This document shows positions 1-64,000 of a DNA stretch of 64,000 nt, piece by piece; positions within the stretch are counted from its first letter, which is position 1; each line of letters opens with the position of its first letter. The position numbers and the translations under genes are program-made. Below the pieces are notes generated by a model. The model was not told where the DNA came from. It did not search any database and saw only the letters and a list, made by a program, of their open reading frames with translations. The DNA is from Micromonospora polyrhachis (GTDB taxonomy: Bacteria; Actinomycetota; Actinomycetes; Mycobacteriales; Micromonosporaceae). Where the stretch lies: contig NZ_JACHJW010000001.1 in assembly GCF_014203835.1 (NCBI RefSeq), positions 3,298,501 through 3,362,500 of the forward strand, given 5' to 3'.

Positions 1-162
1 CGCGGAGTGGAAGTGCTCGTGTGCTTGCTCTTCTTCGCCGAGGTAGTCAAGGAAATGAGCACGTACGGCGTGGGCCCGCCCCGCGCGACGGCGGGATCCC
101 CGGTCAGCTGGTTGTCGTGGTCGAGGTCATCGAGCAAAGCCCTCGTCTTACCTCACCTTATT
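1..162. other. Left-edge sequence with no assignable gene
   Basis: I see no complete gene before the MFS promoter. The minus strand has short open frames that look weakly coding (an acidic, His-rich stretch reads leftward from about position 70), but none has a start codon and ribosome site inside the window. It may be the beginning or a remnant of a gene lying to the left. Confidence 0.3.
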
Positions 163-199
163 AGTTGTACGATAGTTCTAATTGAACTATCGTACAACT
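163..199. promoter_or_regulatory. Perfect 16-bp inverted repeat, probable TetR operator
   Basis: The arm AGTTGTACGATAGTTC (163-178) and its exact reverse complement (184-199) are separated by TAATT. The repeat lies just upstream of the ribosome site of the MFS gene (start 227), where the promoter should be, and TACGAT inside the left arm could serve as a -10 element. The TetR gene at 1801 is the obvious candidate to bind it, giving autoregulated, drug-inducible efflux. The repeat is direct observation; the binder is inferred from position. Confidence 0.75.
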
Positions 200-226
200 G
201 CTTGTAGGTCGAACGAGGAGAAACTG

Positions 227-1753
227 GTGAGCGGACGGGCTACTGCACCTGCGGACGCACGGGCGTGGGCGGGGATGGCGCTATTGGCGCTGCCCACGTT
301 TTTGCTGGGACTGGACGTGACGGTGCTGTACCTGGTGCTGCCGGCCATGGCGGCCGACCTCGGGCCGTCGGCAACGCAGACGCTGTGGATCATGGACGCC
401 TATGGCTTCTTGCTGGCCGGGTTCCTCGTCACGATGGGCACTCTGGGGGACCGTGTCGGGCGGCGTCGGTTGCTGATGCTCGGGATCGCTGCGTTCGCGG
501 CGGTCTCGGTGGTCGCGGCGTTCGCGCTGAGCGCGGAGCTGCTGATCGCTGCGCGTGCCCTGCTGGGGATTGCTGGTGCGACGCTGATGCCGTCCACGCT
601 GTCGCTGATCTCGAATATGTTTCCCGACCCGCAGCATCGGGCGGTGGCGATCGGAGTGTGGGCCACGATGTTCGCCGCCGGGATGGCGGCCGGGCCGATC
701 GTCGGCGGTGTGCTGGTCGACCGCTTCTGGTGGGGTGCTGCGTTCCTGGTCGCGGTGCCGATCGCTGCGATCGTGCTGCTGCTGGGGCGGGTGCTGCTGC
801 CGGAGTACGCGGACCCGCGTGCTGGTCGGCTCGACCTGACCAGCGTGACCTTGTCGCTGGCGGTGATCCTTCCGATTGTTTATGCCATCAAGCACGCTGC
901 CGCCGAGGGCTTCGATGTCAGCGCCATCATCGCCGTGGTGGTGGGGGTGATCGCCGGCGCGGTGTTCTGGCACCGGCAATCCCGCCTGGCAGACCCGCTG
1001 CTGGATGTCTCCCTGTTCAAGAACCGGGCATTCAGCGTCGCGCTGACCGTGCTGCTGGTCGGACTCGTAGGGATGGGCGGCACCATGTACCTCGTCACGC
1101 AGTATCTGCAACTGGTGGAAGGGTTGAGTCCGTTCGTGGCGGGCCTGTGGATGGGGCCGCCGGCGCTGGCGATGTTCGCCGCCGGCATCGGCGCGCCCGT
1201 GCTTGCCCGGCGCATCCGGCCGGGCTACGTCATGGGCGGCACACTGGGCGTTTCACTGATCGGCTATGTCATGTTGGCTACCGCTGGTCTGGACGACGAG
1301 CTGCCTGTGGCCGCGGGGTTCGCCTTCGTTTACCTCGGCCTGGGCGCGATCGCCGCCCTGGGCACCGACATCGTGGTCGGCGCCGCACCGGCAGCGAAGT
1401 CCGGTTCGGCGGCCTCGCTGTCCGAGACCGTCCAAGAACTCGGCATCGCCATCGGCGTTGCCATCCTGGGAAGCCTGACCACCGCCATCTACCGCACCCA
1501 CCTGACCGTGCCAGCCGGCCTGCCGGAAGGAGAAGCAACGGCGCTGACCGACAGCCTCAGCAGTACTGTCGCGATCGCCGACGACCTCCCGCCCGGTGCA
1601 CTGGTCGATGCCCAGCTCGCCTTTACCACGGGGCTGAACGTCGCCTCGGTGGTTGCCGGGCTCGCGATCGCCGCCGCCACCATGCTGTGCCTGCGCATGC
1701 TGCGCCACGTGCCCCAGCTCGGACGGACGCAGCACATCGGCTCCGACGTTTGA
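227..1753 (+). CDS. MFS drug efflux transporter, 14-TM DHA2 (QacA/LfrA/SmvA-like)
   Basis: This 508-residue integral membrane protein has many hydrophobic segments. After the first helix comes LDVTVLYLVLPA, matching motif D1 of drug:H+ antiporters, and the loop motif GDRVGRRRLL follows helix 2. Length and motifs fit the 14-helix DHA2 family that exports cationic drugs, dyes and biocides by proton antiport. I chose GTG 227 because GAGGAG (215-220) lies 6 bases upstream; an in-frame TTG at 182 would fall inside the operator palindrome. The TetR gene follows after 47 bases, so the two are probably cotranscribed and controlled by the palindrome at 163-199. The substrate cannot be read from sequence. 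Confidence 0.85.
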   Translation: MSGRATAPADARAWAGMALLALPTFLLGLDVTVLYLVLPAMAADLGPSATQTLWIMDAYGFLLAGFLVTMGTLGDRVGRRRLLMLGIAAFAAVSVVAAFALSAELLIAARALLGIAGATLMPSTLSLISNMFPDPQHRAVAIGVWATMFAAGMAAGPIVGGVLVDRFWWGAAFLVAVPIAAIVLLLGRVLLPEYADPRAGRLDLTSVTLSLAVILPIVYAIKHAAAEGFDVSAIIAVVVGVIAGAVFWHRQSRLADPLLDVSLFKNRAFSVALTVLLVGLVGMGGTMYLVTQYLQLVEGLSPFVAGLWMGPPALAMFAAGIGAPVLARRIRPGYVMGGTLGVSLIGYVMLATAGLDDELPVAAGFAFVYLGLGAIAALGTDIVVGAAPAAKSGSAASLSETVQELGIAIGVAILGSLTTAIYRTHLTVPAGLPEGEATALTDSLSSTVAIADDLPPGALVDAQLAFTTGLNVASVVAGLAIAAATMLCLRMLRHVPQLGRTQHIGSDV

Positions 1754-1800
1754 ACGATGGTCCGACTATCCTTGGGGATAGCAGTCGTGAGGAGGTGGAG

Positions 1801-2367
1801 ATGACCGACAGGGACGACCCCGAACACACCGACGGACGCTTCGCCCGCGGCGCGAGACGCCGCGCCGAGATCATCGAGGCCACCCTGGCAGTTGTCACCC
1901 GTGACGGCGCTGCGGGCGTCACCCACCGCACCGTCGCCAAGCAGGCCGGCATCACCACGTCCTTGAGCACTTACTACTTTGCAACCCTCGACGACCTGCT
2001 CATCGCCGCCCTGACCAGCGTCGCCGACGCCTACACCGCCCGCATCCGCGAGATTATCGACACCTCTGGCGACAAGCTCGCCGGCCTGGCCGAACTCATC
2101 GCCCAGACCGCTGGCGCGGGCCGTGAGCGTGCGCTGGCCGAACGAGAACTCGCCACCCTCGCAGCCCGCAGGCCCGCACTGCGACCCGTGGCACGCCGGT
2201 GGCGAGAGAACATCGCAGAACTCTCCGCCACCCTCACCGACGACCCCGTCGCCATCGCCGGAGTGGTCGCTGCCTCCGACGGACTCTGCACCGCCATACT
2301 CCTCGACAACGGACCCGCCGACCCGGAGCATCTTCGCGCCGTCCTGCAACGAGCACTCCACAACTGA
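1801..2367 (+). CDS. TetR-family transcriptional regulator of the adjacent MFS pump
   Basis: The protein has 188 residues. An N-terminal TetR helix-turn-helix (about residues 18-62) contains the ending TTSLSTYYFATLDDLL, the usual recognition helix and YxxF signature. The C-terminal half is the variable ligand-binding and dimerisation domain. ATG 1801 has AGGAGG (1790-1795) 5 bases upstream. The 47-base gap after the MFS stop includes a small CTATCC/GGATAG hairpin (1766-1781). Its position in the MFS operon and the perfect palindrome before the pump make it the likely local repressor, released by a pump substrate. The ligand is unknown. Confidence 0.85.
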   Translation: MTDRDDPEHTDGRFARGARRRAEIIEATLAVVTRDGAAGVTHRTVAKQAGITTSLSTYYFATLDDLLIAALTSVADAYTARIREIIDTSGDKLAGLAELIAQTAGAGRERALAERELATLAARRPALRPVARRWRENIAELSATLTDDPVAIAGVVAASDGLCTAILLDNGPADPEHLRAVLQRALHN

Positions 2368-2641
2368 TCATCTCGACGCGCGGCGCTTTGGCCGGTTTAG
2401 TGGGGGCCACGCCTTCGTCAGTAGCCCCGGTCTCGTCGTCACCCTTCAGAGCGACCCCTGAAGATCGCCGGCGGAGCCGTCACCCGGGGCGATGTCCAGG
2501 AGTTCGCAGGCGATCACCGTCATGACATACGACACGTGGTCCGTGTTCCTGCTAGTTCCGAAGAAGCAGCTCTAGCCCGCCCACTCGTGGGCACCTGCTC
2601 GGCGGATCACGGCAGATGTCACGATGGCCCCTTCTCGAACC
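2368..2641. other. Intergenic stretch without a recognisable gene
   Basis: No frame here has coding character together with a start and ribosome site. Together with the truncated pieces further right, it looks like a decayed zone between the MFS/TetR module and the DinB gene. Confidence 0.4.
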
Positions 2642-3010
2642 TCACACGAGGTCGGGCGTGGCGCCTTCCGTCGGGCGCGGAGGCGCCGCATGGTGTGCGC
2701 ACTGGTCAGCCTTGGCGCCGTAACGGTCTTGCAGCCGCATCCAGGAGTAGGTCGGCTCCTGCGGCCACCCTTCGGGGGAGTCCTCCCAGGACTCCTGTCG
2801 TCCGTAGGGGGTGAAATCGAGAAGGTCGAAGACGAGCATGAACGGCTCTTCCCCCCGAGCAAACGTCGACCACGAATGAAATATCCGGTCGCGGCGTCGA
2901 ATGAAGACGCTGATCGCCTGCTGCTCCTCGCCGTCCTGCGTGGCACCGAAGTCCTCGTTGAAGGTCATCCCTCCGGAAGACACCCACGGCAGTTTCCAGC
3001 CCATCCGTGT
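2642..3010 (-). pseudogene. DUF899 (thioredoxin-like fold) remnant, C-terminal part only
   Basis: Reading leftward, from an RMGWKLPW stretch near 3010 to the stop at 2642, the translation matches the C-terminal third of DUF899 proteins of the actinobacterial type. It includes the NEDFG segment, an FHSWSTFARG segment and the closing DFTPYGRQESWEDSPEGWP signature. The upstream part of the family (the cysteine-containing thioredoxin-like N-terminal half) is absent. Upstream sequence in the same frame is unrelated, and the DinB gene occupies the space where it would lie. I read this as a 5'-truncated, non-functional copy. The homology is recalled from family knowledge, not searched. Confidence 0.65.
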
Positions 3011-3154
3011 GCGAACGGGGGCAGGGTCACCGCGATCGCATAGCCGATCGCAGTGGCGGTCACCGAGGTCAGGGCGGAGGCTGTGAGTAGAAGCGCCCAA
3101 TCCGAGGAGAATCGGATGGCTGACGCCGCAGACGGGGCGAAGACGACGGACGCT

Positions 3155-3260
3155 GTGTGCCAAGACGGCTCGCTCGACGGGCGCGGATTGGCTCGCGCAT
3201 ACTACGAAGAACTCGTGCGCCTGCTCTCAGATGCGGCAGCAGTCCTGGGCCGGACTACTC
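3155..3260 (+). pseudogene. Possible 5' stub of a DUF4037 nucleotidyltransferase-like gene
   Basis: A short plus-strand stretch translates to GLARAYYEELVRLL followed by an AAAVLG segment, resembling the first helix of DUF4037 proteins, which typically open with a GL.LARxFYEEVVRPLL pattern. The similarity ends within about 30 residues and the frame stops at 3307. If correct, it is another broken gene in the 2.6-3.3 kb decay zone. The evidence is thin. Confidence 0.25.
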
Positions 3261-3299
3261 AGACGACGTCCGCGTCTGCCTCACGCGTAGGTTTGGGAC

Positions 3300-3794
3300 A
3301 TGCTTGAGTCCCAACGCGAAGCCGTGCCACGCAACGACGGTGGCGAGCTCGACACCGCCCTCGCCTTCCTGTCCTTTGCTCGTTCATGCGTCCTGAAGAA
3401 GGTCGCGGGCCTGAGCGAGGAGCAGCTTCGGCGACGGCTGGTCGTCTCCGACACCACACTGCTGGGCCTGGTCCAGCACTTGACCGACGCGGAACGGTAC
3501 TGGTTCGGTTACACGGTTGCCGGTGACCCTCGCTATGCCGACGTCGACTTCGACATGATGGTCGATCCGGACCGCTCCCCGGACCAGATCCTCGACGGCT
3601 ATCGGGCTGCCATCGCCGAGAGTGACGCCCACATCATTGCTGCCGCTGGCCCCGACGTTCTCACTGCGCAGCCGGTCGGTGACTCGCTTCGTACGCTTCG
3701 CTGGGTGCTCGCCCACATGACGAACGAGACCACCCGGCATGCCGGTCACGCCGACATCCTGCGGGAGCTTGTCGACGGTGCCACCGGCCGGTAA
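3300..3794 (+). CDS. DinB-family protein (DUF664)
   Basis: The protein has 164 residues and a DinB-like four-helix-bundle pattern. HLTDAERYWFGY carries the first metal-site histidine of the DUF664 subgroup, and HMTNETTRHAGHADILREL carries the C-terminal histidines (consensus HMxxExxRHxGHxDxLRE). Members of this superfamily include mycothiol-, bacillithiol- and glutathione-dependent transferases, and actinomycetes make mycothiol, so a thiol-transferase role is possible but unproven. No strong ribosome site precedes ATG 3300. The gene stands alone between the decay zone and a strong bidirectional terminator. Confidence 0.75.
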   Translation: MLESQREAVPRNDGGELDTALAFLSFARSCVLKKVAGLSEEQLRRRLVVSDTTLLGLVQHLTDAERYWFGYTVAGDPRYADVDFDMMVDPDRSPDQILDGYRAAIAESDAHIIAAAGPDVLTAQPVGDSLRTLRWVLAHMTNETTRHAGHADILRELVDGATGR

Positions 3795-3843
3795 GAGCCT
3801 GTGGATCGGCTCTGGGGGGGTAAGCCGGTACGCGAGGCCCAGC

Positions 3844-3881
3844 GTCAGCTGGCCGTACCACCGAAGGTACGGCCAGCTGAC
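3844..3881. terminator. Bidirectional terminator hairpin
   Basis: GTCAGCTGGCCGTACC (3844-3859) is exactly complementary to 3866-3881, leaving a 6-base loop. This 16-bp perfect stem lies between the convergent DinB and FAD monooxygenase genes, so it can terminate both. Confidence 0.85.
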
Positions 3882-3938
3882 TCAACCGACAGGGTCGCCT
3901 TCTCCTTACTTGGTGAGTGGCCGATCGGGGAGTAGGTC

Positions 3939-5615
3939 TCAGGAACCGGAGGTGTGGCCGAGGACCTGGGCGAAGACATGGTCGAGGGTGCCGTCGGCAT
4001 CGTCGGCCAATGAGTGCGAGCGCCAGGCGACATAGCCATCCGGGCGTACCAGTACGGCCCCCGTCGGTTCGATGTCGTACTCGGTGAGGAAGACGTTGTC
4101 GTCGTCCTCGATGCCGGGGGCACCGATGGTGAATGATGCCAGCGGTACGCCGTACCGGCGGACGGCCTGGCGTGCGCTGGAGTGCCAGGTCGCGCCCTTG
4201 CTGCCGGTCAGCAGGGTGAACGCGGGACCGAACAGGTCCAGGATGGAGAGCTGGTTCTCACCTCGCCCCAACCAGACGTGCGGAGCACGACTTCCAGGAG
4301 TGGCGCTCGGGCGGTAGTCGGCGTAGGAGTCGTCGACCTCGGGCGGGAGGGTGCCGTCCGGAACGACCGCGGTGGAGGCGTATCCGGTGCCGAACTCGAC
4401 GCCGAGGTGGTTTCCGTACCGGTGGGACGCCTGGATGACCTCAGCCGGACTGAGCTGTTGCTGCATTCCATAGAAGGAAACCGAGACCTGCATGACGTTG
4501 AAGAAGTTGGCCAGCGACTGTTGGATTGTCGTCTTCGTGGGCGGCCGGCGCTCGGCGTCGTAGGTTTCCAGCAGTGACCAGTCGGCGATGCCGCGGATGC
4601 ACAGGGCCAGTTTCCACATGGCGTTGTGCATGCCCTGTAGGCCCGTGTTGACGCCGAGGCCGCCGGTCGGCGGGAACTGGTGGGCGGCGTCGCCGCAGAG
4701 CACGACCCGGCCCATGACGAGTCGGTCGGCGATGGTCGCGTTCATCTGCCAACGCCCGATGGTGAGTATCTCCACGTCAAGATCCTCGATACCGGAGCCG
4801 GCCCGGATCCATTCGGTACACGCCTCGGCGTCGTGTTTCTCGGCCTCCCAGTCGTCACGGGGGACGGGTATCTGGCACAGCCAGCGGCCTCGGGCGTCCA
4901 GGGGCTGGAAGATCCCGGTGGCTCGGGGGCCGGCGACGTAGAGCAGGACGCCGTGCCGGTCCCCGAGGTGGGCTTCCAGGTCGGCCCGGAAGTAGCAGTT
5001 GACGAATTGGTGGACGGCTTCCGCGCCGTCGAGGGCGAGGCCCAGTTGCGTACGTACGAGGCTGTCCGTGCCATCGGCGGCGACAAGAGCACTGCCAGCG
5101 ATGGTGTAGCTGTCCCCGGCCGGGTCGACCACCTCCAGGGACGCTTCGGTGTGCTCGGGCAACCATCCGGAGAGCACGCGAGTGACCCGGTGACCGAACC
5201 GTAGCTCCACGAGGCCGGTGGCGAGCGCGGCGTCCCACATGATTCGCTCGACCAGATCCTGGGAGGACATCACGGGCTGGGCGGGGCTGATCTCCGGTCC
5301 CGGGCCGAGGAAACCGTGGGTTTCGATCTGTCCCAGTTCGGTGCCGGTGAGGGTGTCGAAGAACCGGATCGGACTCTTCCATCCCGGCGGGGTGTCGATG
5401 CCACGAAGGCGCTGGTAGGTCGCGTTGCCCCAGCCACGGGCGATCTCCATGGTGCGGGTGTTGAGGTTACGGGTCTTCGGGTGCCAGGACGTTTCCGTGC
5501 GTTGTTCAAGGACGACGGAACGGATGCCGAAGCGGGCCAGTTCGAGGGCGGCGGCGAGACCGACAGGGCCACCACCGAGTACGAGGACGGGAGAGGTGGG
5601 AGAGATCTGCGTCAC
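3939..5615 (-). CDS. FAD-dependent aromatic hydroxylase (class A flavoprotein monooxygenase, TfdB/PheA-like)
   Basis: The protein has 558 residues. The N-terminal Rossmann motif VLGGGPVGLAAALELARFG (about residues 11-29) binds the ADP part of FAD. VLCGDAAHQFPPTGGLGVN (about residues 306-325) is the GD motif that binds the FAD ribityl chain and NAD(P)H. A C-terminal thioredoxin-like extension begins near SRAPHVWL and contains SILDLFGPAFTLL, as in phenol hydroxylase and TfdB-type enzymes. It should insert one oxygen from O2 into an aromatic substrate using NAD(P)H. GTG 5615 has no ribosome site; TACCAT sits 6 bases before it as a possible -10, so the mRNA may be leaderless. It diverges from a TetR gene and may detoxify or tailor an aromatic compound. 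Confidence 0.85.
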   Translation of the reverse strand: MTQISPTSPVLVLGGGPVGLAAALELARFGIRSVVLEQRTETSWHPKTRNLNTRTMEIARGWGNATYQRLRGIDTPPGWKSPIRFFDTLTGTELGQIETHGFLGPGPEISPAQPVMSSQDLVERIMWDAALATGLVELRFGHRVTRVLSGWLPEHTEASLEVVDPAGDSYTIAGSALVAADGTDSLVRTQLGLALDGAEAVHQFVNCYFRADLEAHLGDRHGVLLYVAGPRATGIFQPLDARGRWLCQIPVPRDDWEAEKHDAEACTEWIRAGSGIEDLDVEILTIGRWQMNATIADRLVMGRVVLCGDAAHQFPPTGGLGVNTGLQGMHNAMWKLALCIRGIADWSLLETYDAERRPPTKTTIQQSLANFFNVMQVSVSFYGMQQQLSPAEVIQASHRYGNHLGVEFGTGYASTAVVPDGTLPPEVDDSYADYRPSATPGSRAPHVWLGRGENQLSILDLFGPAFTLLTGSKGATWHSSARQAVRRYGVPLASFTIGAPGIEDDDNVFLTEYDIEPTGAVLVRPDGYVAWRSHSLADDADGTLDHVFAQVLGHTSGS

Positions 5616-5620
5616 GGCAA

Positions 5621-5641
5621 AATGGTAATCGCACTACCATT
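5621..5641. promoter_or_regulatory. TetR operator candidate between divergent genes
   Basis: AATGGTA (5621-5627) and TACCATT (5635-5641) form a 7-bp inverted repeat with a 7-base spacer in the 52-base gap between the hydroxylase and the TetR gene. On the minus strand TACCAT is also the likely -10 of the hydroxylase, and the site covers the -35 region of the TetR gene. One bound dimer could therefore repress both. Confidence 0.7.
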
Positions 5642-5667
5642 ACTGTCAATGGCTACGCTGAAGTTCC

Positions 5668-6324
5668 ATGAAGGAGTTGCGGGTCAACCAGCCCCGTCAG
5701 GCGCGCAGCCGCGCCACGATGGAGCGCATCCTGTCTGCCGTCGAGCAACTGTTGGCCGAAAAGCCCTTCGACCAGATCACCATTGCCGAGATCTCCGCGC
5801 GGTCGTCGAGCGCGCCCACCGCCGTCTACGCACGCTTCTCCGACAAGATGGCCGTGCTGCTGGCTGTCCACGAGCGGTTCCGGGAGCGGACGGTCAGCAA
5901 GATCTTTGCCGCGATCGAGGACCCGGACCGGAAGAGCCTGCCGTTTGACGAGTTCCTGTTCTACGTGGCCAGGGAGATGGTCACGCTCTACCGGGACAAC
6001 CGTCGACTGCTACGCAGTGTGCTGCTCGCCGACAACGCCGTGATGTACGCCCACGCGGCCGAGTTGGCGACCTCGTTGTCCATCGCGATCGCCGGACGGA
6101 TGGCACCCTGCGTCACCGAGGAACAACGTCCCCGTGCCGAGCGCGACCTCGACTTCGCGATCCGTACGGCACTGGCCCTGGTGCAGCAGGAACTCATCTT
6201 CGGCGCGCAGCGGACCACCCGGTTCGACTACTCGGCAGAGGAGGTGCTGGAGCGCGTCATCCAGCTTCTGATGGGCGCCCTCGAACCCTATCTGGCAGCG
6301 GGGACGGCCGCACCGCAACGGTGA
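5668..6324 (+). CDS. TetR-family regulator divergent from the FAD hydroxylase
   Basis: The protein has 218 residues. A typical TetR HTH lies at about residues 13-60: RSRATMERILSAVEQLLAEK, then ITIAEISARSSSAPTAVYAR and the FSDKMAVL segment. The rest is an all-helical effector domain. ATG 5668 lacks a ribosome site, but TACGCT (5654-5659) ends 8 bases before it, which suggests a leaderless transcript with the TACCAT palindrome over its -35. It probably represses both the hydroxylase and itself. The MFS gene 65 bases downstream may belong to the same regulon, pairing modification and export of one compound. Confidence 0.85.
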   Translation: MKELRVNQPRQARSRATMERILSAVEQLLAEKPFDQITIAEISARSSSAPTAVYARFSDKMAVLLAVHERFRERTVSKIFAAIEDPDRKSLPFDEFLFYVAREMVTLYRDNRRLLRSVLLADNAVMYAHAAELATSLSIAIAGRMAPCVTEEQRPRAERDLDFAIRTALALVQQELIFGAQRTTRFDYSAEEVLERVIQLLMGALEPYLAAGTAAPQR

Positions 6325-6389
6325 GACGTGGCTTACCTTGAGCAGCCGCCGCTTGACTTCAACCCCGGTTCACATCGGAGGCTCTTCCG

Positions 6390-7808
6390 GTGTCGACCGA
6401 ACTGTCGTCGCCGCCGCAGGAGTCACCGAAGCGGCCGGCCGACGCCCCACGATCCCCGTCAGTGCCGGGACTCTTCACCGGCCGGTTCCGTGCACTGACG
6501 GTGGGTGCCGTGGCGCTGGTCTCGCTGTCGGCGTTCGAGGCGCTCGCCGTGGCGACCGCGATGCCGAGTGTGGCCCGCGCCCTGGACGGACTGGCGTTGT
6601 ACGCCCTCGCCTTCGGTGGGCCCTTCGCGTCGGGCGTACTCGGCATGGTCGTCTCGGGCATCTGGAGCGACGCCCGGGGCCCGAGTGCGCCAATCCGACA
6701 TGGCGTCTTCTGGTTCGTGGTCGGCCTGCTGATCGCCGGCAGTGCGCAGAGCATGGGACTGATCGTGCTCGGTCGTGCCGTACAGGGCTTCGGTTCGGCT
6801 CTGTTCTCCGTGGCGCTGTACGTCATGGTCGCGCACGCGTACCCGGAGGAGTTGCACCGACGCATCTTCGCGGCCTTCGCGGCGGCCTGGGTGGTGCCGT
6901 CGTTGGTCGGCCCGGCTATCGCCGGCCTGATCGTCCAGTACGTCGGTTGGCGCTGGGTGTTCCTGGCGGTGCCGCTCCTGGCGGTGCCCGCACTGGCGCT
7001 GATCCAGCCTGCGCTGCGGCGACTCGACGGGGCGACCACCAACAGGCCGGTGGCTCCCGGTTCGGCCCGACGCATCGGCTGGGCGTTCGGGGCGGCGGCG
7101 AGTGCCGCGCTGTTGCACTACGGGGGGCAACAGCGCGGCCCGCTGGCCGTGGCCCTGCTCGCGGCGGCGCTCGTCGGGCTCGGTGTCTGCGTACCCCGGT
7201 TGCTGCCGGCCGGCTTCCTGCGGATCCGGCGCGGACTGCCGACGGTGATCGCCATACGTGGCCTCGCCTCGGCGGCGTTCGTCGGCGCGGAGGTCTTCAT
7301 TCCGCTGTTGTTGTCCCGGGAACGCGGTCTCTCCCCGGCAGCGGCGGGCTTCGCCCTCATGGCGGGCGCACTGTCCTGGTCCGCCGGTTCGGCGGCACAG
7401 AGTCGGTTGCAAGAGCCGAGGCTACGTGCTGCCCTGCCTCGGGTCGGCATGCTACTTATCGCACTCGGGATCGGATTCGTGGCGACCGCCGTCTGGCATT
7501 CGGTGCCGGTTCTCGTCGGCGTCCTGGCCTGGGGCGTGGCGGGCCTGGGAATGGGCCTGGTCTTTCCCACCCTCTCCGTCCTGACGCTCGAACTGTCCGC
7601 CCCTGGCGAGCAGGGCCGTAACAGTTCCGCACTGCAGTTGGGGGACTCGCTCTTCTCCGCCACGGTCCTCGCGCTCAGCGGGGCGCTGCTCGCCGCGACG
7701 GCGGTGCCGGGTCCGTCGACCTATCTCGCCGGGTTCGCGGTTGCCGCCGTACTCGCGCTGTCCGGAGCGGCGATCTCGGGACGGGTCCGTCCGGGCACCG
7801 GCGCGTAG
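6390..7808 (+). CDS. MFS transporter, probable efflux pump
   Basis: The protein has 472 residues, with about 12-14 hydrophobic segments after a Pro/Ser-rich N-terminal tail of roughly 28 residues. SAFEALAVATAMPSVAR resembles the first-helix motif of DHA2-type pumps (drug:H+ antiporters), and GRAVQGFGSALFSVALYV carries the antiporter-type motif with an RxxQG core in helix 4. The loop between helices 2 and 3 is poorly conserved (SGIWSDARGPSAP) compared with the GDRxGRRR consensus. GTG 6390 follows GGAGG (6377-6381) by 8 bases. It lies on the same strand 65 bases after the TetR gene and is probably co-regulated with it. The substrate is unknown. Confidence 0.8.
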   Translation: MSTELSSPPQESPKRPADAPRSPSVPGLFTGRFRALTVGAVALVSLSAFEALAVATAMPSVARALDGLALYALAFGGPFASGVLGMVVSGIWSDARGPSAPIRHGVFWFVVGLLIAGSAQSMGLIVLGRAVQGFGSALFSVALYVMVAHAYPEELHRRIFAAFAAAWVVPSLVGPAIAGLIVQYVGWRWVFLAVPLLAVPALALIQPALRRLDGATTNRPVAPGSARRIGWAFGAAASAALLHYGGQQRGPLAVALLAAALVGLGVCVPRLLPAGFLRIRRGLPTVIAIRGLASAAFVGAEVFIPLLLSRERGLSPAAAGFALMAGALSWSAGSAAQSRLQEPRLRAALPRVGMLLIALGIGFVATAVWHSVPVLVGVLAWGVAGLGMGLVFPTLSVLTLELSAPGEQGRNSSALQLGDSLFSATVLALSGALLAATAVPGPSTYLAGFAVAAVLALSGAAISGRVRPGTGA

Positions 7809-7850
7809 CCCCGTACCGGTTCGCCGCCTGCCCCACCGGTGAGGCGTACG

Positions 7851-8432
7851 TCAGTCCCGCTGCGCCTGCGGCCAGGCGGCGAACGCCTGGTCGAGTACGG
7901 AGATCAACCGCTCGTACGAGCGGTCGACGTCCTGGGGCAGTCCGAAGCCACCGGCCGCCTCCAGCGAGACGAAGCCGTGCAGGGCGCTGCGCAGCGACCG
8001 GGTGGCGTCCACCAGTTGGTCGGCGGTGAGGCCGTATCCGGCGAGAACGGCGTAGACGATCCGGACCGCCCGGTCACTGGCGGCGAGGTACGCGGTGTCG
8101 TCGCTGGATGCCGCCGATCGGAGGGTGGCCGCGTAGCTACCCGGATGGTTGCTGGCGTAGGTCCGGTAGGCGCTGGCCAGGTGTTGCAACGCGATCGACC
8201 CGGATCGCCCCACCGTCGCCTCGCTGAGATGATCGGACAGCTCGTCGAGGGCCCGAATGGCGAGCAGACGGTGCAGGTCGTCGAGACCCCGGACGTGCTT
8301 GTAGAGGCTGGGTAACGCCACCCCGAGCCGTTGGGCGACAGCGGCCAGGGTGAGCCGGTCGAGGCCGCCCTCGTCGGCGAGCTGGGCGGCTTCGGCGACG
8401 ACCCGCGCGGGCGTCAGGCCGGCCCTAGCCAC
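7851..8432 (-). CDS. TetR-family regulator with WHG effector domain
   Basis: The protein has 193 residues. The HTH region (about 1-50) ends with ALPSLYKHVRGLDDLHRLLA. The C-terminal domain carries the LRSALHGFVSLEAAGGFG signature of the TetR WHG family. I chose GTG 8432 because it overlaps the end of the upstream hydrolase by 8 bases, a translational-coupling arrangement; longer frames reading back through the hydrolase are not coding. It is the second gene of a two-gene operon and probably controls it through the palindrome at 9238-9258. Confidence 0.85.
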   Translation of the reverse strand: MARAGLTPARVVAEAAQLADEGGLDRLTLAAVAQRLGVALPSLYKHVRGLDDLHRLLAIRALDELSDHLSEATVGRSGSIALQHLASAYRTYASNHPGSYAATLRSAASSDDTAYLAASDRAVRIVYAVLAGYGLTADQLVDATRSLRSALHGFVSLEAAGGFGLPQDVDRSYERLISVLDQAFAAWPQAQRD

Positions 8433-9231
8433 GGTCGTAGACCTTGTTGAGGAAGGAGACCAGCACCGGGTTGACCACCTCGGGATATTCCGCCATCGGG
8501 TAGTGACCGGAGTGGGGCACCATGAGCAGTTCGCCGTTGAGACGTTCGGCGACGAATCGTGCCTCGGCCGTCGGGTCGGGGAAGTCGCTGTCCTTCTCAC
8601 CCATCACCACCAGCGTGGGCGCGATGACCTGACCCAGCCGCTCCTCAGCCGGCCGGTGGCTGGTCCGCGTGATCTTGATGAACGAGCGCCAGTGGTCACC
8701 CCGACGCATGCTCTCCCGAATGCGGGCCAGATGTGCTGCCTGGTCGGCGGGCGGGCGACCGGGGTAGAGCTTGCGGTAGTAGGTCTGCCAGGCGGCGGGC
8801 CCCCAGGGCTTGAGGAGTAGCAGCCGGAGCAGGAGGGGCATCAGCGGGTTGCTCTGTGGGTCGCGGACGAACGGCCCCATCAGCGCGAGACCGGCGACCT
8901 TGGCCGGGTCCTCCGCGGCGGCCCAGACCGAGGCACCGGCTCCCATCGACTGTCCGATGACAAATGCCCGACCGCCGAGGTGTTCGATCAGTGCCAGCAC
9001 GTCGCTGCCCACGGCCACGTCGTCGTAGCGGCTGAAGCCGTCGTCGCTGTCGCCGTGTCCGCGCAGGTCCATGGTTGCCACGCGGTAGCCCGCCTCGACC
9101 AGGGCGGGGACGGTGAACCGGTAGGCCGAACGTAGATCACCCATGCCGGGCACGGCCACCACGAGCGGGCCCTCGCCGTGCACCTCGTAGGCGATCCGTC
9201 CGTCGTCCCGCATCAAATAGCTAGTTGTCAT
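8425..9231 (-). CDS. Alpha/beta-hydrolase
   Basis: This 268-residue alpha/beta-hydrolase fold protein has a VVAVPGMGD oxyanion-type turn, DLRGHGDSD, the nucleophile elbow GQSMGAGAS (Ser about residue 94), an acid-position GEKDSDFPDP segment and a C-terminal HSGHYPMAEYP histidine. It resembles haloperoxidase- and esterase-like cytosolic hydrolases; the substrate is unknown. ATG 9231 has no ribosome site, but the minus strand shows TAGCTT 7 bases before it, so a leaderless mRNA is likely, with the operator 9238-9258 over the promoter. Upstream in-frame codons would begin inside that operator. The TetR gene overlaps its 3' end. Confidence 0.8.
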   Translation of the reverse strand: MTTSYLMRDDGRIAYEVHGEGPLVVAVPGMGDLRSAYRFTVPALVEAGYRVATMDLRGHGDSDDGFSRYDDVAVGSDVLALIEHLGGRAFVIGQSMGAGASVWAAAEDPAKVAGLALMGPFVRDPQSNPLMPLLLRLLLLKPWGPAAWQTYYRKLYPGRPPADQAAHLARIRESMRRGDHWRSFIKITRTSHRPAEERLGQVIAPTLVVMGEKDSDFPDPTAEARFVAERLNGELLMVPHSGHYPMAEYPEVVNPVLVSFLNKVYDRG

Positions 9232-9237
9232 AGCTAA

Positions 9238-9258
9238 AAAGCTAACCGTATTAGCTTT
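9238..9258. promoter_or_regulatory. TetR operator candidate upstream of the hydrolase
   Basis: AAAGCTAA (9238-9245) and TTAGCTTT (9251-9258) form a perfect 8-bp inverted repeat with a 5-base spacer, only 6 bases upstream of the hydrolase start. A second partial palindrome, TAGCT/AGCTA (9231-9244), overlaps it. The adjacent WHG-type TetR is the probable ligand-responsive repressor. Confidence 0.75.
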
Positions 9259-9367
9259 GTTCGTCAAGCGCGCTACCAGCCCCGACCCGATGGCCGCGCG
9301 TCTCTAACGGGCGATTTGGGGGCAGGCGAGAGATTTTCCGGTCCGTTGTCGCCCTACAGTGGGCGGC

Positions 9368-9523
9368 ATGGTTGATGTCTTCTTCGTGTTGGTTTTGTAC
9401 ATTTTTGGCTTCGTCCTTCTGTACGGGGTCGTCCGGCTGGCCGTGAAGCACGCCATCGAGGACGCCACGCACCGACAACATCGGAGGGCCCTACCGGAGG
9501 AGATCTTCTTCCCCGGCGGCTGA
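9368..9523 (+). CDS. Small single-pass membrane protein, 51 aa
   Basis: ATG 9368 opens a 51-residue frame: a short N-terminus, one strongly hydrophobic segment of about 22 residues (VFFVLVLYIFGFVLLYGVV) and a basic, His-rich tail ending in EEIFFPGG. The hydrophobic helix followed by a charged tail, and the clean stop before the next gene, suggest a real small membrane protein. No specific function is recognised and no strong ribosome site is seen. It is the only coding candidate between the hydrolase promoter and the YbaK-like gene. Confidence 0.55.
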   Translation: MVDVFFVLVLYIFGFVLLYGVVRLAVKHAIEDATHRQHRRALPEEIFFPGG

Positions 9524-9596
9524 TCCGCGTGCGGCAGGCGGGTGACGGTGCGGGTCGGTCGAGAGGCGACCGTTCACCGGTGCGAGGATCGGCAGC

Positions 9597-10157
9597 GTGA
9601 TCGGAACCCTGCGCGCCGAACCCGCCCGCACCCGCCCCGACCTGCTAGCCCCACCCGTGGTCGCCCTACTCGGGGGCTGGCCGGCCGACACCCCGGTGCA
9701 GGTCGATGAGGTGCTGGTCGCCCCGATCGACGCCGAACTCGCCGACACGGCGGCCTTCTGTGCGGCGTACGACGTCGGGCTCGACGCTGCCGCCAACTGT
9801 GTCGTGGTCTCCGGCAAGCGAGACGGGGTGCCCCGGTACGCCGCCTGCGTCGTGCTGGCCACCACCCGGGTCGACGTGAACGGGGTGGCGCGCCGGCAGC
9901 TCGACGTACGCAAGGCGAGCTTCGCGCCGATGGTTGAGGCGGTGGAACTGACCGGGATGGAGTACGGCGGAATCACCCCGATCGGGCTGCCCGAACAGTG
10001 GCCGATCCTGGTCGACTCGCGAGTGGTCGACGTGCCGTACGTGATCGTCGGTTCCGGGGTGCGGCGCAGCAAGGTCGTCATACCTGGACGGGCCCTGGCC
10101 GCACTGCCGAGCGCCCAGGTGATCGAAGGGTTGGCGAAGTCGGCTGCCTCGGCCTGA
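9597..10157 (+). CDS. YbaK/EbsC-family aminoacyl-tRNA deacylase domain protein
   Basis: The protein has 186 residues. The YbaK/ProX-like fold is indicated by CVVVSGKRDGVPRYAACVVLATTRVDVNGVARRQLDV in the centre, followed by the conserved glycine-rich GMEYGGITPIGLP segment and VDVPYVIVGSGVR. This family hydrolyses mischarged aminoacyl-tRNAs such as Cys-, Ala- or Ser-tRNA in trans, in the cytoplasm. The lysine that is catalytic in YbaK corresponds to the SGKRDG or VRKASF region here. GTG 9597 is the first plausible start. The gene is monocistronic, ending in strong hairpins. Confidence 0.8.
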   Translation: MIGTLRAEPARTRPDLLAPPVVALLGGWPADTPVQVDEVLVAPIDAELADTAAFCAAYDVGLDAAANCVVVSGKRDGVPRYAACVVLATTRVDVNGVARRQLDVRKASFAPMVEAVELTGMEYGGITPIGLPEQWPILVDSRVVDVPYVIVGSGVRRSKVVIPGRALAALPSAQVIEGLAKSAASA

Positions 10158-10242
10158 GTCGAGGCAGCCGACGGGAAACCGAGACGGTCGACACTGCCTG
10201 AGGCGGTCGACGGCACCCGCCGAAACTAGCGGGTGCCGTCGA
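10139..10242. terminator. Two consecutive hairpins between convergent genes
   Basis: The first hairpin pairs GTCGGCTGCCTCG (10139-10151) with 10160-10172, spanning the YbaK stop codon. The second pairs TCGACGGCACCCGC (10207-10220) with 10229-10242 around an 8-base loop. Both stems are perfect (13 and 14 bp) and lie between the YbaK gene and the convergent DsbA-family gene. Confidence 0.85.
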
Positions 10243-10321
10243 TGTTGTTGCACGTGAAACCAACCGCAGGTGACTACGCGTCGCTTGTCGGTCTCCGTGG
10301 GTGCTGCGGGTCCGCCGCCCG

Positions 10322-10960
10322 CTATGCGTTGCTGTTCGCCTCCCGCTGGGCCACCTCGGCAAGTGCGGCGCGCAACACGTCCGGCTCCTGCGCGCCGGTG
10401 ACGGCGTACTTCCCGGCGAGGACGAAGGTCGGCACGCTCGTCACGCCCAACTCGCGGGCGGTGGCCAGCGCCGTGCGTACCTCGGGCTCCCCGTCGGTGG
10501 AGTCGAGGAACTGGCGTACCTCGGTTTCGTCGAGGCCGACCCCGGCGCCGATGGTGGCGAGTGCGTCCCGTGATCCGATGTCCACACCGTCGGTGAAGTA
10601 GGCGCGATAGAGCCCTTCGACGGTCTCGGCCGCGTAACCACGCGAGTCGGCCAACCGCACAAGCCGGTGGGCGTCGAAGGTGTTCGCCGTCACCGCCCGG
10701 TCGAACCGTAGTTCCAGGCCATCCCTGGCGGCGACGCCGGTGGTGTGAGCAAGCATCTGCTCGGCCTTCTCGGCGCCACCGAACTTCTCGGCGAGCGACT
10801 CGACCAGCGGTCGAGGCTCGGGGACCGGTGACGGGTCAAGCTGGAATGGCCGGAACCCGACCGTCACGTCACCCTCGAAGGATTCAAGGGCGCGCTCCAA
10901 CCGGTGCTTTCCGATGTAGCACCACGGGCAGACCACGTCGGCGTAGACCTCAATCTCCAT
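10322..10960 (-). CDS. FrnE-type DsbA-family oxidoreductase
   Basis: The protein has 212 residues. The thioredoxin-like active site CPWC is at residues 11-14 (YADVVCPWCYIGKHRLERAL), followed by the helical insert and the cis-Pro segment GVTSVPTFVLAGKYAVTGAQ typical of the FrnE subgroup. There is no signal peptide, so it acts in the cytoplasm as a dithiol-disulfide oxidoreductase. I start at ATG 10960, where family homology begins; an in-frame ATG at 10975 would add five residues. It lies directly downstream of sufE on the same strand and is probably cotranscribed, linking two thiol or sulfur-handling genes. Confidence 0.85.
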   Translation of the reverse strand: MEIEVYADVVCPWCYIGKHRLERALESFEGDVTVGFRPFQLDPSPVPEPRPLVESLAEKFGGAEKAEQMLAHTTGVAARDGLELRFDRAVTANTFDAHRLVRLADSRGYAAETVEGLYRAYFTDGVDIGSRDALATIGAGVGLDETEVRQFLDSTDGEPEVRTALATARELGVTSVPTFVLAGKYAVTGAQEPDVLRAALAEVAQREANSNA

Positions 10961-10981
10961 GACCGAAGACAACATCGCGGA

Positions 10982-11401
10982 TCAGGCGATCTGTTCCCGT
11001 ACCTGGCGCTTGAGTCGGGCCAGAATGGCGGTGCCACCGCGTACCCGCAGCGGGCTGATCGCCTCGGCGAGGCCCATCCGCTGGTAAAGATCGTCGGGTA
11101 CGGCCAGCACCTCGTCGGCGCTCGCGCCCGCCAGCCCTTCGGCCAGAATGCCAGCGAACGCCCGGGTGGTGGGTGCCTCGGGCGGGCAGTCGAACCAGGT
11201 GGTGACCGTACGGTCCGGCGCCACCTCGGCCCGCAGGAAGAACACCGTCTGGCACTCCGGCACCTGCTCCATTCCGGCCCGGTCGGCCAGGGCGGCGGGC
11301 AGCGGCGGGACGCTGTCGGCGAATTCCAGCAACATCTCCAGTACGACGTCTCGCGGAGCGGACGCGAACTCCTCGACGATCTCGGCGAGTTTCGGTGGCA
11401 T
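10982..11401 (-). CDS. sufE: SufE-family cysteine desulfuration protein
   Basis: The protein has 139 residues. It has a SufE domain with the sulfur-accepting cysteine in QVPECQTVFFLRAEV (about residue 51), the conserved FDCPPEAPTTRAFAGIL segment and a C-terminal RGGTAILARLKRQV helix. It accepts persulfide sulfur from a SufS-type cysteine desulfurase and stimulates Fe-S cluster assembly in the cytoplasm. ATG 11401 starts the domain exactly. The sseA rhodanese gene lies 1.8 kb away; in mycobacteria sseA and a sufE homologue are adjacent, so this looks like a loosened version of the same neighbourhood. Confidence 0.85.
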   Translation of the reverse strand: MPPKLAEIVEEFASAPRDVVLEMLLEFADSVPPLPAALADRAGMEQVPECQTVFFLRAEVAPDRTVTTWFDCPPEAPTTRAFAGILAEGLAGASADEVLAVPDDLYQRMGLAEAISPLRVRGGTAILARLKRQVREQIA

Positions 11402-11452
11402 GAGGCCCAGGCTACCGGTGTTAGGGCGGGCCCTTGACCGGCTGAAAGCGAC

Positions 11453-11471
11453 AAGAAGGGGGCCCTTCCTT
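11453..11471. repeat. GC-rich near-palindrome in the sufE upstream region
   Basis: AAGAAGGGGGCCCTTCCTT forms a near-perfect dyad centred on GGGCCC. Similar AAGGG/CCCTT dyads recur in this window, for example in the terminator of tRNA-Leu. It could be a weak hairpin or a dispersed intergenic repeat; its role is unknown. Confidence 0.4.
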
Positions 11472-11505
11472 GCCTGGGGATGGGAGGTGGGTGGGCGGTA
11501 TCGTT

Positions 11506-11558
11506 TGCGGTTGCCGCACACGCGAGAAGGTGATTCTGCGGTTGCCGCACACGCGAGA
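11506..11558. repeat. Direct repeat pair, each with an internal dyad, upstream of the RmlC-like gene
   Basis: A 22-base sequence beginning TGCGGTTGCCGCACACG occurs identically at 11506-11527 and 11537-11558, 31 bases apart, and each copy contains the dyad TGCGG-TTG-CCGCA. The second copy ends next to the GAGGTG ribosome site of the gene starting at 11568. Three-turn spacing of two dyads suggests a double operator, but a recent tandem duplication would look the same. Confidence 0.6.
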
Positions 11559-11567
11559 GGTGAACAG

Positions 11568-12191
11568 GTGAAGGCCACGGAACTGTCGATCTCCGGCGCA
11601 TGGGAGTTTCTTCCGCAGCAGTTTCCCGACGATCGCGGCAACTTCGCCGTCTGGTACGACGCTGCCGCCTTCGCCGACGCCCTCGGCTTCGAGTTGACTG
11701 TCGCGCAGACCAACCACAGCGTCTCCCGGCGGGGTGTGGTCCGGGGCGTGCACTGGGCGGACGTGCCCATCGGGCAGGGCAAGTACGTCTACTGCCCGCA
11801 GGGTGCGCTGCTGGACTTCATCGTCGACCTGCGGGTCGGTTCACCGACGTTCGGGCAGCACGAGGTCGTACGGCTGGACCCCGTCGACTTCCGGGCGGTC
11901 TATCTGTCGGAGGGCCTGGGCCACGCCTTCGTCGCACTCGAAGACGACACGGTGATGAGCTATCTCTGCTCGGCCCGCTACGCGCCCACCCGGGAGCGGA
12001 TCGTCAACGCCCTCGACGAGGACCTGGCGCTGCCGATTCCTTCCGACACCACACCGATCCTCTCCGAGCGCGACGCCAACGGGCCGGGGCTGATCGAACT
12101 GCGGGACGCGGGGCTGCTGCCGTCGTATGACGACTGCCAGCAGCTCTACCAGTTGCTGCGCAACGGTCAGCGGCCCCAACTGGACGGCTGA
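11568..12191 (+). CDS. RmlC-like dTDP-sugar 3,5-epimerase family protein
   Basis: This 207-residue cupin of the dTDP-4-dehydrorhamnose 3,5-epimerase family has FPDDRGNFAVWYD near the N-terminus, QTNHSVSRRGVVRGVHWAD with the catalytic-base histidine (about residue 60), and CPQGALLDFIVDLRVGSPTFG as in RmlC. The later VYLSEGLGHAFVAL segment corresponds to the VPxGFAHGFxVL motif. Such enzymes epimerise dTDP-4-keto-6-deoxy sugars. No other dTDP-sugar genes are adjacent, so the product cannot be named. GTG 11568 has GAGGTG 7 bases upstream. A perfect 26-bp tandem duplication spans its stop codon. Confidence 0.8.
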   Translation: MKATELSISGAWEFLPQQFPDDRGNFAVWYDAAAFADALGFELTVAQTNHSVSRRGVVRGVHWADVPIGQGKYVYCPQGALLDFIVDLRVGSPTFGQHEVVRLDPVDFRAVYLSEGLGHAFVALEDDTVMSYLCSARYAPTRERIVNALDEDLALPIPSDTTPILSERDANGPGLIELRDAGLLPSYDDCQQLYQLLRNGQRPQLDG

Positions 12192-12226
12192 AGCTGACAG
12201 CCCAACTGGACGGCTGAAGCTGACAG
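12175..12226. repeat. Perfect 26-bp tandem duplication across a stop codon
   Basis: Positions 12175-12200 and 12201-12226 are identical and adjacent. The unit begins CCCAACTGGACGGCTGA and includes the TGA stop of the RmlC-like gene, so the second copy lies in the 3' untranslated region. It appears to be a recent slippage or duplication event. Confidence 0.9.
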
Positions 12227-12367
12227 TGTGGGGCCGCCACGAATAGGCGGTGCGGATGTCGGCGTCGCCACTTCCGTACCGGCCCAGGGGACGACCGGCG
12301 ATGGGTGGCTGACACACTCCGACGGATTCTGGTGACGAGGTCGGGAAGTAAGGGCAAGGAGGCGCGG

Positions 12368-13135
12368 GTGCGCTGGCGCAGCTTCGTGGCGGTCGGGGAC
12401 AGCTTCACCGAGGGAATGAACGACGCGTACCCGGACGGCACCTATCGAGGGTGGGCAGACCTGGTCGCGACGCGGCTGGCCGTCGAGGCCGGACCGGAGT
12501 TCGGGTACGCCAACCTCGCCATCCGGGGGCGGCTCTTTCCCAACGTCGTGGCCGAGCAGGTGCCGGCCGCGCTGGCCATGCGCCCCGACCTGATCAGTTT
12601 CGCCGCCGGCGGCAACGACGTGTTGCGCCGCAACTTCGACGCGAACACGCTGGTCGAGCGTTTCGACGGGGTGATCGGTGAGCTGCGGGCGACCGGTGCC
12701 GACGTACTGATCTTCCGGTTCGCCGACGTGATGGCGCGGCTGCCCGGCCAGCGGCTGGTCGCCCCCCGCGTCACGCTGTTGAACCGGATGGTGGGCGAAA
12801 CTGCCGAGCGGCACGGCGCGATGCTGGTGGACCTGTACGCCGACGACGAGTTCCTCAATCCGGTGCTGTGGAGTGCGGACCGGTTGCACCTGTCGCCCGC
12901 CGGGCACCGGCGGGTCGCCGCGCACGTGTTGAGTGCGTTGGGGCTGGCGCCGGACGAGCAGTGGCTGGTCGTACCGCCCCGGCCCGCGCCGACGCCGTGG
13001 CTGGCGGCACGCGGTGCCGACCTGCGGTGGGCTGGGCAGCACCTGGCACCGTGGATCAAGCGGCGGATGACCGGCCGGTCCTCCGGCGACACGGTGACCG
13101 CCAAGCGGCCGGTGCTGACCCCGTTCACCGACTGA
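12368..13135 (+). CDS. SGNH/GDSL-family hydrolase
   Basis: The protein has 255 residues. Block I, FVAVGDSFTEG, gives the nucleophile Ser at about residue 11. Block II glycine is in NLAIRGRLF, block III is FAAGGNDVLR with the oxyanion asparagine, and block V is DRLHLSPAGHRRVA with the catalytic Asp-x-x-His. No signal peptide is seen, so it is probably a cytoplasmic esterase or lipase-like hydrolase with unknown substrate. GTG 12368 follows AAGGAGG (12356-12362) by 5 bases, which rules out the longer frame from 12305. About 80 residues after block V form a basic, Pro/Arg-rich tail, common in actinobacterial members. Confidence 0.85.
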   Translation: MRWRSFVAVGDSFTEGMNDAYPDGTYRGWADLVATRLAVEAGPEFGYANLAIRGRLFPNVVAEQVPAALAMRPDLISFAAGGNDVLRRNFDANTLVERFDGVIGELRATGADVLIFRFADVMARLPGQRLVAPRVTLLNRMVGETAERHGAMLVDLYADDEFLNPVLWSADRLHLSPAGHRRVAAHVLSALGLAPDEQWLVVPPRPAPTPWLAARGADLRWAGQHLAPWIKRRMTGRSSGDTVTAKRPVLTPFTD

Positions 13136-13186
13136 GCGGGTTCAGGTTCGGGAAGCGGGGCGGGTCGGACGGCGTACGGTGGGCTG

Positions 13187-14089
13187 ATGGCAGTGCCGAA
13201 CGATCCCGCGCCCGACCTACAGGCGTACGCCGATCCGCAGCGGCTGGTGACCACCGAATGGCTCGCCGCCAACCTCGACACGGACGGCCTGGTCGTCGTG
13301 GAGTCGGACGAGGACGTGTTGCTCTACGACACCGGGCACATCCCCGGCGCGGTCAAGGTCGACTGGCATCTCGAACTCAACGACCAGGTGACCCGGGACT
13401 ACCTACACCCGACGGACTTCGCCGAGCTGTGCTCCGCCAAGGGCATCGACCCGGACGACACGATCGTCTTCTACGGCGACAACTTCAACTGGTGGGCAAC
13501 GTACGCGTTCTGGGTCTTCTCCCTCTTCGGCCACGCGGACCTGCGGCTGCTCGACGGTGGCCGGCAGAAGTGGGTGGCCGAGGGGCGGGAGTTGACCCGG
13601 GACCGGCCCACCCGACCCCGGACCGACTACCCGGTCCCGGACCGTGACGACGCGCCGATCCGGGCCTTTCGCGACCAGGTGATGGCGCACATCGCGGCCG
13701 GCCGTCCGCTGGTGGACGTCCGGTCCCCCGCCGAGTACACCGGCGACATGCTGCACATGCCGGACTATCCGCAGGAGGGCGCACTACGTGGCGGTCATGT
13801 GCCGGGTGCGGTGAACGTGCCGTGGAAGTCGGCCGCCAACCCCGACGGTACGTTCAAGCGCCCCGACGAACTACGCGTGATCTACGCCGACGAGCAGGGG
13901 CTGACCCCCGCCGACGACGTGATCGCCTACTGCCGGATCGGCGAGCGGTCCAGCCACACCTGGTTCGTCCTGCACCACCTGCTCGGCTATCCGCAGGTAC
14001 GTAACTACGACGGATCCTGGACCGAGTGGGGCAACCTGGTCCGCGCCCCGGTGGTGCGGGGCGACCAGCCCGGCGGGCTGCCCCGATGA
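13187..14089 (+). CDS. sseA: Thiosulfate sulfurtransferase (rhodanese), SseA-like
   Basis: This 300-residue tandem rhodanese has an inactive N-terminal domain (about residues 20-140, with [14 protein letters not shown]) and a catalytic C-terminal domain (about 160-290). The active-site Cys is about residue 249 in [14 protein letters not shown], and the CRIGERS loop matches SseA/CysA-type enzymes. It moves sulfane sulfur from thiosulfate to a thiophilic acceptor. Neighbouring sufE and the FrnE gene give this stretch a sulfur-transfer theme. The start at ATG 13187 gives the normal N-terminus. Confidence 0.9.
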
Positions 14090-14204
14090 CCACCGCAGGG
14101 TCCTGGCTGGAGGGTTACCCGGTCGTCGTCCGCACCTGACCGCTGCACGGTCCGTGTGCCTGACCGCTGGATGGTCCCGGGACGCTGATCGATAGCCTGC
14201 GGGG

Positions 14205-14777
14205 ATGGTTCAGGTGTGGCGGGACTGGGGTGGCGTCGTACTGGTTTCGTTGGCCGGTCTGCCGCTGGCGGCCCTGATCGCCTTCCTGCTGGTCCGGCGG
14301 CGCATCGCCCGCTCGATGCCGGTACGGCAGGCGTGGTGGCGCAGCGTCGCCGAGGTGGGCATGGTGGTCGGCACCCTGCCCTGGGTGTGGATGATCCTGA
14401 CCCCGCTGGACGCGCCCCGCCTGGTACACCTGATCCCGTTGCGCGACCTGTACCTCCAGGTGACCACCACCTCGCCCACGTTCGTGGCGGTGCAGGCCGG
14501 CGGCAACCTGCTGGTCTTCGCCGCACTGGGTTTCTTTGCGCCGATCCGGTTTCCCGCCCTGGCCGGGGTGGGGCGTCTCCTCGCCCTCGGCGCCGCCGGG
14601 TCGATCGTGGTGGAGACCCTTCAGTTCACGCTCGACATCGGGCGGGTGACCTCTGTGGACGATGTGCTGATCAACGCCGTCGGAGCGGCGCTCGCCGGGC
14701 TGCTGTCCCGGCCGTGGTGGGCGTCGGGAGCGCCGGTTCCGGCCAGCGTCGCCCCCGTACGCGCTGAGGCGGGCTAG
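14205..14777 (+). CDS. VanZ-family membrane protein
   Basis: This 190-residue protein has about five hydrophobic segments: one N-terminal, one at TLPWVWMILTPLD, one around NLLVFAALGFFAPI, one at LLALGAAGSIVVETLQF and a short terminal one. The VanZ signature is visible as GNLLVFAALGFF followed by ETLQFTLDIGRVTSVDDVLIN, with conserved E, Q, R and DD residues. VanZ proteins raise resistance to teicoplanin and some lipoglycopeptides in enterococci by an unclear envelope mechanism; here the role is unknown. It is monocistronic, convergent with the MFS gene and ends at a shared hairpin. Confidence 0.8.
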   Translation: MVQVWRDWGGVVLVSLAGLPLAALIAFLLVRRRIARSMPVRQAWWRSVAEVGMVVGTLPWVWMILTPLDAPRLVHLIPLRDLYLQVTTTSPTFVAVQAGGNLLVFAALGFFAPIRFPALAGVGRLLALGAAGSIVVETLQFTLDIGRVTSVDDVLINAVGAALAGLLSRPWWASGAPVPASVAPVRAEAG

Positions 14778-14791
14778 TCGATCTACACGCG

Positions 14792-14814
14792 TCAGGTCGG
14801 GTTACCCGACCTGA
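14792..14814. terminator. Shared convergent terminator
   Basis: TCAGGTCGGG (14792-14801) pairs perfectly with CCCGACCTGA (14805-14814) around TTA, which is itself the stop codon of the minus-strand MFS gene. The same 10-bp stem can end both vanZ-like and MFS transcripts. Confidence 0.8.
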
Positions 14815-16103
14815 TCCGGCGGGACGGGGCGGCTCAGCGTCCGCCACGATCCGAGGGTGGCGAGGGCGAGGACGGCGGTTGCGGCGTAGACGACCACGGG
14901 CAGCCCGTACGCCTGCGCGGCGAAGCCGCCCAGCGCCGCGCCGACCGGGGCGGTGAGCAGGCCGACGGTCCGCTGCGCGCTGCCCACCCGACCGAGCAGT
15001 TCGGCCGGTACGTTGCGTTGGCCGTACGCCGCCCACAACGCGTTCCACATTGCCGTACCGGCGGAGAAGACGGCCAGCGCCGCAGCCCCCGGGATCGGGT
15101 GACGGGAGAACGCGAGCCCGGCCAGCGCCAGGGTCTGCCCAGCCAGCACCCAGCGCAGCCCGGCGAGGGTGCCGAACCGTCGGGCCAGCCGGCCGGCTCC
15201 GAGTGCACCGAGCAGCGTGCCGACGACTGCGGCGGCCATGAACACGCCGTAGCCCGCCTCGGTGACGCCGAGTACGTCGAGTGCGTACAGCACCAGCACC
15301 GCGATCATGGCGCTGATGGCGAGGTTGGTGACCGCAGTCAATCCGGTGATCACGCGTAGCGTGGGCTCCTGCCTAATCCAGCGCAGCCCGTCGCCGGCTT
15401 CCCGCCACAGACTCCGCCCGCCGGGCTTCGCCATGCTGCCGGGCTTCGCCATGCTGCCGGGCGACCGGCCCGCCGCTTTGCTGAGGCCCGGTGAGGCGGG
15501 CCGCAGGGTCAGGGCCAGCAGGGCGGCGACGGCGAAGGAGACCGCGTCGACGGCGAACGGCAGCGCTGCGGCGATCGCGAAGAGCACCCCGGCGGCGGGT
15601 GCACCGACGAACCCGCGGGCCAATGCCGTACCGGCCTGCAACCGCCCGTTCGCCAGCGCCAACCGGTCGGCGGGCACCACTGCGGGCAGCATCGCGAAGG
15701 CGGAGGCGTCGAAGAACGTACCGAGGGTGGCCAGGAGGAAGGCACATCCGGCGAGTACGGCGATGCTTGCCTGCCCGGTGGCCACCAGCACCGCGAATCC
15801 GGCGACCAGGAGCGCCCGCAGCCCGTCCACCAACGCCATGGTGCGTCGACGGTCCCACCGGTCGGCGTACACCCCGCCGATCAGACCGAACAGCAGCGGC
15901 GGTAGTTGACCGGCGACGACCACGGCCGCGATCGTCCGGGGGTCACGGCTCAACGTGGCGGCGAGTAGGGCGAGCGCCGGGGTGCGCAGCGCATCCCCAA
16001 GTTGGGAGAGTACCGCTGCCGACCAGAGTCGCCAGAAGGCACCGCCGAGCCGACCGGAGCTTTGCCCGGTCTCCGGGGCTACCGCCGCAGTTGTGTCCGT
16101 CAT
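14802..16103 (-). CDS. MFS exporter, DHA3 (EntS-like) type
   Basis: This 433-residue, 12-TM MFS protein has WSAAVLSQLGDALRTPALALLA in helix 1, GGVYADRWDRRRTMALVDG in the helix 2-3 loop and LGTFFDASAFAMLPAVVPADRLALANG in the middle. This pattern is typical of DHA3 proteins such as EntS and macrolide exporters. The central cytoplasmic loop contains a perfect SMAKPG tandem repeat, an 18-base in-frame duplication near 15426-15461. ATG 16103 follows a GGAGGAAG ribosome site. It diverges from the HSP90-like gene across 229 bases. The substrate is unknown. Confidence 0.8.
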   Translation of the reverse strand: MTDTTAAVAPETGQSSGRLGGAFWRLWSAAVLSQLGDALRTPALALLAATLSRDPRTIAAVVVAGQLPPLLFGLIGGVYADRWDRRRTMALVDGLRALLVAGFAVLVATGQASIAVLAGCAFLLATLGTFFDASAFAMLPAVVPADRLALANGRLQAGTALARGFVGAPAAGVLFAIAAALPFAVDAVSFAVAALLALTLRPASPGLSKAAGRSPGSMAKPGSMAKPGGRSLWREAGDGLRWIRQEPTLRVITGLTAVTNLAISAMIAVLVLYALDVLGVTEAGYGVFMAAAVVGTLLGALGAGRLARRFGTLAGLRWVLAGQTLALAGLAFSRHPIPGAAALAVFSAGTAMWNALWAAYGQRNVPAELLGRVGSAQRTVGLLTAPVGAALGGFAAQAYGLPVVVYAATAVLALATLGSWRTLSRPVPPDQVG

Positions 16104-16332
16104 GCCTGCTTCCTCCCATCCGCCGTCGCCCGAATGGGCGGCTGGCCACGGGGTGTGACGCTGGGGGGTGGAGCAGGTCGAGGGTCAAGTCGTCGGTCCG
16201 AACCGCGCCAGGGAAATCGGGGCGGCGGACTGTCGGTGATCACCGGTACGGTAGGCGCCGGCAGCGCACCGAAAAGAGACGGCAGCGCACCGGGAGAGAG
16301 CCGACCGGCACGGACCGGGAGAGTAGAAGAGC

Positions 16333-18126
16333 GTGGATCACACCTTCCAGGTCGACCTGCGGGGCATCGTCGACCTGTTGAGCCATCACCTGTACGGCAG
16401 CCCTCGGGTCTATCTGCGGGAACTGCTACAAAACGCGGTAGACGCGATTACCGCCCGACGGGCCAACGAGCCCACCGCTCCGGCGGTGGTCCGGATCCAG
16501 CCGCCCACGTCCACCGGAGACGGGACCCTACGGGTGACCGACACCGGCGTCGGGCTCACCGAGGCGCAGGTGCACGAGTTGCTGGCCACCATCGGTCGCA
16601 GCTCCAAACGGGACGAATTGGGATTTGCCCGGCACGAGTTCCTCGGTCAGTTCGGCATCGGACTGCTCTCCTGCTTCCTGGTCGCCGACGAGATCCGGGT
16701 GCAGACCCGGCACGGCGACGAGCCGACGGTCCTGTGGACCGGCTACGCCGACGGCCGATACGGCATCCAATTGGCACCAGCCGGCACCGGCCGGGCGGAG
16801 CAGGGCACGACGGTCACCCTGGTGCCCCGCCGCGACGCCGACCAGTGGTTCGCGGTCCCGACCGTGACCGAACTGGCCCGACTCTTCGGCTCGCTGCTAC
16901 CGGTGACCGTCTACGTCGACGGTGTCGAGACGACCGCCGGCCCGCCGCCGTGGGCCGCCACCGTCGGCGGTTCACCCGCCGCCCGCCGGGACGAACTCAT
17001 CCGGTACGCCCGGGAGACGCTGGGCTTCACCCCGTTCGACGTGGTGCCGCTGTCGGTGCCGGAGGCGGGACTGACCGGCGCGGCCTTCGTGCTGCCCGCC
17101 CCGGTCAACCCGGCGGCGCGGGCCGGGCACCGGGTCTACCTCAAGCGCATGCTGCTCACCGAGGGAGCCGAGGGGCTGCTGCCCGACTGGGCGTTCTTCG
17201 CCCAGTGCGTGGTGGACGCGAGCGAACTACGCCCGACCGCCAGCCGGGAGGCCCTGTACGAGGACAGCCTGCTGGAGAGCACCCGGGAGGCGCTTGGTGA
17301 CCAGCTCCGCGCCTGGCTGGTCCGGCTCGCCAGTACCGAGCCGCATCGGCTCGGCGAGTTCCTCCAGGTACACCACCTCGGCGTCAAGGCGTTGGCGTTG
17401 CACGACGACGAGATGCTCGGGCTGGTCGAGCAGTGGTGGCCGATGGAGACCAACACCGGTCAGATGACGCTGGCCGAGTTCCGTCAGCGGCACGGCATCG
17501 TCCGGTACGCCGCCACGATCGACGAGTTTCGACAGCTCGCGGCGGTGGCGGCAGCCCAGGACCTGGCCGTGGTCAACGGTGGTTACACGTACGACACGGA
17601 GATCATCGAGCGGCTGCCCAACGTGGACCGTTCGGTGCTCATCGAACGGCTGGAGCCGACCGACCTGACCACCCGGTTCGACGCGCTTGACCCGGGGGTG
17701 GACCTGGCGCTGCGGCCGTTCGTCAAGGCCGCGCAGCAGGCCCTGGACCGGCTCGGCTGCGAGGTGGTGCTGCGGGCGTACGATCCGCCGTCGCTGCCCG
17801 CCCTCTACCTGGTCAGCCGGTCGGCGGCCTTCCACGACCAGCTCCAGGCAACCCGTGACCAGGCCGACGAGGTGTGGGCCGGGGTGCTGGACGCGCTCGC
17901 CTCATCCGGGCCGCCGGAGCGGCCCCAACTGGTGCTCAACCACCGCAACCCGCTGGTGCGCCGGGTCACCACACTGGGCGACCCGGAACTGGTCGGGCTC
18001 GCCGTGGAGGCGCTGTACGGCCAGGCGTTGCTGCTCGGCTACCACCCGATCCGCCCGGCCGACGCCGCCCTGTTGAACAGTTCCTTCCTCGGCCTGCTCG
18101 GCCGGGCCGTCCCCGGACAGGAATGA
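16333..18126 (+). CDS. HSP90-family (HtpG-like) GHKL ATPase chaperone
   Basis: The protein has 597 residues. The N-terminal GHKL ATPase domain is intact: N-box YLRELLQNAVDAITARR (Glu and Asn), G1 DTGVGLTEAQVHELL, an IGRSSK ATP-lid segment and G2 GQFGIGLLSCFLVADEI. A middle domain follows, with RVYLKRMLLTEGAEGLLPDWAFF and the ELRPTASREALYEDSLL segment that corresponds to the conserved NxSREIL stretch of HtpG. The last 240 or so residues do not resemble the HtpG C-terminal dimerisation domain that I know. GTG 16333 fits the family N-terminus (FQVDLRGIVDLLSHHLY). A large TPR-like gene starts 4 bases after its stop, so the two are surely cotranscribed. Confidence 0.85.
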   Translation: MDHTFQVDLRGIVDLLSHHLYGSPRVYLRELLQNAVDAITARRANEPTAPAVVRIQPPTSTGDGTLRVTDTGVGLTEAQVHELLATIGRSSKRDELGFARHEFLGQFGIGLLSCFLVADEIRVQTRHGDEPTVLWTGYADGRYGIQLAPAGTGRAEQGTTVTLVPRRDADQWFAVPTVTELARLFGSLLPVTVYVDGVETTAGPPPWAATVGGSPAARRDELIRYARETLGFTPFDVVPLSVPEAGLTGAAFVLPAPVNPAARAGHRVYLKRMLLTEGAEGLLPDWAFFAQCVVDASELRPTASREALYEDSLLESTREALGDQLRAWLVRLASTEPHRLGEFLQVHHLGVKALALHDDEMLGLVEQWWPMETNTGQMTLAEFRQRHGIVRYAATIDEFRQLAAVAAAQDLAVVNGGYTYDTEIIERLPNVDRSVLIERLEPTDLTTRFDALDPGVDLALRPFVKAAQQALDRLGCEVVLRAYDPPSLPALYLVSRSAAFHDQLQATRDQADEVWAGVLDALASSGPPERPQLVLNHRNPLVRRVTTLGDPELVGLAVEALYGQALLLGYHPIRPADAALLNSSFLGLLGRAVPGQE

Positions 18127-18130
18127 TCGG

Positions 18131-21061
18131 ATGACCTCCAGCCACGACGATCTGTGGCGGCAGTTCCGGCACGCGGCGAACATGCCGTACGGCGCGGGGC
18201 AGATCGCCACCGTCGAGCAGTTGATCCGGCAGGCGGATGCCGCTGGTGACGAGGAGATGGCGTTCGCCGCCCGGATGCTCGGCACGAACGCCTACGTGTA
18301 CGGGGGCGAGCCGGTCAAGTCGTTCGTCACGTTCTCCTGGTGTCTGGCCGACTTCGACCGTAAACCGCGCCCCTACCACCAGCAGTACCTGCACAACCTG
18401 CTCTGGCACTTCAAGTACATGGTCAACGCGTTGCTCAACTTCCCCGAGGTGCCGCTCGACCGGACGTACGCGGTACTGGACGACATGGAACGTCGGTACC
18501 GGGCGGGTGGGCACAGCCCGCAGGCGGTCTACAAGTACCGGCACCGGGTGGCTCGGCATCTGGGCGATGTCGAGCAGGCCGAGGAGTGGTACCGGAAGTG
18601 GATCACCACACCGCGCGACGATCTCTCCGACTGCGCCGGCTGTGACCCGTCGGCGCAGGCCGCCTACCTGGCCGAGAACGGGCGGGACGAGGAGGCGATT
18701 GCGCTGGCCGAGCCGGTGCTCGCCGGCCGGCTCTCCTGCACCGAGCAACCGCAGGGCATCCTGGTCTCGCTGCTCCTGCCCTACCTGCGGACCGGGCGGC
18801 GGGACGCGGCCCGGGATGCGCATCAGCGGGCGTACCGGGCGGTGCGGGGCAACCTCGCCGACCTGTGGGACATCGGGGAGCATGTCGAGTTCTGCGGACT
18901 GACCGGCAACGACGCACGCGGTCTGGAGATCGTCGAGCGGCACCTGGACTGGTTGGACCGGGCACCGTCCCCGGCGGCGGCGATGGCGTTCGCCTCCACG
19001 GCGGTGCCGGTGCTGCGCCGGTTGGACCAAGCCGGCCACGGCGAGTTGACCGCGCACCGCCGGGCGTACGGGGATCGGCCGGCGGCTGACGTACCGGTGG
19101 GGGTGCTTGCCGACGAGTTGGCCCGGGTGGCCACCGAGATCGCTGCCCGGTTCGATGCGCGTAACGGCACCACCAGCCAGTCGGCGGGGGCGACCGACCG
19201 GATGGCGACGGAGCCGATCGGCGAGCACCTGCCGCTGTCGGCGACCGCCCGTCGGCAGACAGCCCGGTCCACCCCGGCAGAGGCTGGCACGAGCGCCGAC
19301 CAGACCGCCGCCCCGGCCGAGTCGACGTCCCTCACGGAGATCTTCGAGCCCTTCATGATGCGTGTACTCACGGCGGTGGCGCTGCCCGAGGACGCCACCC
19401 CGGAGCAGTTGCTGGACCAGGCCGAGGAACTGTGGCGGACCGAGCGGATCGAGGACGTCGTCGCGGTCGTGCGGGCCTTCGACGAGCGCTTCGGCGAAGC
19501 GGAGCTGCCGCCTCGCACGGTGGCCCGGCGGGCCGAGTTCCGGGCGGTCGAGTGCGGTGTCACCGACGATCTGACCGGCGCGGCGGAGGCGAACCGGCAG
19601 GCGGTTGTCGGCTACCAGGAGTTGCCGGATCCGGTACGTGAGCAGATCGTGGCCGGGCGGCTCGGCGTACTGCTCTGCCAGACCGGTGCGGAGGACGAAG
19701 GGCTGCTCCTGGTGACGGAGTCGGCGGCCTACCTGGCCGAGCACGGTACGCCGGCCGAGCGGGCCAGCGCGTACGACCGGCTCGCCGTGGCGCTGTTCAC
19801 CCAGGAACGCTGGTCGGAGGCGGCCACCGCGATCGAGTCGGCGGTCGAGGCCGCGAGCGAGGTCGACGATTCCTACCTGAGTGCCCGGATCACCCTGCGT
19901 CGTGCGGTCTGCTTCCAGGCGTTGGAGCAGCGTACGGAGTCGAGCCAGGCTGCGGCCGAAGCCCGGGACCACTACCGGGCGTTGGGCCTGCCGGACGGCT
20001 TCGCCGCCGCGTGTATCTGCTACGCCCAGTCTTTGGACGACCCGGCCGAGGTGGTGGCCGCCCTGGACGAGGCCCTTCACGTGCCCGCCGACGAGGCGGC
20101 GTTGCCGGCTCGGACCGGTCGGGCTCGCGCGTTGCTGGCGGCGGACCGACCGGCCGAGGCGGTCGACGACTTCGTCGAGGCGGTGGCGCTCTGCGCCGAG
20201 CGGGGAATCGCCGACGGTGCCGCCTACCTGCGGTGGGAGTTGGCCAACGCCTACCAGCAGGCCGGGCAGCTGCTGGATGCGGCGGAGGCGGCCGAGGAAG
20301 CGGTCTCCGAGCTGACCAAGCTGGGCTACCAGGCCGACGCGGACCGGTGTCGACACCTGCTGGCCAACGTCTACCTCTCGCTCGGTGAGACCGATCTGGC
20401 GTTGGGGCTGTTCGACCAGCTGGCGGAGAACCTTGACGGGCCGGACAATCTGGGTCCTCGGGGGGAGGTGCTGGAGGAGGCCGGTGACCTGCTCTATCGC
20501 ACCGACCGGGACAGCGTCGCCGCGCAGCGGTTCGCGGCGGCGGCTGAGGCGTACCGGCTGGGTGGGCTGCCCCTCGACGAGGTGCGGGCCCGTCGCCGGG
20601 AGATGGACGCGTTGAACTGGGCCGGTTCGGCGGATGCGGCGCTGGCCGCGATCGAACGGGCGGATCGGGCGGCGACAGGCCTGTCGGCCGAGGTGGCGAG
20701 CGAGCCGGCTGCGGTCTGGGAGCAGTCGATGGTGGCTGCCGCCGGGGCGCGAGTCCTGTTCAACGTCGACCGGGCCGAGGAGGGCCTGGCCCGGCTGGAC
20801 GGCGTGCCGGAGCGGCTGCGGGAGATCGAGGCGTTCGGCGAGGCGACCCAGGTCGAACTACTCGTCGGCGAGGGTCTGCTGCGGCTGGACCGGCCGGCCG
20901 AGGCGGAGCCGATTCTGCGGCGTACCGTGGCCGGCCTGCCCGCCGGGTCCGGGGTGGTACGCCAGGCGGCGTGGCTGCTGTCCCAGGCGCTCGTCGCGTT
21001 GGGCCGCAACGAGGAGGCAGAGGCGCTACGGGCGGAGCACGACCTGGACACCGACGAGTGA
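18131..21061 (+). CDS. Large tetratricopeptide-repeat protein paired with the HSP90-like chaperone
   Basis: This 976-residue protein consists almost entirely of Ala/Glu/Leu-rich amphipathic helices with TPR spacing, for example LGDVEQAEEWYRKWI, SAYDRLAVALFTQERWSEAA and ELANAYQQAGQLLDAAEAAEEA. Two helical arrays are visible: about residues 1-345 and 405-970. They are separated by a low-complexity Thr/Ser/Ala linker (about 350-400). There is no signal peptide, membrane segment or enzymatic motif. The first array contains a CAGC pair within DDLSDCAGCDPS. The 4-base gap after the HSP90-like gene implies a dedicated partner or client adaptor, like eukaryotic TPR co-chaperones of Hsp90. That functional link is inference; I know of no characterised bacterial pair. 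Confidence 0.75.
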   Translation: MTSSHDDLWRQFRHAANMPYGAGQIATVEQLIRQADAAGDEEMAFAARMLGTNAYVYGGEPVKSFVTFSWCLADFDRKPRPYHQQYLHNLLWHFKYMVNALLNFPEVPLDRTYAVLDDMERRYRAGGHSPQAVYKYRHRVARHLGDVEQAEEWYRKWITTPRDDLSDCAGCDPSAQAAYLAENGRDEEAIALAEPVLAGRLSCTEQPQGILVSLLLPYLRTGRRDAARDAHQRAYRAVRGNLADLWDIGEHVEFCGLTGNDARGLEIVERHLDWLDRAPSPAAAMAFASTAVPVLRRLDQAGHGELTAHRRAYGDRPAADVPVGVLADELARVATEIAARFDARNGTTSQSAGATDRMATEPIGEHLPLSATARRQTARSTPAEAGTSADQTAAPAESTSLTEIFEPFMMRVLTAVALPEDATPEQLLDQAEELWRTERIEDVVAVVRAFDERFGEAELPPRTVARRAEFRAVECGVTDDLTGAAEANRQAVVGYQELPDPVREQIVAGRLGVLLCQTGAEDEGLLLVTESAAYLAEHGTPAERASAYDRLAVALFTQERWSEAATAIESAVEAASEVDDSYLSARITLRRAVCFQALEQRTESSQAAAEARDHYRALGLPDGFAAACICYAQSLDDPAEVVAALDEALHVPADEAALPARTGRARALLAADRPAEAVDDFVEAVALCAERGIADGAAYLRWELANAYQQAGQLLDAAEAAEEAVSELTKLGYQADADRCRHLLANVYLSLGETDLALGLFDQLAENLDGPDNLGPRGEVLEEAGDLLYRTDRDSVAAQRFAAAAEAYRLGGLPLDEVRARRREMDALNWAGSADAALAAIERADRAATGLSAEVASEPAAVWEQSMVAAAGARVLFNVDRAEEGLARLDGVPERLREIEAFGEATQVELLVGEGLLRLDRPAEAEPILRRTVAGLPAGSGVVRQAAWLLSQALVALGRNEEAEALRAEHDLDTDE

Positions 21062-21142
21062 CCGCTGTGGGTCGAGGGCGACAGGTGGGAAGGTGGGAAA
21101 CCGGTCGGTAACCATTTGTCGCTCGATGGCTAGGCTGGCTGG

Positions 21143-21769
21143 GTGACGGTGGAACAGCAGGTGACATCAGCGGCGACCCCAACGGTCCCCGCCGGGACTC
21201 GGCGGCGGTCGCGCCGCGACGAGATCTTGGAGATCGCGGTCGGCCTTTTCGCGGCCCGTGGCTACCACGGCGTCTCCATGGACGACATCGGCGCGGCGGC
21301 CGGGGTCACCGGCCCGGCCCTCTACCACCACTTCGCCGGCAAGGAGGCGATGCTCGCCGCCGCCCTGATTCCGGTAAGTGAGGAGTTGCTGGCCGGTGGA
21401 CGTAGCCGGGTGGCGGAGCGGGCGAGCGACCCGCGCGGTGCGCTGGAGTCACTGATCGACTTCCATGTCGAGTTCGCGCTGGCCAACCCGGCGGTCATCG
21501 CGCTGCACCTGAACGAACTCGACCGGTTGCCCGAGGAGCCACGTCGGCAGATCCGTCGGCTTCAGCGCCTCTACGTCGAGGAGTGGGTCTCGCTGCTGAC
21601 CGCGTTGCACCGGGGACTGTCGGCCGGCGAGGCCCGGGTGCTGGCGCACGCCGCCTTCGGCCTGATGAACTCCACCCCGTTCCTCGGTGGTGAGGTGGAC
21701 CGGCAGCGGCGGGCCGCCCTGCTGCGGGCCGCGACCCTGGCTGCCCTGCTCGTGGATCCAGACTCGTGA
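21143..21769 (+). CDS. TetR-family regulator of the acyl-CoA carboxylase locus
   Basis: The protein has 208 residues. The N-terminal HTH (about 20-68) reads RRDEILEIAVGLFAARGYHGVSMDDIGAAAGVTGPALYHHF, a near-consensus TetR domain, followed by a helical ligand domain. GTG 21143 is taken as start. The biotin carboxylase gene begins 63 bases downstream with an 8-bp inverted repeat in between. In M. tuberculosis a TetR gene (Rv2506) also sits beside the accA1/accD1/fadE19 branched-chain acyl-CoA genes, so this is probably the local repressor responding to a leucine-degradation intermediate. Confidence 0.8.
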   Translation: MTVEQQVTSAATPTVPAGTRRRSRRDEILEIAVGLFAARGYHGVSMDDIGAAAGVTGPALYHHFAGKEAMLAAALIPVSEELLAGGRSRVAERASDPRGALESLIDFHVEFALANPAVIALHLNELDRLPEEPRRQIRRLQRLYVEEWVSLLTALHRGLSAGEARVLAHAAFGLMNSTPFLGGEVDRQRRAALLRAATLAALLVDPDS

Positions 21770-21784
21770 TCGCGAGGCATCCGT

Positions 21785-21810
21785 GATGTTCTAGTGCCCG
21801 ACAGAACATC
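21785..21810. promoter_or_regulatory. Operator candidate upstream of the biotin carboxylase gene
   Basis: GATGTTCT (21785-21792) and AGAACATC (21803-21810) form a perfect 8-bp inverted repeat with a 10-base spacer, ending 22 bases before the biotin carboxylase ATG. The position suits control by the TetR protein encoded just upstream. Confidence 0.65.
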
Positions 21811-21832
21811 CGGACACCCCGGGGAGACAGAC

Positions 21833-23200
21833 ATGATCGAGTCGTTGCTCGTCGCCAACCGAGGCGAGATCGCCCGTCGGATTATCCGTACCGCCCGACG
21901 ACTGGGGGTACGGGCGGTGGCGGTCTACTCGGAGGCGGACGCCGGACTTCCGTTCGTCACCGAGGCTGATGAGGCGGTCTGCATCGGACCTGCCAACCCG
22001 GCGCAGAGCTACCGCAACGCCGAGGCGATCCTCGCCGCCGCGAAGTCGACCGGTGTCCAGGCGATCCACCCCGGCTACGGCTTTCTGTCGGAGAACGCCG
22101 ACTTCGCCCGTACGGTGGAGAGCCTCGGCCTGATTTGGGTGGGACCCGGCGCGGATGCGATCACCGCGATGGGCGACAAGATCAATGCCCGGAACCTGAT
22201 GGCGGCGGCCGGCGTGCCGGTGGCCCCCGGCACGACCGACCCGGCCGCCGACGTCGAGGCGGCGGTGGCCGCGGCGACCGACATCGGCTACCCGGTGATG
22301 GTCAAGGCTGCCGCTGGCGGCGGTGGGATGGGCATGGGCGTGGCGGTGGACGAGGCCGCGCTGCGCACCGAGTACGACAAGGTCCGCGCGTTCGCCGAGC
22401 GGATGTTCGGCGACGGCTCGGTGCTGATCGAGCGCTACTTTCCCCGGGTGCGCCACGTCGAGGTGCAGATCCTGGGGCTGGCCGACGGCCGGGTGATCGC
22501 CCTCGGTGAGCGGGAGTGCTCGGTGCAGCGCCGCAACCAGAAGCTGGTGGAGGAGTCGCCGTCGCCGGCCGTCTCGCCCGAGCTGCGCGAGCGGCTGCTG
22601 GCGGCGGCGGTACGCGCCGGCGAAGCGGTCGGCTACCGCAACGCCGGTACGGTCGAGTGCTTGTTGGTCCCACGTCAGCGGGACTTCGAGGGTGATGGTC
22701 CCGGGGCCGAGGAATTCTTCTTCCTGGAGATGAACACCCGGCTCCAGGTCGAGCATCCGGTGACCGAGCTGGTCTACGGAGTGGACCTGGTCGAGGAGCA
22801 GTTGCGGGTGGCGGCTGGTCTGGCCCCCCACTTCGACCCGGACGCGTTGACGGCGCGCGGGCACGCGATCGAGTTGCGGATCAACGCCGAGGACCCGAAG
22901 CGGTTCCTGCCCGGTCCCGGGGCGATCCGGACCTGGGTGGAACCCTCCGGCGAGGGGGTACGGGTCGACTCCGGCTACGCGCCGGAGACAACGGTGACGC
23001 CGTTCTACGACTCGCTGATGGCCAAGCTGATCGTGCACGGTGCCGACCGGGCGGAGGCGATCTCCCGGGCTCGGGCGGCGGTGGTCGGCTTCGAGGTCGT
23101 CGGCCCGAAGTGCAACCTGCCGTTCTTCGCGGAGTTGCTGGAGAACGCCGAGTTCGTCAGCGGCGACTACGACACCGGCATCGTCGGCCGGATGCGCTGA
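21833..23200 (+). CDS. Biotin carboxylase subunit of an acyl-CoA carboxylase, without carrier domain
   Basis: This 455-residue protein has a complete biotin-carboxylase fold. IESLLVANRGEIARRII opens it, HPGYGFLSENADFA follows, KAAAGGGGMGMGV is the ATP-grasp glycine loop, and EECSVQ-like ERECSVQRRNQKLVEESPS and EMNTRLQVEHPVTE are the catalytic segments. It carboxylates biotin using ATP and bicarbonate. ATG 21833 follows GGGGAG. The frame stops right after the BC domain (GIVGRMR). Unlike MCC-alpha or AccA-type subunits of about 600-660 residues, it has no biotinyl AMKM domain, and none is encoded nearby. Context (HMG-CoA lyase, carboxyltransferase, acyl-CoA dehydrogenase) suggests 3-methylcrotonyl-CoA carboxylation. 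Confidence 0.9.
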   Translation: MIESLLVANRGEIARRIIRTARRLGVRAVAVYSEADAGLPFVTEADEAVCIGPANPAQSYRNAEAILAAAKSTGVQAIHPGYGFLSENADFARTVESLGLIWVGPGADAITAMGDKINARNLMAAAGVPVAPGTTDPAADVEAAVAAATDIGYPVMVKAAAGGGGMGMGVAVDEAALRTEYDKVRAFAERMFGDGSVLIERYFPRVRHVEVQILGLADGRVIALGERECSVQRRNQKLVEESPSPAVSPELRERLLAAAVRAGEAVGYRNAGTVECLLVPRQRDFEGDGPGAEEFFFLEMNTRLQVEHPVTELVYGVDLVEEQLRVAAGLAPHFDPDALTARGHAIELRINAEDPKRFLPGPGAIRTWVEPSGEGVRVDSGYAPETTVTPFYDSLMAKLIVHGADRAEAISRARAAVVGFEVVGPKCNLPFFAELLENAEFVSGDYDTGIVGRMR

Positions 23201-23264
23201 GCCTCTCCTTGCACCGGCCCGGCCGGGGAACGCCACATGTGTCACCCCGCCGGGCCGAGTCAGG

Positions 23265-23287
23265 CCGACCTGACCCGGTCAGGTCGG
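23265..23287. terminator. Hairpin after the biotin carboxylase gene
   Basis: CCGACCTGA (23265-23273) pairs with TCAGGTCGG (23279-23287), a perfect 9-bp stem with loop CCCGG, extendable by two pairs. It lies between the convergent biotin carboxylase and epoxide hydrolase genes. Confidence 0.65.
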
Positions 23288-23347
23288 GGTCAGGCAGAGG
23301 GCAGGTCGGGGTCAGGCAGAGGTCAGGCCGGGGGTCAGGCAGAGGGC
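23281..23347. repeat. Three tandem ~22-bp repeats
   Basis: Units at 23281-23302, 23303-23324 and 23325-23347 share an AGGTCGGGGTCAGGCAGAGG core. The third has one inserted G and one T-to-C change. They fill the gap up to the epoxide hydrolase stop. They look like a minisatellite grown from the right arm of the adjacent terminator hairpin. Confidence 0.85.
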
Positions 23348-23349
23348 GG

Positions 23350-24513
23350 TCACCGTAGCTGCGCGAAGAACTCGCGTAGGTCGGCGACGAACAGGTCGGG
23401 CTCCTCCATGGCGGCGAAGTGTCCGCCACGATCGAACTCCGACCAGTGCACGATGTTGTTGTCGCGTTCGGCGAGTCGCCGTACCGGTGCGGCGATGTCG
23501 TGGGCGAAGACCGCGACCCCGGTCGGCATCGTCGACGAGGGTGGGTGCGGCGTACCGGTCGGGTGGGCCGCCTCGTAGTAGACGTTGGCCGAGGAGCCGC
23601 CAGCGGCCCCGAGCCAGTAGATCATTACGTTGGTCAGGAGCAGGTCACGCGGGATCGCATCCTCCGGTGCGTCGACAAAGTCGGTCCACTCCTTGAACTT
23701 CTCGATGATCCAGGCGAGTTGACCGACCGGCGAGTCGGTCAGGGCATAGGCCAGCGTCTGCGGCCGGGTCGACTGGAGCTTCGCGTAGCCGGACATCTCC
23801 GGTTCGGCGCGGATCATTCGTTCCAGCCGGGCCCGGTCGGCGTCGGTGAGGGCGGCGGCCTCGGCCGGGTCGCCGGAGGGGAGGGTGAGCAGCGTGTTCA
23901 GGTGGATACCGGTGACGTGGTCGGCGTCGATGACGGCGAGTTCCCGGGTGATGGTGTGGCCCCAGTCGCCGCCCTGTGCGCCGTAGCGGTGGTAGCCGAG
24001 GCGGCGCATGAGTTCGGCCCAGGCGCGGGCGATGCGGGTGGTGTCCCAGCCCGGTTCGCGGATCGGTCCGGAGAGCCCGAACCCGGGTAGCGAGGGCAGG
24101 ACCAGGTGGAACGCGTCGGCGGGGTCACCGCCGTATCGGCGTGGATCGGTGAGCGGGCCGATGATGTCGAGGAACTCCACGATCGAGCCCGGCCAGCCGT
24201 GTGTGATGACCAACGGCAGTGCGTCGGGTTCGGGAGAACGTACGTGGACGAAGTGGATGTCGATCTCGTCGATCGTGGTGGTGAACTGTGGGCTCTGGTT
24301 GAGCCGCGCCTCGTGGACGCGCCAGTCGTATTCGGTCCGCCAGTAGTCGACCAGGTCCTTGAGGTAGGACAGCGGCACGCCGCGCCGCCACGGAACGTCC
24401 GGCACCTCGCTCGGCCATCGGGTGGCGTCGAGCCGTTGCCGCAGGTCGACCAGGTCGGCATCGGGAATGTCGAGGCGGAACGGGCGGATCGTGTCGCCGG
24501 TGTGGTTACTCAT
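23350..24513 (-). CDS. Epoxide hydrolase (EHN-domain alpha/beta-hydrolase)
   Basis: The protein has 387 residues. The N-terminal EHN lid domain contains [17 protein letters not shown] and the [16 protein letters not shown] segment. The alpha/beta-hydrolase core has the oxyanion [10 protein letters not shown] motif, the nucleophile Asp in [15 protein letters not shown] and the C-terminal [13 protein letters not shown] with the catalytic histidine. It hydrolyses epoxides to diols or related substrates in the cytoplasm. ATG 24513 overlaps the stop of the upstream small HTH-like gene (ATGAGTAA junction), so translation is coupled. It interrupts the branched-chain acyl-CoA locus on the opposite strand. 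Confidence 0.85.
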
Positions 24514-24844
24514 CGTCCTGCTCCTGGAGCCAGCGGTTGTGGGTCTCCCAGGCCGACTGTTTGCTGGTGGCAAGAGCGGCACCGATCTGTGTCCACGATG
24601 CGCCGGCGGCCCGGGCGGTACGGACGCCCAACTGTCGGCCGTAGCCCGCCTTCCGCATGATCAATTCGCCCAGGGCGAGGAGTTCCAATGCTTCGCTTCG
24701 GTTCAGTGGTGGGACGTCCGCCTCGCTGTCGGATGTCTCCTCGTCGGCCGGAGGGGCCAGGGTGTCCCGCATACGGAGTTCGTCGTACCGGGCGACGGCG
24801 GTCAGGAGGGTGAACCGCCGTTCCAACTCGTCAGGTGTCGTCAT
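24506..24844 (-). CDS. Small HTH-like DNA-binding protein coupled to the epoxide hydrolase
   Basis: The protein has 112 residues. An acidic N-terminal half ([11 protein letters not shown]) is followed by a helical half, [22 protein letters not shown], then [25 protein letters not shown], which has the spacing of a helix-turn-helix seen in small actinobacterial proteins encoded beside hydrolases. I use ATG 24844; a GTG nine bases upstream is also possible. Its stop overlaps the hydrolase start, and three CTTGAC-type half sites lie just upstream, so it may be an autoregulator of this two-gene operon. Function is inferred from context only. Confidence 0.6.
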
Positions 24845-24869
24845 GTCGTCCACCCTTGCGTCAGATCAC

Positions 24870-24891
24870 CTTGACGTCAAGCTGACTTGAC
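24870..24891. promoter_or_regulatory. Triple half-site palindrome upstream of the HTH-like gene
   Basis: CTTGACGTCAAG (24870-24881) is a perfect 12-bp palindrome. It overlaps a second one, GTCAAG-CTGA-CTTGAC (24876-24891), giving three CTTGAC/GTCAAG half sites in alternating orientation within 22 bases, 26 bases upstream of ATG 24844. This is probably the operator and promoter of the HTH-like/epoxide hydrolase operon. Confidence 0.7.
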
Positions 24892-24981
24892 GATTGTTTG
24901 TCCGGAGAGCAGTGACCTGGCCCACGGCCCTGCCCCTGGCCGTCAGCGCCTTCGCTCTGCTTCCCTATAGGAAACGCCCGA

Positions 24982-24998
24982 TGTCCGGTCAGCGGACA
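24982..24998. promoter_or_regulatory. Inverted repeat upstream of HMG-CoA lyase
   Basis: TGTCCG (24982-24987) and CGGACA (24993-24998) form a 6-bp inverted repeat with a 5-base spacer, 26 bases before the lyase ATG. It may be an operator or a leader hairpin. Confidence 0.45.
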
Positions 24999-25023
24999 GT
25001 CGCTCACAGCGAGGTGAGGACAC

Positions 25024-25938
25024 ATGACACAACTGCCGGACTCCGTCTCGATCCGCGAGGTCGGCCCCCGCGACGGTCTGCAGAACGAGGACCCGATCCC
25101 GGCCGACGCCAAGGTGCGGCTGATCGACGCGCTGTCGGCCACCGGCGTACGGCGGATCGAGGCGGTGTCGTTCGTGCACCCCAAGGCGATCCCGCAGATG
25201 GCCGACGCCGACGAGGTCTGGGCGCGGGCACAGCGCAACGAGAACGTCCGCTACTCGGCGCTGGTGCCCAACACCCGGGGCGCGCAGCGAGCCCTGGCCG
25301 CCGGGTTCACCGAGATCGAGGTGGTGGTCTCGGCCAGCGACACGCACAACCGACGCAACGTCAACCGGTCCACCGCCGAGTCGCTGGACGACATCGCCGG
25401 GCTGATCGCACTGCTGCACGGATCCGGTGCCATCGCCGAGGTGATCATTTCGACCAGCTTCGGCTGCCCGTACGAGGGGGACATCGACCCGGCCCGGGTG
25501 GCACAGATCGTCGACCGGGTGGTCGCCGACGGCGCGGACCGGGTCGCGTTCGGTGACACGACCGGGATGGCGACTCCGCGCCGGGTCCGGGAGTTGTTGA
25601 CCGCCGTCCGCGACCGCCAGCCGGAGATTCCGCTGCTGCTGCACTTCCACAACACCCGGGGTACGGCGTTGGCCAACATCCTGACCGCGCTGGAGTTCGG
25701 CATCACCGAGTACGACGCCAGCGTCGCTGGCCTCGGCGGCTGCCCGTACGCGCCGGGGGCCAGCGGCAACGTGGCCACCGAGGAGGTGGTGCACATGCTG
25801 CACGACATGGGCATCGACACCGGGATCGACCTGGACGCCTTGCTGGATGCGGCGGCACTGGCCGAGGAGTTGGTCGGTCGGGAGTTGCCTTCCGGCGTGC
25901 TGCGAGCCGGCCCGCGTACCCGATTGACCGCATCCTGA
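25024..25938 (+). CDS. mvaB: Hydroxymethylglutaryl-CoA lyase
   Basis: This 304-residue HMGL-like TIM barrel has VSIREVGPRDGLQNE at the N-terminus (Arg and Asp-Gly-Leu-Gln active-site motif), SFVHPKAIPQMAD, metal ligands around LLLHFHNTRGTALAN, and the catalytic-cysteine loop DASVAGLGGCPYAPGASGNVATE. It cleaves HMG-CoA to acetoacetate and acetyl-CoA, the last step of leucine degradation. ATG 25024 has GAGGTGAGGA upstream. It is followed by the carboxyltransferase and acyl-CoA dehydrogenase genes in the same direction. Confidence 0.92.
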   Translation: MTQLPDSVSIREVGPRDGLQNEDPIPADAKVRLIDALSATGVRRIEAVSFVHPKAIPQMADADEVWARAQRNENVRYSALVPNTRGAQRALAAGFTEIEVVVSASDTHNRRNVNRSTAESLDDIAGLIALLHGSGAIAEVIISTSFGCPYEGDIDPARVAQIVDRVVADGADRVAFGDTTGMATPRRVRELLTAVRDRQPEIPLLLHFHNTRGTALANILTALEFGITEYDASVAGLGGCPYAPGASGNVATEEVVHMLHDMGIDTGIDLDALLDAAALAEELVGRELPSGVLRAGPRTRLTAS

Positions 25939-25991
25939 TCGGTCCCGTCGTCGCGCCGTGGTCGCCGCGCCGCCGCCGGATACGCTAGCCT

Positions 25992-26001
25992 AACGATCGT
26001 T
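25992..26001. promoter_or_regulatory. Operator-like palindrome upstream of the carboxyltransferase gene
   Basis: AACGATCGTT is a perfect 10-bp palindrome within CTAACGATCGTTCAG, 29 bases before the GTG of the carboxyltransferase. Palindromes of the ACG-N2-CGT type are common TetR sites. Its sequence differs from the operator at 21785-21810, so the two may not share a regulator. Confidence 0.5.
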
Positions 26002-26030
26002 CAGGGTGGCGGTGTGGCGAGGGAGTCGGC

Positions 26031-27563
26031 GTGACGCTCGACAGTGAGACGCTGGAGCAGCTACGTAAGCGGGTCCGGGCGGGGGGCGCGGAGAAGTACC
26101 ACGCGGCCAACGCCGCCAAGGGAAAACTCTTCGCCCGGGAGCGCATCGCACTCCTCGTGGATGAGGGCTCCTTCGTCGAGGACGGACTGCTCGCCAACGC
26201 CACCGCCGACGGACTACCGGCCGATGGCGTGGTGACCGGCACGGCCACCATCGACGGTCGGCCGGTCTGCCTGATGGCCAACGACTCCACCGTCAAGGCC
26301 GGCAGTTGGGGTGCCCGTACGGTCGAGAAGATCATCCGGATCATCGAGCGGGCGTACGCCGCCGGACAGCCGATGGTCTACCTGGTCGACTCGGCCGGGG
26401 CCCGGATCACCGACCAGGTCGACCTCTTCCCTGGCCGCCGGGGTGCCGGAAAGATCTTCTGGAACCAGGTACGCGCCTCCGGCTCGATTCCGCAGGTCTG
26501 CGCCCTCTTCGGCCCGAGCGCGGCCGGTGGGGCGTACATCCCGGCGTTCTGTGACGTGGTGGCCATGGTGGACGGCAACGCCAGCATGTACCTCGGCTCC
26601 GACCGGATGGTCGAGATGGTGACCGGCGAGAAGACCACCCTGGAGGCGATGGGCGGGGCGCGGGTGCACTGCGCCGAGTCGGGCGTCGGGCACTTCCTCT
26701 GCAAGACCGAGGCCGACGCGCTGGACGTGGTCAAGAGCTACCTGTCCTACCTGCCGGCCAACTGGACCCAGTCGCCGCCGTCCGCCCCGGCGGTCGACGC
26801 ACCGGCCAAGGTGGACCTGGCCAGCCTCGTACCGGCCAGCGAGCGGCAGGCGTTCGACATGCGCCGGTACGTCAAGGGCCTGCTCGACGAGGGGTCCTTC
26901 CTGGAGATCCAGGCGCTCTGGGCCAAGGAGCTGACGATCGGGTTCGGGCGGCTCAACGGCGAGGTCGTCGGCGTGGTCGCCAACAACTCGATGTTCAAGG
27001 GTGGGGTGCTCTTCGTCGACTCGGCCGACAAGGCGACCCGGTTCGTGCAGCTCTGCGACGCGTTCAACGTGCCGCTGCTCTTCCTCTCCGATGTGCCCGG
27101 GTTCATGGTCGGTACGACGGTGGAGAAGCAGGGCATCATCCGACACGGCGCAAAGATGATCACGGCGATCTCCGAGGCGACCGTACCCAAGATCTGTGTG
27201 GTGGTGCGCAAGGCGTACGGTGCCGGCCTCTACGCGATGGCCGGTCCCGGCTTCGAGCCGGACGCGACGATCGCGCTGCCCACGGCGAAGATCGCGGTGA
27301 TGGGCGCGGAGGCCGCCGTCAACGCGGTCTACGCCAACAAGATCGCAGCGATCGCCGACCCCGACGAGCGCGCCGCCTTCGTCGCCGCCCGCCGCGAGGA
27401 GTACGAGCGCGACATCGACATCGTGCGACTGGCCAGCGAACTGGTGATCGACGCGATCGTCGAGCCGCACGAACTGCGGGCCGAACTGGTCCGGCGGTTC
27501 ACGGCCGCACGCGGTAAGGAGCGGCACTTCTCCCGGCGTCGGCACGGCGTCACGCCGGTCTAG
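26031..27563 (+). CDS. Acyl-CoA carboxylase carboxyltransferase (beta) subunit, probable 3-methylcrotonyl-CoA carboxylase
   Basis: The 510-residue crotonase-superfold carboxyltransferase has both halves. The N half has VYLVDSAGARITDQVDLFPGRRGAGKIF, GPSAAGGAYIPAF and EKTTLEAMGGARVHCAESG. The C half has RLNGEVVGVVANNSMFKGGVLFVDSADKATRF, PLLFLSDVPGFMVG and KAYGAGLYAMAGPGFEPDATIALPTAKIAVMGAEAA. It transfers carboxyl from biotin to an acyl-CoA. The AGLYAM and FKGGVL variants resemble MCC-beta more than propionyl-CoA carboxylase (for example AccD5), and the HMG-CoA lyase neighbour agrees. GTG 26031 follows GAGGGA. Its biotin carrier partner is not in the window. Confidence 0.85.
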   Translation: MTLDSETLEQLRKRVRAGGAEKYHAANAAKGKLFARERIALLVDEGSFVEDGLLANATADGLPADGVVTGTATIDGRPVCLMANDSTVKAGSWGARTVEKIIRIIERAYAAGQPMVYLVDSAGARITDQVDLFPGRRGAGKIFWNQVRASGSIPQVCALFGPSAAGGAYIPAFCDVVAMVDGNASMYLGSDRMVEMVTGEKTTLEAMGGARVHCAESGVGHFLCKTEADALDVVKSYLSYLPANWTQSPPSAPAVDAPAKVDLASLVPASERQAFDMRRYVKGLLDEGSFLEIQALWAKELTIGFGRLNGEVVGVVANNSMFKGGVLFVDSADKATRFVQLCDAFNVPLLFLSDVPGFMVGTTVEKQGIIRHGAKMITAISEATVPKICVVVRKAYGAGLYAMAGPGFEPDATIALPTAKIAVMGAEAAVNAVYANKIAAIADPDERAAFVAARREEYERDIDIVRLASELVIDAIVEPHELRAELVRRFTAARGKERHFSRRRHGVTPV

Positions 27564-27690
27564 CACCGCCCCGGTGGGAAGCCATCCCGGCGACCTGGCC
27601 AGCCTGGCCCGATCAACAGACCACCCGTCCCCGTCCCCGTCCTCGACGTCACAAGCGTTCCCGGCGGATCCACGGCTAGGAGACAGAGAT

Positions 27691-28839
27691 ATGGACTTCC
27701 GGCTCAACGAAGAGCACGAGGCGCTGCGGCAGAGCGTGCGGGACTTCGCCCGCGAGGTGGTCGCACCGGTCGCCGCCGAGCACTACGAGCAGCACACCTT
27801 CCCGTACGAGGTGGTCCGGCAGATGGGCAAGATGGGGCTCTTCGGCCTGCCCTTCCCAGAGGAGCACGGCGGCATGGGCGGCGACTATTTCGCGCTCTGC
27901 CTGGCGCTGGAGGAGCTGGCCCGGATCGACTCCAGTGTGGCGATCACCCTGGAGGCGGCGGTTTCGCTGGGCATCATGCCGATCTACCGGTTCGGTACGC
28001 CGGCACAGCAGGCACAGTGGCTCCCGAAGCTGATCAGTGGCGAGGCGGTGGCCGGTTTCGGGCTGACCGAGCCGGGCACCGGATCGGATGCCGGCGGCAC
28101 CCAGACCCGGGCCGTCCTGGACGGCGACCACTGGGTGATCAACGGATCGAAGGCGTTCATCACCAACTCGGGTACCGACATCACGTCGCTGGTCACCGTC
28201 ACCGCCGTCACCGGCACCCGCCCGGACGGTGGTAAGGAGATCTCCACGATCATCGTGCCGTCCGGTACACCCGGTTTCACGGTGGCGCCCGGCTACTCCA
28301 AGGTGGGCTGGTGCGCGTCGGACACCCACGAGCTGACCTTCGAGGACTGTCGCGTGCCGGCCGAGAACCTGCTCGGTGAGCGGGGTCGGGGCTTCGCCCA
28401 GTTCCTGCGGATCCTCGACGAGGGGCGGATCGCCATCGCCGCCCTCGCGGTCGGCCTCGCCCAGGGCTGTGTCGACGAGTCGATCCGGTACGCCAAGGAG
28501 CGGCACGCCTTCGGCCAGCCGATCGGCAACTACCAGGCGATCCAGTTCAAGATCGCTGATATGGAGCTGAAGGCGCACACGGCCCGGCTCGCGTACTACG
28601 ACGCGGCGGCCCGGATGCTGGCCGGTGCGGACTTCAAGCGGCAGGCCGCCATCGCGAAGCTGCACGCCAGCACCGTCGCGGTGGACAACGCCCGGGAGGC
28701 GACCCAGATCCACGGCGGGTACGGCTTCATGAACGAGTTCGCGGTCGGCCGCTTCTGGCGGGACTCGAAGATCCTGGAGATCGGCGAGGGCACGTCGGAG
28801 GTACAGCGGATGATCATCGCACGCGATCTGGGGCTCTAG
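27691..28839 (+). CDS. Acyl-CoA dehydrogenase (FadE19-like, branched-chain)
   Basis: This 382-residue flavoprotein shows all ACAD regions: the N-terminal helical part, the GFGLTEPGTGSDAGG FAD motif, the SKVGWCASDTHELTFEDCRVP middle barrel and HAFGQPIGNYQAIQFKIADM. The C-terminal IHGGYGFMNEF is followed by EIGEGTSEVQRMIIARDLG. A glutamate occupies the MCAD/SCAD catalytic position (GEGTSE), where true isovaleryl-CoA dehydrogenases have a smaller residue. It is therefore better called a short/branched-chain ACAD of the FadE19 kind than IVD. It passes electrons to ETF. ATG 27691 follows AGGAGA. It is the last gene of the branched-chain degradation run. Confidence 0.88.
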   Translation: MDFRLNEEHEALRQSVRDFAREVVAPVAAEHYEQHTFPYEVVRQMGKMGLFGLPFPEEHGGMGGDYFALCLALEELARIDSSVAITLEAAVSLGIMPIYRFGTPAQQAQWLPKLISGEAVAGFGLTEPGTGSDAGGTQTRAVLDGDHWVINGSKAFITNSGTDITSLVTVTAVTGTRPDGGKEISTIIVPSGTPGFTVAPGYSKVGWCASDTHELTFEDCRVPAENLLGERGRGFAQFLRILDEGRIAIAALAVGLAQGCVDESIRYAKERHAFGQPIGNYQAIQFKIADMELKAHTARLAYYDAAARMLAGADFKRQAAIAKLHASTVAVDNAREATQIHGGYGFMNEFAVGRFWRDSKILEIGEGTSEVQRMIIARDLGL

Positions 28840-28890
28840 TCGGGGCCGACGACCGGCAAAAATGGTTCGTTCCGGGGGCGTAGCGCCGGC

Positions 28891-29499
28891 ATGATCGCTG
28901 ACATGTCGATCAGCACCCACATCAAGATCAGCCTCGCCGAGAAGCCCACGCTGACCGGAGAGCTGGTCCTGCTGCGGCCGGTGGAGGCGGCCGACGTGCC
29001 GGGCCTGGTCGAGCTGGTCTCCGACCCGGAGGTGGGCCGCCTGACCGGCTCACATGCGTCGTTCAACATCGAGGCGTTGGAGCAGTGGTACGCGACTCGG
29101 GCCGACCACGACGATCGGCTCGACCTCGCGATCGTCGAGCGCGCCACCGGCGGGTACGTCGGTGAGGTGGTCCTCAACGAGTTCGACGTGGACAACCTGT
29201 CGTGCTCCCTGCGGATCGCGCTGGTCGGGACTCGTGCGTTTGGCCGGGGATTCGGCAGCGAGGCGATCCGGCTGATCCTGGGGCACGCGTTCGAGACGGT
29301 CGGGCTTCACCGGGTCTCGCTGGAGGTCTACGACTTCAATCCGCGCGCTCGGCACGTCTACGAGAAGATCGGTTTCGTACACGAGGGCACCCGGCGGCAG
29401 GCGCTGCGCTGGGAGGACGCCTGGGTCGACGCACACGACATGGCCATCCTGGCCCACGAGTGGGCCAAGCACCAGGGGCACCCAGACCGCTGCGGTTAG
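28891..29499 (+). CDS. GNAT-family N-acetyltransferase (RimJ/RimL type)
   Basis: The protein has 202 residues. The GNAT fold begins TLTGELVLLRPVEAADVPGLVELVSDPEVGRLTG. The acetyl-CoA-binding motif is in ALVGTRAFGRGFGSEAIRLILGHAF, and the C-terminal part HRVSLEVYDFNPRARHVYEKIGFVHEGTRRQAL matches RimJ/RimL-type enzymes. It acetylates an amine, possibly a protein N-terminus or an aminoglycoside-like small molecule; the substrate is unknown. Two near starts exist (28891 and 28903). It is probably a separate transcription unit from the upstream ACAD gene. Confidence 0.82.
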   Translation: MIADMSISTHIKISLAEKPTLTGELVLLRPVEAADVPGLVELVSDPEVGRLTGSHASFNIEALEQWYATRADHDDRLDLAIVERATGGYVGEVVLNEFDVDNLSCSLRIALVGTRAFGRGFGSEAIRLILGHAFETVGLHRVSLEVYDFNPRARHVYEKIGFVHEGTRRQALRWEDAWVDAHDMAILAHEWAKHQGHPDRCG

Positions 29500-29596
29500 T
29501 GGGTCCGGCTGACCGATAGCTGACTGCCCGTCGGCTCCGCCGGTGTTTGCATGTCCGGCATAGGCGACCGTGCGGACGCCGTGGCGGAGGTCGGGC

Positions 29597-31801
29597 ATGT
29601 TCGCTGGGATCGGGCGGGCGATGTTCCGCTGGCGGTGGCCGGTGCTGGGCGGCTGGCTCATCCTCACTGCCCTCGGAATCGTCTTCGGCGGTCAGGTCTT
29701 CGACCGGCTGGGACAGCCGGAGAACCTGCGCGCCGACGCCGAGTCCCGGATCGCCGAGCGGCGGATCATCGAACTCCTGCCCGAGGGGCCGCTCGTGGTC
29801 GCCGTCGTACGGGACCGGGACCCGTACGACCCGCCGCTGGTGGAGAGTGTCACGAAGGTAGCCGCCGAGCTGCGGGCCGTGCCCGGCGTGGCCGACGTCG
29901 AAGACCTGTACGGATCACCGGGCGGCCGGATCGGTGCCGACAACCGCAGCACCCTGGTCGTGGTCGAACTGGTCGACGGGCTGCCCGAGGCGGAACGGGA
30001 ACGGGTCGAGGATCGGGTGACCGGGCTGCTGCGCGGGATCGACGCACCGCAGGTGCTGGTCGGCGGGGAGACGCTGGCCGAGCGTGCCTTCGCCGAGCAG
30101 GCGATCCGGGACGCGGCCGTTGGCGAGTCGGTGGCGCTGGTCGTACTCGTGGTGGTTTTGGTTTTGCTCCTCGGCGGTCTGCTGGCGGGCGTGCTCCCGC
30201 TGGTGGCGGCGCTGGCGGCGGTGGCCGGGACGCTGCTCGGCCTGCTCGGTCTGGCGGCGGTGACCGAGGTCAGTGAGTTCACGGTCAACGTGGTCACCCT
30301 GCTGGGCATCGGCCTGACGGTCGACTACGCGCTTCTGGTGATCATGAGGTTCCGGGAGGAGTACGCCGCCGACGCTGCTGGCGAGCCGGCGGAGCTGCTG
30401 GCCCGGACCATGGCCACCGCCGGTCGGGCCGTCGTCGTCTCCGGGGCCGCCGTCGGCGTGGCGATGGCCGGACTGTACGTCTTCGCCGAGCCACTGCTGG
30501 CGGCGATGGCCCTGGGCGGGGCACTGGTGGTCGTACTGGCCACCGCCGCCGGGCTGACCGTCGTGCCGGCCCTGATCGCGGTCGGGCACCGACGCATTGC
30601 CACGCCGAGCCGGCGACTGCGGAGCCTTCGGCCGATACAGCCAGCCAGCGGCACCACTCCAGGAATTCTCGGCCGGCTGGCCGGCTTCGCGCAGCGGCAC
30701 CCCGCTCCGGTGGCCCTTACCGTGTCGGTTGGTCTGCTGTTGCTTGCCGGGCCGTTCCTGCTCGGGGCCAACCTCGGTGACTCGGACGCGCGGACCCTGC
30801 CGAGGTCGATGGAAGCCCGGCAGGTGCATGACGTCATGCTGCGCGACTTCCAGGCGAACCGGGCGGCACCAGTGGTCGTGGTGGTGGAGGCCGATCCGAC
30901 CTCGGCGGCGGTACGGGACCTGATGAACCAGCTCAACCGACTGCCGCAGGTGATCCGGATGCAGCCGCGGCCGGATGTGCCGGGGGCTGCTCTGGTGATC
31001 GACCTGACGCCGAAGGGTACGACCGGCGGCCCCGAGTCGCGGGCGCTGGTCCGGGAGGTGCGATCCCTGGAAGCACCCTTCCGGGTGCTGGTGGGCGGCC
31101 CGGCGGCCGAGCTGGTGGACTACCGCGACTCGGTGGCGGACCGACTGCCCCTGGCCGTACTGGTGCTGGTGGTGACCACCGCGCTACTGCTCTTCGCCCT
31201 GACCGGGTCGGTGCTGGTCCCGGTCAAGGCGCTCGTGCTGAACGTCCTGACCCTGTTGGCCACCCTCGGGGTGCTGGTGGTGGTGTTCCAGTGGGGGATC
31301 GGTTCCGCGCTGCTCGGAGTCGAATCCTGGGGTGCGCTCGATGTCACCACCCCGGTCCTGCTCTTCGTCTTCGTCTTCGGGCTCTCGATGGACTACGAGG
31401 TGTTCCTACTCGCCCGTATTCGGGAGGAGTGGGACCGCTATCGGGAGCTGCGTACGCCCGCCGCTCGGGCGCGGGCCAGCGCTCGGGCGGTGCTGGCGGG
31501 GATCACCCGTACCGGCCGGGTGGTCACCACGGCGGCCGGCTGCATGATCGTCGTCTTCCTGGGGTTCCTACTGGGTGAGCTGACCGCGGTGAAGGAGATC
31601 GGCTTCGGCATGGCCGTCGCTGTGCTGCTCGACGTGACGGTGGTCCGGGGCCTCCTGTTGCCGGCGGTGATGAGTCTGCTCGGCGAGTGGAACTGGTGGG
31701 CGCCGGCACCCCTGCGCCGGCTGTACGGCCGGGTGTCCGCTGGCCGCGCTCGGGTACCGATGGCGCGAGAGGCGAGCAGCCGGCAGCCGGTCGACAGTTG
31801 A
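29597..31801 (+). CDS. MMPL/RND-superfamily membrane transporter
   Basis: This 734-residue protein has the RND architecture: one N-terminal TM (WPVLGGWLILTALGIVFGG), a soluble domain, a five-helix bundle, a second TM (about residues 375-395) with a second soluble domain, and a second five-helix bundle. The signatures VVTLLGIGLTVDYALLVIMRFREEY and PVLLFVFVFGLSMDYEVFLLARIREEWDRY carry the paired GL.xDY motifs of MMPL proteins. Members export lipids, siderophores or drugs using the proton gradient. ATG 29597 is preferred because GGAGG (29586-29590) is 6 bases upstream; a GTG at 29570 is in frame. The convergent MarR gene may or may not be related. Confidence 0.88.
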   Translation: MFAGIGRAMFRWRWPVLGGWLILTALGIVFGGQVFDRLGQPENLRADAESRIAERRIIELLPEGPLVVAVVRDRDPYDPPLVESVTKVAAELRAVPGVADVEDLYGSPGGRIGADNRSTLVVVELVDGLPEAERERVEDRVTGLLRGIDAPQVLVGGETLAERAFAEQAIRDAAVGESVALVVLVVVLVLLLGGLLAGVLPLVAALAAVAGTLLGLLGLAAVTEVSEFTVNVVTLLGIGLTVDYALLVIMRFREEYAADAAGEPAELLARTMATAGRAVVVSGAAVGVAMAGLYVFAEPLLAAMALGGALVVVLATAAGLTVVPALIAVGHRRIATPSRRLRSLRPIQPASGTTPGILGRLAGFAQRHPAPVALTVSVGLLLLAGPFLLGANLGDSDARTLPRSMEARQVHDVMLRDFQANRAAPVVVVVEADPTSAAVRDLMNQLNRLPQVIRMQPRPDVPGAALVIDLTPKGTTGGPESRALVREVRSLEAPFRVLVGGPAAELVDYRDSVADRLPLAVLVLVVTTALLLFALTGSVLVPVKALVLNVLTLLATLGVLVVVFQWGIGSALLGVESWGALDVTTPVLLFVFVFGLSMDYEVFLLARIREEWDRYRELRTPAARARASARAVLAGITRTGRVVTTAAGCMIVVFLGFLLGELTAVKEIGFGMAVAVLLDVTVVRGLLLPAVMSLLGEWNWWAPAPLRRLYGRVSAGRARVPMAREASSRQPVDS

Positions 31802-31822
31802 GCCGAGGGTCATCTGCGGTGG

Positions 31823-32326
31823 TCAGTCCGACGGAAGCTGTGGGTGGTCGGGCGACCCGGTGGATCCAAGGGTGGCACCGGGATGTACGGCATCGCGCAC
31901 GGTGCGCAGGCCGTCAAGCATGATCCGTAGGGTCTCGGCATCGAGTTGGCCGGTGAACCAGCGTTCGATGATCTCCAGGTGGCCCGGCAGGGTCTCGGCG
32001 AGCCGGTCCAGCCCAGTCTGGGTGACCACCGCGTGCAGACTGCGCCGGTCCGAGGGGCAGGCGCGGCGACGGAGCAGCCCGTCCCGCTCCATCCGGTCGA
32101 CCACCCGGGTGACTCCGCTGGTCGACAGGGAGGTTTGGGCAGCGAGGTCGGTCATCCGGAGTTGCTTGTTCGGCGAGCGGGCCAGCCGGGTCAGCACCTC
32201 GAACTCCACCACGGAAAGGCCGTGCTCTTCATATTGAGCCGCAAACCGGGACAGCAGCCCGGTGTACGCCTCGACGAGCAGGCCGACGGCGGTGATGCGC
32301 GGATCGTCGAACGGGTCTTGGCTCAC
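31823..32326 (-). CDS. MarR-family transcriptional regulator
   Basis: This 167-residue winged-helix protein has LRMTDLAAQTSLSTSGVTRVVDRMERDGLLRRRACPSDRRSLHAVVTQTG, the complete MarR recognition helix and wing with the conserved DRR. It starts at GTG 32326 and diverges from the YceI gene across 98 bases, where it probably binds. MarR/YceI divergent pairs occur in other bacteria, so control of yceI and itself is the simplest reading. Confidence 0.88.
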   Translation of the reverse strand: MSQDPFDDPRITAVGLLVEAYTGLLSRFAAQYEEHGLSVVEFEVLTRLARSPNKQLRMTDLAAQTSLSTSGVTRVVDRMERDGLLRRRACPSDRRSLHAVVTQTGLDRLAETLPGHLEIIERWFTGQLDAETLRIMLDGLRTVRDAVHPGATLGSTGSPDHPQLPSD

Positions 32327-32345
32327 CAGGTCATCGTAACAGTAC

Positions 32346-32376
32346 TTGACACGCGGAATATTGCTGACGCTATAGT
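32346..32376 (+). promoter_or_regulatory. Probable yceI promoter
   Basis: TTGACA (32346-32351) and TATAGT (32371-32376) are separated by 19 bases in an unusually AT-rich stretch, 48 bases upstream of the YceI start. Imperfect dyads (ACGC/GCGT, and GAATAT paired with ATATTC further out) around it are candidates for MarR binding. Confidence 0.5.
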
Positions 32377-32424
32377 TGCTGGCGTAGCCGTTGGCATATT
32401 CAACTAATTTGGCGGAGGATCACC

Positions 32425-33006
32425 ATGACCACCAGCACCGGCGAGCCCACCCGCGACTGGGCGGGGTTGACCATCCCGACGGCTGGCACCTACCTGCTCG
32501 ACCAGGCGCACAAGCGGGTCGGTTTCGTGGCGCGGCACATGATGGTGAGCAAGGTGCGGGGCGAATTCACGGAGGTGGAGGCCGCCGTCACCATCGACGA
32601 GGACCCGCTGAAGTCCTCGGTGACCGCGACCATCCAGGCTGCCAGCATCGCGAGCGGCCAGGGTGACCGGGACGTGCACCTGCGCAGCGCCGACTTCCTC
32701 GACGTGGAGCAGTTCCCGACGCTGGAATTCCACAGCACCGGGGTCAAGTCGCACAGCGGTAACGAGTTCGTGCTCACCGGTGAGCTGACCATCAAGGGTG
32801 TCACCCGGACCGTGGATCTTGAGGTCGAGTTCGAGGGTGCCGGACGCAGCCCGTTCGGGCAGGACGTCTTCGGGTTCACCGCGTCGACCGAGATCGACCG
32901 CGAGGACTTCGGCTTGACCTGGAACGTCGCGCTGGAAAGCGGTGGCATCCTGGTCGGCAAGAAGGTGAAGATCGAGATTGAGGGCGAGGCGATCCGCCAG
33001 CCGTGA
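32425..33006 (+). CDS. YceI-family lipid-binding protein
   Basis: This 193-residue YceI lipocalin-like beta barrel begins with AGTYLLDQAHKRVGFVARHMMVSKVRGEF and continues with VTATIQAASIASGQGDRDVHLRSADFLDVEQFPTLEFHSTGV and TGELTIKGVTRTVDLEVEF, all core motifs. Homologues bind polyisoprenoids or other long hydrophobic chains. There is no signal peptide, so this copy is cytoplasmic, as is usual in actinobacteria. It has GGAGG just upstream and a strong terminator at 33059-33094. Confidence 0.9.
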   Translation: MTTSTGEPTRDWAGLTIPTAGTYLLDQAHKRVGFVARHMMVSKVRGEFTEVEAAVTIDEDPLKSSVTATIQAASIASGQGDRDVHLRSADFLDVEQFPTLEFHSTGVKSHSGNEFVLTGELTIKGVTRTVDLEVEFEGAGRSPFGQDVFGFTASTEIDREDFGLTWNVALESGGILVGKKVKIEIEGEAIRQP

Positions 33007-33058
33007 GCGGAAGGGGTCGGGGACTCGCGCTTCCCTGACCGTTCCTCGGGCTCGACCG

Positions 33059-33094
33059 AAGGCTCCGGTAACCATCACTGGTCACCGGAGCCTT
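33059..33094. terminator. Rho-independent-like terminator after yceI
   Basis: AAGGCTCCGGT (33059-33069) pairs perfectly with 33084-33094. The loop contains a second short stem, ACCA/TGGT, and the hairpin is followed by TTTC. Confidence 0.8.
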
Positions 33095-33319
33095 TCGGCT
33101 GTTTCATAGCGGTCAGTGTCCTTTGGGGAGCAGTGGGTTATCTCACTCCGACGCCCTGACGTGCACCGAATGAAGTTGCGTGATCACCGCCTGCCTACAG
33201 GGCCCGTTTTGTCCCTGGCCGCAGGGCGGCCGCGCTTCTACCGTGTTAGTTCCACAGCACCGCTGGGTGGGTAGGGATCCGTCCAGCCGTTGACTTCGTG
33301 CTGTGCCGGGGAGGGCCAC
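33095..33319. other. Upstream region of the GCS2-family gene
   Basis: About 225 bases separate the yceI terminator from the next gene. No coding frame is supported; it should contain the promoter of the GCS2-family gene, whose ribosome site GGGGAGG lies at 33308-33314. Confidence 0.4.
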
Positions 33320-34798
33320 ATGGGCAGGGACGTCTCGCGAAGTGCCTTCTCGCGGGAGGATCGCGTTCACTACCGGCAGAAGGTACGCCGGTGCCTGGAC
33401 GTCTTCGCGCTGATGCTCGACGACTTCGGCTTCGACGCCGACCGCCCCACCACCGGTCTGGAAATCGAGCTCAACCTGGTCGACTCCGCCGCCGAACCCG
33501 TGATGCGGAACGCGGAGATCCTCGCCGACATCGCCGATCCGTTGTTCCAGAGCGAACTCGGCCGGTTCAACCTGGAACTCAATGCCCGACCGCGGCTCAT
33601 CGAGGGGGCCGGGTTCGCCGACTACGAGCAGGACCTGGTGACCAGTCTCGGCCGGGCCGACGAGCGGGCGGCGAAGTCCGACGCCGGGATCGTGCTGATC
33701 GGCATCCTGCCCACCCTCACCTCCCGGCACCTGGTCGAGGGAAACCTCTCCACCGACAAGCGCTATCGGGTGCTCAACGAGCAGATCGTGGCGGCCCGGG
33801 GTGAGGACATCGAGATGGACATCCGGGGAGTCGAGCGGTTACAGACCTACACCGACTCCATCGCGCCGGAAGCGGCCTGCACCAGCGTGCAGTTCCATCT
33901 CCAGGTCTCGCCGGACACCTTCGCCAACTACTGGAACGCATCCCAGGCCATCGCCGGGGTCCAGGTAGCCATCGGGGCCAACTCGCCGTACCTCTACGGG
34001 CGACACCTGTGGGCCGAGACCCGGGTCGCCCTCTTCGAGCAGGCAACCGACACCCGGCCGGACGAGCTGAAGGCCCAGGGCGTACGTCCCCGGGTCTGGT
34101 TCGGCGAACGGTGGATAACATCGATCTTCGATCTGTTCGAGGAGAACGTCCGTTACTTCCCGCCGCTACTGCCCATCTGTGAAGACGAGGACCCGGTCGA
34201 GGTCCTGCACAACGGCGGAGTTCCCCAGTTGGGAGAGCTACGGCTGCACAACGGCACCGTCTACCGCTGGAACCGGCCGGTCTACGACATCATGAACGGT
34301 CGTCCGCACCTGCGGGTCGAAAATCGCGTGCTGCCGGCTGGCCCGACCGTGGTCGACATGCTCGCCAACGCTGCCTTCTACTTCGGACTGACCCGGGAGC
34401 TGGCCGAGGCCGACCGCCCGATCTGGAGCCAACTGACGTTCAGCGCCGCCGAGGAGAACTTCCACTCGGCAGCCCGTCGGGGCATGGACGCGACCGTCTA
34501 CTGGCCGAGGCTCGGCGACGTACGCGTCAGCAACCTGGTCCTCGACGTGCTCCTGCCCCGGGCGGCGGTAGGGCTGGACCGGTTTGGTGTCGACCCCGAT
34601 CACCGGGACCGGTTGCTCGGCATCATCGAGCAACGGTGCCGTACCGGGCGCAACGGTGCGGTGTGGCAGACCGAGTCGGTGTTCGCGGCCGAACAAGGCC
34701 GAGGCCTGGACCGCCCGGCGGCGCTGCATCACATGTTGCGCCGCTACCGCGAACTGCAGGCCACCAACGCCCCGGTGCACACCTGGCCGGTCGACTAG
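33320..34798 (+). CDS. Glutamate-cysteine ligase family 2 (GCS2/YbdK-like) protein
   Basis: The protein has 492 residues. GCS2-superfamily features are TTGLEIELNLVDSAAEPV near the N-terminus (the conserved E-x-E metal and substrate site), FNLELNARPRLIEGAGF, SVQFHLQVSPDTFANYWN and a C-terminal HLRVENRVLPAGPTVVDMLANAAFYFG. The superfamily makes gamma-glutamyl or related carboxylate-amine bonds with ATP. Actinobacteria use mycothiol rather than glutathione, so the true substrate is probably not glutathione-related. ATG 33320 has GGGGAGG upstream, so the longer frame from 33290 is unlikely. Its stop shares a CTAG with the convergent pentapeptide gene. Confidence 0.82.
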   Translation: MGRDVSRSAFSREDRVHYRQKVRRCLDVFALMLDDFGFDADRPTTGLEIELNLVDSAAEPVMRNAEILADIADPLFQSELGRFNLELNARPRLIEGAGFADYEQDLVTSLGRADERAAKSDAGIVLIGILPTLTSRHLVEGNLSTDKRYRVLNEQIVAARGEDIEMDIRGVERLQTYTDSIAPEAACTSVQFHLQVSPDTFANYWNASQAIAGVQVAIGANSPYLYGRHLWAETRVALFEQATDTRPDELKAQGVRPRVWFGERWITSIFDLFEENVRYFPPLLPICEDEDPVEVLHNGGVPQLGELRLHNGTVYRWNRPVYDIMNGRPHLRVENRVLPAGPTVVDMLANAAFYFGLTRELAEADRPIWSQLTFSAAEENFHSAARRGMDATVYWPRLGDVRVSNLVLDVLLPRAAVGLDRFGVDPDHRDRLLGIIEQRCRTGRNGAVWQTESVFAAEQGRGLDRPAALHHMLRRYRELQATNAPVHTWPVD

Positions 34799-35493
34799 TC
34801 GTCCTCCTCGATGCGAATGCCCAGCGCACCGGCCAGGACATGGGACAGGGTGACCAGATCCTGGCGGGCCACGGCCGCGCCGGACATGCTGGTGACCCCA
34901 CCGATTCCGGCTAGGGCGCAGTTCGTGAACCGGGCCCCGGCCATCCGGGCGTGGGAGAACTGCGCGCTGGTCAGGTCGCAGTCGACGAACGAGGCACCAC
35001 GTAGGTCCGCGTTCTGGAAGTCCGCCTGGCCCAGGTTGCATCCCTGGAAGACCACGTGCTGGAAGGCGGTGAACCGGAACGACGAAAGGTCGAGTCGGCA
35101 GTCGGAGATCGTCACATCTCGTAAGGCGCCGTTGACCCAGTGCAGACCGGTCATCCGGGCCGTCGACAGTCGTACCCGGAACATCGACGACTTCTCGGCG
35201 CGGAGGTTTGCCAGGTTCGCATGCTCGAACAGGCAGTCGTCGAGCCGGGCCCCGTCGAGTTGGGTGCCGCTCAGGTCCGTCCCCTTCACCCGGCACTGGG
35301 TGAACTCCACCGAATCCGCGCGGCGTCCGGAGAGGTCGAGGTCGAAGAAGGCCAACCTTCGGTACGTCGCCTCGTCGGCCAGGTCGTGGTCCTCGACGGT
35401 GGCCAACTCCAGCGCCGAAGGCGGCTTCGGGGCGACCGGGTCACGGCGTGCCGGGAAGCCATTCGAACCAGGACGTGTCGACCGGGCGGACAT
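34795..35493 (-). CDS. Pentapeptide-repeat protein
   Basis: The protein has 232 residues. From about residue 45 to 205 it shows repeating A(D/N)LxX pentapeptides, such as CRVKGTDLSGTQLDGARLDDC, LFEHANLANLRAEKSS, CNLGQADFQNADLRGASFVDC and ARMAGARF, which form a right-handed quadrilateral beta helix. Some members protect DNA gyrase from quinolones by mimicking DNA, but no specific target can be assigned. It starts at ATG 35493 and overlaps the convergent GCS2 gene by 4 bases. Confidence 0.85.
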   Translation of the reverse strand: MSARSTRPGSNGFPARRDPVAPKPPSALELATVEDHDLADEATYRRLAFFDLDLSGRRADSVEFTQCRVKGTDLSGTQLDGARLDDCLFEHANLANLRAEKSSMFRVRLSTARMTGLHWVNGALRDVTISDCRLDLSSFRFTAFQHVVFQGCNLGQADFQNADLRGASFVDCDLTSAQFSHARMAGARFTNCALAGIGGVTSMSGAAVARQDLVTLSHVLAGALGIRIEEDD

Positions 35494-35648
35494 AATCGCA
35501 CGCTACCAAGATGCATCGGCGGTGCTCCGTCCGCCTGATCGCGCCGGTACCGGACGGCGTGCCCTCCGTCCGCTCAGCGGGGCGGGCCGTGCACCGGACG
35601 CGGGGAGACCCGTACGATCCGGTCATCGGAGGCGAGGCGGGAGTCGTA

Positions 35649-36341
35649 ATGACTGACGGAAGCGGTAGCTGGGGTACGCCACCCGGAGGGCAGCCAGCCC
35701 GGTCTGGGCGGATGTCCCTGGTAGCCGGGAGCGTCGTCGCGATCGCGCTCTTCGCCACCGTCGGTGCGGTGGGCGGGTGGCTACTGGCCAAGTCCGAGCA
35801 GGACGACGTGCCGCTCGCAGGACAGACCACCCCCACGGTCGCACCACAGACGACCAGCGCGGCGAAACCGACCCAGCAGTCCGTGAAGCCCACCAACAAG
35901 CAGACCACCCCGCCCGCCGGGCAGGTCCTGATGCCCGATCTGGTCGGCCGGAACTTCAAGGATGTCCGGCAGGAGCTGCGTGCCCAGGGACTGAAATGGG
36001 CGTTCCACTTCGGGGGCGCGGGGCAGAACAGCAGTATTTCGAGCACTGTCCCCCTGGCCGGTGACCCGGTACGACCGGGCCGCGTCGTGCAGGTCTTCGT
36101 GATCGGCGAGGCGCCCCAGGTGGTCGTCCCGAACGTCGTCGGACTGAGCTGTCAACAGGCGGCGGCCAAGCTCGTCGATGCCGGGCTGGAGCCGAAGTAC
36201 GCGAAGACCGACTCCGGCACGGTCACCAAGCAGAAGCCGGAGGCGGCGGCGGAGAAGCGGTGGAACGACCAGGTGCAGATCCACTGCGGCCAGGACGGCG
36301 AAGAGTCCGACGACGACACGCCTGAGTCGCCCACACCCTGA
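35649..36341 (+). CDS. PASTA-domain membrane protein without kinase domain (first of two)
   Basis: This 230-residue protein has a short cytoplasmic tail, one TM (SLVAGSVVAIALFATVGAVGG, about residues 22-42), a Thr/Pro/Gln-rich linker and two PASTA domains. The first begins VLMPDLVGRNFKDVRQELRAQG and the second VVVPNVVGLSCQQAAAKLVDAG. It ends in an acidic tail. PASTA domains bind muropeptides or beta-lactams in PknB-type kinases and PBPs; here no catalytic domain is attached. ATG 35649 is preferred because it gives a normal type II topology. The 102-base gap to a second PASTA gene suggests a related pair. Confidence 0.8.
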   Translation: MTDGSGSWGTPPGGQPARSGRMSLVAGSVVAIALFATVGAVGGWLLAKSEQDDVPLAGQTTPTVAPQTTSAAKPTQQSVKPTNKQTTPPAGQVLMPDLVGRNFKDVRQELRAQGLKWAFHFGGAGQNSSISSTVPLAGDPVRPGRVVQVFVIGEAPQVVVPNVVGLSCQQAAAKLVDAGLEPKYAKTDSGTVTKQKPEAAAEKRWNDQVQIHCGQDGEESDDDTPESPTP

Positions 36342-36442
36342 TGGTCGGGCCGCGCACCACGCCGTACCGGTGAATCTCCCAGGCCGGGACAAGTTGCACG
36401 ATTGTCGGCATCGGCCACCCGTGCGGTGGGAGAGTACGTGCT

Positions 36443-37309
36443 ATGGCCGACGACCGTCAGCAGCCACCGGGCGACTCCGGAGACCGTGACGGCCAGGCGG
36501 CCCCCAACGACCGGGCGGGCCCCGGCGGCCAGGTAGACCCCAGCGGCCAGGTAGACCCCGACGAGTCGTTGGAGCAGACCGGCGAACTGCCCCGGGTTAC
36601 CGGGACGGATGAGGCGAGCACCCAACCCGTTCCTCGCCCGGCGGAGCCGGGCGGGACCGCGCCGCTGCCGGCGCAGCACCCGCCGGCGGCTTCGGTGCAC
36701 CATCCGCCGGCGGCTCCAGCGCAGCAACCGCCGAGGCCGTGGTCGGGCCGGGCCGAGGTGCCGGCGGGCATCCGAGGCGGTGCACCCCCGGACTGGTACG
36801 ACGAGGTCGACTACGACAACGGCCGCTGGTGGATGCCGATCCTGCTCGGTGTCATAGCGTTGTTCCTCCTCGCGGTCCTCGGCTTCGGTGTCTGGCTCAT
36901 CGTCCAGGCAAGTCAGGGTGGTCCAGCGTCCGGACCACGCCCGGTCCCCACACCGTCAGCAACCTCGGCGCCGTCACCTGCCCCGCAGGGCAGCCCCACA
37001 CCGTCGCCGTCGACCACCACCCAGACCCCCACGACCCGTACCACTCCACCGGGCGCGGTGCCCATGCCGATCCTGGTCGGTCTGCCCGAGGCGGTGGCGC
37101 GGGAGGTACTCGACCAACTCGGGTTGACGTACCAGATCCGGTTCCGTACGGGCAGCGGCTGGCCCTCGGGCACGGTGATCGAGACCGATCCTCGTGCCGG
37201 CACCCCTGTGCTTCCGAATCAGCGGGTCACCCTGGTGGTCGCCGAGTCGCCGTCGCCGTCTGCGGCGACCACCCGCCCTGGGCGTCCGACCGTGCGGCCG
37301 ACCCGCTGA
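36443..37309 (+). CDS. PASTA-domain membrane protein without kinase domain (second of two)
   Basis: This 288-residue protein has a long Pro/Gly/Gln-rich cytoplasmic region (about 1-128), one TM (WWMPILLGVIALFLLAVLGF, about 129-153), a Pro/Ser/Thr-rich linker and one PASTA domain. That domain starts at VPMPILVGLPEAVAREVLDQLG and continues to VLPNQRVTLVVAES. A GGQVDPSGQVDPDE segment is encoded by an 18-base near-repeat at about 36526-36561. Like its neighbour it has no kinase or transpeptidase domain, so it may sense cell-wall fragments or act as a scaffold. ATG 36443 gives the full frame. Confidence 0.78.
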   Translation: MADDRQQPPGDSGDRDGQAAPNDRAGPGGQVDPSGQVDPDESLEQTGELPRVTGTDEASTQPVPRPAEPGGTAPLPAQHPPAASVHHPPAAPAQQPPRPWSGRAEVPAGIRGGAPPDWYDEVDYDNGRWWMPILLGVIALFLLAVLGFGVWLIVQASQGGPASGPRPVPTPSATSAPSPAPQGSPTPSPSTTTQTPTTRTTPPGAVPMPILVGLPEAVAREVLDQLGLTYQIRFRTGSGWPSGTVIETDPRAGTPVLPNQRVTLVVAESPSPSAATTRPGRPTVRPTR

Positions 37310-37328
37310 CATCGGCAGATCGGGCAGG

Positions 37329-37655
37329 CTAGCCCACCTGTACGGGATGTCGCGCCGCCGACTGTCGTACCGTCGGGGTCCGGGGCGCTGGCGGCCGGGG
37401 GCCCGGCTGCCGTACCACGGTCCGGCCAGCCGACGGGGCAGCGGCAGGTACGGTGTGCAGCCCGTCGAGCCGTACGAAGATCGAGCGACGGTCGACGGCT
37501 TCCCCGGCTGAATTGAGCTGGTATCCGTCGAGCCAGATCCAGCCACGGTAGGTGGGCCAGTCATGCGAGCGGATCACCCGGAAGAGGATTGGTGCGGCGA
37601 ACTGCGCACTTGCCGAACGGGTCACTCGTAGCACATCACCGGAGCGGGGGAACAC
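37329..37655 (-). CDS. Conserved hypothetical small protein of Micromonosporaceae type
   Basis: The protein has 108 residues. GTG 37655 has AGGAG 6 bases upstream on the minus strand and opens with FPRSGDVLRVTRSASAQF, then FRVIRSHDWPTYRGWIWLDGYQLNSAGEAVDRRSIFVRLDGL, which looks like a compact beta-rich domain of about 70 residues. The last 35 residues are Pro/Arg-rich. I recall similar FPR.GDVL..T proteins from Micromonospora annotations without function. It is convergent with the second PASTA gene, 19 bases away. Confidence 0.6.
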   Translation of the reverse strand: MFPRSGDVLRVTRSASAQFAAPILFRVIRSHDWPTYRGWIWLDGYQLNSAGEAVDRRSIFVRLDGLHTVPAAAPSAGRTVVRQPGPRPPAPRTPTVRQSAARHPVQVG

Positions 37656-38237
37656 GGTTACTCCTGTCTGGACTAGCCGGCGGCGGCCGGCTGGAGCTGG
37701 CTGTTCAGGGAAGTGGGACCACCGACCGGGCACGCTGCACTGCCGGCCGCTCGTGATGTGGGACATTGGCCGGTCGATGCGCCGCGGCGGTTTTGGGCAT
37801 GGCGCATCGACTCGACCAACATCCGTCAACTCCGGGACCGCGCCCGCCGCCATAGCTTCGTGGCGTACAGCGGCGGGGTCTGTTACCCCAGAGCGGGTCT
37901 GCCTCCTGTCATGGGTCCGGTGTGGCTGACCCGGTCGCTCCGGTGCAAAGCGAAATCACCCCTTCGATCGACCAGATCGGGACACTCTGTGACCCAAGCC
38001 ATACGCACAGACTGCATCAATGGCTTGATCAATGCAAGTTGCAAGTTTGGCCGTGTGGTTACCGACCACAGGCGCTTGATGTCCGGCTTGCGTACCCGGC
38101 AGACTGGACGCCGCCCTGCCGCAGCGGCCCGGCCGGGGTGTGCCGGTTTCTCTCGCCGCGAAGTCATCGTCCGCCGCCTTCGATGGTCGCGCCTCGGCGG
38201 ACGTCCACCGCATGCGCGATCGACCGGAGGTGACCCG
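37656..38237. other. 582-base gene-free stretch upstream of the XRE gene
   Basis: No frame here has coding character plus a start signal. The only local structure is a tandem heptamer, TGCAAGT at 38033-38039 and again at 38040-38046, inside a relatively AT-rich patch (TGATCAATGCAAGTTGCAAG) about 190 bases before the XRE start. This may be an operator or promoter element of the XRE/DUF397 pair. Confidence 0.45.
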
Positions 38238-39119
38238 GTGGCCGAGCGCCGGAGTCCGACTATTCGCCGACGTCGACTTGGTGCCGAGCTTCGGCGACTG
38301 CGCGAAGCGGCCGAAGTGACGATCGATGTGGTCGCGGAGCAGTTGGGCTGCTCCGCATCCAAGATCTCCCGGATCGAGACCGGACACACGTCGGCGACGC
38401 CCCGTGACGTCCGAGACATGCTCGGTATCTACGGCATCGTGGGCACCCAGAGCGAGGAACTGGTGCAGATCGCGCGCGAGGCGCGACAGAAGGGGTGGTG
38501 GCATCCCTTCAGCACCGTGCTGACCGGCGCGTACGTCGGGTTCGAGCAGGCTGCCTCCTCGCTACGGGCGTACGAGCAGCAGGTGGTGCCGGGCCTGCTC
38601 CAGACCGAGGAGTACGCCAAGGCGATGATCCGGGGCGCTCGGCCGGACATCACCGCCGAAGATGTCGAGCAACGGGTCCGTGTCCGTCAGACGCGTCAGT
38701 CGTTATTGAGCCAAGACGATCCGATTGACCTGTGGGTGGTGCTTGATGAGGCGGTGGTGAGCCGGCCGGTGGGCGGTGACGCTGTCATGTGCGCTCAGTT
38801 GGAGCGGCTGGTGGAAGCGGCCGACCTGCCGAACGTGACGATCCAGGTACTTCCTTTCGAGGCCGGGGCGCATGCCGGAATGGACGGCACGTTCTCGATC
38901 CTTGAATTTCCGGAACCGGGTGATCCGGACGTGGTGTATGCCGAAAACGCCACGGGCGGGCTCTTCCTTGAGAAGAGCGATGAACTGCAAAAATATTCAT
39001 TTATCTTCGACTACATACGAGCGGCGGCGATCCGCCCGGAGGAATCCGTCGCTCTGCTGGCGAAGTTGGCAAAGGAGCCGTTGTGGAGACGCAGAAAATC
39101 GGGTTTCGAGTGGACCTGA
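38238..39119 (+). CDS. XRE-family regulator with DUF5753 C-terminal domain
   Basis: The protein has 293 residues. The N-terminal Cro/C1-type HTH (about 8-62) reads RRRLGAELRRLREAAEVTID then VAEQLGCSASKISRIETGH. The C-terminal DUF5753 domain carries YEQQVVPGLLQTEEYAKAMI, RVRVRQTRQSLL and FTVQVLPF-like VTIQVLPFEAGAHAGMDGTFSILEF. GTG 38238 follows GGAGG (38226-38230) by 7 bases. Such regulators (WhiJ-like in Streptomyces) nearly always sit beside a DUF397 gene, as here, and often affect development or antibiotic production. The DUF397 gene overlaps its 3' end by 37 bases. Confidence 0.9.
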   Translation: MAERRSPTIRRRRLGAELRRLREAAEVTIDVVAEQLGCSASKISRIETGHTSATPRDVRDMLGIYGIVGTQSEELVQIAREARQKGWWHPFSTVLTGAYVGFEQAASSLRAYEQQVVPGLLQTEEYAKAMIRGARPDITAEDVEQRVRVRQTRQSLLSQDDPIDLWVVLDEAVVSRPVGGDAVMCAQLERLVEAADLPNVTIQVLPFEAGAHAGMDGTFSILEFPEPGDPDVVYAENATGGLFLEKSDELQKYSFIFDYIRAAAIRPEESVALLAKLAKEPLWRRRKSGFEWT

Positions 39120-39310
39120 GCCAGGCGAACTGGTTCAAGAGTTCACGGAGCGGACCCAACTGCGACAACTGCGTGGAGGTCGCGTTCGTGCCCGGCGCAA
39201 TTGGGGTCCGCGATTCGAAGAACCCGACGGGGCCGGCGTTGCTCTTTACGCCGGAGGAGTGGGACGCATTTGTCGGCGGTGCCAAGGACGGCGAGTTCGA
39301 CCTGCACTGA
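39083..39310 (+). CDS. DUF397 small protein, partner of the XRE regulator
   Basis: This 75-residue DUF397 protein shows ANWFKSSRSGPNCDNCVEVAF, IGVRDSKNPTGPALLFTPEEWDAFVGGAKDGEFD, the complete family pattern. GTG 39083 has AAGGAG upstream inside the XRE gene, so the two are translationally linked. DUF397 proteins are thought to bind and modulate the adjacent XRE/DUF5753 regulator, giving a toxin-antitoxin-like or switch module. Confidence 0.9.
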   Translation: METQKIGFRVDLSQANWFKSSRSGPNCDNCVEVAFVPGAIGVRDSKNPTGPALLFTPEEWDAFVGGAKDGEFDLH

Positions 39311-39522
39311 CCGGTGCTTGTGGCACCAATAGCCAATTGATGAGCGTGGTCATCAGCCCGGTAGTGGACGGGCGGGTGGCCACGTTCTTCGTGTATCACG
39401 CCGATGCGGAACGTCGACTCGTGTCGTTGCTGGCCCCGCCTCCCGTCGTTGTACGTGGCGGACGGCAGAGGCCGCTCCGCAACAGCCGTACGGTTCGCAA
39501 TCGAGCGAGGCAGGCGAGACAG

Positions 39523-39954
39523 ATGACCATGGAGCAGGAGAACCTGGGCAACGGGTCGGGCAAGCCGGAACGGTTCGGTGGTAAATACCGGGGAGCCCGA
39601 CGTAACGGCCCGCTGGTGGACGAGCTGTCCGCCGGCGACGACCTGGATCAGCGCGATCCTGGAACGCCGGGTCTGGAGTTGGTGGACGCGCAGGGAACTC
39701 CGCCGTCCCTTCAGCCGCCCAGCCTTCCGTCCCTGGATCTGAGCGGGCTGACCGAGCCGGTGTTTCCCGCCGGAGGATGGTCGGACGGCCCGATCGAGTC
39801 GCTCGCCGACCATCCGCTGCTGCGCGGATTGCTGCTGGAGTTGCCGCCAAAGGGCACACTGCCCTCGCCGGTCTGGCTCGACCGCTGGTTCGAAGCAGCC
39901 AGGTCCATTCTGGAACTGCTATACGTGCAGGACACCTCCGGCCGCCCGAGGTGA
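39523..39954 (+). CDS. Hypothetical proline/leucine-rich acidic protein
   Basis: The 143-residue frame starts at ATG 39523. It has a charged, Gly-rich N-terminus (ENLGNGSGKPERFGGKYRGARR), a Pro/Ser/Leu-rich middle (PPSLQPPSLPSLDLSGL) and a C-terminal predicted helix, LPSPVWLDRWFEAARSILELL. No family is recognised, and there is no signal peptide or membrane segment. The last 36 bases overlap the end of the convergent membrane-protein gene. Codon bias looks coding, but the call rests mainly on that. Confidence 0.5.
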   Translation: MTMEQENLGNGSGKPERFGGKYRGARRNGPLVDELSAGDDLDQRDPGTPGLELVDAQGTPPSLQPPSLPSLDLSGLTEPVFPAGGWSDGPIESLADHPLLRGLLLELPPKGTLPSPVWLDRWFEAARSILELLYVQDTSGRPR

Positions 39955-40569
39955 CCTCGGCCGAACCGTGACCACGGCCTCCGTCAGGCGGCTGTGCCGT
40001 AGGGCGTGCCGAACGCCGATGGTCGCCACCACGAGCACCGCCCCGGTGAGCACCAGGCCGATCAGGTTGGGGCCGGTGAGCGGGAGAAGATCAGCGGCGG
40101 TCGCAGCCACGGGCAGGGTCGCCAGGCCGGTGATCTGTATCGGAAGCGCGATCATCGGGTGTGCGGCTCCGGCCGTCAGCGCGGGTGCGGTCGGAGTGCC
40201 TGGTGCCGAGGCGAAGGCGGTCGCGCCGGTCCACAGCCGTCGCAGCCGCCGTACGCTTCCCAGCGCCACCACTGCGGCCGGAACCACGGGCAGTGCGAGA
40301 CCGGCCATCGCCGCGTCGGTCGGAGCCTGCCTGGTCGTAACCAAATTCTGGCTGGTCGTTACCGGATCTTGGCTGGTCAGCGCTGCCGTGCCGAGTACGG
40401 CGAGGCCGACCAGACCGGTCAGGGTGAGCCCGGCCAACCACCCGGTACGGCGACGCATCGCCCGTGCCGTGGCTGGTCGGGGTAGTCCCTCGGCCACGAT
40501 CCCGGCTGCCAACCAGAGGGCGGTGATCGCCAGCAGGGCGACGAGGTCGAGGTTCACGCACCTCAGCAT
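39919..40569 (-). CDS. Hypothetical membrane protein with six or so TM segments
   Basis: The 216-residue hydrophobic protein has segments at LVALLAITALWLAAGIVAEG, WLAGLTLTGLVGLAVLGTAAL, MAGLALPVVPAAVVALG, LTAGAAHPMIALPIQITGLA and PNLIGLVLTGAVLVVATIGV, with a basic tail. A loop contains a degenerate repeat (SQDPVTT, SQNLVTT, RQ). ATG 40569 is chosen; a GTG four codons later and ATGs upstream are alternatives. It diverges from the S8 protease across an AT-rich promoter and overlaps the preceding plus-strand gene at its 3' end. No function is recognised. Confidence 0.6.
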   Translation of the reverse strand: MLRCVNLDLVALLAITALWLAAGIVAEGLPRPATARAMRRRTGWLAGLTLTGLVGLAVLGTAALTSQDPVTTSQNLVTTRQAPTDAAMAGLALPVVPAAVVALGSVRRLRRLWTGATAFASAPGTPTAPALTAGAAHPMIALPIQITGLATLPVAATAADLLPLTGPNLIGLVLTGAVLVVATIGVRHALRHSRLTEAVVTVRPRSPRAAGGVLHV

Positions 40570-40774
40570 CGTCCGGCCGGTCGTGCTACGGATCCGGGCT
40601 GAACCCGGTACGAACCCCCAGAGCCGACCCGTAGGGGCCATCCGCCGGTGATATATCAGGTTCGGCATCTATATTTGATGTTCATCTATTAGTAGCCTCG
40701 CCTTGATCGGTAATCGTAAGATCCTCCCGTCACAAGCGGATGGACAGTCGACCGATCGGAGGGGAGAGAGGGAG
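40570..40774. promoter_or_regulatory. AT-rich divergent promoter region
   Basis: Between the membrane protein and the S8 protease, 40647-40740 is strikingly AT-rich for this genome. It contains GATATATC, the heptamer CATCTAT twice (about 40667 and 40684) and TATATTTGATG. It should contain the promoter and possibly the operator of the secreted protease. The ribosome site is GGAGGGGAGAGAGGGAG, ending next to ATG 40775. Confidence 0.5.
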
Positions 40775-42637
<1,863 letters not shown>

Positions 42638-42661
42638 CCAGCGGCTGGACCGGTTCCCGGG

Positions 42662-42696
42662 CCGGTGGCTGTACCTCACGAAGGTACGGCCACCGG
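42662..42696. terminator. Terminator after the S8 protease
   Basis: CCGGTGGCTGTACCT (42662-42676) pairs with 42682-42696 around a 5-base loop; the single non-match is a G-U pair in RNA. This is a strong 15-bp stem 25 bases after the stop. Confidence 0.8.
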
Positions 42697-42722
42697 ACCC
42701 CGTCCATCCCGCGACCATCCGG

Positions 42723-42783
42723 GTTGATCGAGAGATTTACGTCGTGATCGGACCGCTTCGACGACGCAAATCTCCTGATCAAC
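42723..42783. repeat. 23-bp imperfect inverted repeat
   Basis: Positions 42723-42745 and 42761-42783 are reverse complements at 20 of 23 positions, with a 15-base spacer. The arms start and end with GTTGATC/GATCAAC. It lies between the S8 protease terminator and the convergent glycosyltransferase. It may be a REP-like dispersed repeat, a small non-autonomous element or the minus-strand terminator. Confidence 0.75.
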
Positions 42784-42806
42784 TTTGCGAGGGGGAGCCC
42801 CGTCGG

Positions 42807-43613
42807 TCAGACAGCGAAGGTGGTCGGGCGCTCGGTAGCCGGGGACGGCGGAGTGGCCTTCCAGAGCTTCGACTTCTGGGCGGTCAGCCGGGCGAGATAG
42901 GCCGGGTTGAGCACCATGTAGCGGTGCCAGAGGCGCTTCGGTTCCAGACCGAGCCGCCACAGCCATTCCAGCCCGGCGCGCTGCATCCACGGCGGCGGCT
43001 TGCGCAGCAGACCGGCGTGGTAGTCGAACGCGGCACCAACGGCCATCATCGGCATGTCCAGCAGCGGACGCATGGCGTGCGTGAAGATCTCCTGCCGGGG
43101 ACAGCCCAGCCCGACCAGCACCAGCCGGGCACCCGAGGCCCGGATCCGATCGGCGATCTCCGCATCCTCACCCGGCTGCACCGAACGGAACTTCGACGAC
43201 TCCACCCCGGCGACCTTCAGGGCCGGGAACATCCGCTCCAACGCCGGGATCAGCCGGGACAGGGTGTCGTCGGTGGAGCCGTACAGGTAGACCGGGAGCC
43301 CTTCCTCGGCGAACCGGGCGAGTACGCGCAGCGTCAACGTCGGCCCGTACACCCGGTCGGTAAGCCCGGCGCCGTGCAGCAGGTTGAGCGCCCAGCGCAC
43401 CGGTTGGCCATCCGGGGTGACCAGGTCGAAGGAGTTGAGCCGAGCGTTGTGCGGGCGATCCAGCACCCCGGTCATCACGCCGTGCACGGCCAACGCGGTG
43501 AGCGCGAACGGCCGACGCTCCCGCCCGGCAGCCACCACCTGTTCGGTTGCGGCCTCGTAGTCCACCGCGTCAACCAACACGCCGAGCACATTGCGCTTAC
43601 CCTTGGCGATCAC
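42807..43613 (-). CDS. GT26-family glycosyltransferase (WecG/TagA/CpsF)
   Basis: The protein has 268 residues. WecG/TagA features are NVLGVLVDAVDYEAATEQV, LDRPHNARLNSFDLVTPDGQPVRWAL, YLYGSTDDTLSRLIPALERMFP, LVLVGLGCPRQEIFTHAMRP and AVGAAFDYHAGLLRKPPPWMQRAGLEWLWRL. These enzymes transfer an N-acetylated amino sugar to undecaprenyl-linked sugar intermediates at the membrane during cell-surface polysaccharide assembly. GTG 43613 has GGAGG upstream. The sugar-epimerase gene lies upstream on the same strand beyond the 76-bp repeats, so both probably serve one glycan. Confidence 0.88.
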   Translation of the reverse strand: MIAKGKRNVLGVLVDAVDYEAATEQVVAAGRERRPFALTALAVHGVMTGVLDRPHNARLNSFDLVTPDGQPVRWALNLLHGAGLTDRVYGPTLTLRVLARFAEEGLPVYLYGSTDDTLSRLIPALERMFPALKVAGVESSKFRSVQPGEDAEIADRIRASGARLVLVGLGCPRQEIFTHAMRPLLDMPMMAVGAAFDYHAGLLRKPPPWMQRAGLEWLWRLGLEPKRLWHRYMVLNPAYLARLTAQKSKLWKATPPSPATERPTTFAV

Positions 43614-43619
43614 GTCGCC

Positions 43620-43790
43620 TCCTCGCTGCGCTCGTCGTCGCCGTGATCTGGGTTGCTGAGCCAGCTGGTTCGCTCGCTTGCTCGCTCACGGCATCTCCTC
43701 GCTGCGCTCGTCGTCGCCGTGATCTGGGTTGCTGAGCCAGCTGGTTCGCTCGCGTTGCTCGCTCACGCCAACTCCTCGCTGCGCTCGCTC
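43620..43790. repeat. Two full and one partial ~76-bp tandem repeat units
   Basis: Units begin TCCTCGCTGCGCTCG at 43620, 43696 and 43773. The first two are nearly identical over 76-77 bases, the second having two extra bases near its end; the third breaks off after 18 bases at the epimerase stop. Each full unit carries GCTGAGCCAGCTGG and GCTCGC clusters. The array fills the whole gap between the epimerase and glycosyltransferase genes. Confidence 0.9.
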
Positions 43791-44862
43791 ATGCCTGCGG
43801 GACCCACTTGTCCACGTTCGCCTCGTAGATCTCCTGGAGGATCATCGGCACGTCGTAGACCTGTTTCCAGTCCGGGTAGTCCCGCTGGAACGCCTCGTTG
43901 GAGCCGATCCACCACTGGTGGTCGCCGATCCGGTTGGCCTCGCGATACTCGGTGACCATCTCCACACCCGTGATCTTCTCGGCCAGAGCGAAGGCCTCCC
44001 GGTTGGAGACGTTCGAGTGCCGTCCACCACCCAGGTTGTAGACCGCTGCCGAGCGCGGGGCACGGAAGAACGCCTCGAACGCCGACACCACGTCCGAGCT
44101 GTGGATCGCGTCACGTACCTGCTTGCCCTGGTAGCCGAAGATGTTGTACGTCCGGCGCTCCATGTTGCAGCGCATCACGTACGCCAGGAAGCCGTGCAGT
44201 TCGGTCGCGGAGTGGGCGGGTCCGGTCAGTGTGCCGCCCCGGAAGCAGGCGGTCTTCATGTCGAAGTAGCGGCCGTACTCCTGCACCATCACGTCCGCGG
44301 CCACCTTCGAGGCACCGAAGACCGAGTGCAGGCAGGCATCGATCGACATGTCCTCTTTGATGCCGTTGTAGTACGGGTGGTCCGGCTCCAGCTCCCAGCG
44401 CGTCTCCAGCTCGACCAGCGGCAGCGAGTTGGGGCGGTCGCCGTAGACCTTGTTGGTCGAACAGTGGATGACCGGTGCCTCGATGCAGTGCTCGCGGACG
44501 TTCTGTAGGACATTCAGCGTCCCGCCGGCGTTCACGTCGAAGTCCGTGAACGGGTCGCGGACGGCCCAGTCGTGCGATGGCTGAGCAGCGGTGTGGATCA
44601 CCACGGCGATGTCGCGGCCGTACCGCTGGAAGATTTTCGCCAGCGCGTTCCGGTCGCGGATGTCGATGCTGTGATGGGTGTACGCCCCGCCGAGGTCGTC
44701 GGTGAGTCGGGCCACGTTCCACGCCGTGGACGCCTCGGCACCGAAGAATTCCTGGCGCATGTCGTTGTCGATGCCCACCACGTCGAGGCCGAGGCCGGCG
44801 AAGTGCCGGACCGCCTCGGAACCGATCAAACCGCCTGATCCGGTTACCAACGCGACACTCAC
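43789..44862 (-). CDS. NAD-dependent nucleotide-sugar epimerase (CDP-paratose 2-epimerase-like SDR)
   Basis: This 357-residue extended SDR has [16 protein letters not shown] as the NAD-binding GxxGxxG motif and [19 protein letters not shown] as in the CDP-tyvelose/paratose 2-epimerase group. The active-site region is [10 protein letters not shown] followed by [19 protein letters not shown]. In the YxxxK position a phenylalanine replaces the usual catalytic tyrosine (FGASK). GTG 44862 has GGAG 6 bases upstream; an in-frame ATG 12 bases earlier overlaps that ribosome site. It should act on a nucleotide sugar for a surface glycan with the downstream GT26 gene. Confidence 0.82.
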
Positions 44863-44949
44863 ACGCCACTCCATGGGTCTGGGGCCGGAAACCATCGGAG
44901 CATAGCGCGCGGGCCATCGGGTCCTGGAGAAGGAAGGGGGCGGAACGGA

Positions 44950-44981
44950 CGAAGGGCCCCGCGTTGCCGCGAGGCCCTTCG
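44950..44981 (-). terminator. Terminator of the tRNA-Leu gene
   Basis: CGAAGGGCC-CCGCG (44950-44963) pairs with 44968-44981, one mismatch in a 14-bp stem and a 4-base loop, directly 3' of the tRNA. Confidence 0.85.
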
Positions 44982-44987
44982 GTCAGC

Positions 44988-45073
44988 TGGTGGGGAAGGG
45001 GGGAGTTGAACCCCCACGCCCTTTCGGGCACACGGACCTGAACCGTGCGCGTCTGCCATTCCGCCACTCCCCC
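44988..45073 (-). tRNA. tRNA-Leu (anticodon CAG), CCA encoded
   Basis: Read on the minus strand, the acceptor 5' strand GGGGGAG (45073-45067) pairs with CTTCCCC (44998-44992). The D arm has GCGGAATGGCAGACGC. The anticodon arm GCACGGTTCAGGTCCGTG has anticodon CAG. A long variable arm TGCCCGAAAGGGCG and the T arm GGGGGTTCAACTCCCCC follow. The discriminator A (44991) is followed by an encoded CCA. A tRNA-Leu next to fhaA is also found in M. tuberculosis, so the neighbourhood is conserved. Confidence 0.95.
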
Positions 45074-45341
45074 ATGCGGTGCATGGTGAGGCCCACCTGC
45101 GCCCATGTCTGGCATGGGCATATCTAAACTTTTGTCCTGAACCTGCCCGTCGGCGGGTGCCTGGACATATTACGCTGTACCCTACTGCCGCTACGAGCGG
45201 ATATCTCTCGCAGCGGAAGGAACATTAGCACGACTATCCCGGCCCCTCGAGGATGGGCCGGCAGCAGGCGGTCGAGCGGCGTGCGAGCTGCACGTGCGAC
45301 GGCCGGATACCATCATGTCCTCGGGACCCGAGGAGGAGCCG
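45074..45341. other. Promoter region of the fhaA-pknB operon
   Basis: This 268-base gap lies between the divergent tRNA-Leu and fhaA. An AT-richer patch (45120-45180, TATCTAAACTTTTGTCCTGAA and CATATTACGCTGTACCCTAC) probably contains the promoters. No gene is visible. Confidence 0.45.
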
Positions 45342-46097
45342 GTGAGCGTGCTGCAACGCTTCGAGAAGCGTTTGGAAGGTCTGGTTGAGGGGGCCTTCGC
45401 AAAGGTGTTCAAGGGTGTTGTCCACCCTGTGGAGATCCTCAACGCGATGCAGCGGGAGGCGGAGGCGCACAAGGCGATCCTGGCCGGCGGGCGCACTCTC
45501 GTACCCAACCGCTACGTGATCGATCTCTCGCCGTACGACCATAGCCGGCTCGCGCCATACGCGGCGGCACTGGCCCAGGAACTGGCCCAGTCCCAGGCGG
45601 AGTTCATCGGCGAGCAGGCGTGGACGGTCTACGGCGACGTGATCGTCGAGATCGAGCGCGGGGACGGACTCGACACCGGCATGTTCCGGGTCACCGCCGA
45701 GGTCTACACCGGTGGCGAGGTGGCACCGGCGCAGCCGGCCTACGACGCTCCCGGTGGTTATCCGCACTACGACCAGGGTGGCGGCTACGGTCCTCCCCCT
45801 GGTCACGGCGGTGGCCGCAACATCCGTCTGGTCTCTGGCGACGGACGGACTTACCCTCTGCAGATGGGTTCCACCGTGATCGGCCGGGGCGACCAGGCCA
45901 ATCTCCGCCTGCCCGACGTCGGCATCTCGCGCCGACACGCCAGACTCGACTTCGACGGTTCCCAGGTGGTGCTCACCGATCTGGGCTCGACCAACGGCAC
46001 CATGGTCAACGGCCAGCGCGTCTCGGCCGTGGCGCTCAACCCCGGTGACATGATCCAGCTCGGGACGACCACCCTCACGTTCCGAGTGGACGGCTAA
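45342..46097 (+). CDS. fhaA: FHA-domain protein FhaA (DUF3662 + FHA)
   Basis: The protein has 251 residues. The N-terminal DUF3662 domain (about 1-120) reads LQRFEKRLEGLVEGAFAKVFKGVVHPVEI and RTLVPNRYVIDLSPYD. A short Gly/Pro/Tyr linker follows, then the FHA domain (about 165-245) with VIGRGDQANLRLPD, ISRRHARL and LGSTNGTMVNG phosphothreonine-binding residues. FhaA binds phosphorylated targets of PknA/PknB such as MviN and restrains peptidoglycan synthesis. GTG 45342 follows AGGAGG (45331-45336) by 5 bases. It is the first gene of the growth-control operon. Confidence 0.93.
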   Translation: MSVLQRFEKRLEGLVEGAFAKVFKGVVHPVEILNAMQREAEAHKAILAGGRTLVPNRYVIDLSPYDHSRLAPYAAALAQELAQSQAEFIGEQAWTVYGDVIVEIERGDGLDTGMFRVTAEVYTGGEVAPAQPAYDAPGGYPHYDQGGGYGPPPGHGGGRNIRLVSGDGRTYPLQMGSTVIGRGDQANLRLPDVGISRRHARLDFDGSQVVLTDLGSTNGTMVNGQRVSAVALNPGDMIQLGTTTLTFRVDG

Positions 46098-46101
46098 CAC
46101 C

Positions 46102-46581
46102 TTGCCCCCTTTCGTCATCACTGTCGCGCGTTTCGGGTTCATCATCCTGCTGTGGATCTTCGTATTCACGGTGGTCGGCGTGATCCGCCGGGATCTCTTC
46201 GCCGGAGCCAGATCCAGTCGTCTCGTCGCCGCACCGCGGGTCGGGGCGTCACTGGTGCACGGAAAGCCGGCAAAGGTGAAGAAGGGGCGGGCGGCGCGTC
46301 AGCTCGTCGTCACCGCCGGCCAGTTGGCCGGTACCCGGATCACGCTCGGCGAAGCGCAGATCACCATCGGCCGCGCGGAGGATTCCACCCTCGTCATCAC
46401 CGACGACTACGCCTCGGCCCGGCACGCACGGCTGGTGCCCCGGGCTGGACAGTGGTTCGTCGAGGATCTCGGCTCGACTAACGGCACCTATCTCGATCGC
46501 GCTAAGGTCACCGGACCAACCCCCGTCCCCCTCGGCGTGCCGATTCGAATCGGCCGCACTTCTCTCGAATTACGGCCATGA
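46102..46581 (+). CDS. fhaB: FHA-domain membrane protein FhaB (FipA)
   Basis: The protein has 159 residues. One N-terminal TM (ARFGFIILLWIFVFTVVGVI) is followed by a linker and a C-terminal FHA domain (about 78-157) with ITIGRAEDSTLVITDD, YASARHARL and LGSTNGTYLDR. The only in-frame start near the TM is TTG 46102, four bases after fhaA, with no strong ribosome site. FhaB/FipA binds phosphorylated FtsZ and other PknA/B targets at the septum in mycobacteria. Its stop overlaps the pstP ATG (ATGA). Confidence 0.92.
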   Translation: MPPFVITVARFGFIILLWIFVFTVVGVIRRDLFAGARSSRLVAAPRVGASLVHGKPAKVKKGRAARQLVVTAGQLAGTRITLGEAQITIGRAEDSTLVITDDYASARHARLVPRAGQWFVEDLGSTNGTYLDRAKVTGPTPVPLGVPIRIGRTSLELRP

Positions 46582-48002
46582 CTCTGACCCTGCGCTATGC
46601 GGCCCACAGCGACCGCGGTCTACTTCGAGACGGTAACCAGGATTCCGTCTACGCCGGACCGCGGCTTCTCGCCGTCGCCGACGGCATGGGCGGCATGGCC
46701 GCCGGTGACGTCGCCAGCAACATCGTCATCGGTGCGATGGCCCCGCTCGACGAGGACGTCCCTGGGGACGCGCTCGTCGATGCGCTCCGGTCTGCCGTCG
46801 ACACCGCCAACCAACAACTACGCGACACCGTGGACGCCAACCCTCAGATGGAGGGGATGGGCACCACCCTGACGGCGATCCTGTTCTCCGGCAGCAAGAT
46901 CGGCATGGTGCACATCGGCGATTCGCGGGCGTACCTGCTGCGCGACGGCGAGTTCGCCCAGATCACCAAGGACGACACCTACGTCCAGATGCTTGTGGAC
47001 GAGGGACGGATCAGCGCGGAGGAGGCCAGCAGCCACCCGCAGCGGTCGCTGCTGACCCGGGCACTCGATGGTCGCGACATCGACCCGGAATACTCCGTCC
47101 GTCAGGTGCGCCCGGGTGACCGCTATCTGATCTGTAGTGATGGTCTTTCCGGCGTCGTCAGTGCCGAGACCATCGCGGACACCATGCGGGAGCTCCGGGA
47201 CCCCCGCGAGTGCGTCGAGCGGCTGGTGAAGCTCGCACTCCGGGGCGGTGGGCCCGACAACATCACCGTCGTCATCGCCGACGCCACGGATCAGGACATC
47301 GTGGAGGCGGCACCGATCGTGGGCGGTGCGGCGGCCCGGGACCGGGGGATGGCGACCTCGGCCGACCAGTCGACGCCGGCTGCCCGAGCCTCTGCCCTCT
47401 CCGCGCCTCGGCCAGCCAGCCCTGAGCCGCCGGACACGGCGGATGGTCCCGAAGACGAGGAAGCCCCCCGTCGGCATCCGGTACGGGTCGCCGCGATCGT
47501 GGTCGTGGTCCTGGCTCTTCTCGGTGGCGGGCTCTGGTTCGGCTGGAGCTACAGTCAGCGGCAGTACTACGTGGGGGCCACCGAGGACGGTCAGTTGGCG
47601 GTGTTCCGGGGCGTTCCCGGCGAGATCGCCGGGCTGAGCCTCTCCAGTGTGCACACCACCAGCGACGCCACGCTCGACGACCTGACCGCTGCCGCGCAGG
47701 AACAGGTCAAACAAGGCATCCAGGCAAAGAACGAACCCGATGCCGAGCGCCGGCTCGCCGAGTTGACCAACGACGATCCGAGCAACCCCAACCTCAAGCC
47801 GACCTGTCCGCCGAGCCATGTCCCGGGCACCGGTCAACCCACCACGACCCCCGGCACCGCCGCGACCGTCGACCCGACAGTCGGTCCGTCGTCGAGCAGT
47901 AGCCGATCCGCCACCCCCACCCCGGCACACTCACCAGAAGCTCTCCCCTCCGACACGATCCCGCCGGTTACCGACCCGGCGGGATGTCGGTCGGTGGACT
48001 GA
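46578..48002 (+). CDS. pstP: PP2C-type Ser/Thr protein phosphatase PstP
   Basis: The protein has 474 residues. The catalytic PP2C domain (about 5-235) has SDRGLLRDGNQDSVYA, VADGMGGMAAGD, MGTTLTAILF, GDSRAYLLRDGEF, ICSDGLSGVV and GGPDNITVVIAD, with all metal-binding Asp residues. One TM (VRVAAIVVVVLALLGGGLWFG, about 302-322) and an extracytoplasmic Ser/Thr/Pro-rich tail of about 150 residues follow. PstP dephosphorylates PknA/PknB and their substrates at the membrane. Its ATG overlaps the fhaB stop by 4 bases. Confidence 0.94.
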   Translation: MTLTLRYAAHSDRGLLRDGNQDSVYAGPRLLAVADGMGGMAAGDVASNIVIGAMAPLDEDVPGDALVDALRSAVDTANQQLRDTVDANPQMEGMGTTLTAILFSGSKIGMVHIGDSRAYLLRDGEFAQITKDDTYVQMLVDEGRISAEEASSHPQRSLLTRALDGRDIDPEYSVRQVRPGDRYLICSDGLSGVVSAETIADTMRELRDPRECVERLVKLALRGGGPDNITVVIADATDQDIVEAAPIVGGAAARDRGMATSADQSTPAARASALSAPRPASPEPPDTADGPEDEEAPRRHPVRVAAIVVVVLALLGGGLWFGWSYSQRQYYVGATEDGQLAVFRGVPGEIAGLSLSSVHTTSDATLDDLTAAAQEQVKQGIQAKNEPDAERRLAELTNDDPSNPNLKPTCPPSHVPGTGQPTTTPGTAATVDPTVGPSSSSSRSATPTPAHSPEALPSDTIPPVTDPAGCRSVD

Positions 48003-48033
48003 GCATCAGTCCCGACGATCCGAGGTATCGATT

Positions 48034-49527
48034 GTGACCGCTCCGGCCGGACCGGCGGCCTCGCCCGTGCCCACGGGCGAGATGCCGCGCGTCCGGCTGT
48101 CCAGGTCCCGGCGAAACTCCGAACTGGCGCTGTTGTTGATGGCCATGGCGCTGGTGATGGCCTACTCGGCCACGGTCGAGGCAAACCTCTTCGACACGGT
48201 CACGGCCGACTTCTGGGTGCCGACCGCGCTACTGACCGCACTCTTCCTCGGCCTGCACCTGGTGATCCGGTTCCTGGCCCCGTACGCCGATCCGGTGCTG
48301 GTGCCGGCGGTCGCCCTGCTCAACGGGCTCGGGGTGGCGTTCCTGCGCCGGATCGACCTGGCCAAGGCCGACCCGGAGGAGCGCCCGGACTTTCCGATCT
48401 TCGCGGGGATCGGGGGCACCCAGCTGACCTGGACGCTGATCGCGATCGTCCTCGCCGCCGGGCTGCTGTTCATCATCCGGGACCACCGGTCGGTCTCCCG
48501 GTACGCGTACACCCTGGGCCTGGCCGGCATCGTGCTGGTGATGATCCCGGCGGTGCTGCCCCGGGCGTACTCCGAGATCAACGGTGCCAAGCTGTGGATC
48601 CTGATCGGTGGTTTCTCCATCCAGCCCGGCGAGTTCGCTAAGCTGGCCCTGCTGGTCTTCTTCGCCTACTACCTGGTGCGTAAGCGCGAGGTGCTGTCGC
48701 TGGCGAGCCGACGCTTTCTCGGCATCGACTTCCCCCGAGGCCGCGACCTCGGCCCGGTTCTCGTCGTCTGGGTGATCAGCGTCCTGGTGCTGATCTTCGA
48801 GAAGGACCTCGGCACCTCGCTGCTCTACTTCGGCATGTTCGTGGTCACGCTCTACGTCGCCACCGAGCGGGTGAGTTGGCTGATCATCGGTCTGGTGCTC
48901 TTCTTCGGCGGGGCCTTCCTCGCCTACTTCCTCGGTGGCGCGTTCCCCAACAGCCCGTTCGCCAACTTCTACGTACGGGCCGAGATCTGGCTCAACCCGT
49001 TCGAAGACCCATACGAGAAGGGCTATCAACTGGTGCAGGGTTTGCTCGGCCTCGGCACGGGCGGCCTCTTCGGCACCGGTCCGGGCGGCGGTCAGCCGCT
49101 GAAGGTGCCCGAGGTGCAGAACGACTTCATCTTCGCCGGCATCGGTGAGGAGATCGGGTTGTTCGGGCTCTCCGCCCTGCTGGTGATCTACCTGCTGATC
49201 GTCGAGCGGGGCCTGCGGGCGGCGATCGCCGTACGGGACTCGTTCGGGAAGCTGCTCGCCGGTGGCCTCGCCTTCACCCTCGGGTTGCAGGTGTTCGTGA
49301 TCGTCGGTGGGATCAGCGGGCTGATCCCACTGACCGGCCAGACCACTCCGTTCCTCTCCGCCGGTGGCTCCTCACTGATGGCCAACTGGCTCCTCATTGC
49401 CTTCCTGCTGCGGGTCTCCGATGCGGCGCGTCGGCCGGTGACCGGAGTCAGTCCCCGGCCGGACAACCGGCCAGCGGGGGTGCCGGAACAGCTGCACGGC
49501 GCTCCGACGGAGGTGATTCGACCGTGA
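48034..49527 (+). CDS. rodA: SEDS-family peptidoglycan polymerase RodA/FtsW
   Basis: This 497-residue protein has about 12 TM segments and a short basic cytoplasmic N-terminus. SEDS landmarks are GAKLWILIGGFSIQPGEFAKLALLVFFAYYLV, EKDLGTSLLYFGMFVVTLYVAT with the catalytic Asp, RAEIWLNPFEDPYEKGYQLVQGLLGLGTGGLFGTGPGGG and DFIFAGIGEEIGLFG. It polymerises lipid II glycan with its cognate class B PBP, encoded next. GTG 48034 follows CGAGG. Its TGA overlaps the pbpA GTG, so the polymerase and transpeptidase are made in coupled fashion. Confidence 0.93.
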   Translation: MTAPAGPAASPVPTGEMPRVRLSRSRRNSELALLLMAMALVMAYSATVEANLFDTVTADFWVPTALLTALFLGLHLVIRFLAPYADPVLVPAVALLNGLGVAFLRRIDLAKADPEERPDFPIFAGIGGTQLTWTLIAIVLAAGLLFIIRDHRSVSRYAYTLGLAGIVLVMIPAVLPRAYSEINGAKLWILIGGFSIQPGEFAKLALLVFFAYYLVRKREVLSLASRRFLGIDFPRGRDLGPVLVVWVISVLVLIFEKDLGTSLLYFGMFVVTLYVATERVSWLIIGLVLFFGGAFLAYFLGGAFPNSPFANFYVRAEIWLNPFEDPYEKGYQLVQGLLGLGTGGLFGTGPGGGQPLKVPEVQNDFIFAGIGEEIGLFGLSALLVIYLLIVERGLRAAIAVRDSFGKLLAGGLAFTLGLQVFVIVGGISGLIPLTGQTTPFLSAGGSSLMANWLLIAFLLRVSDAARRPVTGVSPRPDNRPAGVPEQLHGAPTEVIRP

Positions 49528-51026
49528 ACGCGCCATTACGCCGTGTCGGCGTGGTCGTCATGATCCTGTTCGGTCTGCTCTTCGCCAACCTCAACTGGGT
49601 GCAGGGCTACAAGGCCGACGAATACCGCACCAGCGACTACAACGGTCGGGTCCAGGTCGCCGAGTACGACCGCAAGCGCGGCAACATCGAGGTCGGCGGC
49701 ACGGCCGTGGCGGTGAGCAAGGAGACCAGCGGAAACCTTAAGTTCCTGCGCACCTACCCCAAGGGCGACGCCTACGCGCACGTGCTGGGCTACCAGCCGG
49801 TCAACCTGGCGGCAGTCGGGATCGAGCGCAGCGAGAACGACTTCCTCGCCGGCAACAGCGACCAGCTCTTCGGCGACCGCGTGAAGGACCTCTTCACCGG
49901 CGAGCAGACCGCCGGCGGCAACGTGCTGTTGAGCCTGTCCCGTACCGCCCAGGAACGGGCGTTCACCGAACTGGCCAACAACCGGGCCGGGGCCAGCAAG
50001 GGCGCGGCGGTGGCGATCGACCCGAAGACCGGTGCCATCCAGGCCCTGGTCTCCATGCCGAGCTTCGATCCCAATCCGTTGACCAGCCACAGCAGCAAGG
50101 AGGCGGAGGCGGCCTACCAGAAGTTGGAGGCTGACAAGAACGGTCCGCTCAAGAATCGCGCGCTGGCCGAGACACTGCCGCCCGGCTCGACCTTCAAGGT
50201 GGTCGTCGCGGCGGCGGCCCTGGAGAACGGGTACACCAAGGACGGCATGATCCCGGCCGGACCGAGTTACCGTGCGCCCACCGCCGGTACGGACATCCGC
50301 AACGCCGTCCCGTCCATCTGCCCCGAGTCGCAGGTGACGCTGATCAACGCGCTCACCGAGTCGTGCAATACCGGATTCGCCCAGATCGGGGTCAACCTCG
50401 GCGCGGCGAAGATCAAGGAAAAGGCTCGGGAGTTCGGCTTCGAGCAGGAGAACCTGACCTGCGGTCGGCTCGACGAGGGCGGCCTGCCGGTGGCGGCCAG
50501 TCGTACCGGGGCGATGCAGAACCCGGACGGCAGCGAGGACAAGGCCGCGCTCGCCCAGTCGTCGATCGGGCAGAACAACGTCCGGATGACCCCCCTGGAA
50601 GGGGCGATGATCGCCGGAGCGGTGGCCAACGGTGGCACGCAGATGCGGCCCTACCTGGTGCAGAAGCTGCTCGGGCCGGACCGGACCACCACCCACTACA
50701 CCGCCGTACCCCGCCAGCTACGCGAGTCGGTCAGCGGCCAGGTCGCCAGCGACCTGCGGGAGATGATGACCAGCGTCGTGCAGAACGGCACCGGCCGCAA
50801 CGCTCGGATCAGCGGTTACACGGTCGGTGGCAAGACCGGTACGGCGGAATCCGGGGCACAGGTCGACGAGCACGGCTGGTTCATCGGTTTCGTGATGAAG
50901 GGCAACGAACCGATCTCCGCGGTGGCGGTCATGCTTGAGTCGACCGGCGACGGCGGTAGCGCGGAGGCTGCCCGGATCGCTGCCCAGATCATGCGCGCCG
51001 TAATCCAGGACCGGGGAGGCAAGTGA
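49524..51026 (+). CDS. pbpA: Class B penicillin-binding protein PbpA
   Basis: The protein has 500 residues. An N-terminal TM (VGVVVMILFGLLFANLNWVQG) is followed by a dimerisation and pedestal region (about 25-150) and a transpeptidase domain with the SxxK motif LPPGSTFKVV (Ser about 222), the SxN motif ESCNTGF (Ser about 280) and KTGTAES (Lys about 437). It crosslinks peptidoglycan in the periplasmic space and partners RodA. GTG 49524 shares bases with the rodA stop. pknA starts one base after its own stop. Confidence 0.94.
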   Translation: MNAPLRRVGVVVMILFGLLFANLNWVQGYKADEYRTSDYNGRVQVAEYDRKRGNIEVGGTAVAVSKETSGNLKFLRTYPKGDAYAHVLGYQPVNLAAVGIERSENDFLAGNSDQLFGDRVKDLFTGEQTAGGNVLLSLSRTAQERAFTELANNRAGASKGAAVAIDPKTGAIQALVSMPSFDPNPLTSHSSKEAEAAYQKLEADKNGPLKNRALAETLPPGSTFKVVVAAAALENGYTKDGMIPAGPSYRAPTAGTDIRNAVPSICPESQVTLINALTESCNTGFAQIGVNLGAAKIKEKAREFGFEQENLTCGRLDEGGLPVAASRTGAMQNPDGSEDKAALAQSSIGQNNVRMTPLEGAMIAGAVANGGTQMRPYLVQKLLGPDRTTTHYTAVPRQLRESVSGQVASDLREMMTSVVQNGTGRNARISGYTVGGKTGTAESGAQVDEHGWFIGFVMKGNEPISAVAVMLESTGDGGSAEAARIAAQIMRAVIQDRGGK

Positions 51027-51027
51027 G

Positions 51028-52467
51028 ATGCTCAGCCCTGGTGTCGAGCTCGGCAACCGGTATCGGCTCGACGAGCGGATCGCCAGTGGTGGCATGGGCG
51101 ACGTGTGGCGCGGCACCGACCAGGTGCTCGGCCGTACGGTGGCGGTAAAGAGCCTGCTCCCCGCGCTGCTGGACGAGCCCGGCTTCGCCGAGCGGTTCCG
51201 CGGCGAGGCCCGCACCATGGCGACCATCAACCACCCGGGCGTGGTCGACGTCTACGACTTCGGCAGCGATCAGCAGATCGCCTTCCTGGTGATGGAGTAC
51301 GTCGAGGGCGACGCCCTGTCCCGGACCCTGGGTCGGGTCGGTCGGCTCACCCCGGCCCGCACCATGGCGTTGATGGCCCAGGCGGCCGACGCCCTCCAGG
51401 CCGCCCACGACAAGGGCATCGTGCATCGGGACGTCAAGCCCGGCAACCTGCTGGTCCGGCCGAACGGCACGCTGGTCCTCACCGACTTCGGCATCGCCCG
51501 TTCGGACATGGTCGGGCAGCTCACCGCCGCCGGGTCGGTGCTCGGCACCGCGTCGTACATCTCACCCGAGCAGGCATCGGGCGCGACCGCGACTCCCGCT
51601 TCCGACGTGTACGCCCTCGGCGTGGTCGCCTACCAGTGCCTGGCCGGTCGACGGCCGTTCGAGGGCGACAACCCGCTCGAGATCGCGATGAAGCACGTTC
51701 GGGACCTGCCCCGGCCTCTGCCCGCCGACATCCCACCGGCCATCCGGGCCATCGTCGAACGTGCCCTGGCGAAGGATCCGGCGGCGCGCTGGCCGAGCGC
51801 TTCCGCGCTGGCGGCGGTCGCCCGCCAGGCGGCGGTGGCCAAGGCCGGACCGGCCCCGGTGGTGATACCGGCACAGCCCACCAGCCCACCGAGGTTCGGA
51901 CCGGTCGGCGTGCCGCCCCGCCCCGGCATGGTCAGTGCTCCGCCGGCCCATCCCGGCCCCGGCGTCCCCGGCTCACCGGTGGCGGCCCCCGGCCACGGCC
52001 GGGCGGCACCACCGCGTCCACCGACGGCGGCGACCGGCATGCCGCCGCGACCCCCGATGACCCCAGCGGGACCTGTCTACCCGCCGGTCAGCCCGGTTGC
52101 CGGCGGTCAACCCCGGGGGGCCGCCGCCGTATCGTCCGTGCCGCGCCAGCCGACCCACCAGGGGTACGCTCGCCCGCCGGCCGCCGCACCGGCGGAGCCG
52201 GAGAGCGTCCTCAACCGACCATTGGTGGTCGTGCTCGTGATCGCGGTGGGCGTATTGGTGATGATCTGCGCGGGCGTGATTTCCTATCGGATGACGCAGG
52301 ACGACGCTGCCATTGGTCAAGGCAACCGAAGCGTGTCGATGATGACGGCCAGGTTGCAGATGAGGAGCGAGGGCGACGGATCGCGGATTGAGCCGTACCG
52401 TCAGGTGGAGCGGGCCGCGCGTGCCGGCTGGGCGACGAGACTGAGCGAAGGACGAACGACGAGATGA
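51028..52467 (+). CDS. pknA: Ser/Thr protein kinase PknA
   Basis: The protein has 479 residues. The Hanks-type kinase domain (about 10-270) has the glycine loop RIASGGMGDVWRG, Lys41, HRDVKPGNLL with catalytic Asp135, DFGIAR (153-158) and the ASYISPEQASG activation segment. A Pro-rich juxtamembrane region of about 120 residues is followed by one TM (VVVLVIAVGVLVMICAGVIS, about 399-419) and an extracytoplasmic tail of about 59 residues without PASTA domains. It phosphorylates division and cell-wall proteins. Its stop overlaps the pknB ATG. Confidence 0.94.
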   Translation: MLSPGVELGNRYRLDERIASGGMGDVWRGTDQVLGRTVAVKSLLPALLDEPGFAERFRGEARTMATINHPGVVDVYDFGSDQQIAFLVMEYVEGDALSRTLGRVGRLTPARTMALMAQAADALQAAHDKGIVHRDVKPGNLLVRPNGTLVLTDFGIARSDMVGQLTAAGSVLGTASYISPEQASGATATPASDVYALGVVAYQCLAGRRPFEGDNPLEIAMKHVRDLPRPLPADIPPAIRAIVERALAKDPAARWPSASALAAVARQAAVAKAGPAPVVIPAQPTSPPRFGPVGVPPRPGMVSAPPAHPGPGVPGSPVAAPGHGRAAPPRPPTAATGMPPRPPMTPAGPVYPPVSPVAGGQPRGAAAVSSVPRQPTHQGYARPPAAAPAEPESVLNRPLVVVLVIAVGVLVMICAGVISYRMTQDDAAIGQGNRSVSMMTARLQMRSEGDGSRIEPYRQVERAARAGWATRLSEGRTTR

Positions 52468-54191
52468 CTGCGCAGGCCCGCCTGCTGGGAGGCAGGTACC
52501 AGGTCGGCGAGCTGCTCGGCTATGGCGGCATGGCCGAGGTGCACCGAGGGCGCGACCTCAGACTCGGTCGGGACGTCGCCATCAAGATGCTGCGTACGGA
52601 CCTCGCCCGGGATGCGACCTTCCAGATGCGGTTCCGGCGGGAGGCGCAGAACGCGGCGTCGCTCAACCACCCGGCGATCGTCGCCGTCTACGACACCGGC
52701 GAGGAGACCGCCCCCACCGGCGAGACGATTCCGTTCATCGTGATGGAGTTCGTCAACGGGCGCACGCTCAAGGAGGTGCTCGCCGCCGAGGGGCGGTTGA
52801 TGCCCCGCCGGGTGATGGAGATCAGCGCGGACATCTGCGCCGCGCTGGAGTTCAGCCACCGGCACGGGATCATCCACCGGGACATCAAGCCCGGCAACGT
52901 GATGCTCACCCTGACCGGCCAGGTCAAGGTCATGGACTTCGGTATCGCCCGCGCGTTGGCCAGCGGTGCGACCACGATGACCCAGACGAGTGCGGTGATC
53001 GGCACCGCGCAGTACCTCTCGCCCGAGCAGGCGCGCGGTGAGGCGGTGGACGCCCGCTCCGATGTCTACGCCGCCGGTTGCGTGGTGTTCGAACTGCTCT
53101 GCGGTCACCCGCCGTTCGTCGGGGACAGCCCGGTCAGCGTGGCCTACCAGCATGTGCGGGAGGACCCGCCGACGCCGAGCAGTATCAACCCGGACATCAC
53201 CCCGCCGATCGACGCGATCATCCTCAAGGCGCTGTCGAAGAACCCGCTCAACCGCTACCAGAGCGCCGGCGAAATGCGTGCCGACCTGCTCCGGGCCGCC
53301 ACGGGGCGGCCGGTCATGGCGACGCCGGTCATGCAACACGACGAGACCGTGCCGATGGCCCCCTCCGGCGGGCGGTCGGCTGCCGGAGGTGCCGGCGGAG
53401 GGCGTCCCACCCCGCCCTCGGCTCGGGTGGGCGACGGCCGGCGGCGTACTCCGGCCTGGGTGATGGCCACGCTCAGCGGTCTCGGTGTGCTCGCGGTGAT
53501 CGCCCTGGTAGCCGGTATCGTCCTCTCCAACCAGCCGAAGAATGTCACGGTGCCGACCGTGCTGGACATGTCGCGGGCCGACGCCATCGCCGAACTCACC
53601 AAGGCGAAGTTGCAGTACCAGGTCGGCGAGGAGGAGTTCACCTCCACCTGCAAGAAGGGGTTGGTGACCCGGCAGGACCCGCAGCCCAGCGAAGAGGTCG
53701 CCGAGCAGACCCCGGTCACCATCCGGGTCTGCGGTGGGGCGCCGCAGGTGAAGATCCCCGAGCTGGTCGGCGGGGAGTTCGACTTCGTGGAGGGCCAGCT
53801 CAAGGGCCTGAAGCTCAAGGTCACCCGCAAGGACGTGGAGAACGAGCGGCCAGAGGGCATCGTCGTGAAGCTCTCCCCGGCGCCCGGCGAGATGGTGGCC
53901 GAGAACACGGAGATCATCGTCGAGGTGTCCAAGGGCAACCTCAAGGCGGTACCGGACGTGGTCGACAAGACGGAGCAGGAGGCCAGGGCGGAACTGATCG
54001 CTGCCGGTTTCCGGGTGAGCGTGAAGTACCGGGACTCCAACAAGACCCCGGGTACGGTGCTCGACCAGAGCCCGAACGCCAATCAGAAGCGGCGTACCGG
54101 CACCGTCATCACGATCACCGTCGCTCGCGAGATGCAACCGAGCCAGGGGCCGAGTGGCACGCCGTCGGCGAGCCCACCGGCGGGCGGCTGA
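52464..54191 (+). CDS. pknB: Ser/Thr protein kinase PknB with three PASTA domains
   Basis: The protein has 575 residues. The kinase domain (about 11-275) has LLGYGGMAEVHRG, Lys41, HRDIKPGNVM (Asp140), DFG (158-160) and activation-loop threonines 171 and 173 in TMTQTSAVIGTAQYLSPEQA, the same numbering as the autophosphorylation sites of M. tuberculosis PknB. One TM (VMATLSGLGVLAVIALVAGIV) is followed by three PASTA domains (VTVPTVLDMSRADAIAEL, VKIPELVGGEFDFVEGQL, KAVPDVVDKTEQEARAEL); the mycobacterial protein has four. The PASTA part senses muropeptides or lipid II. It is the last gene of the plus-strand operon. Confidence 0.95.
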   Translation: MTAQARLLGGRYQVGELLGYGGMAEVHRGRDLRLGRDVAIKMLRTDLARDATFQMRFRREAQNAASLNHPAIVAVYDTGEETAPTGETIPFIVMEFVNGRTLKEVLAAEGRLMPRRVMEISADICAALEFSHRHGIIHRDIKPGNVMLTLTGQVKVMDFGIARALASGATTMTQTSAVIGTAQYLSPEQARGEAVDARSDVYAAGCVVFELLCGHPPFVGDSPVSVAYQHVREDPPTPSSINPDITPPIDAIILKALSKNPLNRYQSAGEMRADLLRAATGRPVMATPVMQHDETVPMAPSGGRSAAGGAGGGRPTPPSARVGDGRRRTPAWVMATLSGLGVLAVIALVAGIVLSNQPKNVTVPTVLDMSRADAIAELTKAKLQYQVGEEEFTSTCKKGLVTRQDPQPSEEVAEQTPVTIRVCGGAPQVKIPELVGGEFDFVEGQLKGLKLKVTRKDVENERPEGIVVKLSPAPGEMVAENTEIIVEVSKGNLKAVPDVVDKTEQEARAELIAAGFRVSVKYRDSNKTPGTVLDQSPNANQKRRTGTVITITVAREMQPSQGPSGTPSASPPAGG

Positions 54192-54241
54192 TCCGGGCAG
54201 CCCGCCGGGCGGCTGAGCGAGTTAGCACGACGGGCGGCTGA
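54181..54241. repeat. Three 25-bp-spaced copies of CGGGCGGCTGA
   Basis: CGGGCGGCTGA occurs at 54181, 54206 and 54231 with exact 25-base period and variable sequence between. The first copy contains the pknB stop codon. It probably arose by duplication in the convergent gap between pknB and trpG. Confidence 0.7.
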
Positions 54242-54318
54242 GCCAGTCAGCGCGGCGGGCGGGCGGGCGGCGAGAGGGACCGTCGGCCCGCTCGGGGCGG
54301 GCGACGGTTGCGGCGTGG

Positions 54319-54969
54319 TCAGCCGGCGGCGAAGGCCGCCCGCCGCCGGGCGTCGACCTCGGCGGCCAGGGCGGGGGCTCGGTCCACCGCCGCCGGTAGG
54401 CCACAGCGGGCCAGCCAATTGGCCAGCATCAGATGCCCGCCCTCACTGAGCACCGACTCCGGGTGGAACTGCACCCCCTCGATCGGCAGGGTGCGGTGCC
54501 GCATCGCCATCACCACCCCGGACTCGGTCCAGCCGGTTACCTCGATCTCGTGCGGCAGGGTCGCCGGCAGGACGGTCAGCGAGTGGTAGCGGGTCGCCGT
54601 GAACGGATCGGGCAGGCCGGCAAGTATCCCGGCACCCTTGTGCCAGACCTGTGAGGTCTTGCCGTGTAGCAACTCGGGTGCCCGGTCCACCGTGCCGCCG
54701 AAGGCGGCACCGATGGCCTGGTGGCCGAGGCAGACCCCGAAGATCGGCAGCCTGCCACCGTACTCCCGGATCACGTCGAGGCAGATCCCGGCCCGTTCGG
54801 GCGTACCGGGCCCGGGTGAGAGCAGGATCCCGGCCACGTCCAGCCGATCGATCTCGTCGAGGCCGATCTCGTCGTTACGCCGTACGTCGCACTCCGCGCC
54901 GAGTTGGCCCAGGTACTGCACCAGGTTGAACACGAACGAGTCGTAGTTGTCGATCACCAGGACACGCAT
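54319..54969 (-). CDS. trpG: Glutamine amidotransferase, anthranilate/aminodeoxychorismate synthase component II
   Basis: This 216-residue class I GATase has VLVIDNYDSFVFNLVQYLG, the oxyanion GILLSPGPGTPERAG, the nucleophile GVCLGHQAIGAAFGG (Cys about 79) and the C-terminal VQFHPESVLSEGG with catalytic His and Glu. It supplies ammonia from glutamine to TrpE or PabB for tryptophan or folate. A trpG-annotated gene sits beside pknB in M. tuberculosis also. ATG 54969 starts the domain. It is the last gene of the four-gene minus-strand operon, 4 bases after the small membrane protein. Confidence 0.92.
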   Translation of the reverse strand: MRVLVIDNYDSFVFNLVQYLGQLGAECDVRRNDEIGLDEIDRLDVAGILLSPGPGTPERAGICLDVIREYGGRLPIFGVCLGHQAIGAAFGGTVDRAPELLHGKTSQVWHKGAGILAGLPDPFTATRYHSLTVLPATLPHEIEVTGWTESGVVMAMRHRTLPIEGVQFHPESVLSEGGHLMLANWLARCGLPAAVDRAPALAAEVDARRRAAFAAG

Positions 54970-54973
54970 CGGC

Positions 54974-55276
54974 TCACCTGTTCGGCGTCTTCGAGGGGGG
55001 CGGGGTGTTGTTGCGGGACGTGTCGTACGGGAGGTCGTGCTCGTCGTCGCTGCCCGGGTCGGTACCTCCACCCGGCGCGTCGTTCCCGGTGTCCGGGCCA
55101 CCACCCGGGTTGGTGGAATCCTGTGTCACCTGGACGTCGTCAAACGGCAGTAGCGGTTCGGCCCAGGGGAAGATGACGTACCACAGCAGGGCGACCAGCG
55201 CGGTGGCGATCAGCACCGAGCCGGCCAGTTTGCCGGGCAACCCGAACGGCAGGCGTCGCCAGATCCAGGCGTACAT
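54974..55276 (-). CDS. Small membrane protein between sortase and TrpG
   Basis: The protein has 100 residues. One TM (LAGSVLIATALVALLWYVIFPWAEPLLPF, about 17-45) is followed by an acidic, Gly/Asp/Pro-rich tail that should lie outside the membrane. No family function is known to me. It starts 6 bases after the sortase stop and ends 4 bases before trpG, so it is surely part of the sortase operon and might be an accessory or anchored partner. Confidence 0.75.
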   Translation of the reverse strand: MYAWIWRRLPFGLPGKLAGSVLIATALVALLWYVIFPWAEPLLPFDDVQVTQDSTNPGGGPDTGNDAPGGGTDPGSDDEHDLPYDTSRNNTPPPSKTPNR

Positions 55277-55282
55277 CGCCGA

Positions 55283-56674
55283 TCAGCCTCCCAGTTCGGC
55301 GGGCTGTCCAGCCGACTTCGGCGTGCTGCGAACCAGTTGTGCGTGGATGATCAGACGCTCGTAGTTGTCGAACTTCGGGTTACAGGTGGTCAGCGTGAGC
55401 ATGGCCTTGGTCGGCTTGGCCCCGCTCTTGCCGGGGACCGGCGCGACCACCTCCACCTGGTGCGGCTTGACGACGCGCGACTGTGAGACGCGGTAGATAT
55501 GCCAGTCGGCCTTCGACTCGACGACGACCACGTCGCCGGTGTGTAGCTCGTCGAGCCGCCAGAAGGTGGCCCGGTTGCGGTGCCCCGCCACCGAGAAGTT
55601 GCCCACCTGACCAGGCAGGGCACTGTCCGGGTAGTGGCCGGGTGCGTATCGGATGTCGGCCTGGCCGACACCTTCCACGACGATCCACTGCTTGTCGAGC
55701 TTCGGGATGTAGAGCCCGGCTATCGGCTTACCGGTGACCGGCGGCTTCGGTTTGCCGCTGGGCGCGGTGCTCGCACTCGCGGTCGGCGCGACAGTCGGAT
55801 CCGCCTCCCGGTCCCACTGCTGGTCCAGTATTCCGCGCAGGTCGTCCTGGTGGGCGTTGACGACAGCGGACTTGCCCCAGACCTCGTAGCCGGCGAAGAG
55901 CAGTACGACCAGGCCGAAGGTGATCAGAAGCTCGCCGCTGACCCGGATTCCTGTTCGGATTCGGGAGCCGAGCGTGGGGCGGGTCAGCTCGGAGTAGATG
56001 CTCTTGTAGCCCTCGTCGGTTCGCTGGGGGCGAAGCTTGACCACCCGCTCGCCGCGTCGGGGGCGTACCTCGGACTCGGACTCGGCCTTGGTCGGCGCCT
56101 CGGCGGTCGAGTCGCCACCGGACCGGCGGCGGCCGTGCGTCCCGGCCCTCTCGGTCGTCGCTTGCCGGTCGGCAACGACCGGGATCAGCGCGGTGGACTG
56201 GTCATGGTCGTTGCGGATCGCCGGGATGAGCTGGGTGAACACCTCGGTACGCTGCTCGCCGGGCGAGCTGCTGGGCTGGTCGGTCGGGGCGGTGTGCCGA
56301 GGTGCTTGTCCGCCGCGCGACCCGGCGGAGCGGCCGGGCAACTCATCGTTCGGCGATCCACCACCTCGTCCGTCGGGTGGGGCGGCGGGCCGGTGTCGGC
56401 CATCGCTAGGCCGCCGTCGGGGTGGGCCGTCCGGCCGCGTGGCCCAGTCGCCGCCGTCGCCATGTGCTTCGGGAGTGCCGTGATGTGCCGTGGGGGTACT
56501 GCGATGTGGTGCCGGAGTGCCGTGATGTGCCGTGGGGGCGCTGCGATGTGGTGCCGGAGTGCCGCCGCCCACGCGGGGAATCTGCGCCGTCGGCTCGTCG
56601 GCCGGTGTGCCTCGCCGACGTACCTCGTAGTCGTCCGGGGAGTCGCCCGGGGAGCCGTCCGGTGTCGGTCTCAC
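55283..56674 (-). CDS. Class E sortase
   Basis: This 463-residue protein has a long disordered cytoplasmic N-terminus (about 1-225, rich in Pro, Arg, His and Thr) with a 14-residue imperfect tandem repeat around [14 protein letters not shown], one TM ([21 protein letters not shown]) and a sortase beta barrel. Catalytic residues are His about 365 ([12 protein letters not shown]), Cys about 431 (TLTTCNPKF) and Arg about 440 (NYERLI). Class E sortases anchor LAXTG-type surface proteins in high-GC actinobacteria. GTG 56674 overlaps the DUF881 stop (GTGA), so translation is coupled. Confidence 0.9.
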
Positions 56675-57477
56675 TGGGGCACCTGGGCGGAGTGCAGCGC
56701 GGTCGAGCCCTCGAAGGCCGGCACTTTCATGGTGCTGACGGTCTCGCGGTAGCCGAGTTGGTAGTGCTCGACAGCGTCCCGAAACAACTGGACTCCCTGG
56801 GAAGCGGCGAGGGCCCGCTGCATCGCGGCGGGATCACCGATCGCTGTGATCTTGAAGGGTGGTGAGTAGACCCGTCCGTGTAACAGCAACGTGTTGCCCA
56901 CGCAGCGTACCGCGCTGGTGGTGAGTACGCGGACATCCATGATCGACATGGCTTCGGCGCCGCCCGCCCAGAGCGCGTTGACGACCGCCTGTACGTCACT
57001 CTGGTGGACCACGAGATCGTCGTTGGTGGCACCCTCCGGGAGTTCGTCGCTGCCCTGTCGGGGCGCGTCGTTGAGCTCGACGGTGATGCCCGGCCCGGTC
57101 AGCGCGGTCAGGCCGACGGTCTGGTGATTGCTTTTCGCCCGGTCCCGCTGCTCGGCGATCGGCAGGTCTGAGCCGGCAAGCGCCGAGGTCTGCTCTTCGA
57201 CGTGATCGCGGAGGGTGTTGGCGCGAGCTTGGCTGTTGGCGAGTTGGGCCTGGCGATCCTGGATCAGCTGGGCAAGTTGTGGCCGGCGGTCTTCGCGTAG
57301 TGCGGTGCCGCCAGCGGTGGTCGCGGTGGCGGTGAAGAGCAGACCGGCGGCGAAGGCGATCAGCGGTACGCCGATCGACCAGCCGCGGCGGCGCTGTCGG
57401 GGCCGCCTGGGGAGTAGACCCACTGCGACACGCCCGAGCACCTTGCGCCAGGACGCGGCGCCGGTTGTGTACTCCAC
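56671..57477 (-). CDS. DUF881-family membrane protein
   Basis: This 268-residue protein has a basic N-terminus, one TM ([20 protein letters not shown]), a coiled-coil stretch ([26 protein letters not shown]) and the DUF881 domain, with [12 protein letters not shown] and [35 protein letters not shown] 57477 is chosen because GGAGG lies 4 bases upstream; the longer frame would start with a TTG too close to its ribosome site. DUF881 genes flank crgA in actinobacteria and are thought to act in division or envelope assembly; the fold resembles FtsQ/PilO-like partner domains by inference only. Confidence 0.82.
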
Positions 57478-57742
57478 CGAGCCTCCCTCTCCCGAGGTCT
57501 TCCTGCTACCTTGGGGTGTTTCGGACAAACTTCCTGTGTTGTCCTGAATCTATCGCGGCCTGTGATGTCGCAGCGTCATCATGGCGCTTGATCTGTCAAC
57601 CGTACGTACTCAGGTGGCCCCATTCATGGCCTGATCGGCTCGTCCCGACTACGCTAGCTGTCGAACATTATTGGCCATGGACCGTCGCCCCGCGCCCGGT
57701 TGTCAGGCCGGATGAGGATTGCCACCCCCTCGGGAGAGCGTC
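57478..57742. other. Divergent promoter region between DUF881 and crgA
   Basis: 265 bases contain the outward promoters of the DUF881-sortase operon and crgA. No gene and no strong palindrome is seen. Confidence 0.4.
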
Positions 57743-58006
57743 GTGCCGAAGTCTCAGGTCCGTAAGAAGAAGGTGTACACCCCGCCGACGGATGTCCGCC
57801 CGACGGCGACTGCGGCGAGGCAGAAGCCGAGCCCGATCTGGCTGCCGATCGCCGCGGTCACGCTGATCGTCGTCGGTATCGGTTGGTTGGTGGTCTACTA
57901 CCTCTCCGAGACGGCGTACCCCGTCGCGAGCTGGCAGTACTGGAACCTCGCGGTTGGCTTCGGGGCCATGGTCGCCTCGCTGATCCTGCTGTCCCGCTGG
58001 CGTTGA
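57743..58006 (+). CDS. crgA: Cell-division protein CrgA
   Basis: This 87-residue protein has a basic N-terminus (VPKSQVRKKKVYTPP), TM1 (IWLPIAAVTLIVVGIGWLVVYYL), a short YPVASWQYWN loop and TM2 (LAVGFGAMVASLILL). Two TMs and the loop motif are diagnostic for CrgA. It associates with FtsZ, FtsQ, FtsI and PBPs in mycobacteria and delays septation in Streptomyces. GTG 57743 follows GGGAG. It is monocistronic. Confidence 0.95.
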   Translation: MPKSQVRKKKVYTPPTDVRPTATAARQKPSPIWLPIAAVTLIVVGIGWLVVYYLSETAYPVASWQYWNLAVGFGAMVASLILLSRWR

Positions 58007-58130
58007 CCGGGCAGTCGTCGGCATAGTTCCCGGCTCGGCCACGTCACACTCGGCAGAGCCGGTGCTCGGCGTCAATCTCCGCGCATCTTAAGGTGTTCGT
58101 GGGGCGCCGTGCACCGCTGCGACATTACTC

Positions 58131-58150
58131 ACGTTACTGATCGGTAACGT
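58131..58150. promoter_or_regulatory. Operator candidate upstream of the Fe-S oxidoreductase
   Basis: ACGTTAC (58131-58137) and GTAACGT (58144-58150) form a perfect 7-bp inverted repeat with spacer TGATCG. It lies 76 bases before the EtfD-like ATG in an otherwise GC-rich gap. A TTACTCACGTTACT direct half-repeat precedes it. It looks like a TetR-type site, but no regulator gene is adjacent. Confidence 0.65.
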
Positions 58151-58225
58151 AGCGCGTAGGCTGCACCCCATGACCGGAACCCCCGGTCACCCAGCCGCTC
58201 GCCCCGCAGATCGGGAGGCCACCGC

Positions 58226-60412
58226 ATGGGCAGCCTACAGATAGTCACCACGGTCCTCGCGGCCGCCATCACCGCCGTAGCGGTGTACCTGGCGGTCCGC
58301 GCGGTGCTGCGCATGGTGGCCGTCGTACGACTGGGCCAGCCGGACCCCGAGCGGTTCAGCGACAAGGGCACCCGGACCAAGACGATGCTGACCGAGACGG
58401 TCGGCCACACCCGGATGCTCCGGTGGGGCGTCGTCGGTGCGGCGCACTGGTTCGTGATGATCGGCTTCATCGTGCTCTCCACGCTGGTGCTGGAGGCGTA
58501 CTTCGAGGTGGTCAGCCCGACCGCCGGACTGCCGGTTATCGGCCACTGGACGATCTTCGGCCTGGTCACCGAGATCATCGGTGTGTTGGGCATCGTCGGC
58601 ATTCTGGTGCTGATCGGGATCCGACTGGCCAACCGGCCGGCCAACCCCAATCGGCGCTCCCGGTTCACCGGTTCGACCATGTGGCAGGGCTACTTCGTCG
58701 AAGCCGTGGTGCTGGGCGTACTGGTCTTCGGCTTCCTGATTCGGGGCTTCAAGGTCGCCACCGACCACTTCGAGTACCCGCTCTGGGCCACCCCGGTCAG
58801 CCACGCCGTCGGCGCGGTGCTGCCGGCCTGGGAGGGCGGGATCAGCGTCGCCGCCGTCATCAAGATCTGCATCTCGATGACCTGGCTGATCGTCATCGCA
58901 CTGAACGTGACGATGGGCGTCGCCTGGCACCGGTTCTCCGCATTCCCCAACATCTTCTTCAAGCGCAACCCGGGTCGGCCCGGCTCCGGCCTCGGCGCAC
59001 TCCGGCCGATGATGAGCGACGGCAAGCCGCTCGACTTCGAGGAGGCCGACCCGGAGAAGGACCAGTTCGGCGTTGCCCAGGTCGAGCAGTTCACCTGGAA
59101 GGGCCTGCTCGACTTCACGACCTGCACCGAGTGTGGCCGCTGCCAGTCGCAGTGCCCCGCCTGGAACACGGCCAAGCCGCTCTCCCCGAAGCTGCTGGTG
59201 CTGTCGCTGCGCGACCACGCGTACGCCAAGGCGCCCTACCTGCTGGCCGGGGGCGGCAAGGACCTCACCGGTGAGGAGAAGGCCACCGCCGCCCAGCTCG
59301 CCCACATGGACGTACTCGCCCTGGCCGAGGCGGACCGACCGCTGATCGGGAGCGCCGAAGACGGCGGCATCATCGACCCGGACGTGCTCTGGTCCTGCAC
59401 CACCTGCGGTGCCTGTGTCGAGCAGTGCCCGGTCGACATCGAGCACATCGACCACATCGTCGACATGCGCCGCTACCAGGTGCTGATCGAGTCGAGCTTC
59501 CCCTCCGAGGCCGGCGTCATGCTGCGCAACCTGGAGAACAAGGGCAACCCGTGGGGCGCGCCGCCGAACACCCGGGAGGACTGGACCAAGGGGCTGGACT
59601 TCGAGGTGCCCCGGGTCGGCGAGGTCGACGACTTCGAATACCTCTTCTGGGTAGGCTGCGCCGGCGCGTTCGAGGACCGGGCGAAGAAGACCACCCGCTC
59701 CGTCGCCACCCTGCTGCACGAGGCGGGCGTCAAGTTCGCCATCCTCGGCGAGGGCGAGACCTGCACCGGTGACCCGGCCCGCCGGCTCGGCAACGAGTTC
59801 GTCTTCCAGATGCTGGCCCAGCAGAACGTGGAGACCCTCAACGAGGCGTTCGGTGACCGCGAGCCGGCCAAGCGCAAGATCGTCGCTACCTGCCCGCACT
59901 GCTTCAACACCCTGGGCAACGAGTACGGCCAGGTCGGCGGTGACTTCGAGGTCGTACACCACACGCAGCTGCTGGCCCACCTGGTTTCCACCGGCAAGCT
60001 CACCCCGGTCCAGCCGATCGACGGCGGCGTCACCTACCACGACCCGTGCTACCTGGGCCGGCACAACCGGGTCTTCAGCCCGCCTCGGGAACTGCTCGAC
60101 AGCGCGACCCAGGGCGTGACCGAGATGCCACGTAACAGCGAGCGTTCCTTCTGTTGTGGTGCCGGTGGCGCCCGGATGTGGATGGAGGAGCGGATCGGCA
60201 AGCGGATCAACGTCGACCGGGTCGAGGAGGCGCTCTCCACCGGGGCGAAGACCATCGCGGTGGGCTGTCCGTTCTGCACCACGATGCTCAGCGACGGCGT
60301 CACCGGCAAGGGCGTTGCCGAAGAGGTCGAGGTGATCGATGTGGCGACCGTACTGCTCCGCTCGGTCAAGCCCGAGGCGCAGAGCCAGCCCGAGGCGGCC
60401 ACCACCGTCTAG
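58226..60412 (+). CDS. Membrane Fe-S oxidoreductase, EtfD-like (heterodisulfide-reductase type)
   Basis: The protein has 728 residues. The N-terminal membrane part (about 1-240) has about six TMs resembling a nitrate-reductase gamma/HdrE cytochrome b domain. Two 4Fe-4S motifs follow, CTECGRCQSQCP and CTTCGACVEQCP. Two CCG (cysteine-rich) domains include LFWVGCAGAFEDR, CPHCFNTLGNEY, DPCYLGRHN and SFCCGAGGARMW. M. tuberculosis Rv0338c (EtfD) has the same order and passes electrons from ETF, reduced by acyl-CoA dehydrogenases, to menaquinone. The same job is likely here and would serve the acyl-CoA dehydrogenase at 27691. ATG 58226 is used. Confidence 0.87.
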   Translation: MGSLQIVTTVLAAAITAVAVYLAVRAVLRMVAVVRLGQPDPERFSDKGTRTKTMLTETVGHTRMLRWGVVGAAHWFVMIGFIVLSTLVLEAYFEVVSPTAGLPVIGHWTIFGLVTEIIGVLGIVGILVLIGIRLANRPANPNRRSRFTGSTMWQGYFVEAVVLGVLVFGFLIRGFKVATDHFEYPLWATPVSHAVGAVLPAWEGGISVAAVIKICISMTWLIVIALNVTMGVAWHRFSAFPNIFFKRNPGRPGSGLGALRPMMSDGKPLDFEEADPEKDQFGVAQVEQFTWKGLLDFTTCTECGRCQSQCPAWNTAKPLSPKLLVLSLRDHAYAKAPYLLAGGGKDLTGEEKATAAQLAHMDVLALAEADRPLIGSAEDGGIIDPDVLWSCTTCGACVEQCPVDIEHIDHIVDMRRYQVLIESSFPSEAGVMLRNLENKGNPWGAPPNTREDWTKGLDFEVPRVGEVDDFEYLFWVGCAGAFEDRAKKTTRSVATLLHEAGVKFAILGEGETCTGDPARRLGNEFVFQMLAQQNVETLNEAFGDREPAKRKIVATCPHCFNTLGNEYGQVGGDFEVVHHTQLLAHLVSTGKLTPVQPIDGGVTYHDPCYLGRHNRVFSPPRELLDSATQGVTEMPRNSERSFCCGAGGARMWMEERIGKRINVDRVEEALSTGAKTIAVGCPFCTTMLSDGVTGKGVAEEVEVIDVATVLLRSVKPEAQSQPEAATTV

Positions 60413-60557
60413 GACTGGTCCGAAGCCCAGGTTGGCTTGAGGGTTCTCGGCCGAATACTCGGCTGCGGGTGACGCTGGCTCAACCTAGACTCCGATCGGC
60501 GGGCCGATGGGTGCCTGTCGGCAGCCGTCGGTCAACCGATCGGAGATGAGCAGCAGG

Positions 60558-61280
60558 ATGACCTGTGAACTCTTTGCGGTCAGCTTCGATGCCAGTCAAC
60601 CTCAGCGTCTCGCCCGGTTCTGGTCTGGGATCCTCGATTGGCAGCTGATCGACGATTCGCATGACGGTGCCGCGCTGCTGCCCAGTGACGACACCGGATT
60701 CCGGATCCGATTTCTGCCGACGCAACGGCAGAAGGTCGGACAGAATCCGATGCACTTCGATCTGACGAGTACCTCGTTGGAGGGCCAACAGCAGACGGTC
60801 GCCAGGGCGCTGGAACTTGGCGCCCGGCATATCGACATCGGCCAAACCCCTGATGATGGTCATGTGGTGCTTGCCGACCCCGAAGGTAACGAGTTCTGCG
60901 TCATCGAGCCGGGCAACAACTTTCTTGCCGACTGTGGATTCGTCGGAGCGCTGGCCTGCGACGGTTCCCAGGAAGTCGGATACTTCTGGAGCGAGGTACT
61001 GGGGTGGCCACTGGTCTGGGATCAGGACCAGGAGACCGCTATCCGCTCACCGCTCGGCGGTCCGAAGATCACCTGGGGCGGTCCACCGCTGATGCCGAAG
61101 ACGGGCAAACAGCGACTGCACTTCGACCTCACTCCACCTGCCCACAGTGATCAGCAGACAGAGGTCGAGCGGCTGCTCTCCCTCGGGGCGACTCGGAAGG
61201 ACATAGGTCAGGGCGAGGTCAGCTGGGTGGTGCTGGCCGATCCCGATGGCAACGAGTTCTGCGTGTTGACGTCCCAGTAG
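60558..61280 (+). CDS. VOC-superfamily protein with two glyoxalase-like domains
   Basis: This 240-residue protein has two VOC modules in tandem. The first begins CELFAVSFDASQPQRLARFWSGIL and ends VVLADPEGNEFCVIEPG. The second begins ACDGSQEVGYFWSEVLGWPLVWD and ends VVLADPDGNEFCVL. It matches the actinobacterial CFP32-like arrangement. Glu residues of the NEFCV strands and His of MHFDL and LHFDL are the usual metal-site positions. The function may be a dioxygenase, lyase or resistance protein; it cannot be chosen from sequence. ATG 60558 fits the domain start, with ATG 60546 as an alternative. Confidence 0.8.
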   Translation: MTCELFAVSFDASQPQRLARFWSGILDWQLIDDSHDGAALLPSDDTGFRIRFLPTQRQKVGQNPMHFDLTSTSLEGQQQTVARALELGARHIDIGQTPDDGHVVLADPEGNEFCVIEPGNNFLADCGFVGALACDGSQEVGYFWSEVLGWPLVWDQDQETAIRSPLGGPKITWGGPPLMPKTGKQRLHFDLTPPAHSDQQTEVERLLSLGATRKDIGQGEVSWVVLADPDGNEFCVLTSQ

Positions 61281-61682
61281 CGCGGCTGGCCGGGGTCCTG
61301 CGGATCCTGCGTGTGCTGACGGGTGGACACACATCGTCACGCGAACCCTCCGGCCCGACCGGCCCGGCCCGGCCGGCCCGCAATGATGGCCGGGGTTTGT
61401 GAACGGTTGTTGCTACCCCCCCAACAGCGATAGATGTTCCCAAAGCAGCAGAGCGGTCACATCCAAGGCGTGATCAGTGGTAAGCGTCAGCAAGATCTGG
61501 ACAAACCCGGGCCGGATCGCCCTGACATAGCCTGCGACCAGGTACGGCACCAGGGCCCGATGGGTGCGGGAAACCACACCCGTGAACCGCGGCGTCCCTC
61601 ATGGCCACCGGGACGGCCCAGGCCCTAGCGTCGACGACATGGCGATCATGCAGATACGGCTGCCCCGACACCTTTGGCTGAC
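61281..61682. other. 402-base gene-free stretch
   Basis: No coding frame is supported. A run of alternating CCGGCC/GGCCCG blocks (61349-61382) could form several stems and may terminate the VOC transcript. The right half should contain the promoter of the two-component system. Confidence 0.4.
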
Positions 61683-62876
61683 ATGAGCGGATCGCGTGCC
61701 TGGCTTCACACGCTCTACCGGATCTGCGAACCGATCAGAGTGTTCACCCTGGCGACCGGGGTCGCGTTGGGGGCAGTCAACGCGCTGTTCGGCCTGGTCT
61801 ACCTCATCGGCGCGGGGCTCGCGTACGCCGTCCTGGCGGTCGCGCCGCGCGACCATCGACTGCGCGGCCGTCGGCGACTCGGCCGGGTTGCCCGCCGACT
61901 GGCCGAGTACGACCGGCGACGGGTCGAATGGTTCCTCGGCGACTCTCCGGCCGGCGTGGTGACCGACCTCCGCGCGGTGGGCTACCTCGCCGCCCGGGTG
62001 CCGCTCGGCGCGCTCGGCGGGACGGTGCTGCTGCTCCTGCTGTACGGCGCGCTGATGGCGTTCGCCGTGGTGGTCGGCTGGATCGCGGGACGACCGGTGG
62101 ACGACATCGAGGCGACACCGTTCGTCGTGACGTACTTCGCGATCGTCGGGGTGGTGCTGCTCTTCCTCGCCGTACAGGGGATCACCGGGGTGGCGGCGCT
62201 CGACCATCGGCTTACTCGCGCGCTGCTCGGGCCGACCGAGAAAGCCCACTACGAACAGCGCATCGCCGTACTGTCGGCGGCTCGGGCCGAGATCGTCGCC
62301 GCAGTCGACGCCGAGCGTCGCCGGATCGAACGGGACCTGCACGACGGAGTGCAGCAGCGGCTCGTCGCCCTCGGCATGCTGCTCGGTCGGGCCCGTCGCG
62401 CCACCGACCGGGCGAAGGCGGACGACCTGCTCCGCCAGGCGCACGAGGAGTCCGCCGGAGTGCTGGCCGAACTGCGCGAGGTGGCCTGGCGGGTGTATCC
62501 GGCGGCGCTGGACGATGGCGGGCTGACCGCCGCCCTGGAGATTGTCGCCGAGCGCTCCCCGTTACCGGTACGCATGACGCTGGATCTGCCGGCCCGGCCC
62601 GGCCCGGCGATCGAGACGGTCGCCTACTTCGTGGTCTGCGAGGCGGTCACCAATGCTGCCAAACACTCCCGGGCACACCGGGTGGAGGTCGTGGTGGCTG
62701 GCCTCGACAACGCCGTACACGTGAAGATCACCGATGATGGTGTCGGCGGGGCCGACCCGGCCGGCGGCGGCCTCGCCGGCCTGCACCGGCGGGTGCACGC
62801 CCTGGATGGCCGGATCCACGTCCACAGCCCGGTCGGTGGACCGACCACGATCACTGCGGAGCTGCCATGCGTCTGA
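61683..62876 (+). CDS. NarL-type sensor histidine kinase
   Basis: This 397-residue protein has an N-terminal membrane sensor part with four predicted TMs (the first pair in FTLATGVALGAVNALFGLVYLIGAGLAYAVLAV, the second in LGALGGTVLLLLLYGALMAFAVVVGW and FVVTYFAIVGVVLLFLAVQG). It is followed by HisKA_3 with the phosphoacceptor His in RRRIERDLHDGVQQRLVALG and a HATPase domain with CEAVTNAAKHSRAH and ITDDGVGGADPAGGGLAGL. It autophosphorylates and passes phosphate to the LuxR-type regulator encoded next, whose start overlaps by 10 bases. ATG 61683 is preferred over TTG 61674. The signal is unknown. Confidence 0.88.
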   Translation: MSGSRAWLHTLYRICEPIRVFTLATGVALGAVNALFGLVYLIGAGLAYAVLAVAPRDHRLRGRRRLGRVARRLAEYDRRRVEWFLGDSPAGVVTDLRAVGYLAARVPLGALGGTVLLLLLYGALMAFAVVVGWIAGRPVDDIEATPFVVTYFAIVGVVLLFLAVQGITGVAALDHRLTRALLGPTEKAHYEQRIAVLSAARAEIVAAVDAERRRIERDLHDGVQQRLVALGMLLGRARRATDRAKADDLLRQAHEESAGVLAELREVAWRVYPAALDDGGLTAALEIVAERSPLPVRMTLDLPARPGPAIETVAYFVVCEAVTNAAKHSRAHRVEVVVAGLDNAVHVKITDDGVGGADPAGGGLAGLHRRVHALDGRIHVHSPVGGPTTITAELPCV

Positions 62877-63511
62877 TCCTCGCCGAGGACTCGGCCCTGC
62901 TGCGCGAAGGACTGGTCCGGCTGCTCACCGACGAGGGCCACGAAATCCTGGCTGCGGTAGGCGACGCCGAGCAGTTGTTGGCCGCCGTCGCCGCCGACCC
63001 GCCCGATCTCATCGTGGTCGACGTACGGATGCCGCCCACGCACACCGACGAGGGGCTGCGGGCGGCGTTGGAGATTCGTCGCCGTTGGCCCGCTGTCGGG
63101 GTGCTGGTGCTGTCCCAGTACGTCGAGAAGCGCTACGCCGCCGAGCTGCTCGGTGGCACCGCCAGCGGGGTGGGATACCTGCTGAAGGACCGGGTGGTCC
63201 AGGTCGGTGAGTTCCTGGACGCGCTGGACCGGGTGGGCGCGGGCGGGGCCGCCTTCGATCCGGAGGTGGTACGTCAACTGCTCGCTCGTACGACCCGGGT
63301 CGACCCGCTGGCCGCCCTCACGCCTCGGGAGCGGGACGTGCTGGAGCACATGGCGCAGGGCTGCACCAACGCCCATATTGCGGCGAAGTTGCACGTGTCG
63401 CAGAGCGCGGTCGAGAAACACGTCAACGCGATCTTCGACAAGCTCGGCCTGGCGCACGTCACCGGCTACAGCCGCCGGGTGCTCGCGGTGCTGCGCTACC
63501 TCGGCACCTAG
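62867..63511 (+). CDS. NarL/LuxR-family response regulator
   Basis: This 214-residue protein has a receiver domain (about 1-125) with acidic LAEDSALLREGL, phospho-acceptor Asp in DLIVVDVRMPP (about residue 50), the Ser/Thr switch in VLVLSQY and Lys in YLLKDRV. A C-terminal LuxR HTH (about 150-210) follows: LTPRERDVLEHMAQGCTNAHIAAKL and SAVEKHVNAIFDKLG. It is the DNA-binding partner of the overlapping histidine kinase. The same type of pair often regulates envelope or drug-stress genes in actinobacteria; its target is not evident. Confidence 0.92.
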   Translation: MRLILAEDSALLREGLVRLLTDEGHEILAAVGDAEQLLAAVAADPPDLIVVDVRMPPTHTDEGLRAALEIRRRWPAVGVLVLSQYVEKRYAAELLGGTASGVGYLLKDRVVQVGEFLDALDRVGAGGAAFDPEVVRQLLARTTRVDPLAALTPRERDVLEHMAQGCTNAHIAAKLHVSQSAVEKHVNAIFDKLGLAHVTGYSRRVLAVLRYLGT

Positions 63512-63882
63512 TGCGGTAGGGGACCGGGCTCGCCGCTCGCCGCTCGCCTGCTCGCCGCTCTGCCGCTCTGCTGGGCCTGCTGACCGGCCGACCTGCTGAC
63601 TGGCCGACCTGACGGCCCTGGCTGGCTGGCCGACCGTCCAGGTTGCCCTCCAGGGGGTGATGGAGCGTGGCTCCACATGAGTCGGGTCGGACCGGCTACG
63701 AGTCGTGACGACATTGAATCGTCATGCCGCCGAATTACTATGACGAGGTCGAAATAGGCACTCCTCACCTTGATTCAAAGCCGAACCTTCCCTAATGTGG
63801 GGCACCGACCGTTTGCGGATAGTCGGCCTCCACTTCCCCCTCCGCGAGGCGCCCGGCGGTCGGTCACGAAGGAGTCGCGCCG
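63512..63882. other. 371-base gene-free stretch with low-complexity repeats
   Basis: The left part (63530-63645) is a mosaic of short repeats: CTCGCCG, GCTCTGC and CTGGCCGACCTG/CTGACCGGCC. No gene is visible. The right part becomes AT-richer (63710-63800, TTGATTCAAAG and CCTAATG) and probably holds the promoter of the secreted-protein gene starting at 63883. Confidence 0.45.
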
Positions 63883-64000
63883 GTGCGAAGTCGGCCATCC
63901 CATCCTCGTACGCCGGAGCAGGTATCCACCCGTCGTAACGCCGCGCGTCGGGTCTTTCACCGTCTGGTGACGGTAGTCGCAGCGGCCTGTGTCGGTCTGG
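63883..64000 (+). CDS. Start of an exported or membrane protein, cut by the window edge
   Basis: GTG 63883 has AAGGAG (63869-63874) 8 bases upstream and an open frame of 39 codons to the edge. The translation has an Arg-rich n-region (RRNAARRVFHRL) followed by the start of a hydrophobic core (VTVVAAACVGL), as in a long actinobacterial signal peptide or signal anchor. The mature part lies outside the window, so no function can be given. Confidence 0.6.
   Translation, partial: MRSRPSHPRTPEQVSTRRNAARRVFHRLVTVVAAACVGL

Follow-up and report, generated by a model that had tools for sequence, protein, structure and literature searches.

Domain architecture of P1 and P2

The stretch of DNA analysed here, referred to as the window, comprises 64,000 nt of the Micromonospora polyrhachis genome (NZ_JACHJW010000001.1, positions 3,298,501-3,362,500). 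It includes two adjacent genes, P1 and P2, which are separated by 101 bases, have a coding-like GC3 and encode single-pass membrane proteins carrying PASTA domains:

35649-36341 (+): P1, 230 aa, single-pass, with a short inner tail, a Ser/Thr/Pro linker and two outer PASTA domains
35718-35774 (+): P1 transmembrane segment, residues 24-42 by hydropathy (predicted helix 28-41, AlphaFold2)
35925-36101 (+): P1 PASTA-1 (genome 3334425-3334601), from the whole-genome PASTA search and AlphaFold2
36120-36281 (+): P1 PASTA-2, from the whole-genome PASTA search, holding Cys168 and Cys213
36443-37309 (+): P2, 288 aa, single-pass, with a long disordered inner tail and one outer PASTA domain
36443-36739 (+): P2 cytoplasmic tail, residues 1-99, modelled at low confidence (mean pLDDT per block 43-55, AlphaFold2)
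36572-36592 (+): P2 tail motif 1, EQTGELP, Thr46, acid at -2 present
36614-36634 (+): P2 tail motif 2, ASTQPVP, Thr60, lacking the acid at -2
36650-36670 (+): P2 tail motif 3, GGTAPLP, Thr72, lacking the acid at -2
36740-36763 (+): P2 WSGRAEVP segment at the tail-membrane junction, from residue conservation among orthologues
36833-36916 (+): P2 transmembrane helix, residues 131-158 (AlphaFold2)
37058-37243 (+): P2 PASTA domain (genome 3335558-3335743; AlphaFold2, Foldseek)

The Pfam PASTA model (PF03793) matches P1 twice (5.4e-22, 78 bits) and P2 once (1e-10, 41.9 bits), against a curated cut-off of 23.2 bits. At an E-value of 0.1, a Pfam scan of both proteins finds nothing besides PASTA, and no kinase, transpeptidase or transglycosylase model. 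NCBIfam matches are below cut-off and confined to the PASTA part; for the PASTA kinase family NF033483, P1 and P2 reach 47.7 and 28.4 bits, where the cut-off is 450. AlphaFold2 models, built from alignments of 10 and 12 rows, have pLDDT values above 90 in most PASTA blocks and below 60 in the P2 tail. The best Foldseek matches in the PDB are the PASTA domains of Mycobacterium tuberculosis PknB, Staphylococcus aureus PrkC, StkP and PBP2x: P2 matches 3ouv at a TMt of 0.88, while P1 matches 5e10 best (E 1.4e-8), with one domain matching 3ouv at a TMt of 0.79. By sequence, P1 finds S. aureus PASTA kinase chains in the PDB at 1e-4, and P2 finds no PDB chain at 0.01. A non-PASTA fold for the C-terminal domains is thus ruled out by the Pfam and structure matches.

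One transmembrane helix is predicted in each protein, and Lys and Arg are more numerous on its N-terminal side, both in P1 (48 versus 9 on the C-terminal side, 18 sequences) and in P2 (51 versus 24, 29 sequences). This excess argues for a topology in which the N-terminus lies inside the cell and the PASTA domains outside, with a weaker signal for P2, in which the N-terminal side has more in 18 sequences, the two sides are tied in nine and the order is reversed in two. The original prediction of two adjacent single-pass proteins, displaying two and one PASTA domains outside the cell with neither a kinase nor a transpeptidase domain, agrees with the reading frames, the Pfam results and this topology, and the structure predictions to which it had referred the question of fold also return PASTA.

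The whole-genome search finds 11 PASTA domains in five open reading frames, of which one has four, the PknB in the window three, an 875-aa frame one, P1 two and P2 one. Cys168 and Cys213 in the second P1 PASTA domain are invariant in all 18 orthologues, which suggests that this domain is tied by a disulfide; all 29 P2 sequences are free of Cys. At the tail-membrane junction of P2, W100, G102, R103, A104 and V106 are invariant among 12 sequences, and W100 and A104 remain so in a wider set of 28.

Genomic neighbourhood

The P1/P2 block is located upstream of a cluster running from fhaA to pknB, and is kept across the Micromonosporaceae. The relevant features of that cluster are as follows:

45294-46097 (+): fhaA, with FhaA_N and FHA domains, a presumed reader of phospho-Thr motifs
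46102-46530 (+): fhaB-like stretch with an FHA domain, as scanned (the frame extends slightly further)
52464-54191 (+): pknB, a kinase with three PASTA domains
53340-53357 (+): PknB juxtamembrane motif DETVPM, Thr295, identical in pattern to the P2 tail motif

The pknB start at 52464 lies 15.2 kb past the end of P2, close to the 15 kb originally given. Among 32 loci from relatives (the window excluded; one of them, L065, duplicates L048), 25 have P2 between a gene for a GCS2-family ligase and an HTH/DUF5753 gene that is followed by a DUF397-type gene. The other loci are on cut contigs, are locally rearranged or, in the case of L081, lie in a different place. In many of the loci long enough to show it, fhaA and pstP occur about 10 kb or less beyond P2. 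Within the family, identity to the window proteins is 68-86% for GCS2 and 81-96% for FhaA, and 31-47% for P2 and 24-44% for P1.

Several further genes accompany the block. A pentapeptide-repeat protein is encoded at 34795-35493 (-) in the window, in the position that a polytopic membrane protein occupies in most loci of relatives; the one such membrane protein scanned (locus L045, 7871-9112) has no Pfam match. A small protein with hydrophobic segments at both termini and an RRR-x-W end, also lacking a Pfam match, is encoded at 10793-11227 (-) in L045. Proteins of this kind come after P2 in many relatives, and none is called in the window. Located between P2 and the HTH gene is a conserved family of about 95 aa with the signature SGDVLxVTRxASxQF and no Pfam match (window 37329-37850 (-); L045 11328-11615 (-)).

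Distribution of P1 and P2

P2-like proteins are found in 63 of 81 Micromonosporaceae genomes, M. polyrhachis counted, at E-values of at most 2.2e-18, and in 33 of the family's 44 genera. The remaining 18 genomes (11 genera), which may have lost P2 or never had it, show weaker matches at the level of PASTA. In searches of the loci, P2 also recovers P1-type frames (7e-4 to 2.7e-16) and a PknB (3.7e-10). P1 and P2 may be paralogues or may have acquired their PASTA domains separately. Against 78 other genomes of the class, none of the matches listed is full-length. These non-family matches start at model position 153 or later, in the linker and PASTA domain, with the exception of those in G173 and G142. 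The G173 match is a kinase by sequence, as is that in G111, which starts at 153. In G142, which belongs to another family, the protein (L210, 1199-1840 (-)) is a 213-aa single-pass protein with a Thr/Pro linker and a tail of the P2 type with the repeats DPTAVIP, DPTAVTP and DPTAVMP; no PASTA domain is seen in its sequence.

P1, the distribution of which the original prediction had also proposed to check, is patchier. It is present in 19 of the 29 loci of the discovery set described below and in 16 of 41 held-out loci, so that its pairing with P2 is loose; P2 occurs with no P1 found in 10 and 25 of these loci, respectively (L064, L048 and L080 are examples).

This distribution bears on the idea that P1 and P2 are relics of degraded PASTA kinases or penicillin-binding proteins (PBPs). 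Their PASTA domains do resemble those of PknB, and in one relative (G078) the PASTA domain of P2 is shortened. However, P2 persists in more than three quarters of the family's genomes, by which a kinase pseudogene is ruled out, and its conserved N-terminal and transmembrane parts are not seen in the kinases. We consider a relic origin extremely improbable.

In a single genus, g24, the PASTA domain is lost and the tail retained. All three genomes (G023, G069 and G089) match P2 only ahead of the PASTA domain, and their loci (L078, L159 and L160) keep the tail motifs, a W-x-x-RA segment and the transmembrane helix; the proteins end in a Pro-rich or Gly/Asp-rich stretch instead. This genus warns that PASTA may be dispensable for at least part of the role of the tail.

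A repeated motif in the P2 tail

The tails of P2 orthologues, which range from 23 to 261 residues, are built of repeats such as DATRAMPP, DETIALPDR, DQTAPYRPV and DEATRIVPA. The wording of the repeats varies by lineage and the pattern is constant: an acid at -2, Thr, a hydrophobic residue at +3 and often Pro at +4 or +5. This array was not part of the original prediction. It was defined in a discovery set of 29 tails, which leaves out L047 and L051 (where the contig starts inside P2), L065 (the same region as L048), L081 (another family, with a weak match at 2e-5) and L082 (a second weak region, in G024). A held-out set was drawn from other genomes and comprised 43 loci, of which L157 and L158 were dropped because the motif at the tail end was not found, leaving 41. 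Several tail start codons were chosen by the analyst, and a few held-out tails begin at the profile match instead.

The motif [DE]xTxx-hydrophobic occurs 107 times in the discovery tails, compared with 4.4 ± 2.0 in 500 residue shuffles (4.3 ± 1.9 in a repeat run), and at least once in 29 of 29 tails, compared with 3.9 ± 1.7 after shuffling; because the tails share descent, such tests overstate their independence. The number of copies per tail is between 1 and 11. With about one tail per genus, a set in which some rows may still share a genus, there are 70 motifs against 3.3 ± 1.8, with at least one in 19 of 19 rows (3.0 ± 1.5 expected). The held-out tails contain 129 motifs against 6.0 ± 2.3; 38 of the 41 have at least one and three have none.

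The constraint is specific to position. In the discovery set, a hydrophobic residue is found at +3 of 57% of tail Thr (background 10%), giving 126 Txx-hydrophobic occurrences against 21.6 ± 4.0, and an acid at -2 of 64% (background 20%); hydrophobic residues at +4 are depleted (5 against 21.3 expected). Pro is present at +4 and +5 of 46% and 37% of tail Thr, against a background of 18%. Ser in place of Thr is depleted in both sets (7 against 15.1 in the discovery set and 6 against 16.5 in the held-out set). At +2, hydrophobic residues number 31 against 21.8 ± 4.3 in the discovery set and are raised in the held-out set (72 against 32.7 ± 5.0), in which several tails have DATRIGP and DETRVRP repeats that place the hydrophobic residue at +2, off the +3 rule.

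The linkers on the outer side of the 29 discovery-set proteins serve as a control. They are richer in Thr (257 Thr in 1299 residues) and contain no [DE]xTxx-hydrophobic motif, which against 0.9 expected is weak by itself, and no excess of Txx-hydrophobic (9 against 15.2 ± 3.4). General richness in Thr as the source of the motif is ruled out by the shuffles and this control. A common genomic background is ruled out by the other genes in the relatives' loci: a density of at least four [DE]xTxx-hydrophobic motifs per 100 aa is reached by 13 of 28 P2 proteins and by none of 462 other genes.

The P2 protein of the window is a weak example of its family. Its tail has three Txx-hydrophobic-P motifs, of which only that at Thr46 has the acid at -2. 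In a sample of its own genome (the window and 20 sampled stretches, 366 called genes), the maximum is three [DE]xTxx-hydrophobic motifs per 100 aa, reached by four genes; P2 scores one, as do 144 of the 366, which is ordinary. For Txx-hydrophobic-P, its three per 100 aa place it joint top with one other gene.

Could P2 simply be a passive anchor or spacer, attached by PASTA to the wall, with a low-complexity tail whose sequence drifts? The fast divergence of P2 relative to GCS2 and FhaA and the wide range of tail lengths would fit such a role. However, drift does not yield a roughly 20-fold excess of one motif in differently worded repeats while the outer linkers show none, and we regard a passive anchor as very unlikely.

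The motif in PknB and published kinase and FHA preferences

The same motif is shared with the kinase. [DE]xTxx-hydrophobic is present in PknB juxtamembrane segments in 22 of 25 genomes (28 occurrences against 2.1 ± 1.4), and in 14 of 16 within the family. Family genomes that lack P2, such as G004, G007 and G011, have it as well, and the PknB motif is therefore not tied to the presence of P2. The Thr of this motif presumably corresponds to Thr294 of BCG PknB. In BCG PknB, phosphorylation of juxtamembrane Thr309 is reported, and Thr294 is left open (PMC4389566); the specific role of juxtamembrane phosphorylation of PknB is described elsewhere as unknown (PMC6428115).

Thr sites sensitive to PknA depletion in M. 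tuberculosis are reported to be enriched in Leu or Val at +3 and in N-terminal acids. The acids are at -1 and -3 to -6, not at -2, accompanied by Pro at +2 and, at +4, by basic residues; nothing significant is reported there for PknB (PMC7164672). The fit of the P2 tail motif to a kinase consensus is partial, since the published acid positions differ and nothing significant is given for PknB. FHA domains are reported to bind pTxx[I/L/V] or pTxx[E/D] (PMC8786283), and phosphorylated MviN and CwlM to be bound by FhaA (PMC11898655). In sequence, the tail motif resembles both a mycobacterial PknA site and an FHA ligand of the pTxx[ILV] type, and the depletion of Ser is as expected for reading by FHA domains.

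Alternatively, the motif might dock an unphosphorylated partner, such as a polar or divisome scaffold, and be unrelated to kinases. The marked Pro at +4 and +5 would suit docking of this kind, as would the fact that phosphorylation of the tail is a prediction. The use of Thr with depletion of Ser, the same pattern in PknB and a locus that adjoins kinase and FHA genes all argue against it, and it seems rather improbable.

A sortase-family protein encoded at 55283-56674 (-) in the window has three Txx[IL]P-type motifs (PTAQIP, FTQLIP and STALIP) in its N-terminal region. The tail motif may belong to a wider vocabulary among membrane proteins here.

PASTA ligand contacts

In alignments to PDB chains, the string skgnq stands immediately ahead of a PASTA start, where the PknB of the window reads SKGNL. 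We take this string to be Ser556, Lys557, Asn559 and Gln560 of M. tuberculosis PknB. Three of the four residues are kept in the PknB of the window; P1 has only the Gln and P2 has none. These residues are reported as putative contacts, mutation of which abolishes binding (PMC6428115). Since P2 has none of them, it is doubtful that P2 binds lipid II in the way PknB does, and its PASTA domain could bind otherwise. Within the PASTA family, binding of muropeptide, lipid II or beta-lactam is not a property that every member shows.

As decoys, one of the roles originally suggested, P1 and P2 would compete with PknB for lipid II or muropeptides, which their PASTA domains would bind, and the tails would be unimportant. 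The lack of a catalytic domain in either protein is compatible with this, as is the short, motif-free tail of P1. In mycobacteria, overexpression of a PknB TM-PASTA construct devoid of the kinase is reported to delay growth and raise beta-lactam sensitivity (PMC4632501), and on account of this perturbation a decoy role stays somewhat credible for P1. However, the same study reports that the effect is not relieved by muropeptides, and the reported lipid II contact residues are mostly missing from P1 and P2. The P2 tail, moreover, is under strong position-specific constraint, and one genus retains tail and membrane helix in the absence of PASTA. A pure decoy could thus describe P1 and does not fit P2, in which the most evident constraint is cytoplasmic; for the pair as a whole it is unlikely.

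Comparison with known systems

P2 resembles the PASTA kinases of the PknB/Stk1/PrkC type in its single-pass, N-in topology, outer PASTA and juxtamembrane [DE]xTxx-hydrophobic motif; these have a kinase domain of their own, whereas P1 and P2 have no PF00069 match. PASTA PBPs (PBP2x, PonA2) share the PASTA fold with P1 and P2 and differ in having a transpeptidase/transglycosylase domain. The artificial TM-PASTA construct of PknB is likewise a kinase-less PASTA protein on a membrane anchor, but one reported as engineered and overexpressed (PMC4632501), whereas P1 and P2 are natural and diverged.

The proposed mode of P2 is most like that reported for MviN and CwlM, mycobacterial ligands in which phospho-Thr written by a kinase is read by FhaA (PMC11898655). 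Unlike these, P2 has PASTA alone by Pfam and its disordered tail holds numerous short motifs; its FHA binding is predicted. Rv1747 of M. tuberculosis is reported to be a partly disordered membrane protein, as P2 is, and to cluster on phosphorylation, an effect reversed by PstP (PMC9312465); it includes an ABC transporter and FHA domains, neither of which Pfam finds in P2. AuxB of S. aureus, reported as a membrane protein that interacts with a PknB kinase, is likened to P2 by description and not by sequence.

PASTA domains, FHA ligands and phosphorylation-driven clustering, as reported for Rv1747 (PMC9312465), are already known. Among the papers that the literature searches listed, judged by title and opening of the abstract, none describes kinase-less PASTA membrane proteins in Actinobacteria or a PASTA receptor that lacks a kinase and bears repeated copies of the kinase's juxtamembrane-type motif. 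An earlier mention is possible, most likely in the paper by Ogawara (2016) on how PASTA is distributed in Actinobacteria (cited in PMC6273383).

A proposed role for P2

The preferred reading, to which we would give an even chance, is that P2 is a PASTA-anchored phospho-scaffold that works with PknA/PknB and the FHA proteins, with P1 as an ectodomain that assists or competes. P2 would then act in the PknA/PknB pathway as a receptor-adaptor that has no kinase. Outside the cell, its PASTA domain would keep it at sites of wall growth, and inside, its disordered tail would offer several Thr in a [D/E]xTxx-hydrophobic-(P) context to PknA/PknB for phosphorylation, which PstP would reset. The FHA domains of FhaA and FhaB would read the phospho-Thr, and many motif copies per tail would make P2 a multivalent platform gathering FHA proteins and wall-synthesis regulators close to PknB. 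P1, which has no tail motif, may be a partner of P2 or PknB, or a competitor for ligand; a functional link between the two genes seems plausible. The original interpretation is supported in part. An accessory role in the PknB system draws support from the conserved place beside the fhaA-to-pknB cluster and, above all, from the tail motifs that P2 shares with PknB. Muropeptide sensing by the pair is putative, and nothing in this analysis speaks for a part in antibiotic sensing.

It may even be that the Micromonosporaceae have split PASTA signalling between a kinase and a separate kinase-less receptor, whose juxtamembrane-motif tail, varying in copy number, tunes FHA recruitment. This extension is tentative, and we lean against it. 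Under such a split, the tail array, made of copies of the PknB juxtamembrane phospho-motif, would expand and contract rapidly, and the number of FHA proteins recruited to each wall-bound receptor would depend on copy number. The multi-site receptor tails of animal immune receptors would be analogous.

P2 keeps PASTA, multiplies a juxtamembrane-type motif and drops the kinase, and so isolates the question of how PASTA kinases in Actinobacteria recognise their targets and arrange them. If the proposed role is true, P2 would also represent the repeat-number evolution of a bacterial phospho-tail, in bacteria that count many antibiotic producers among them.
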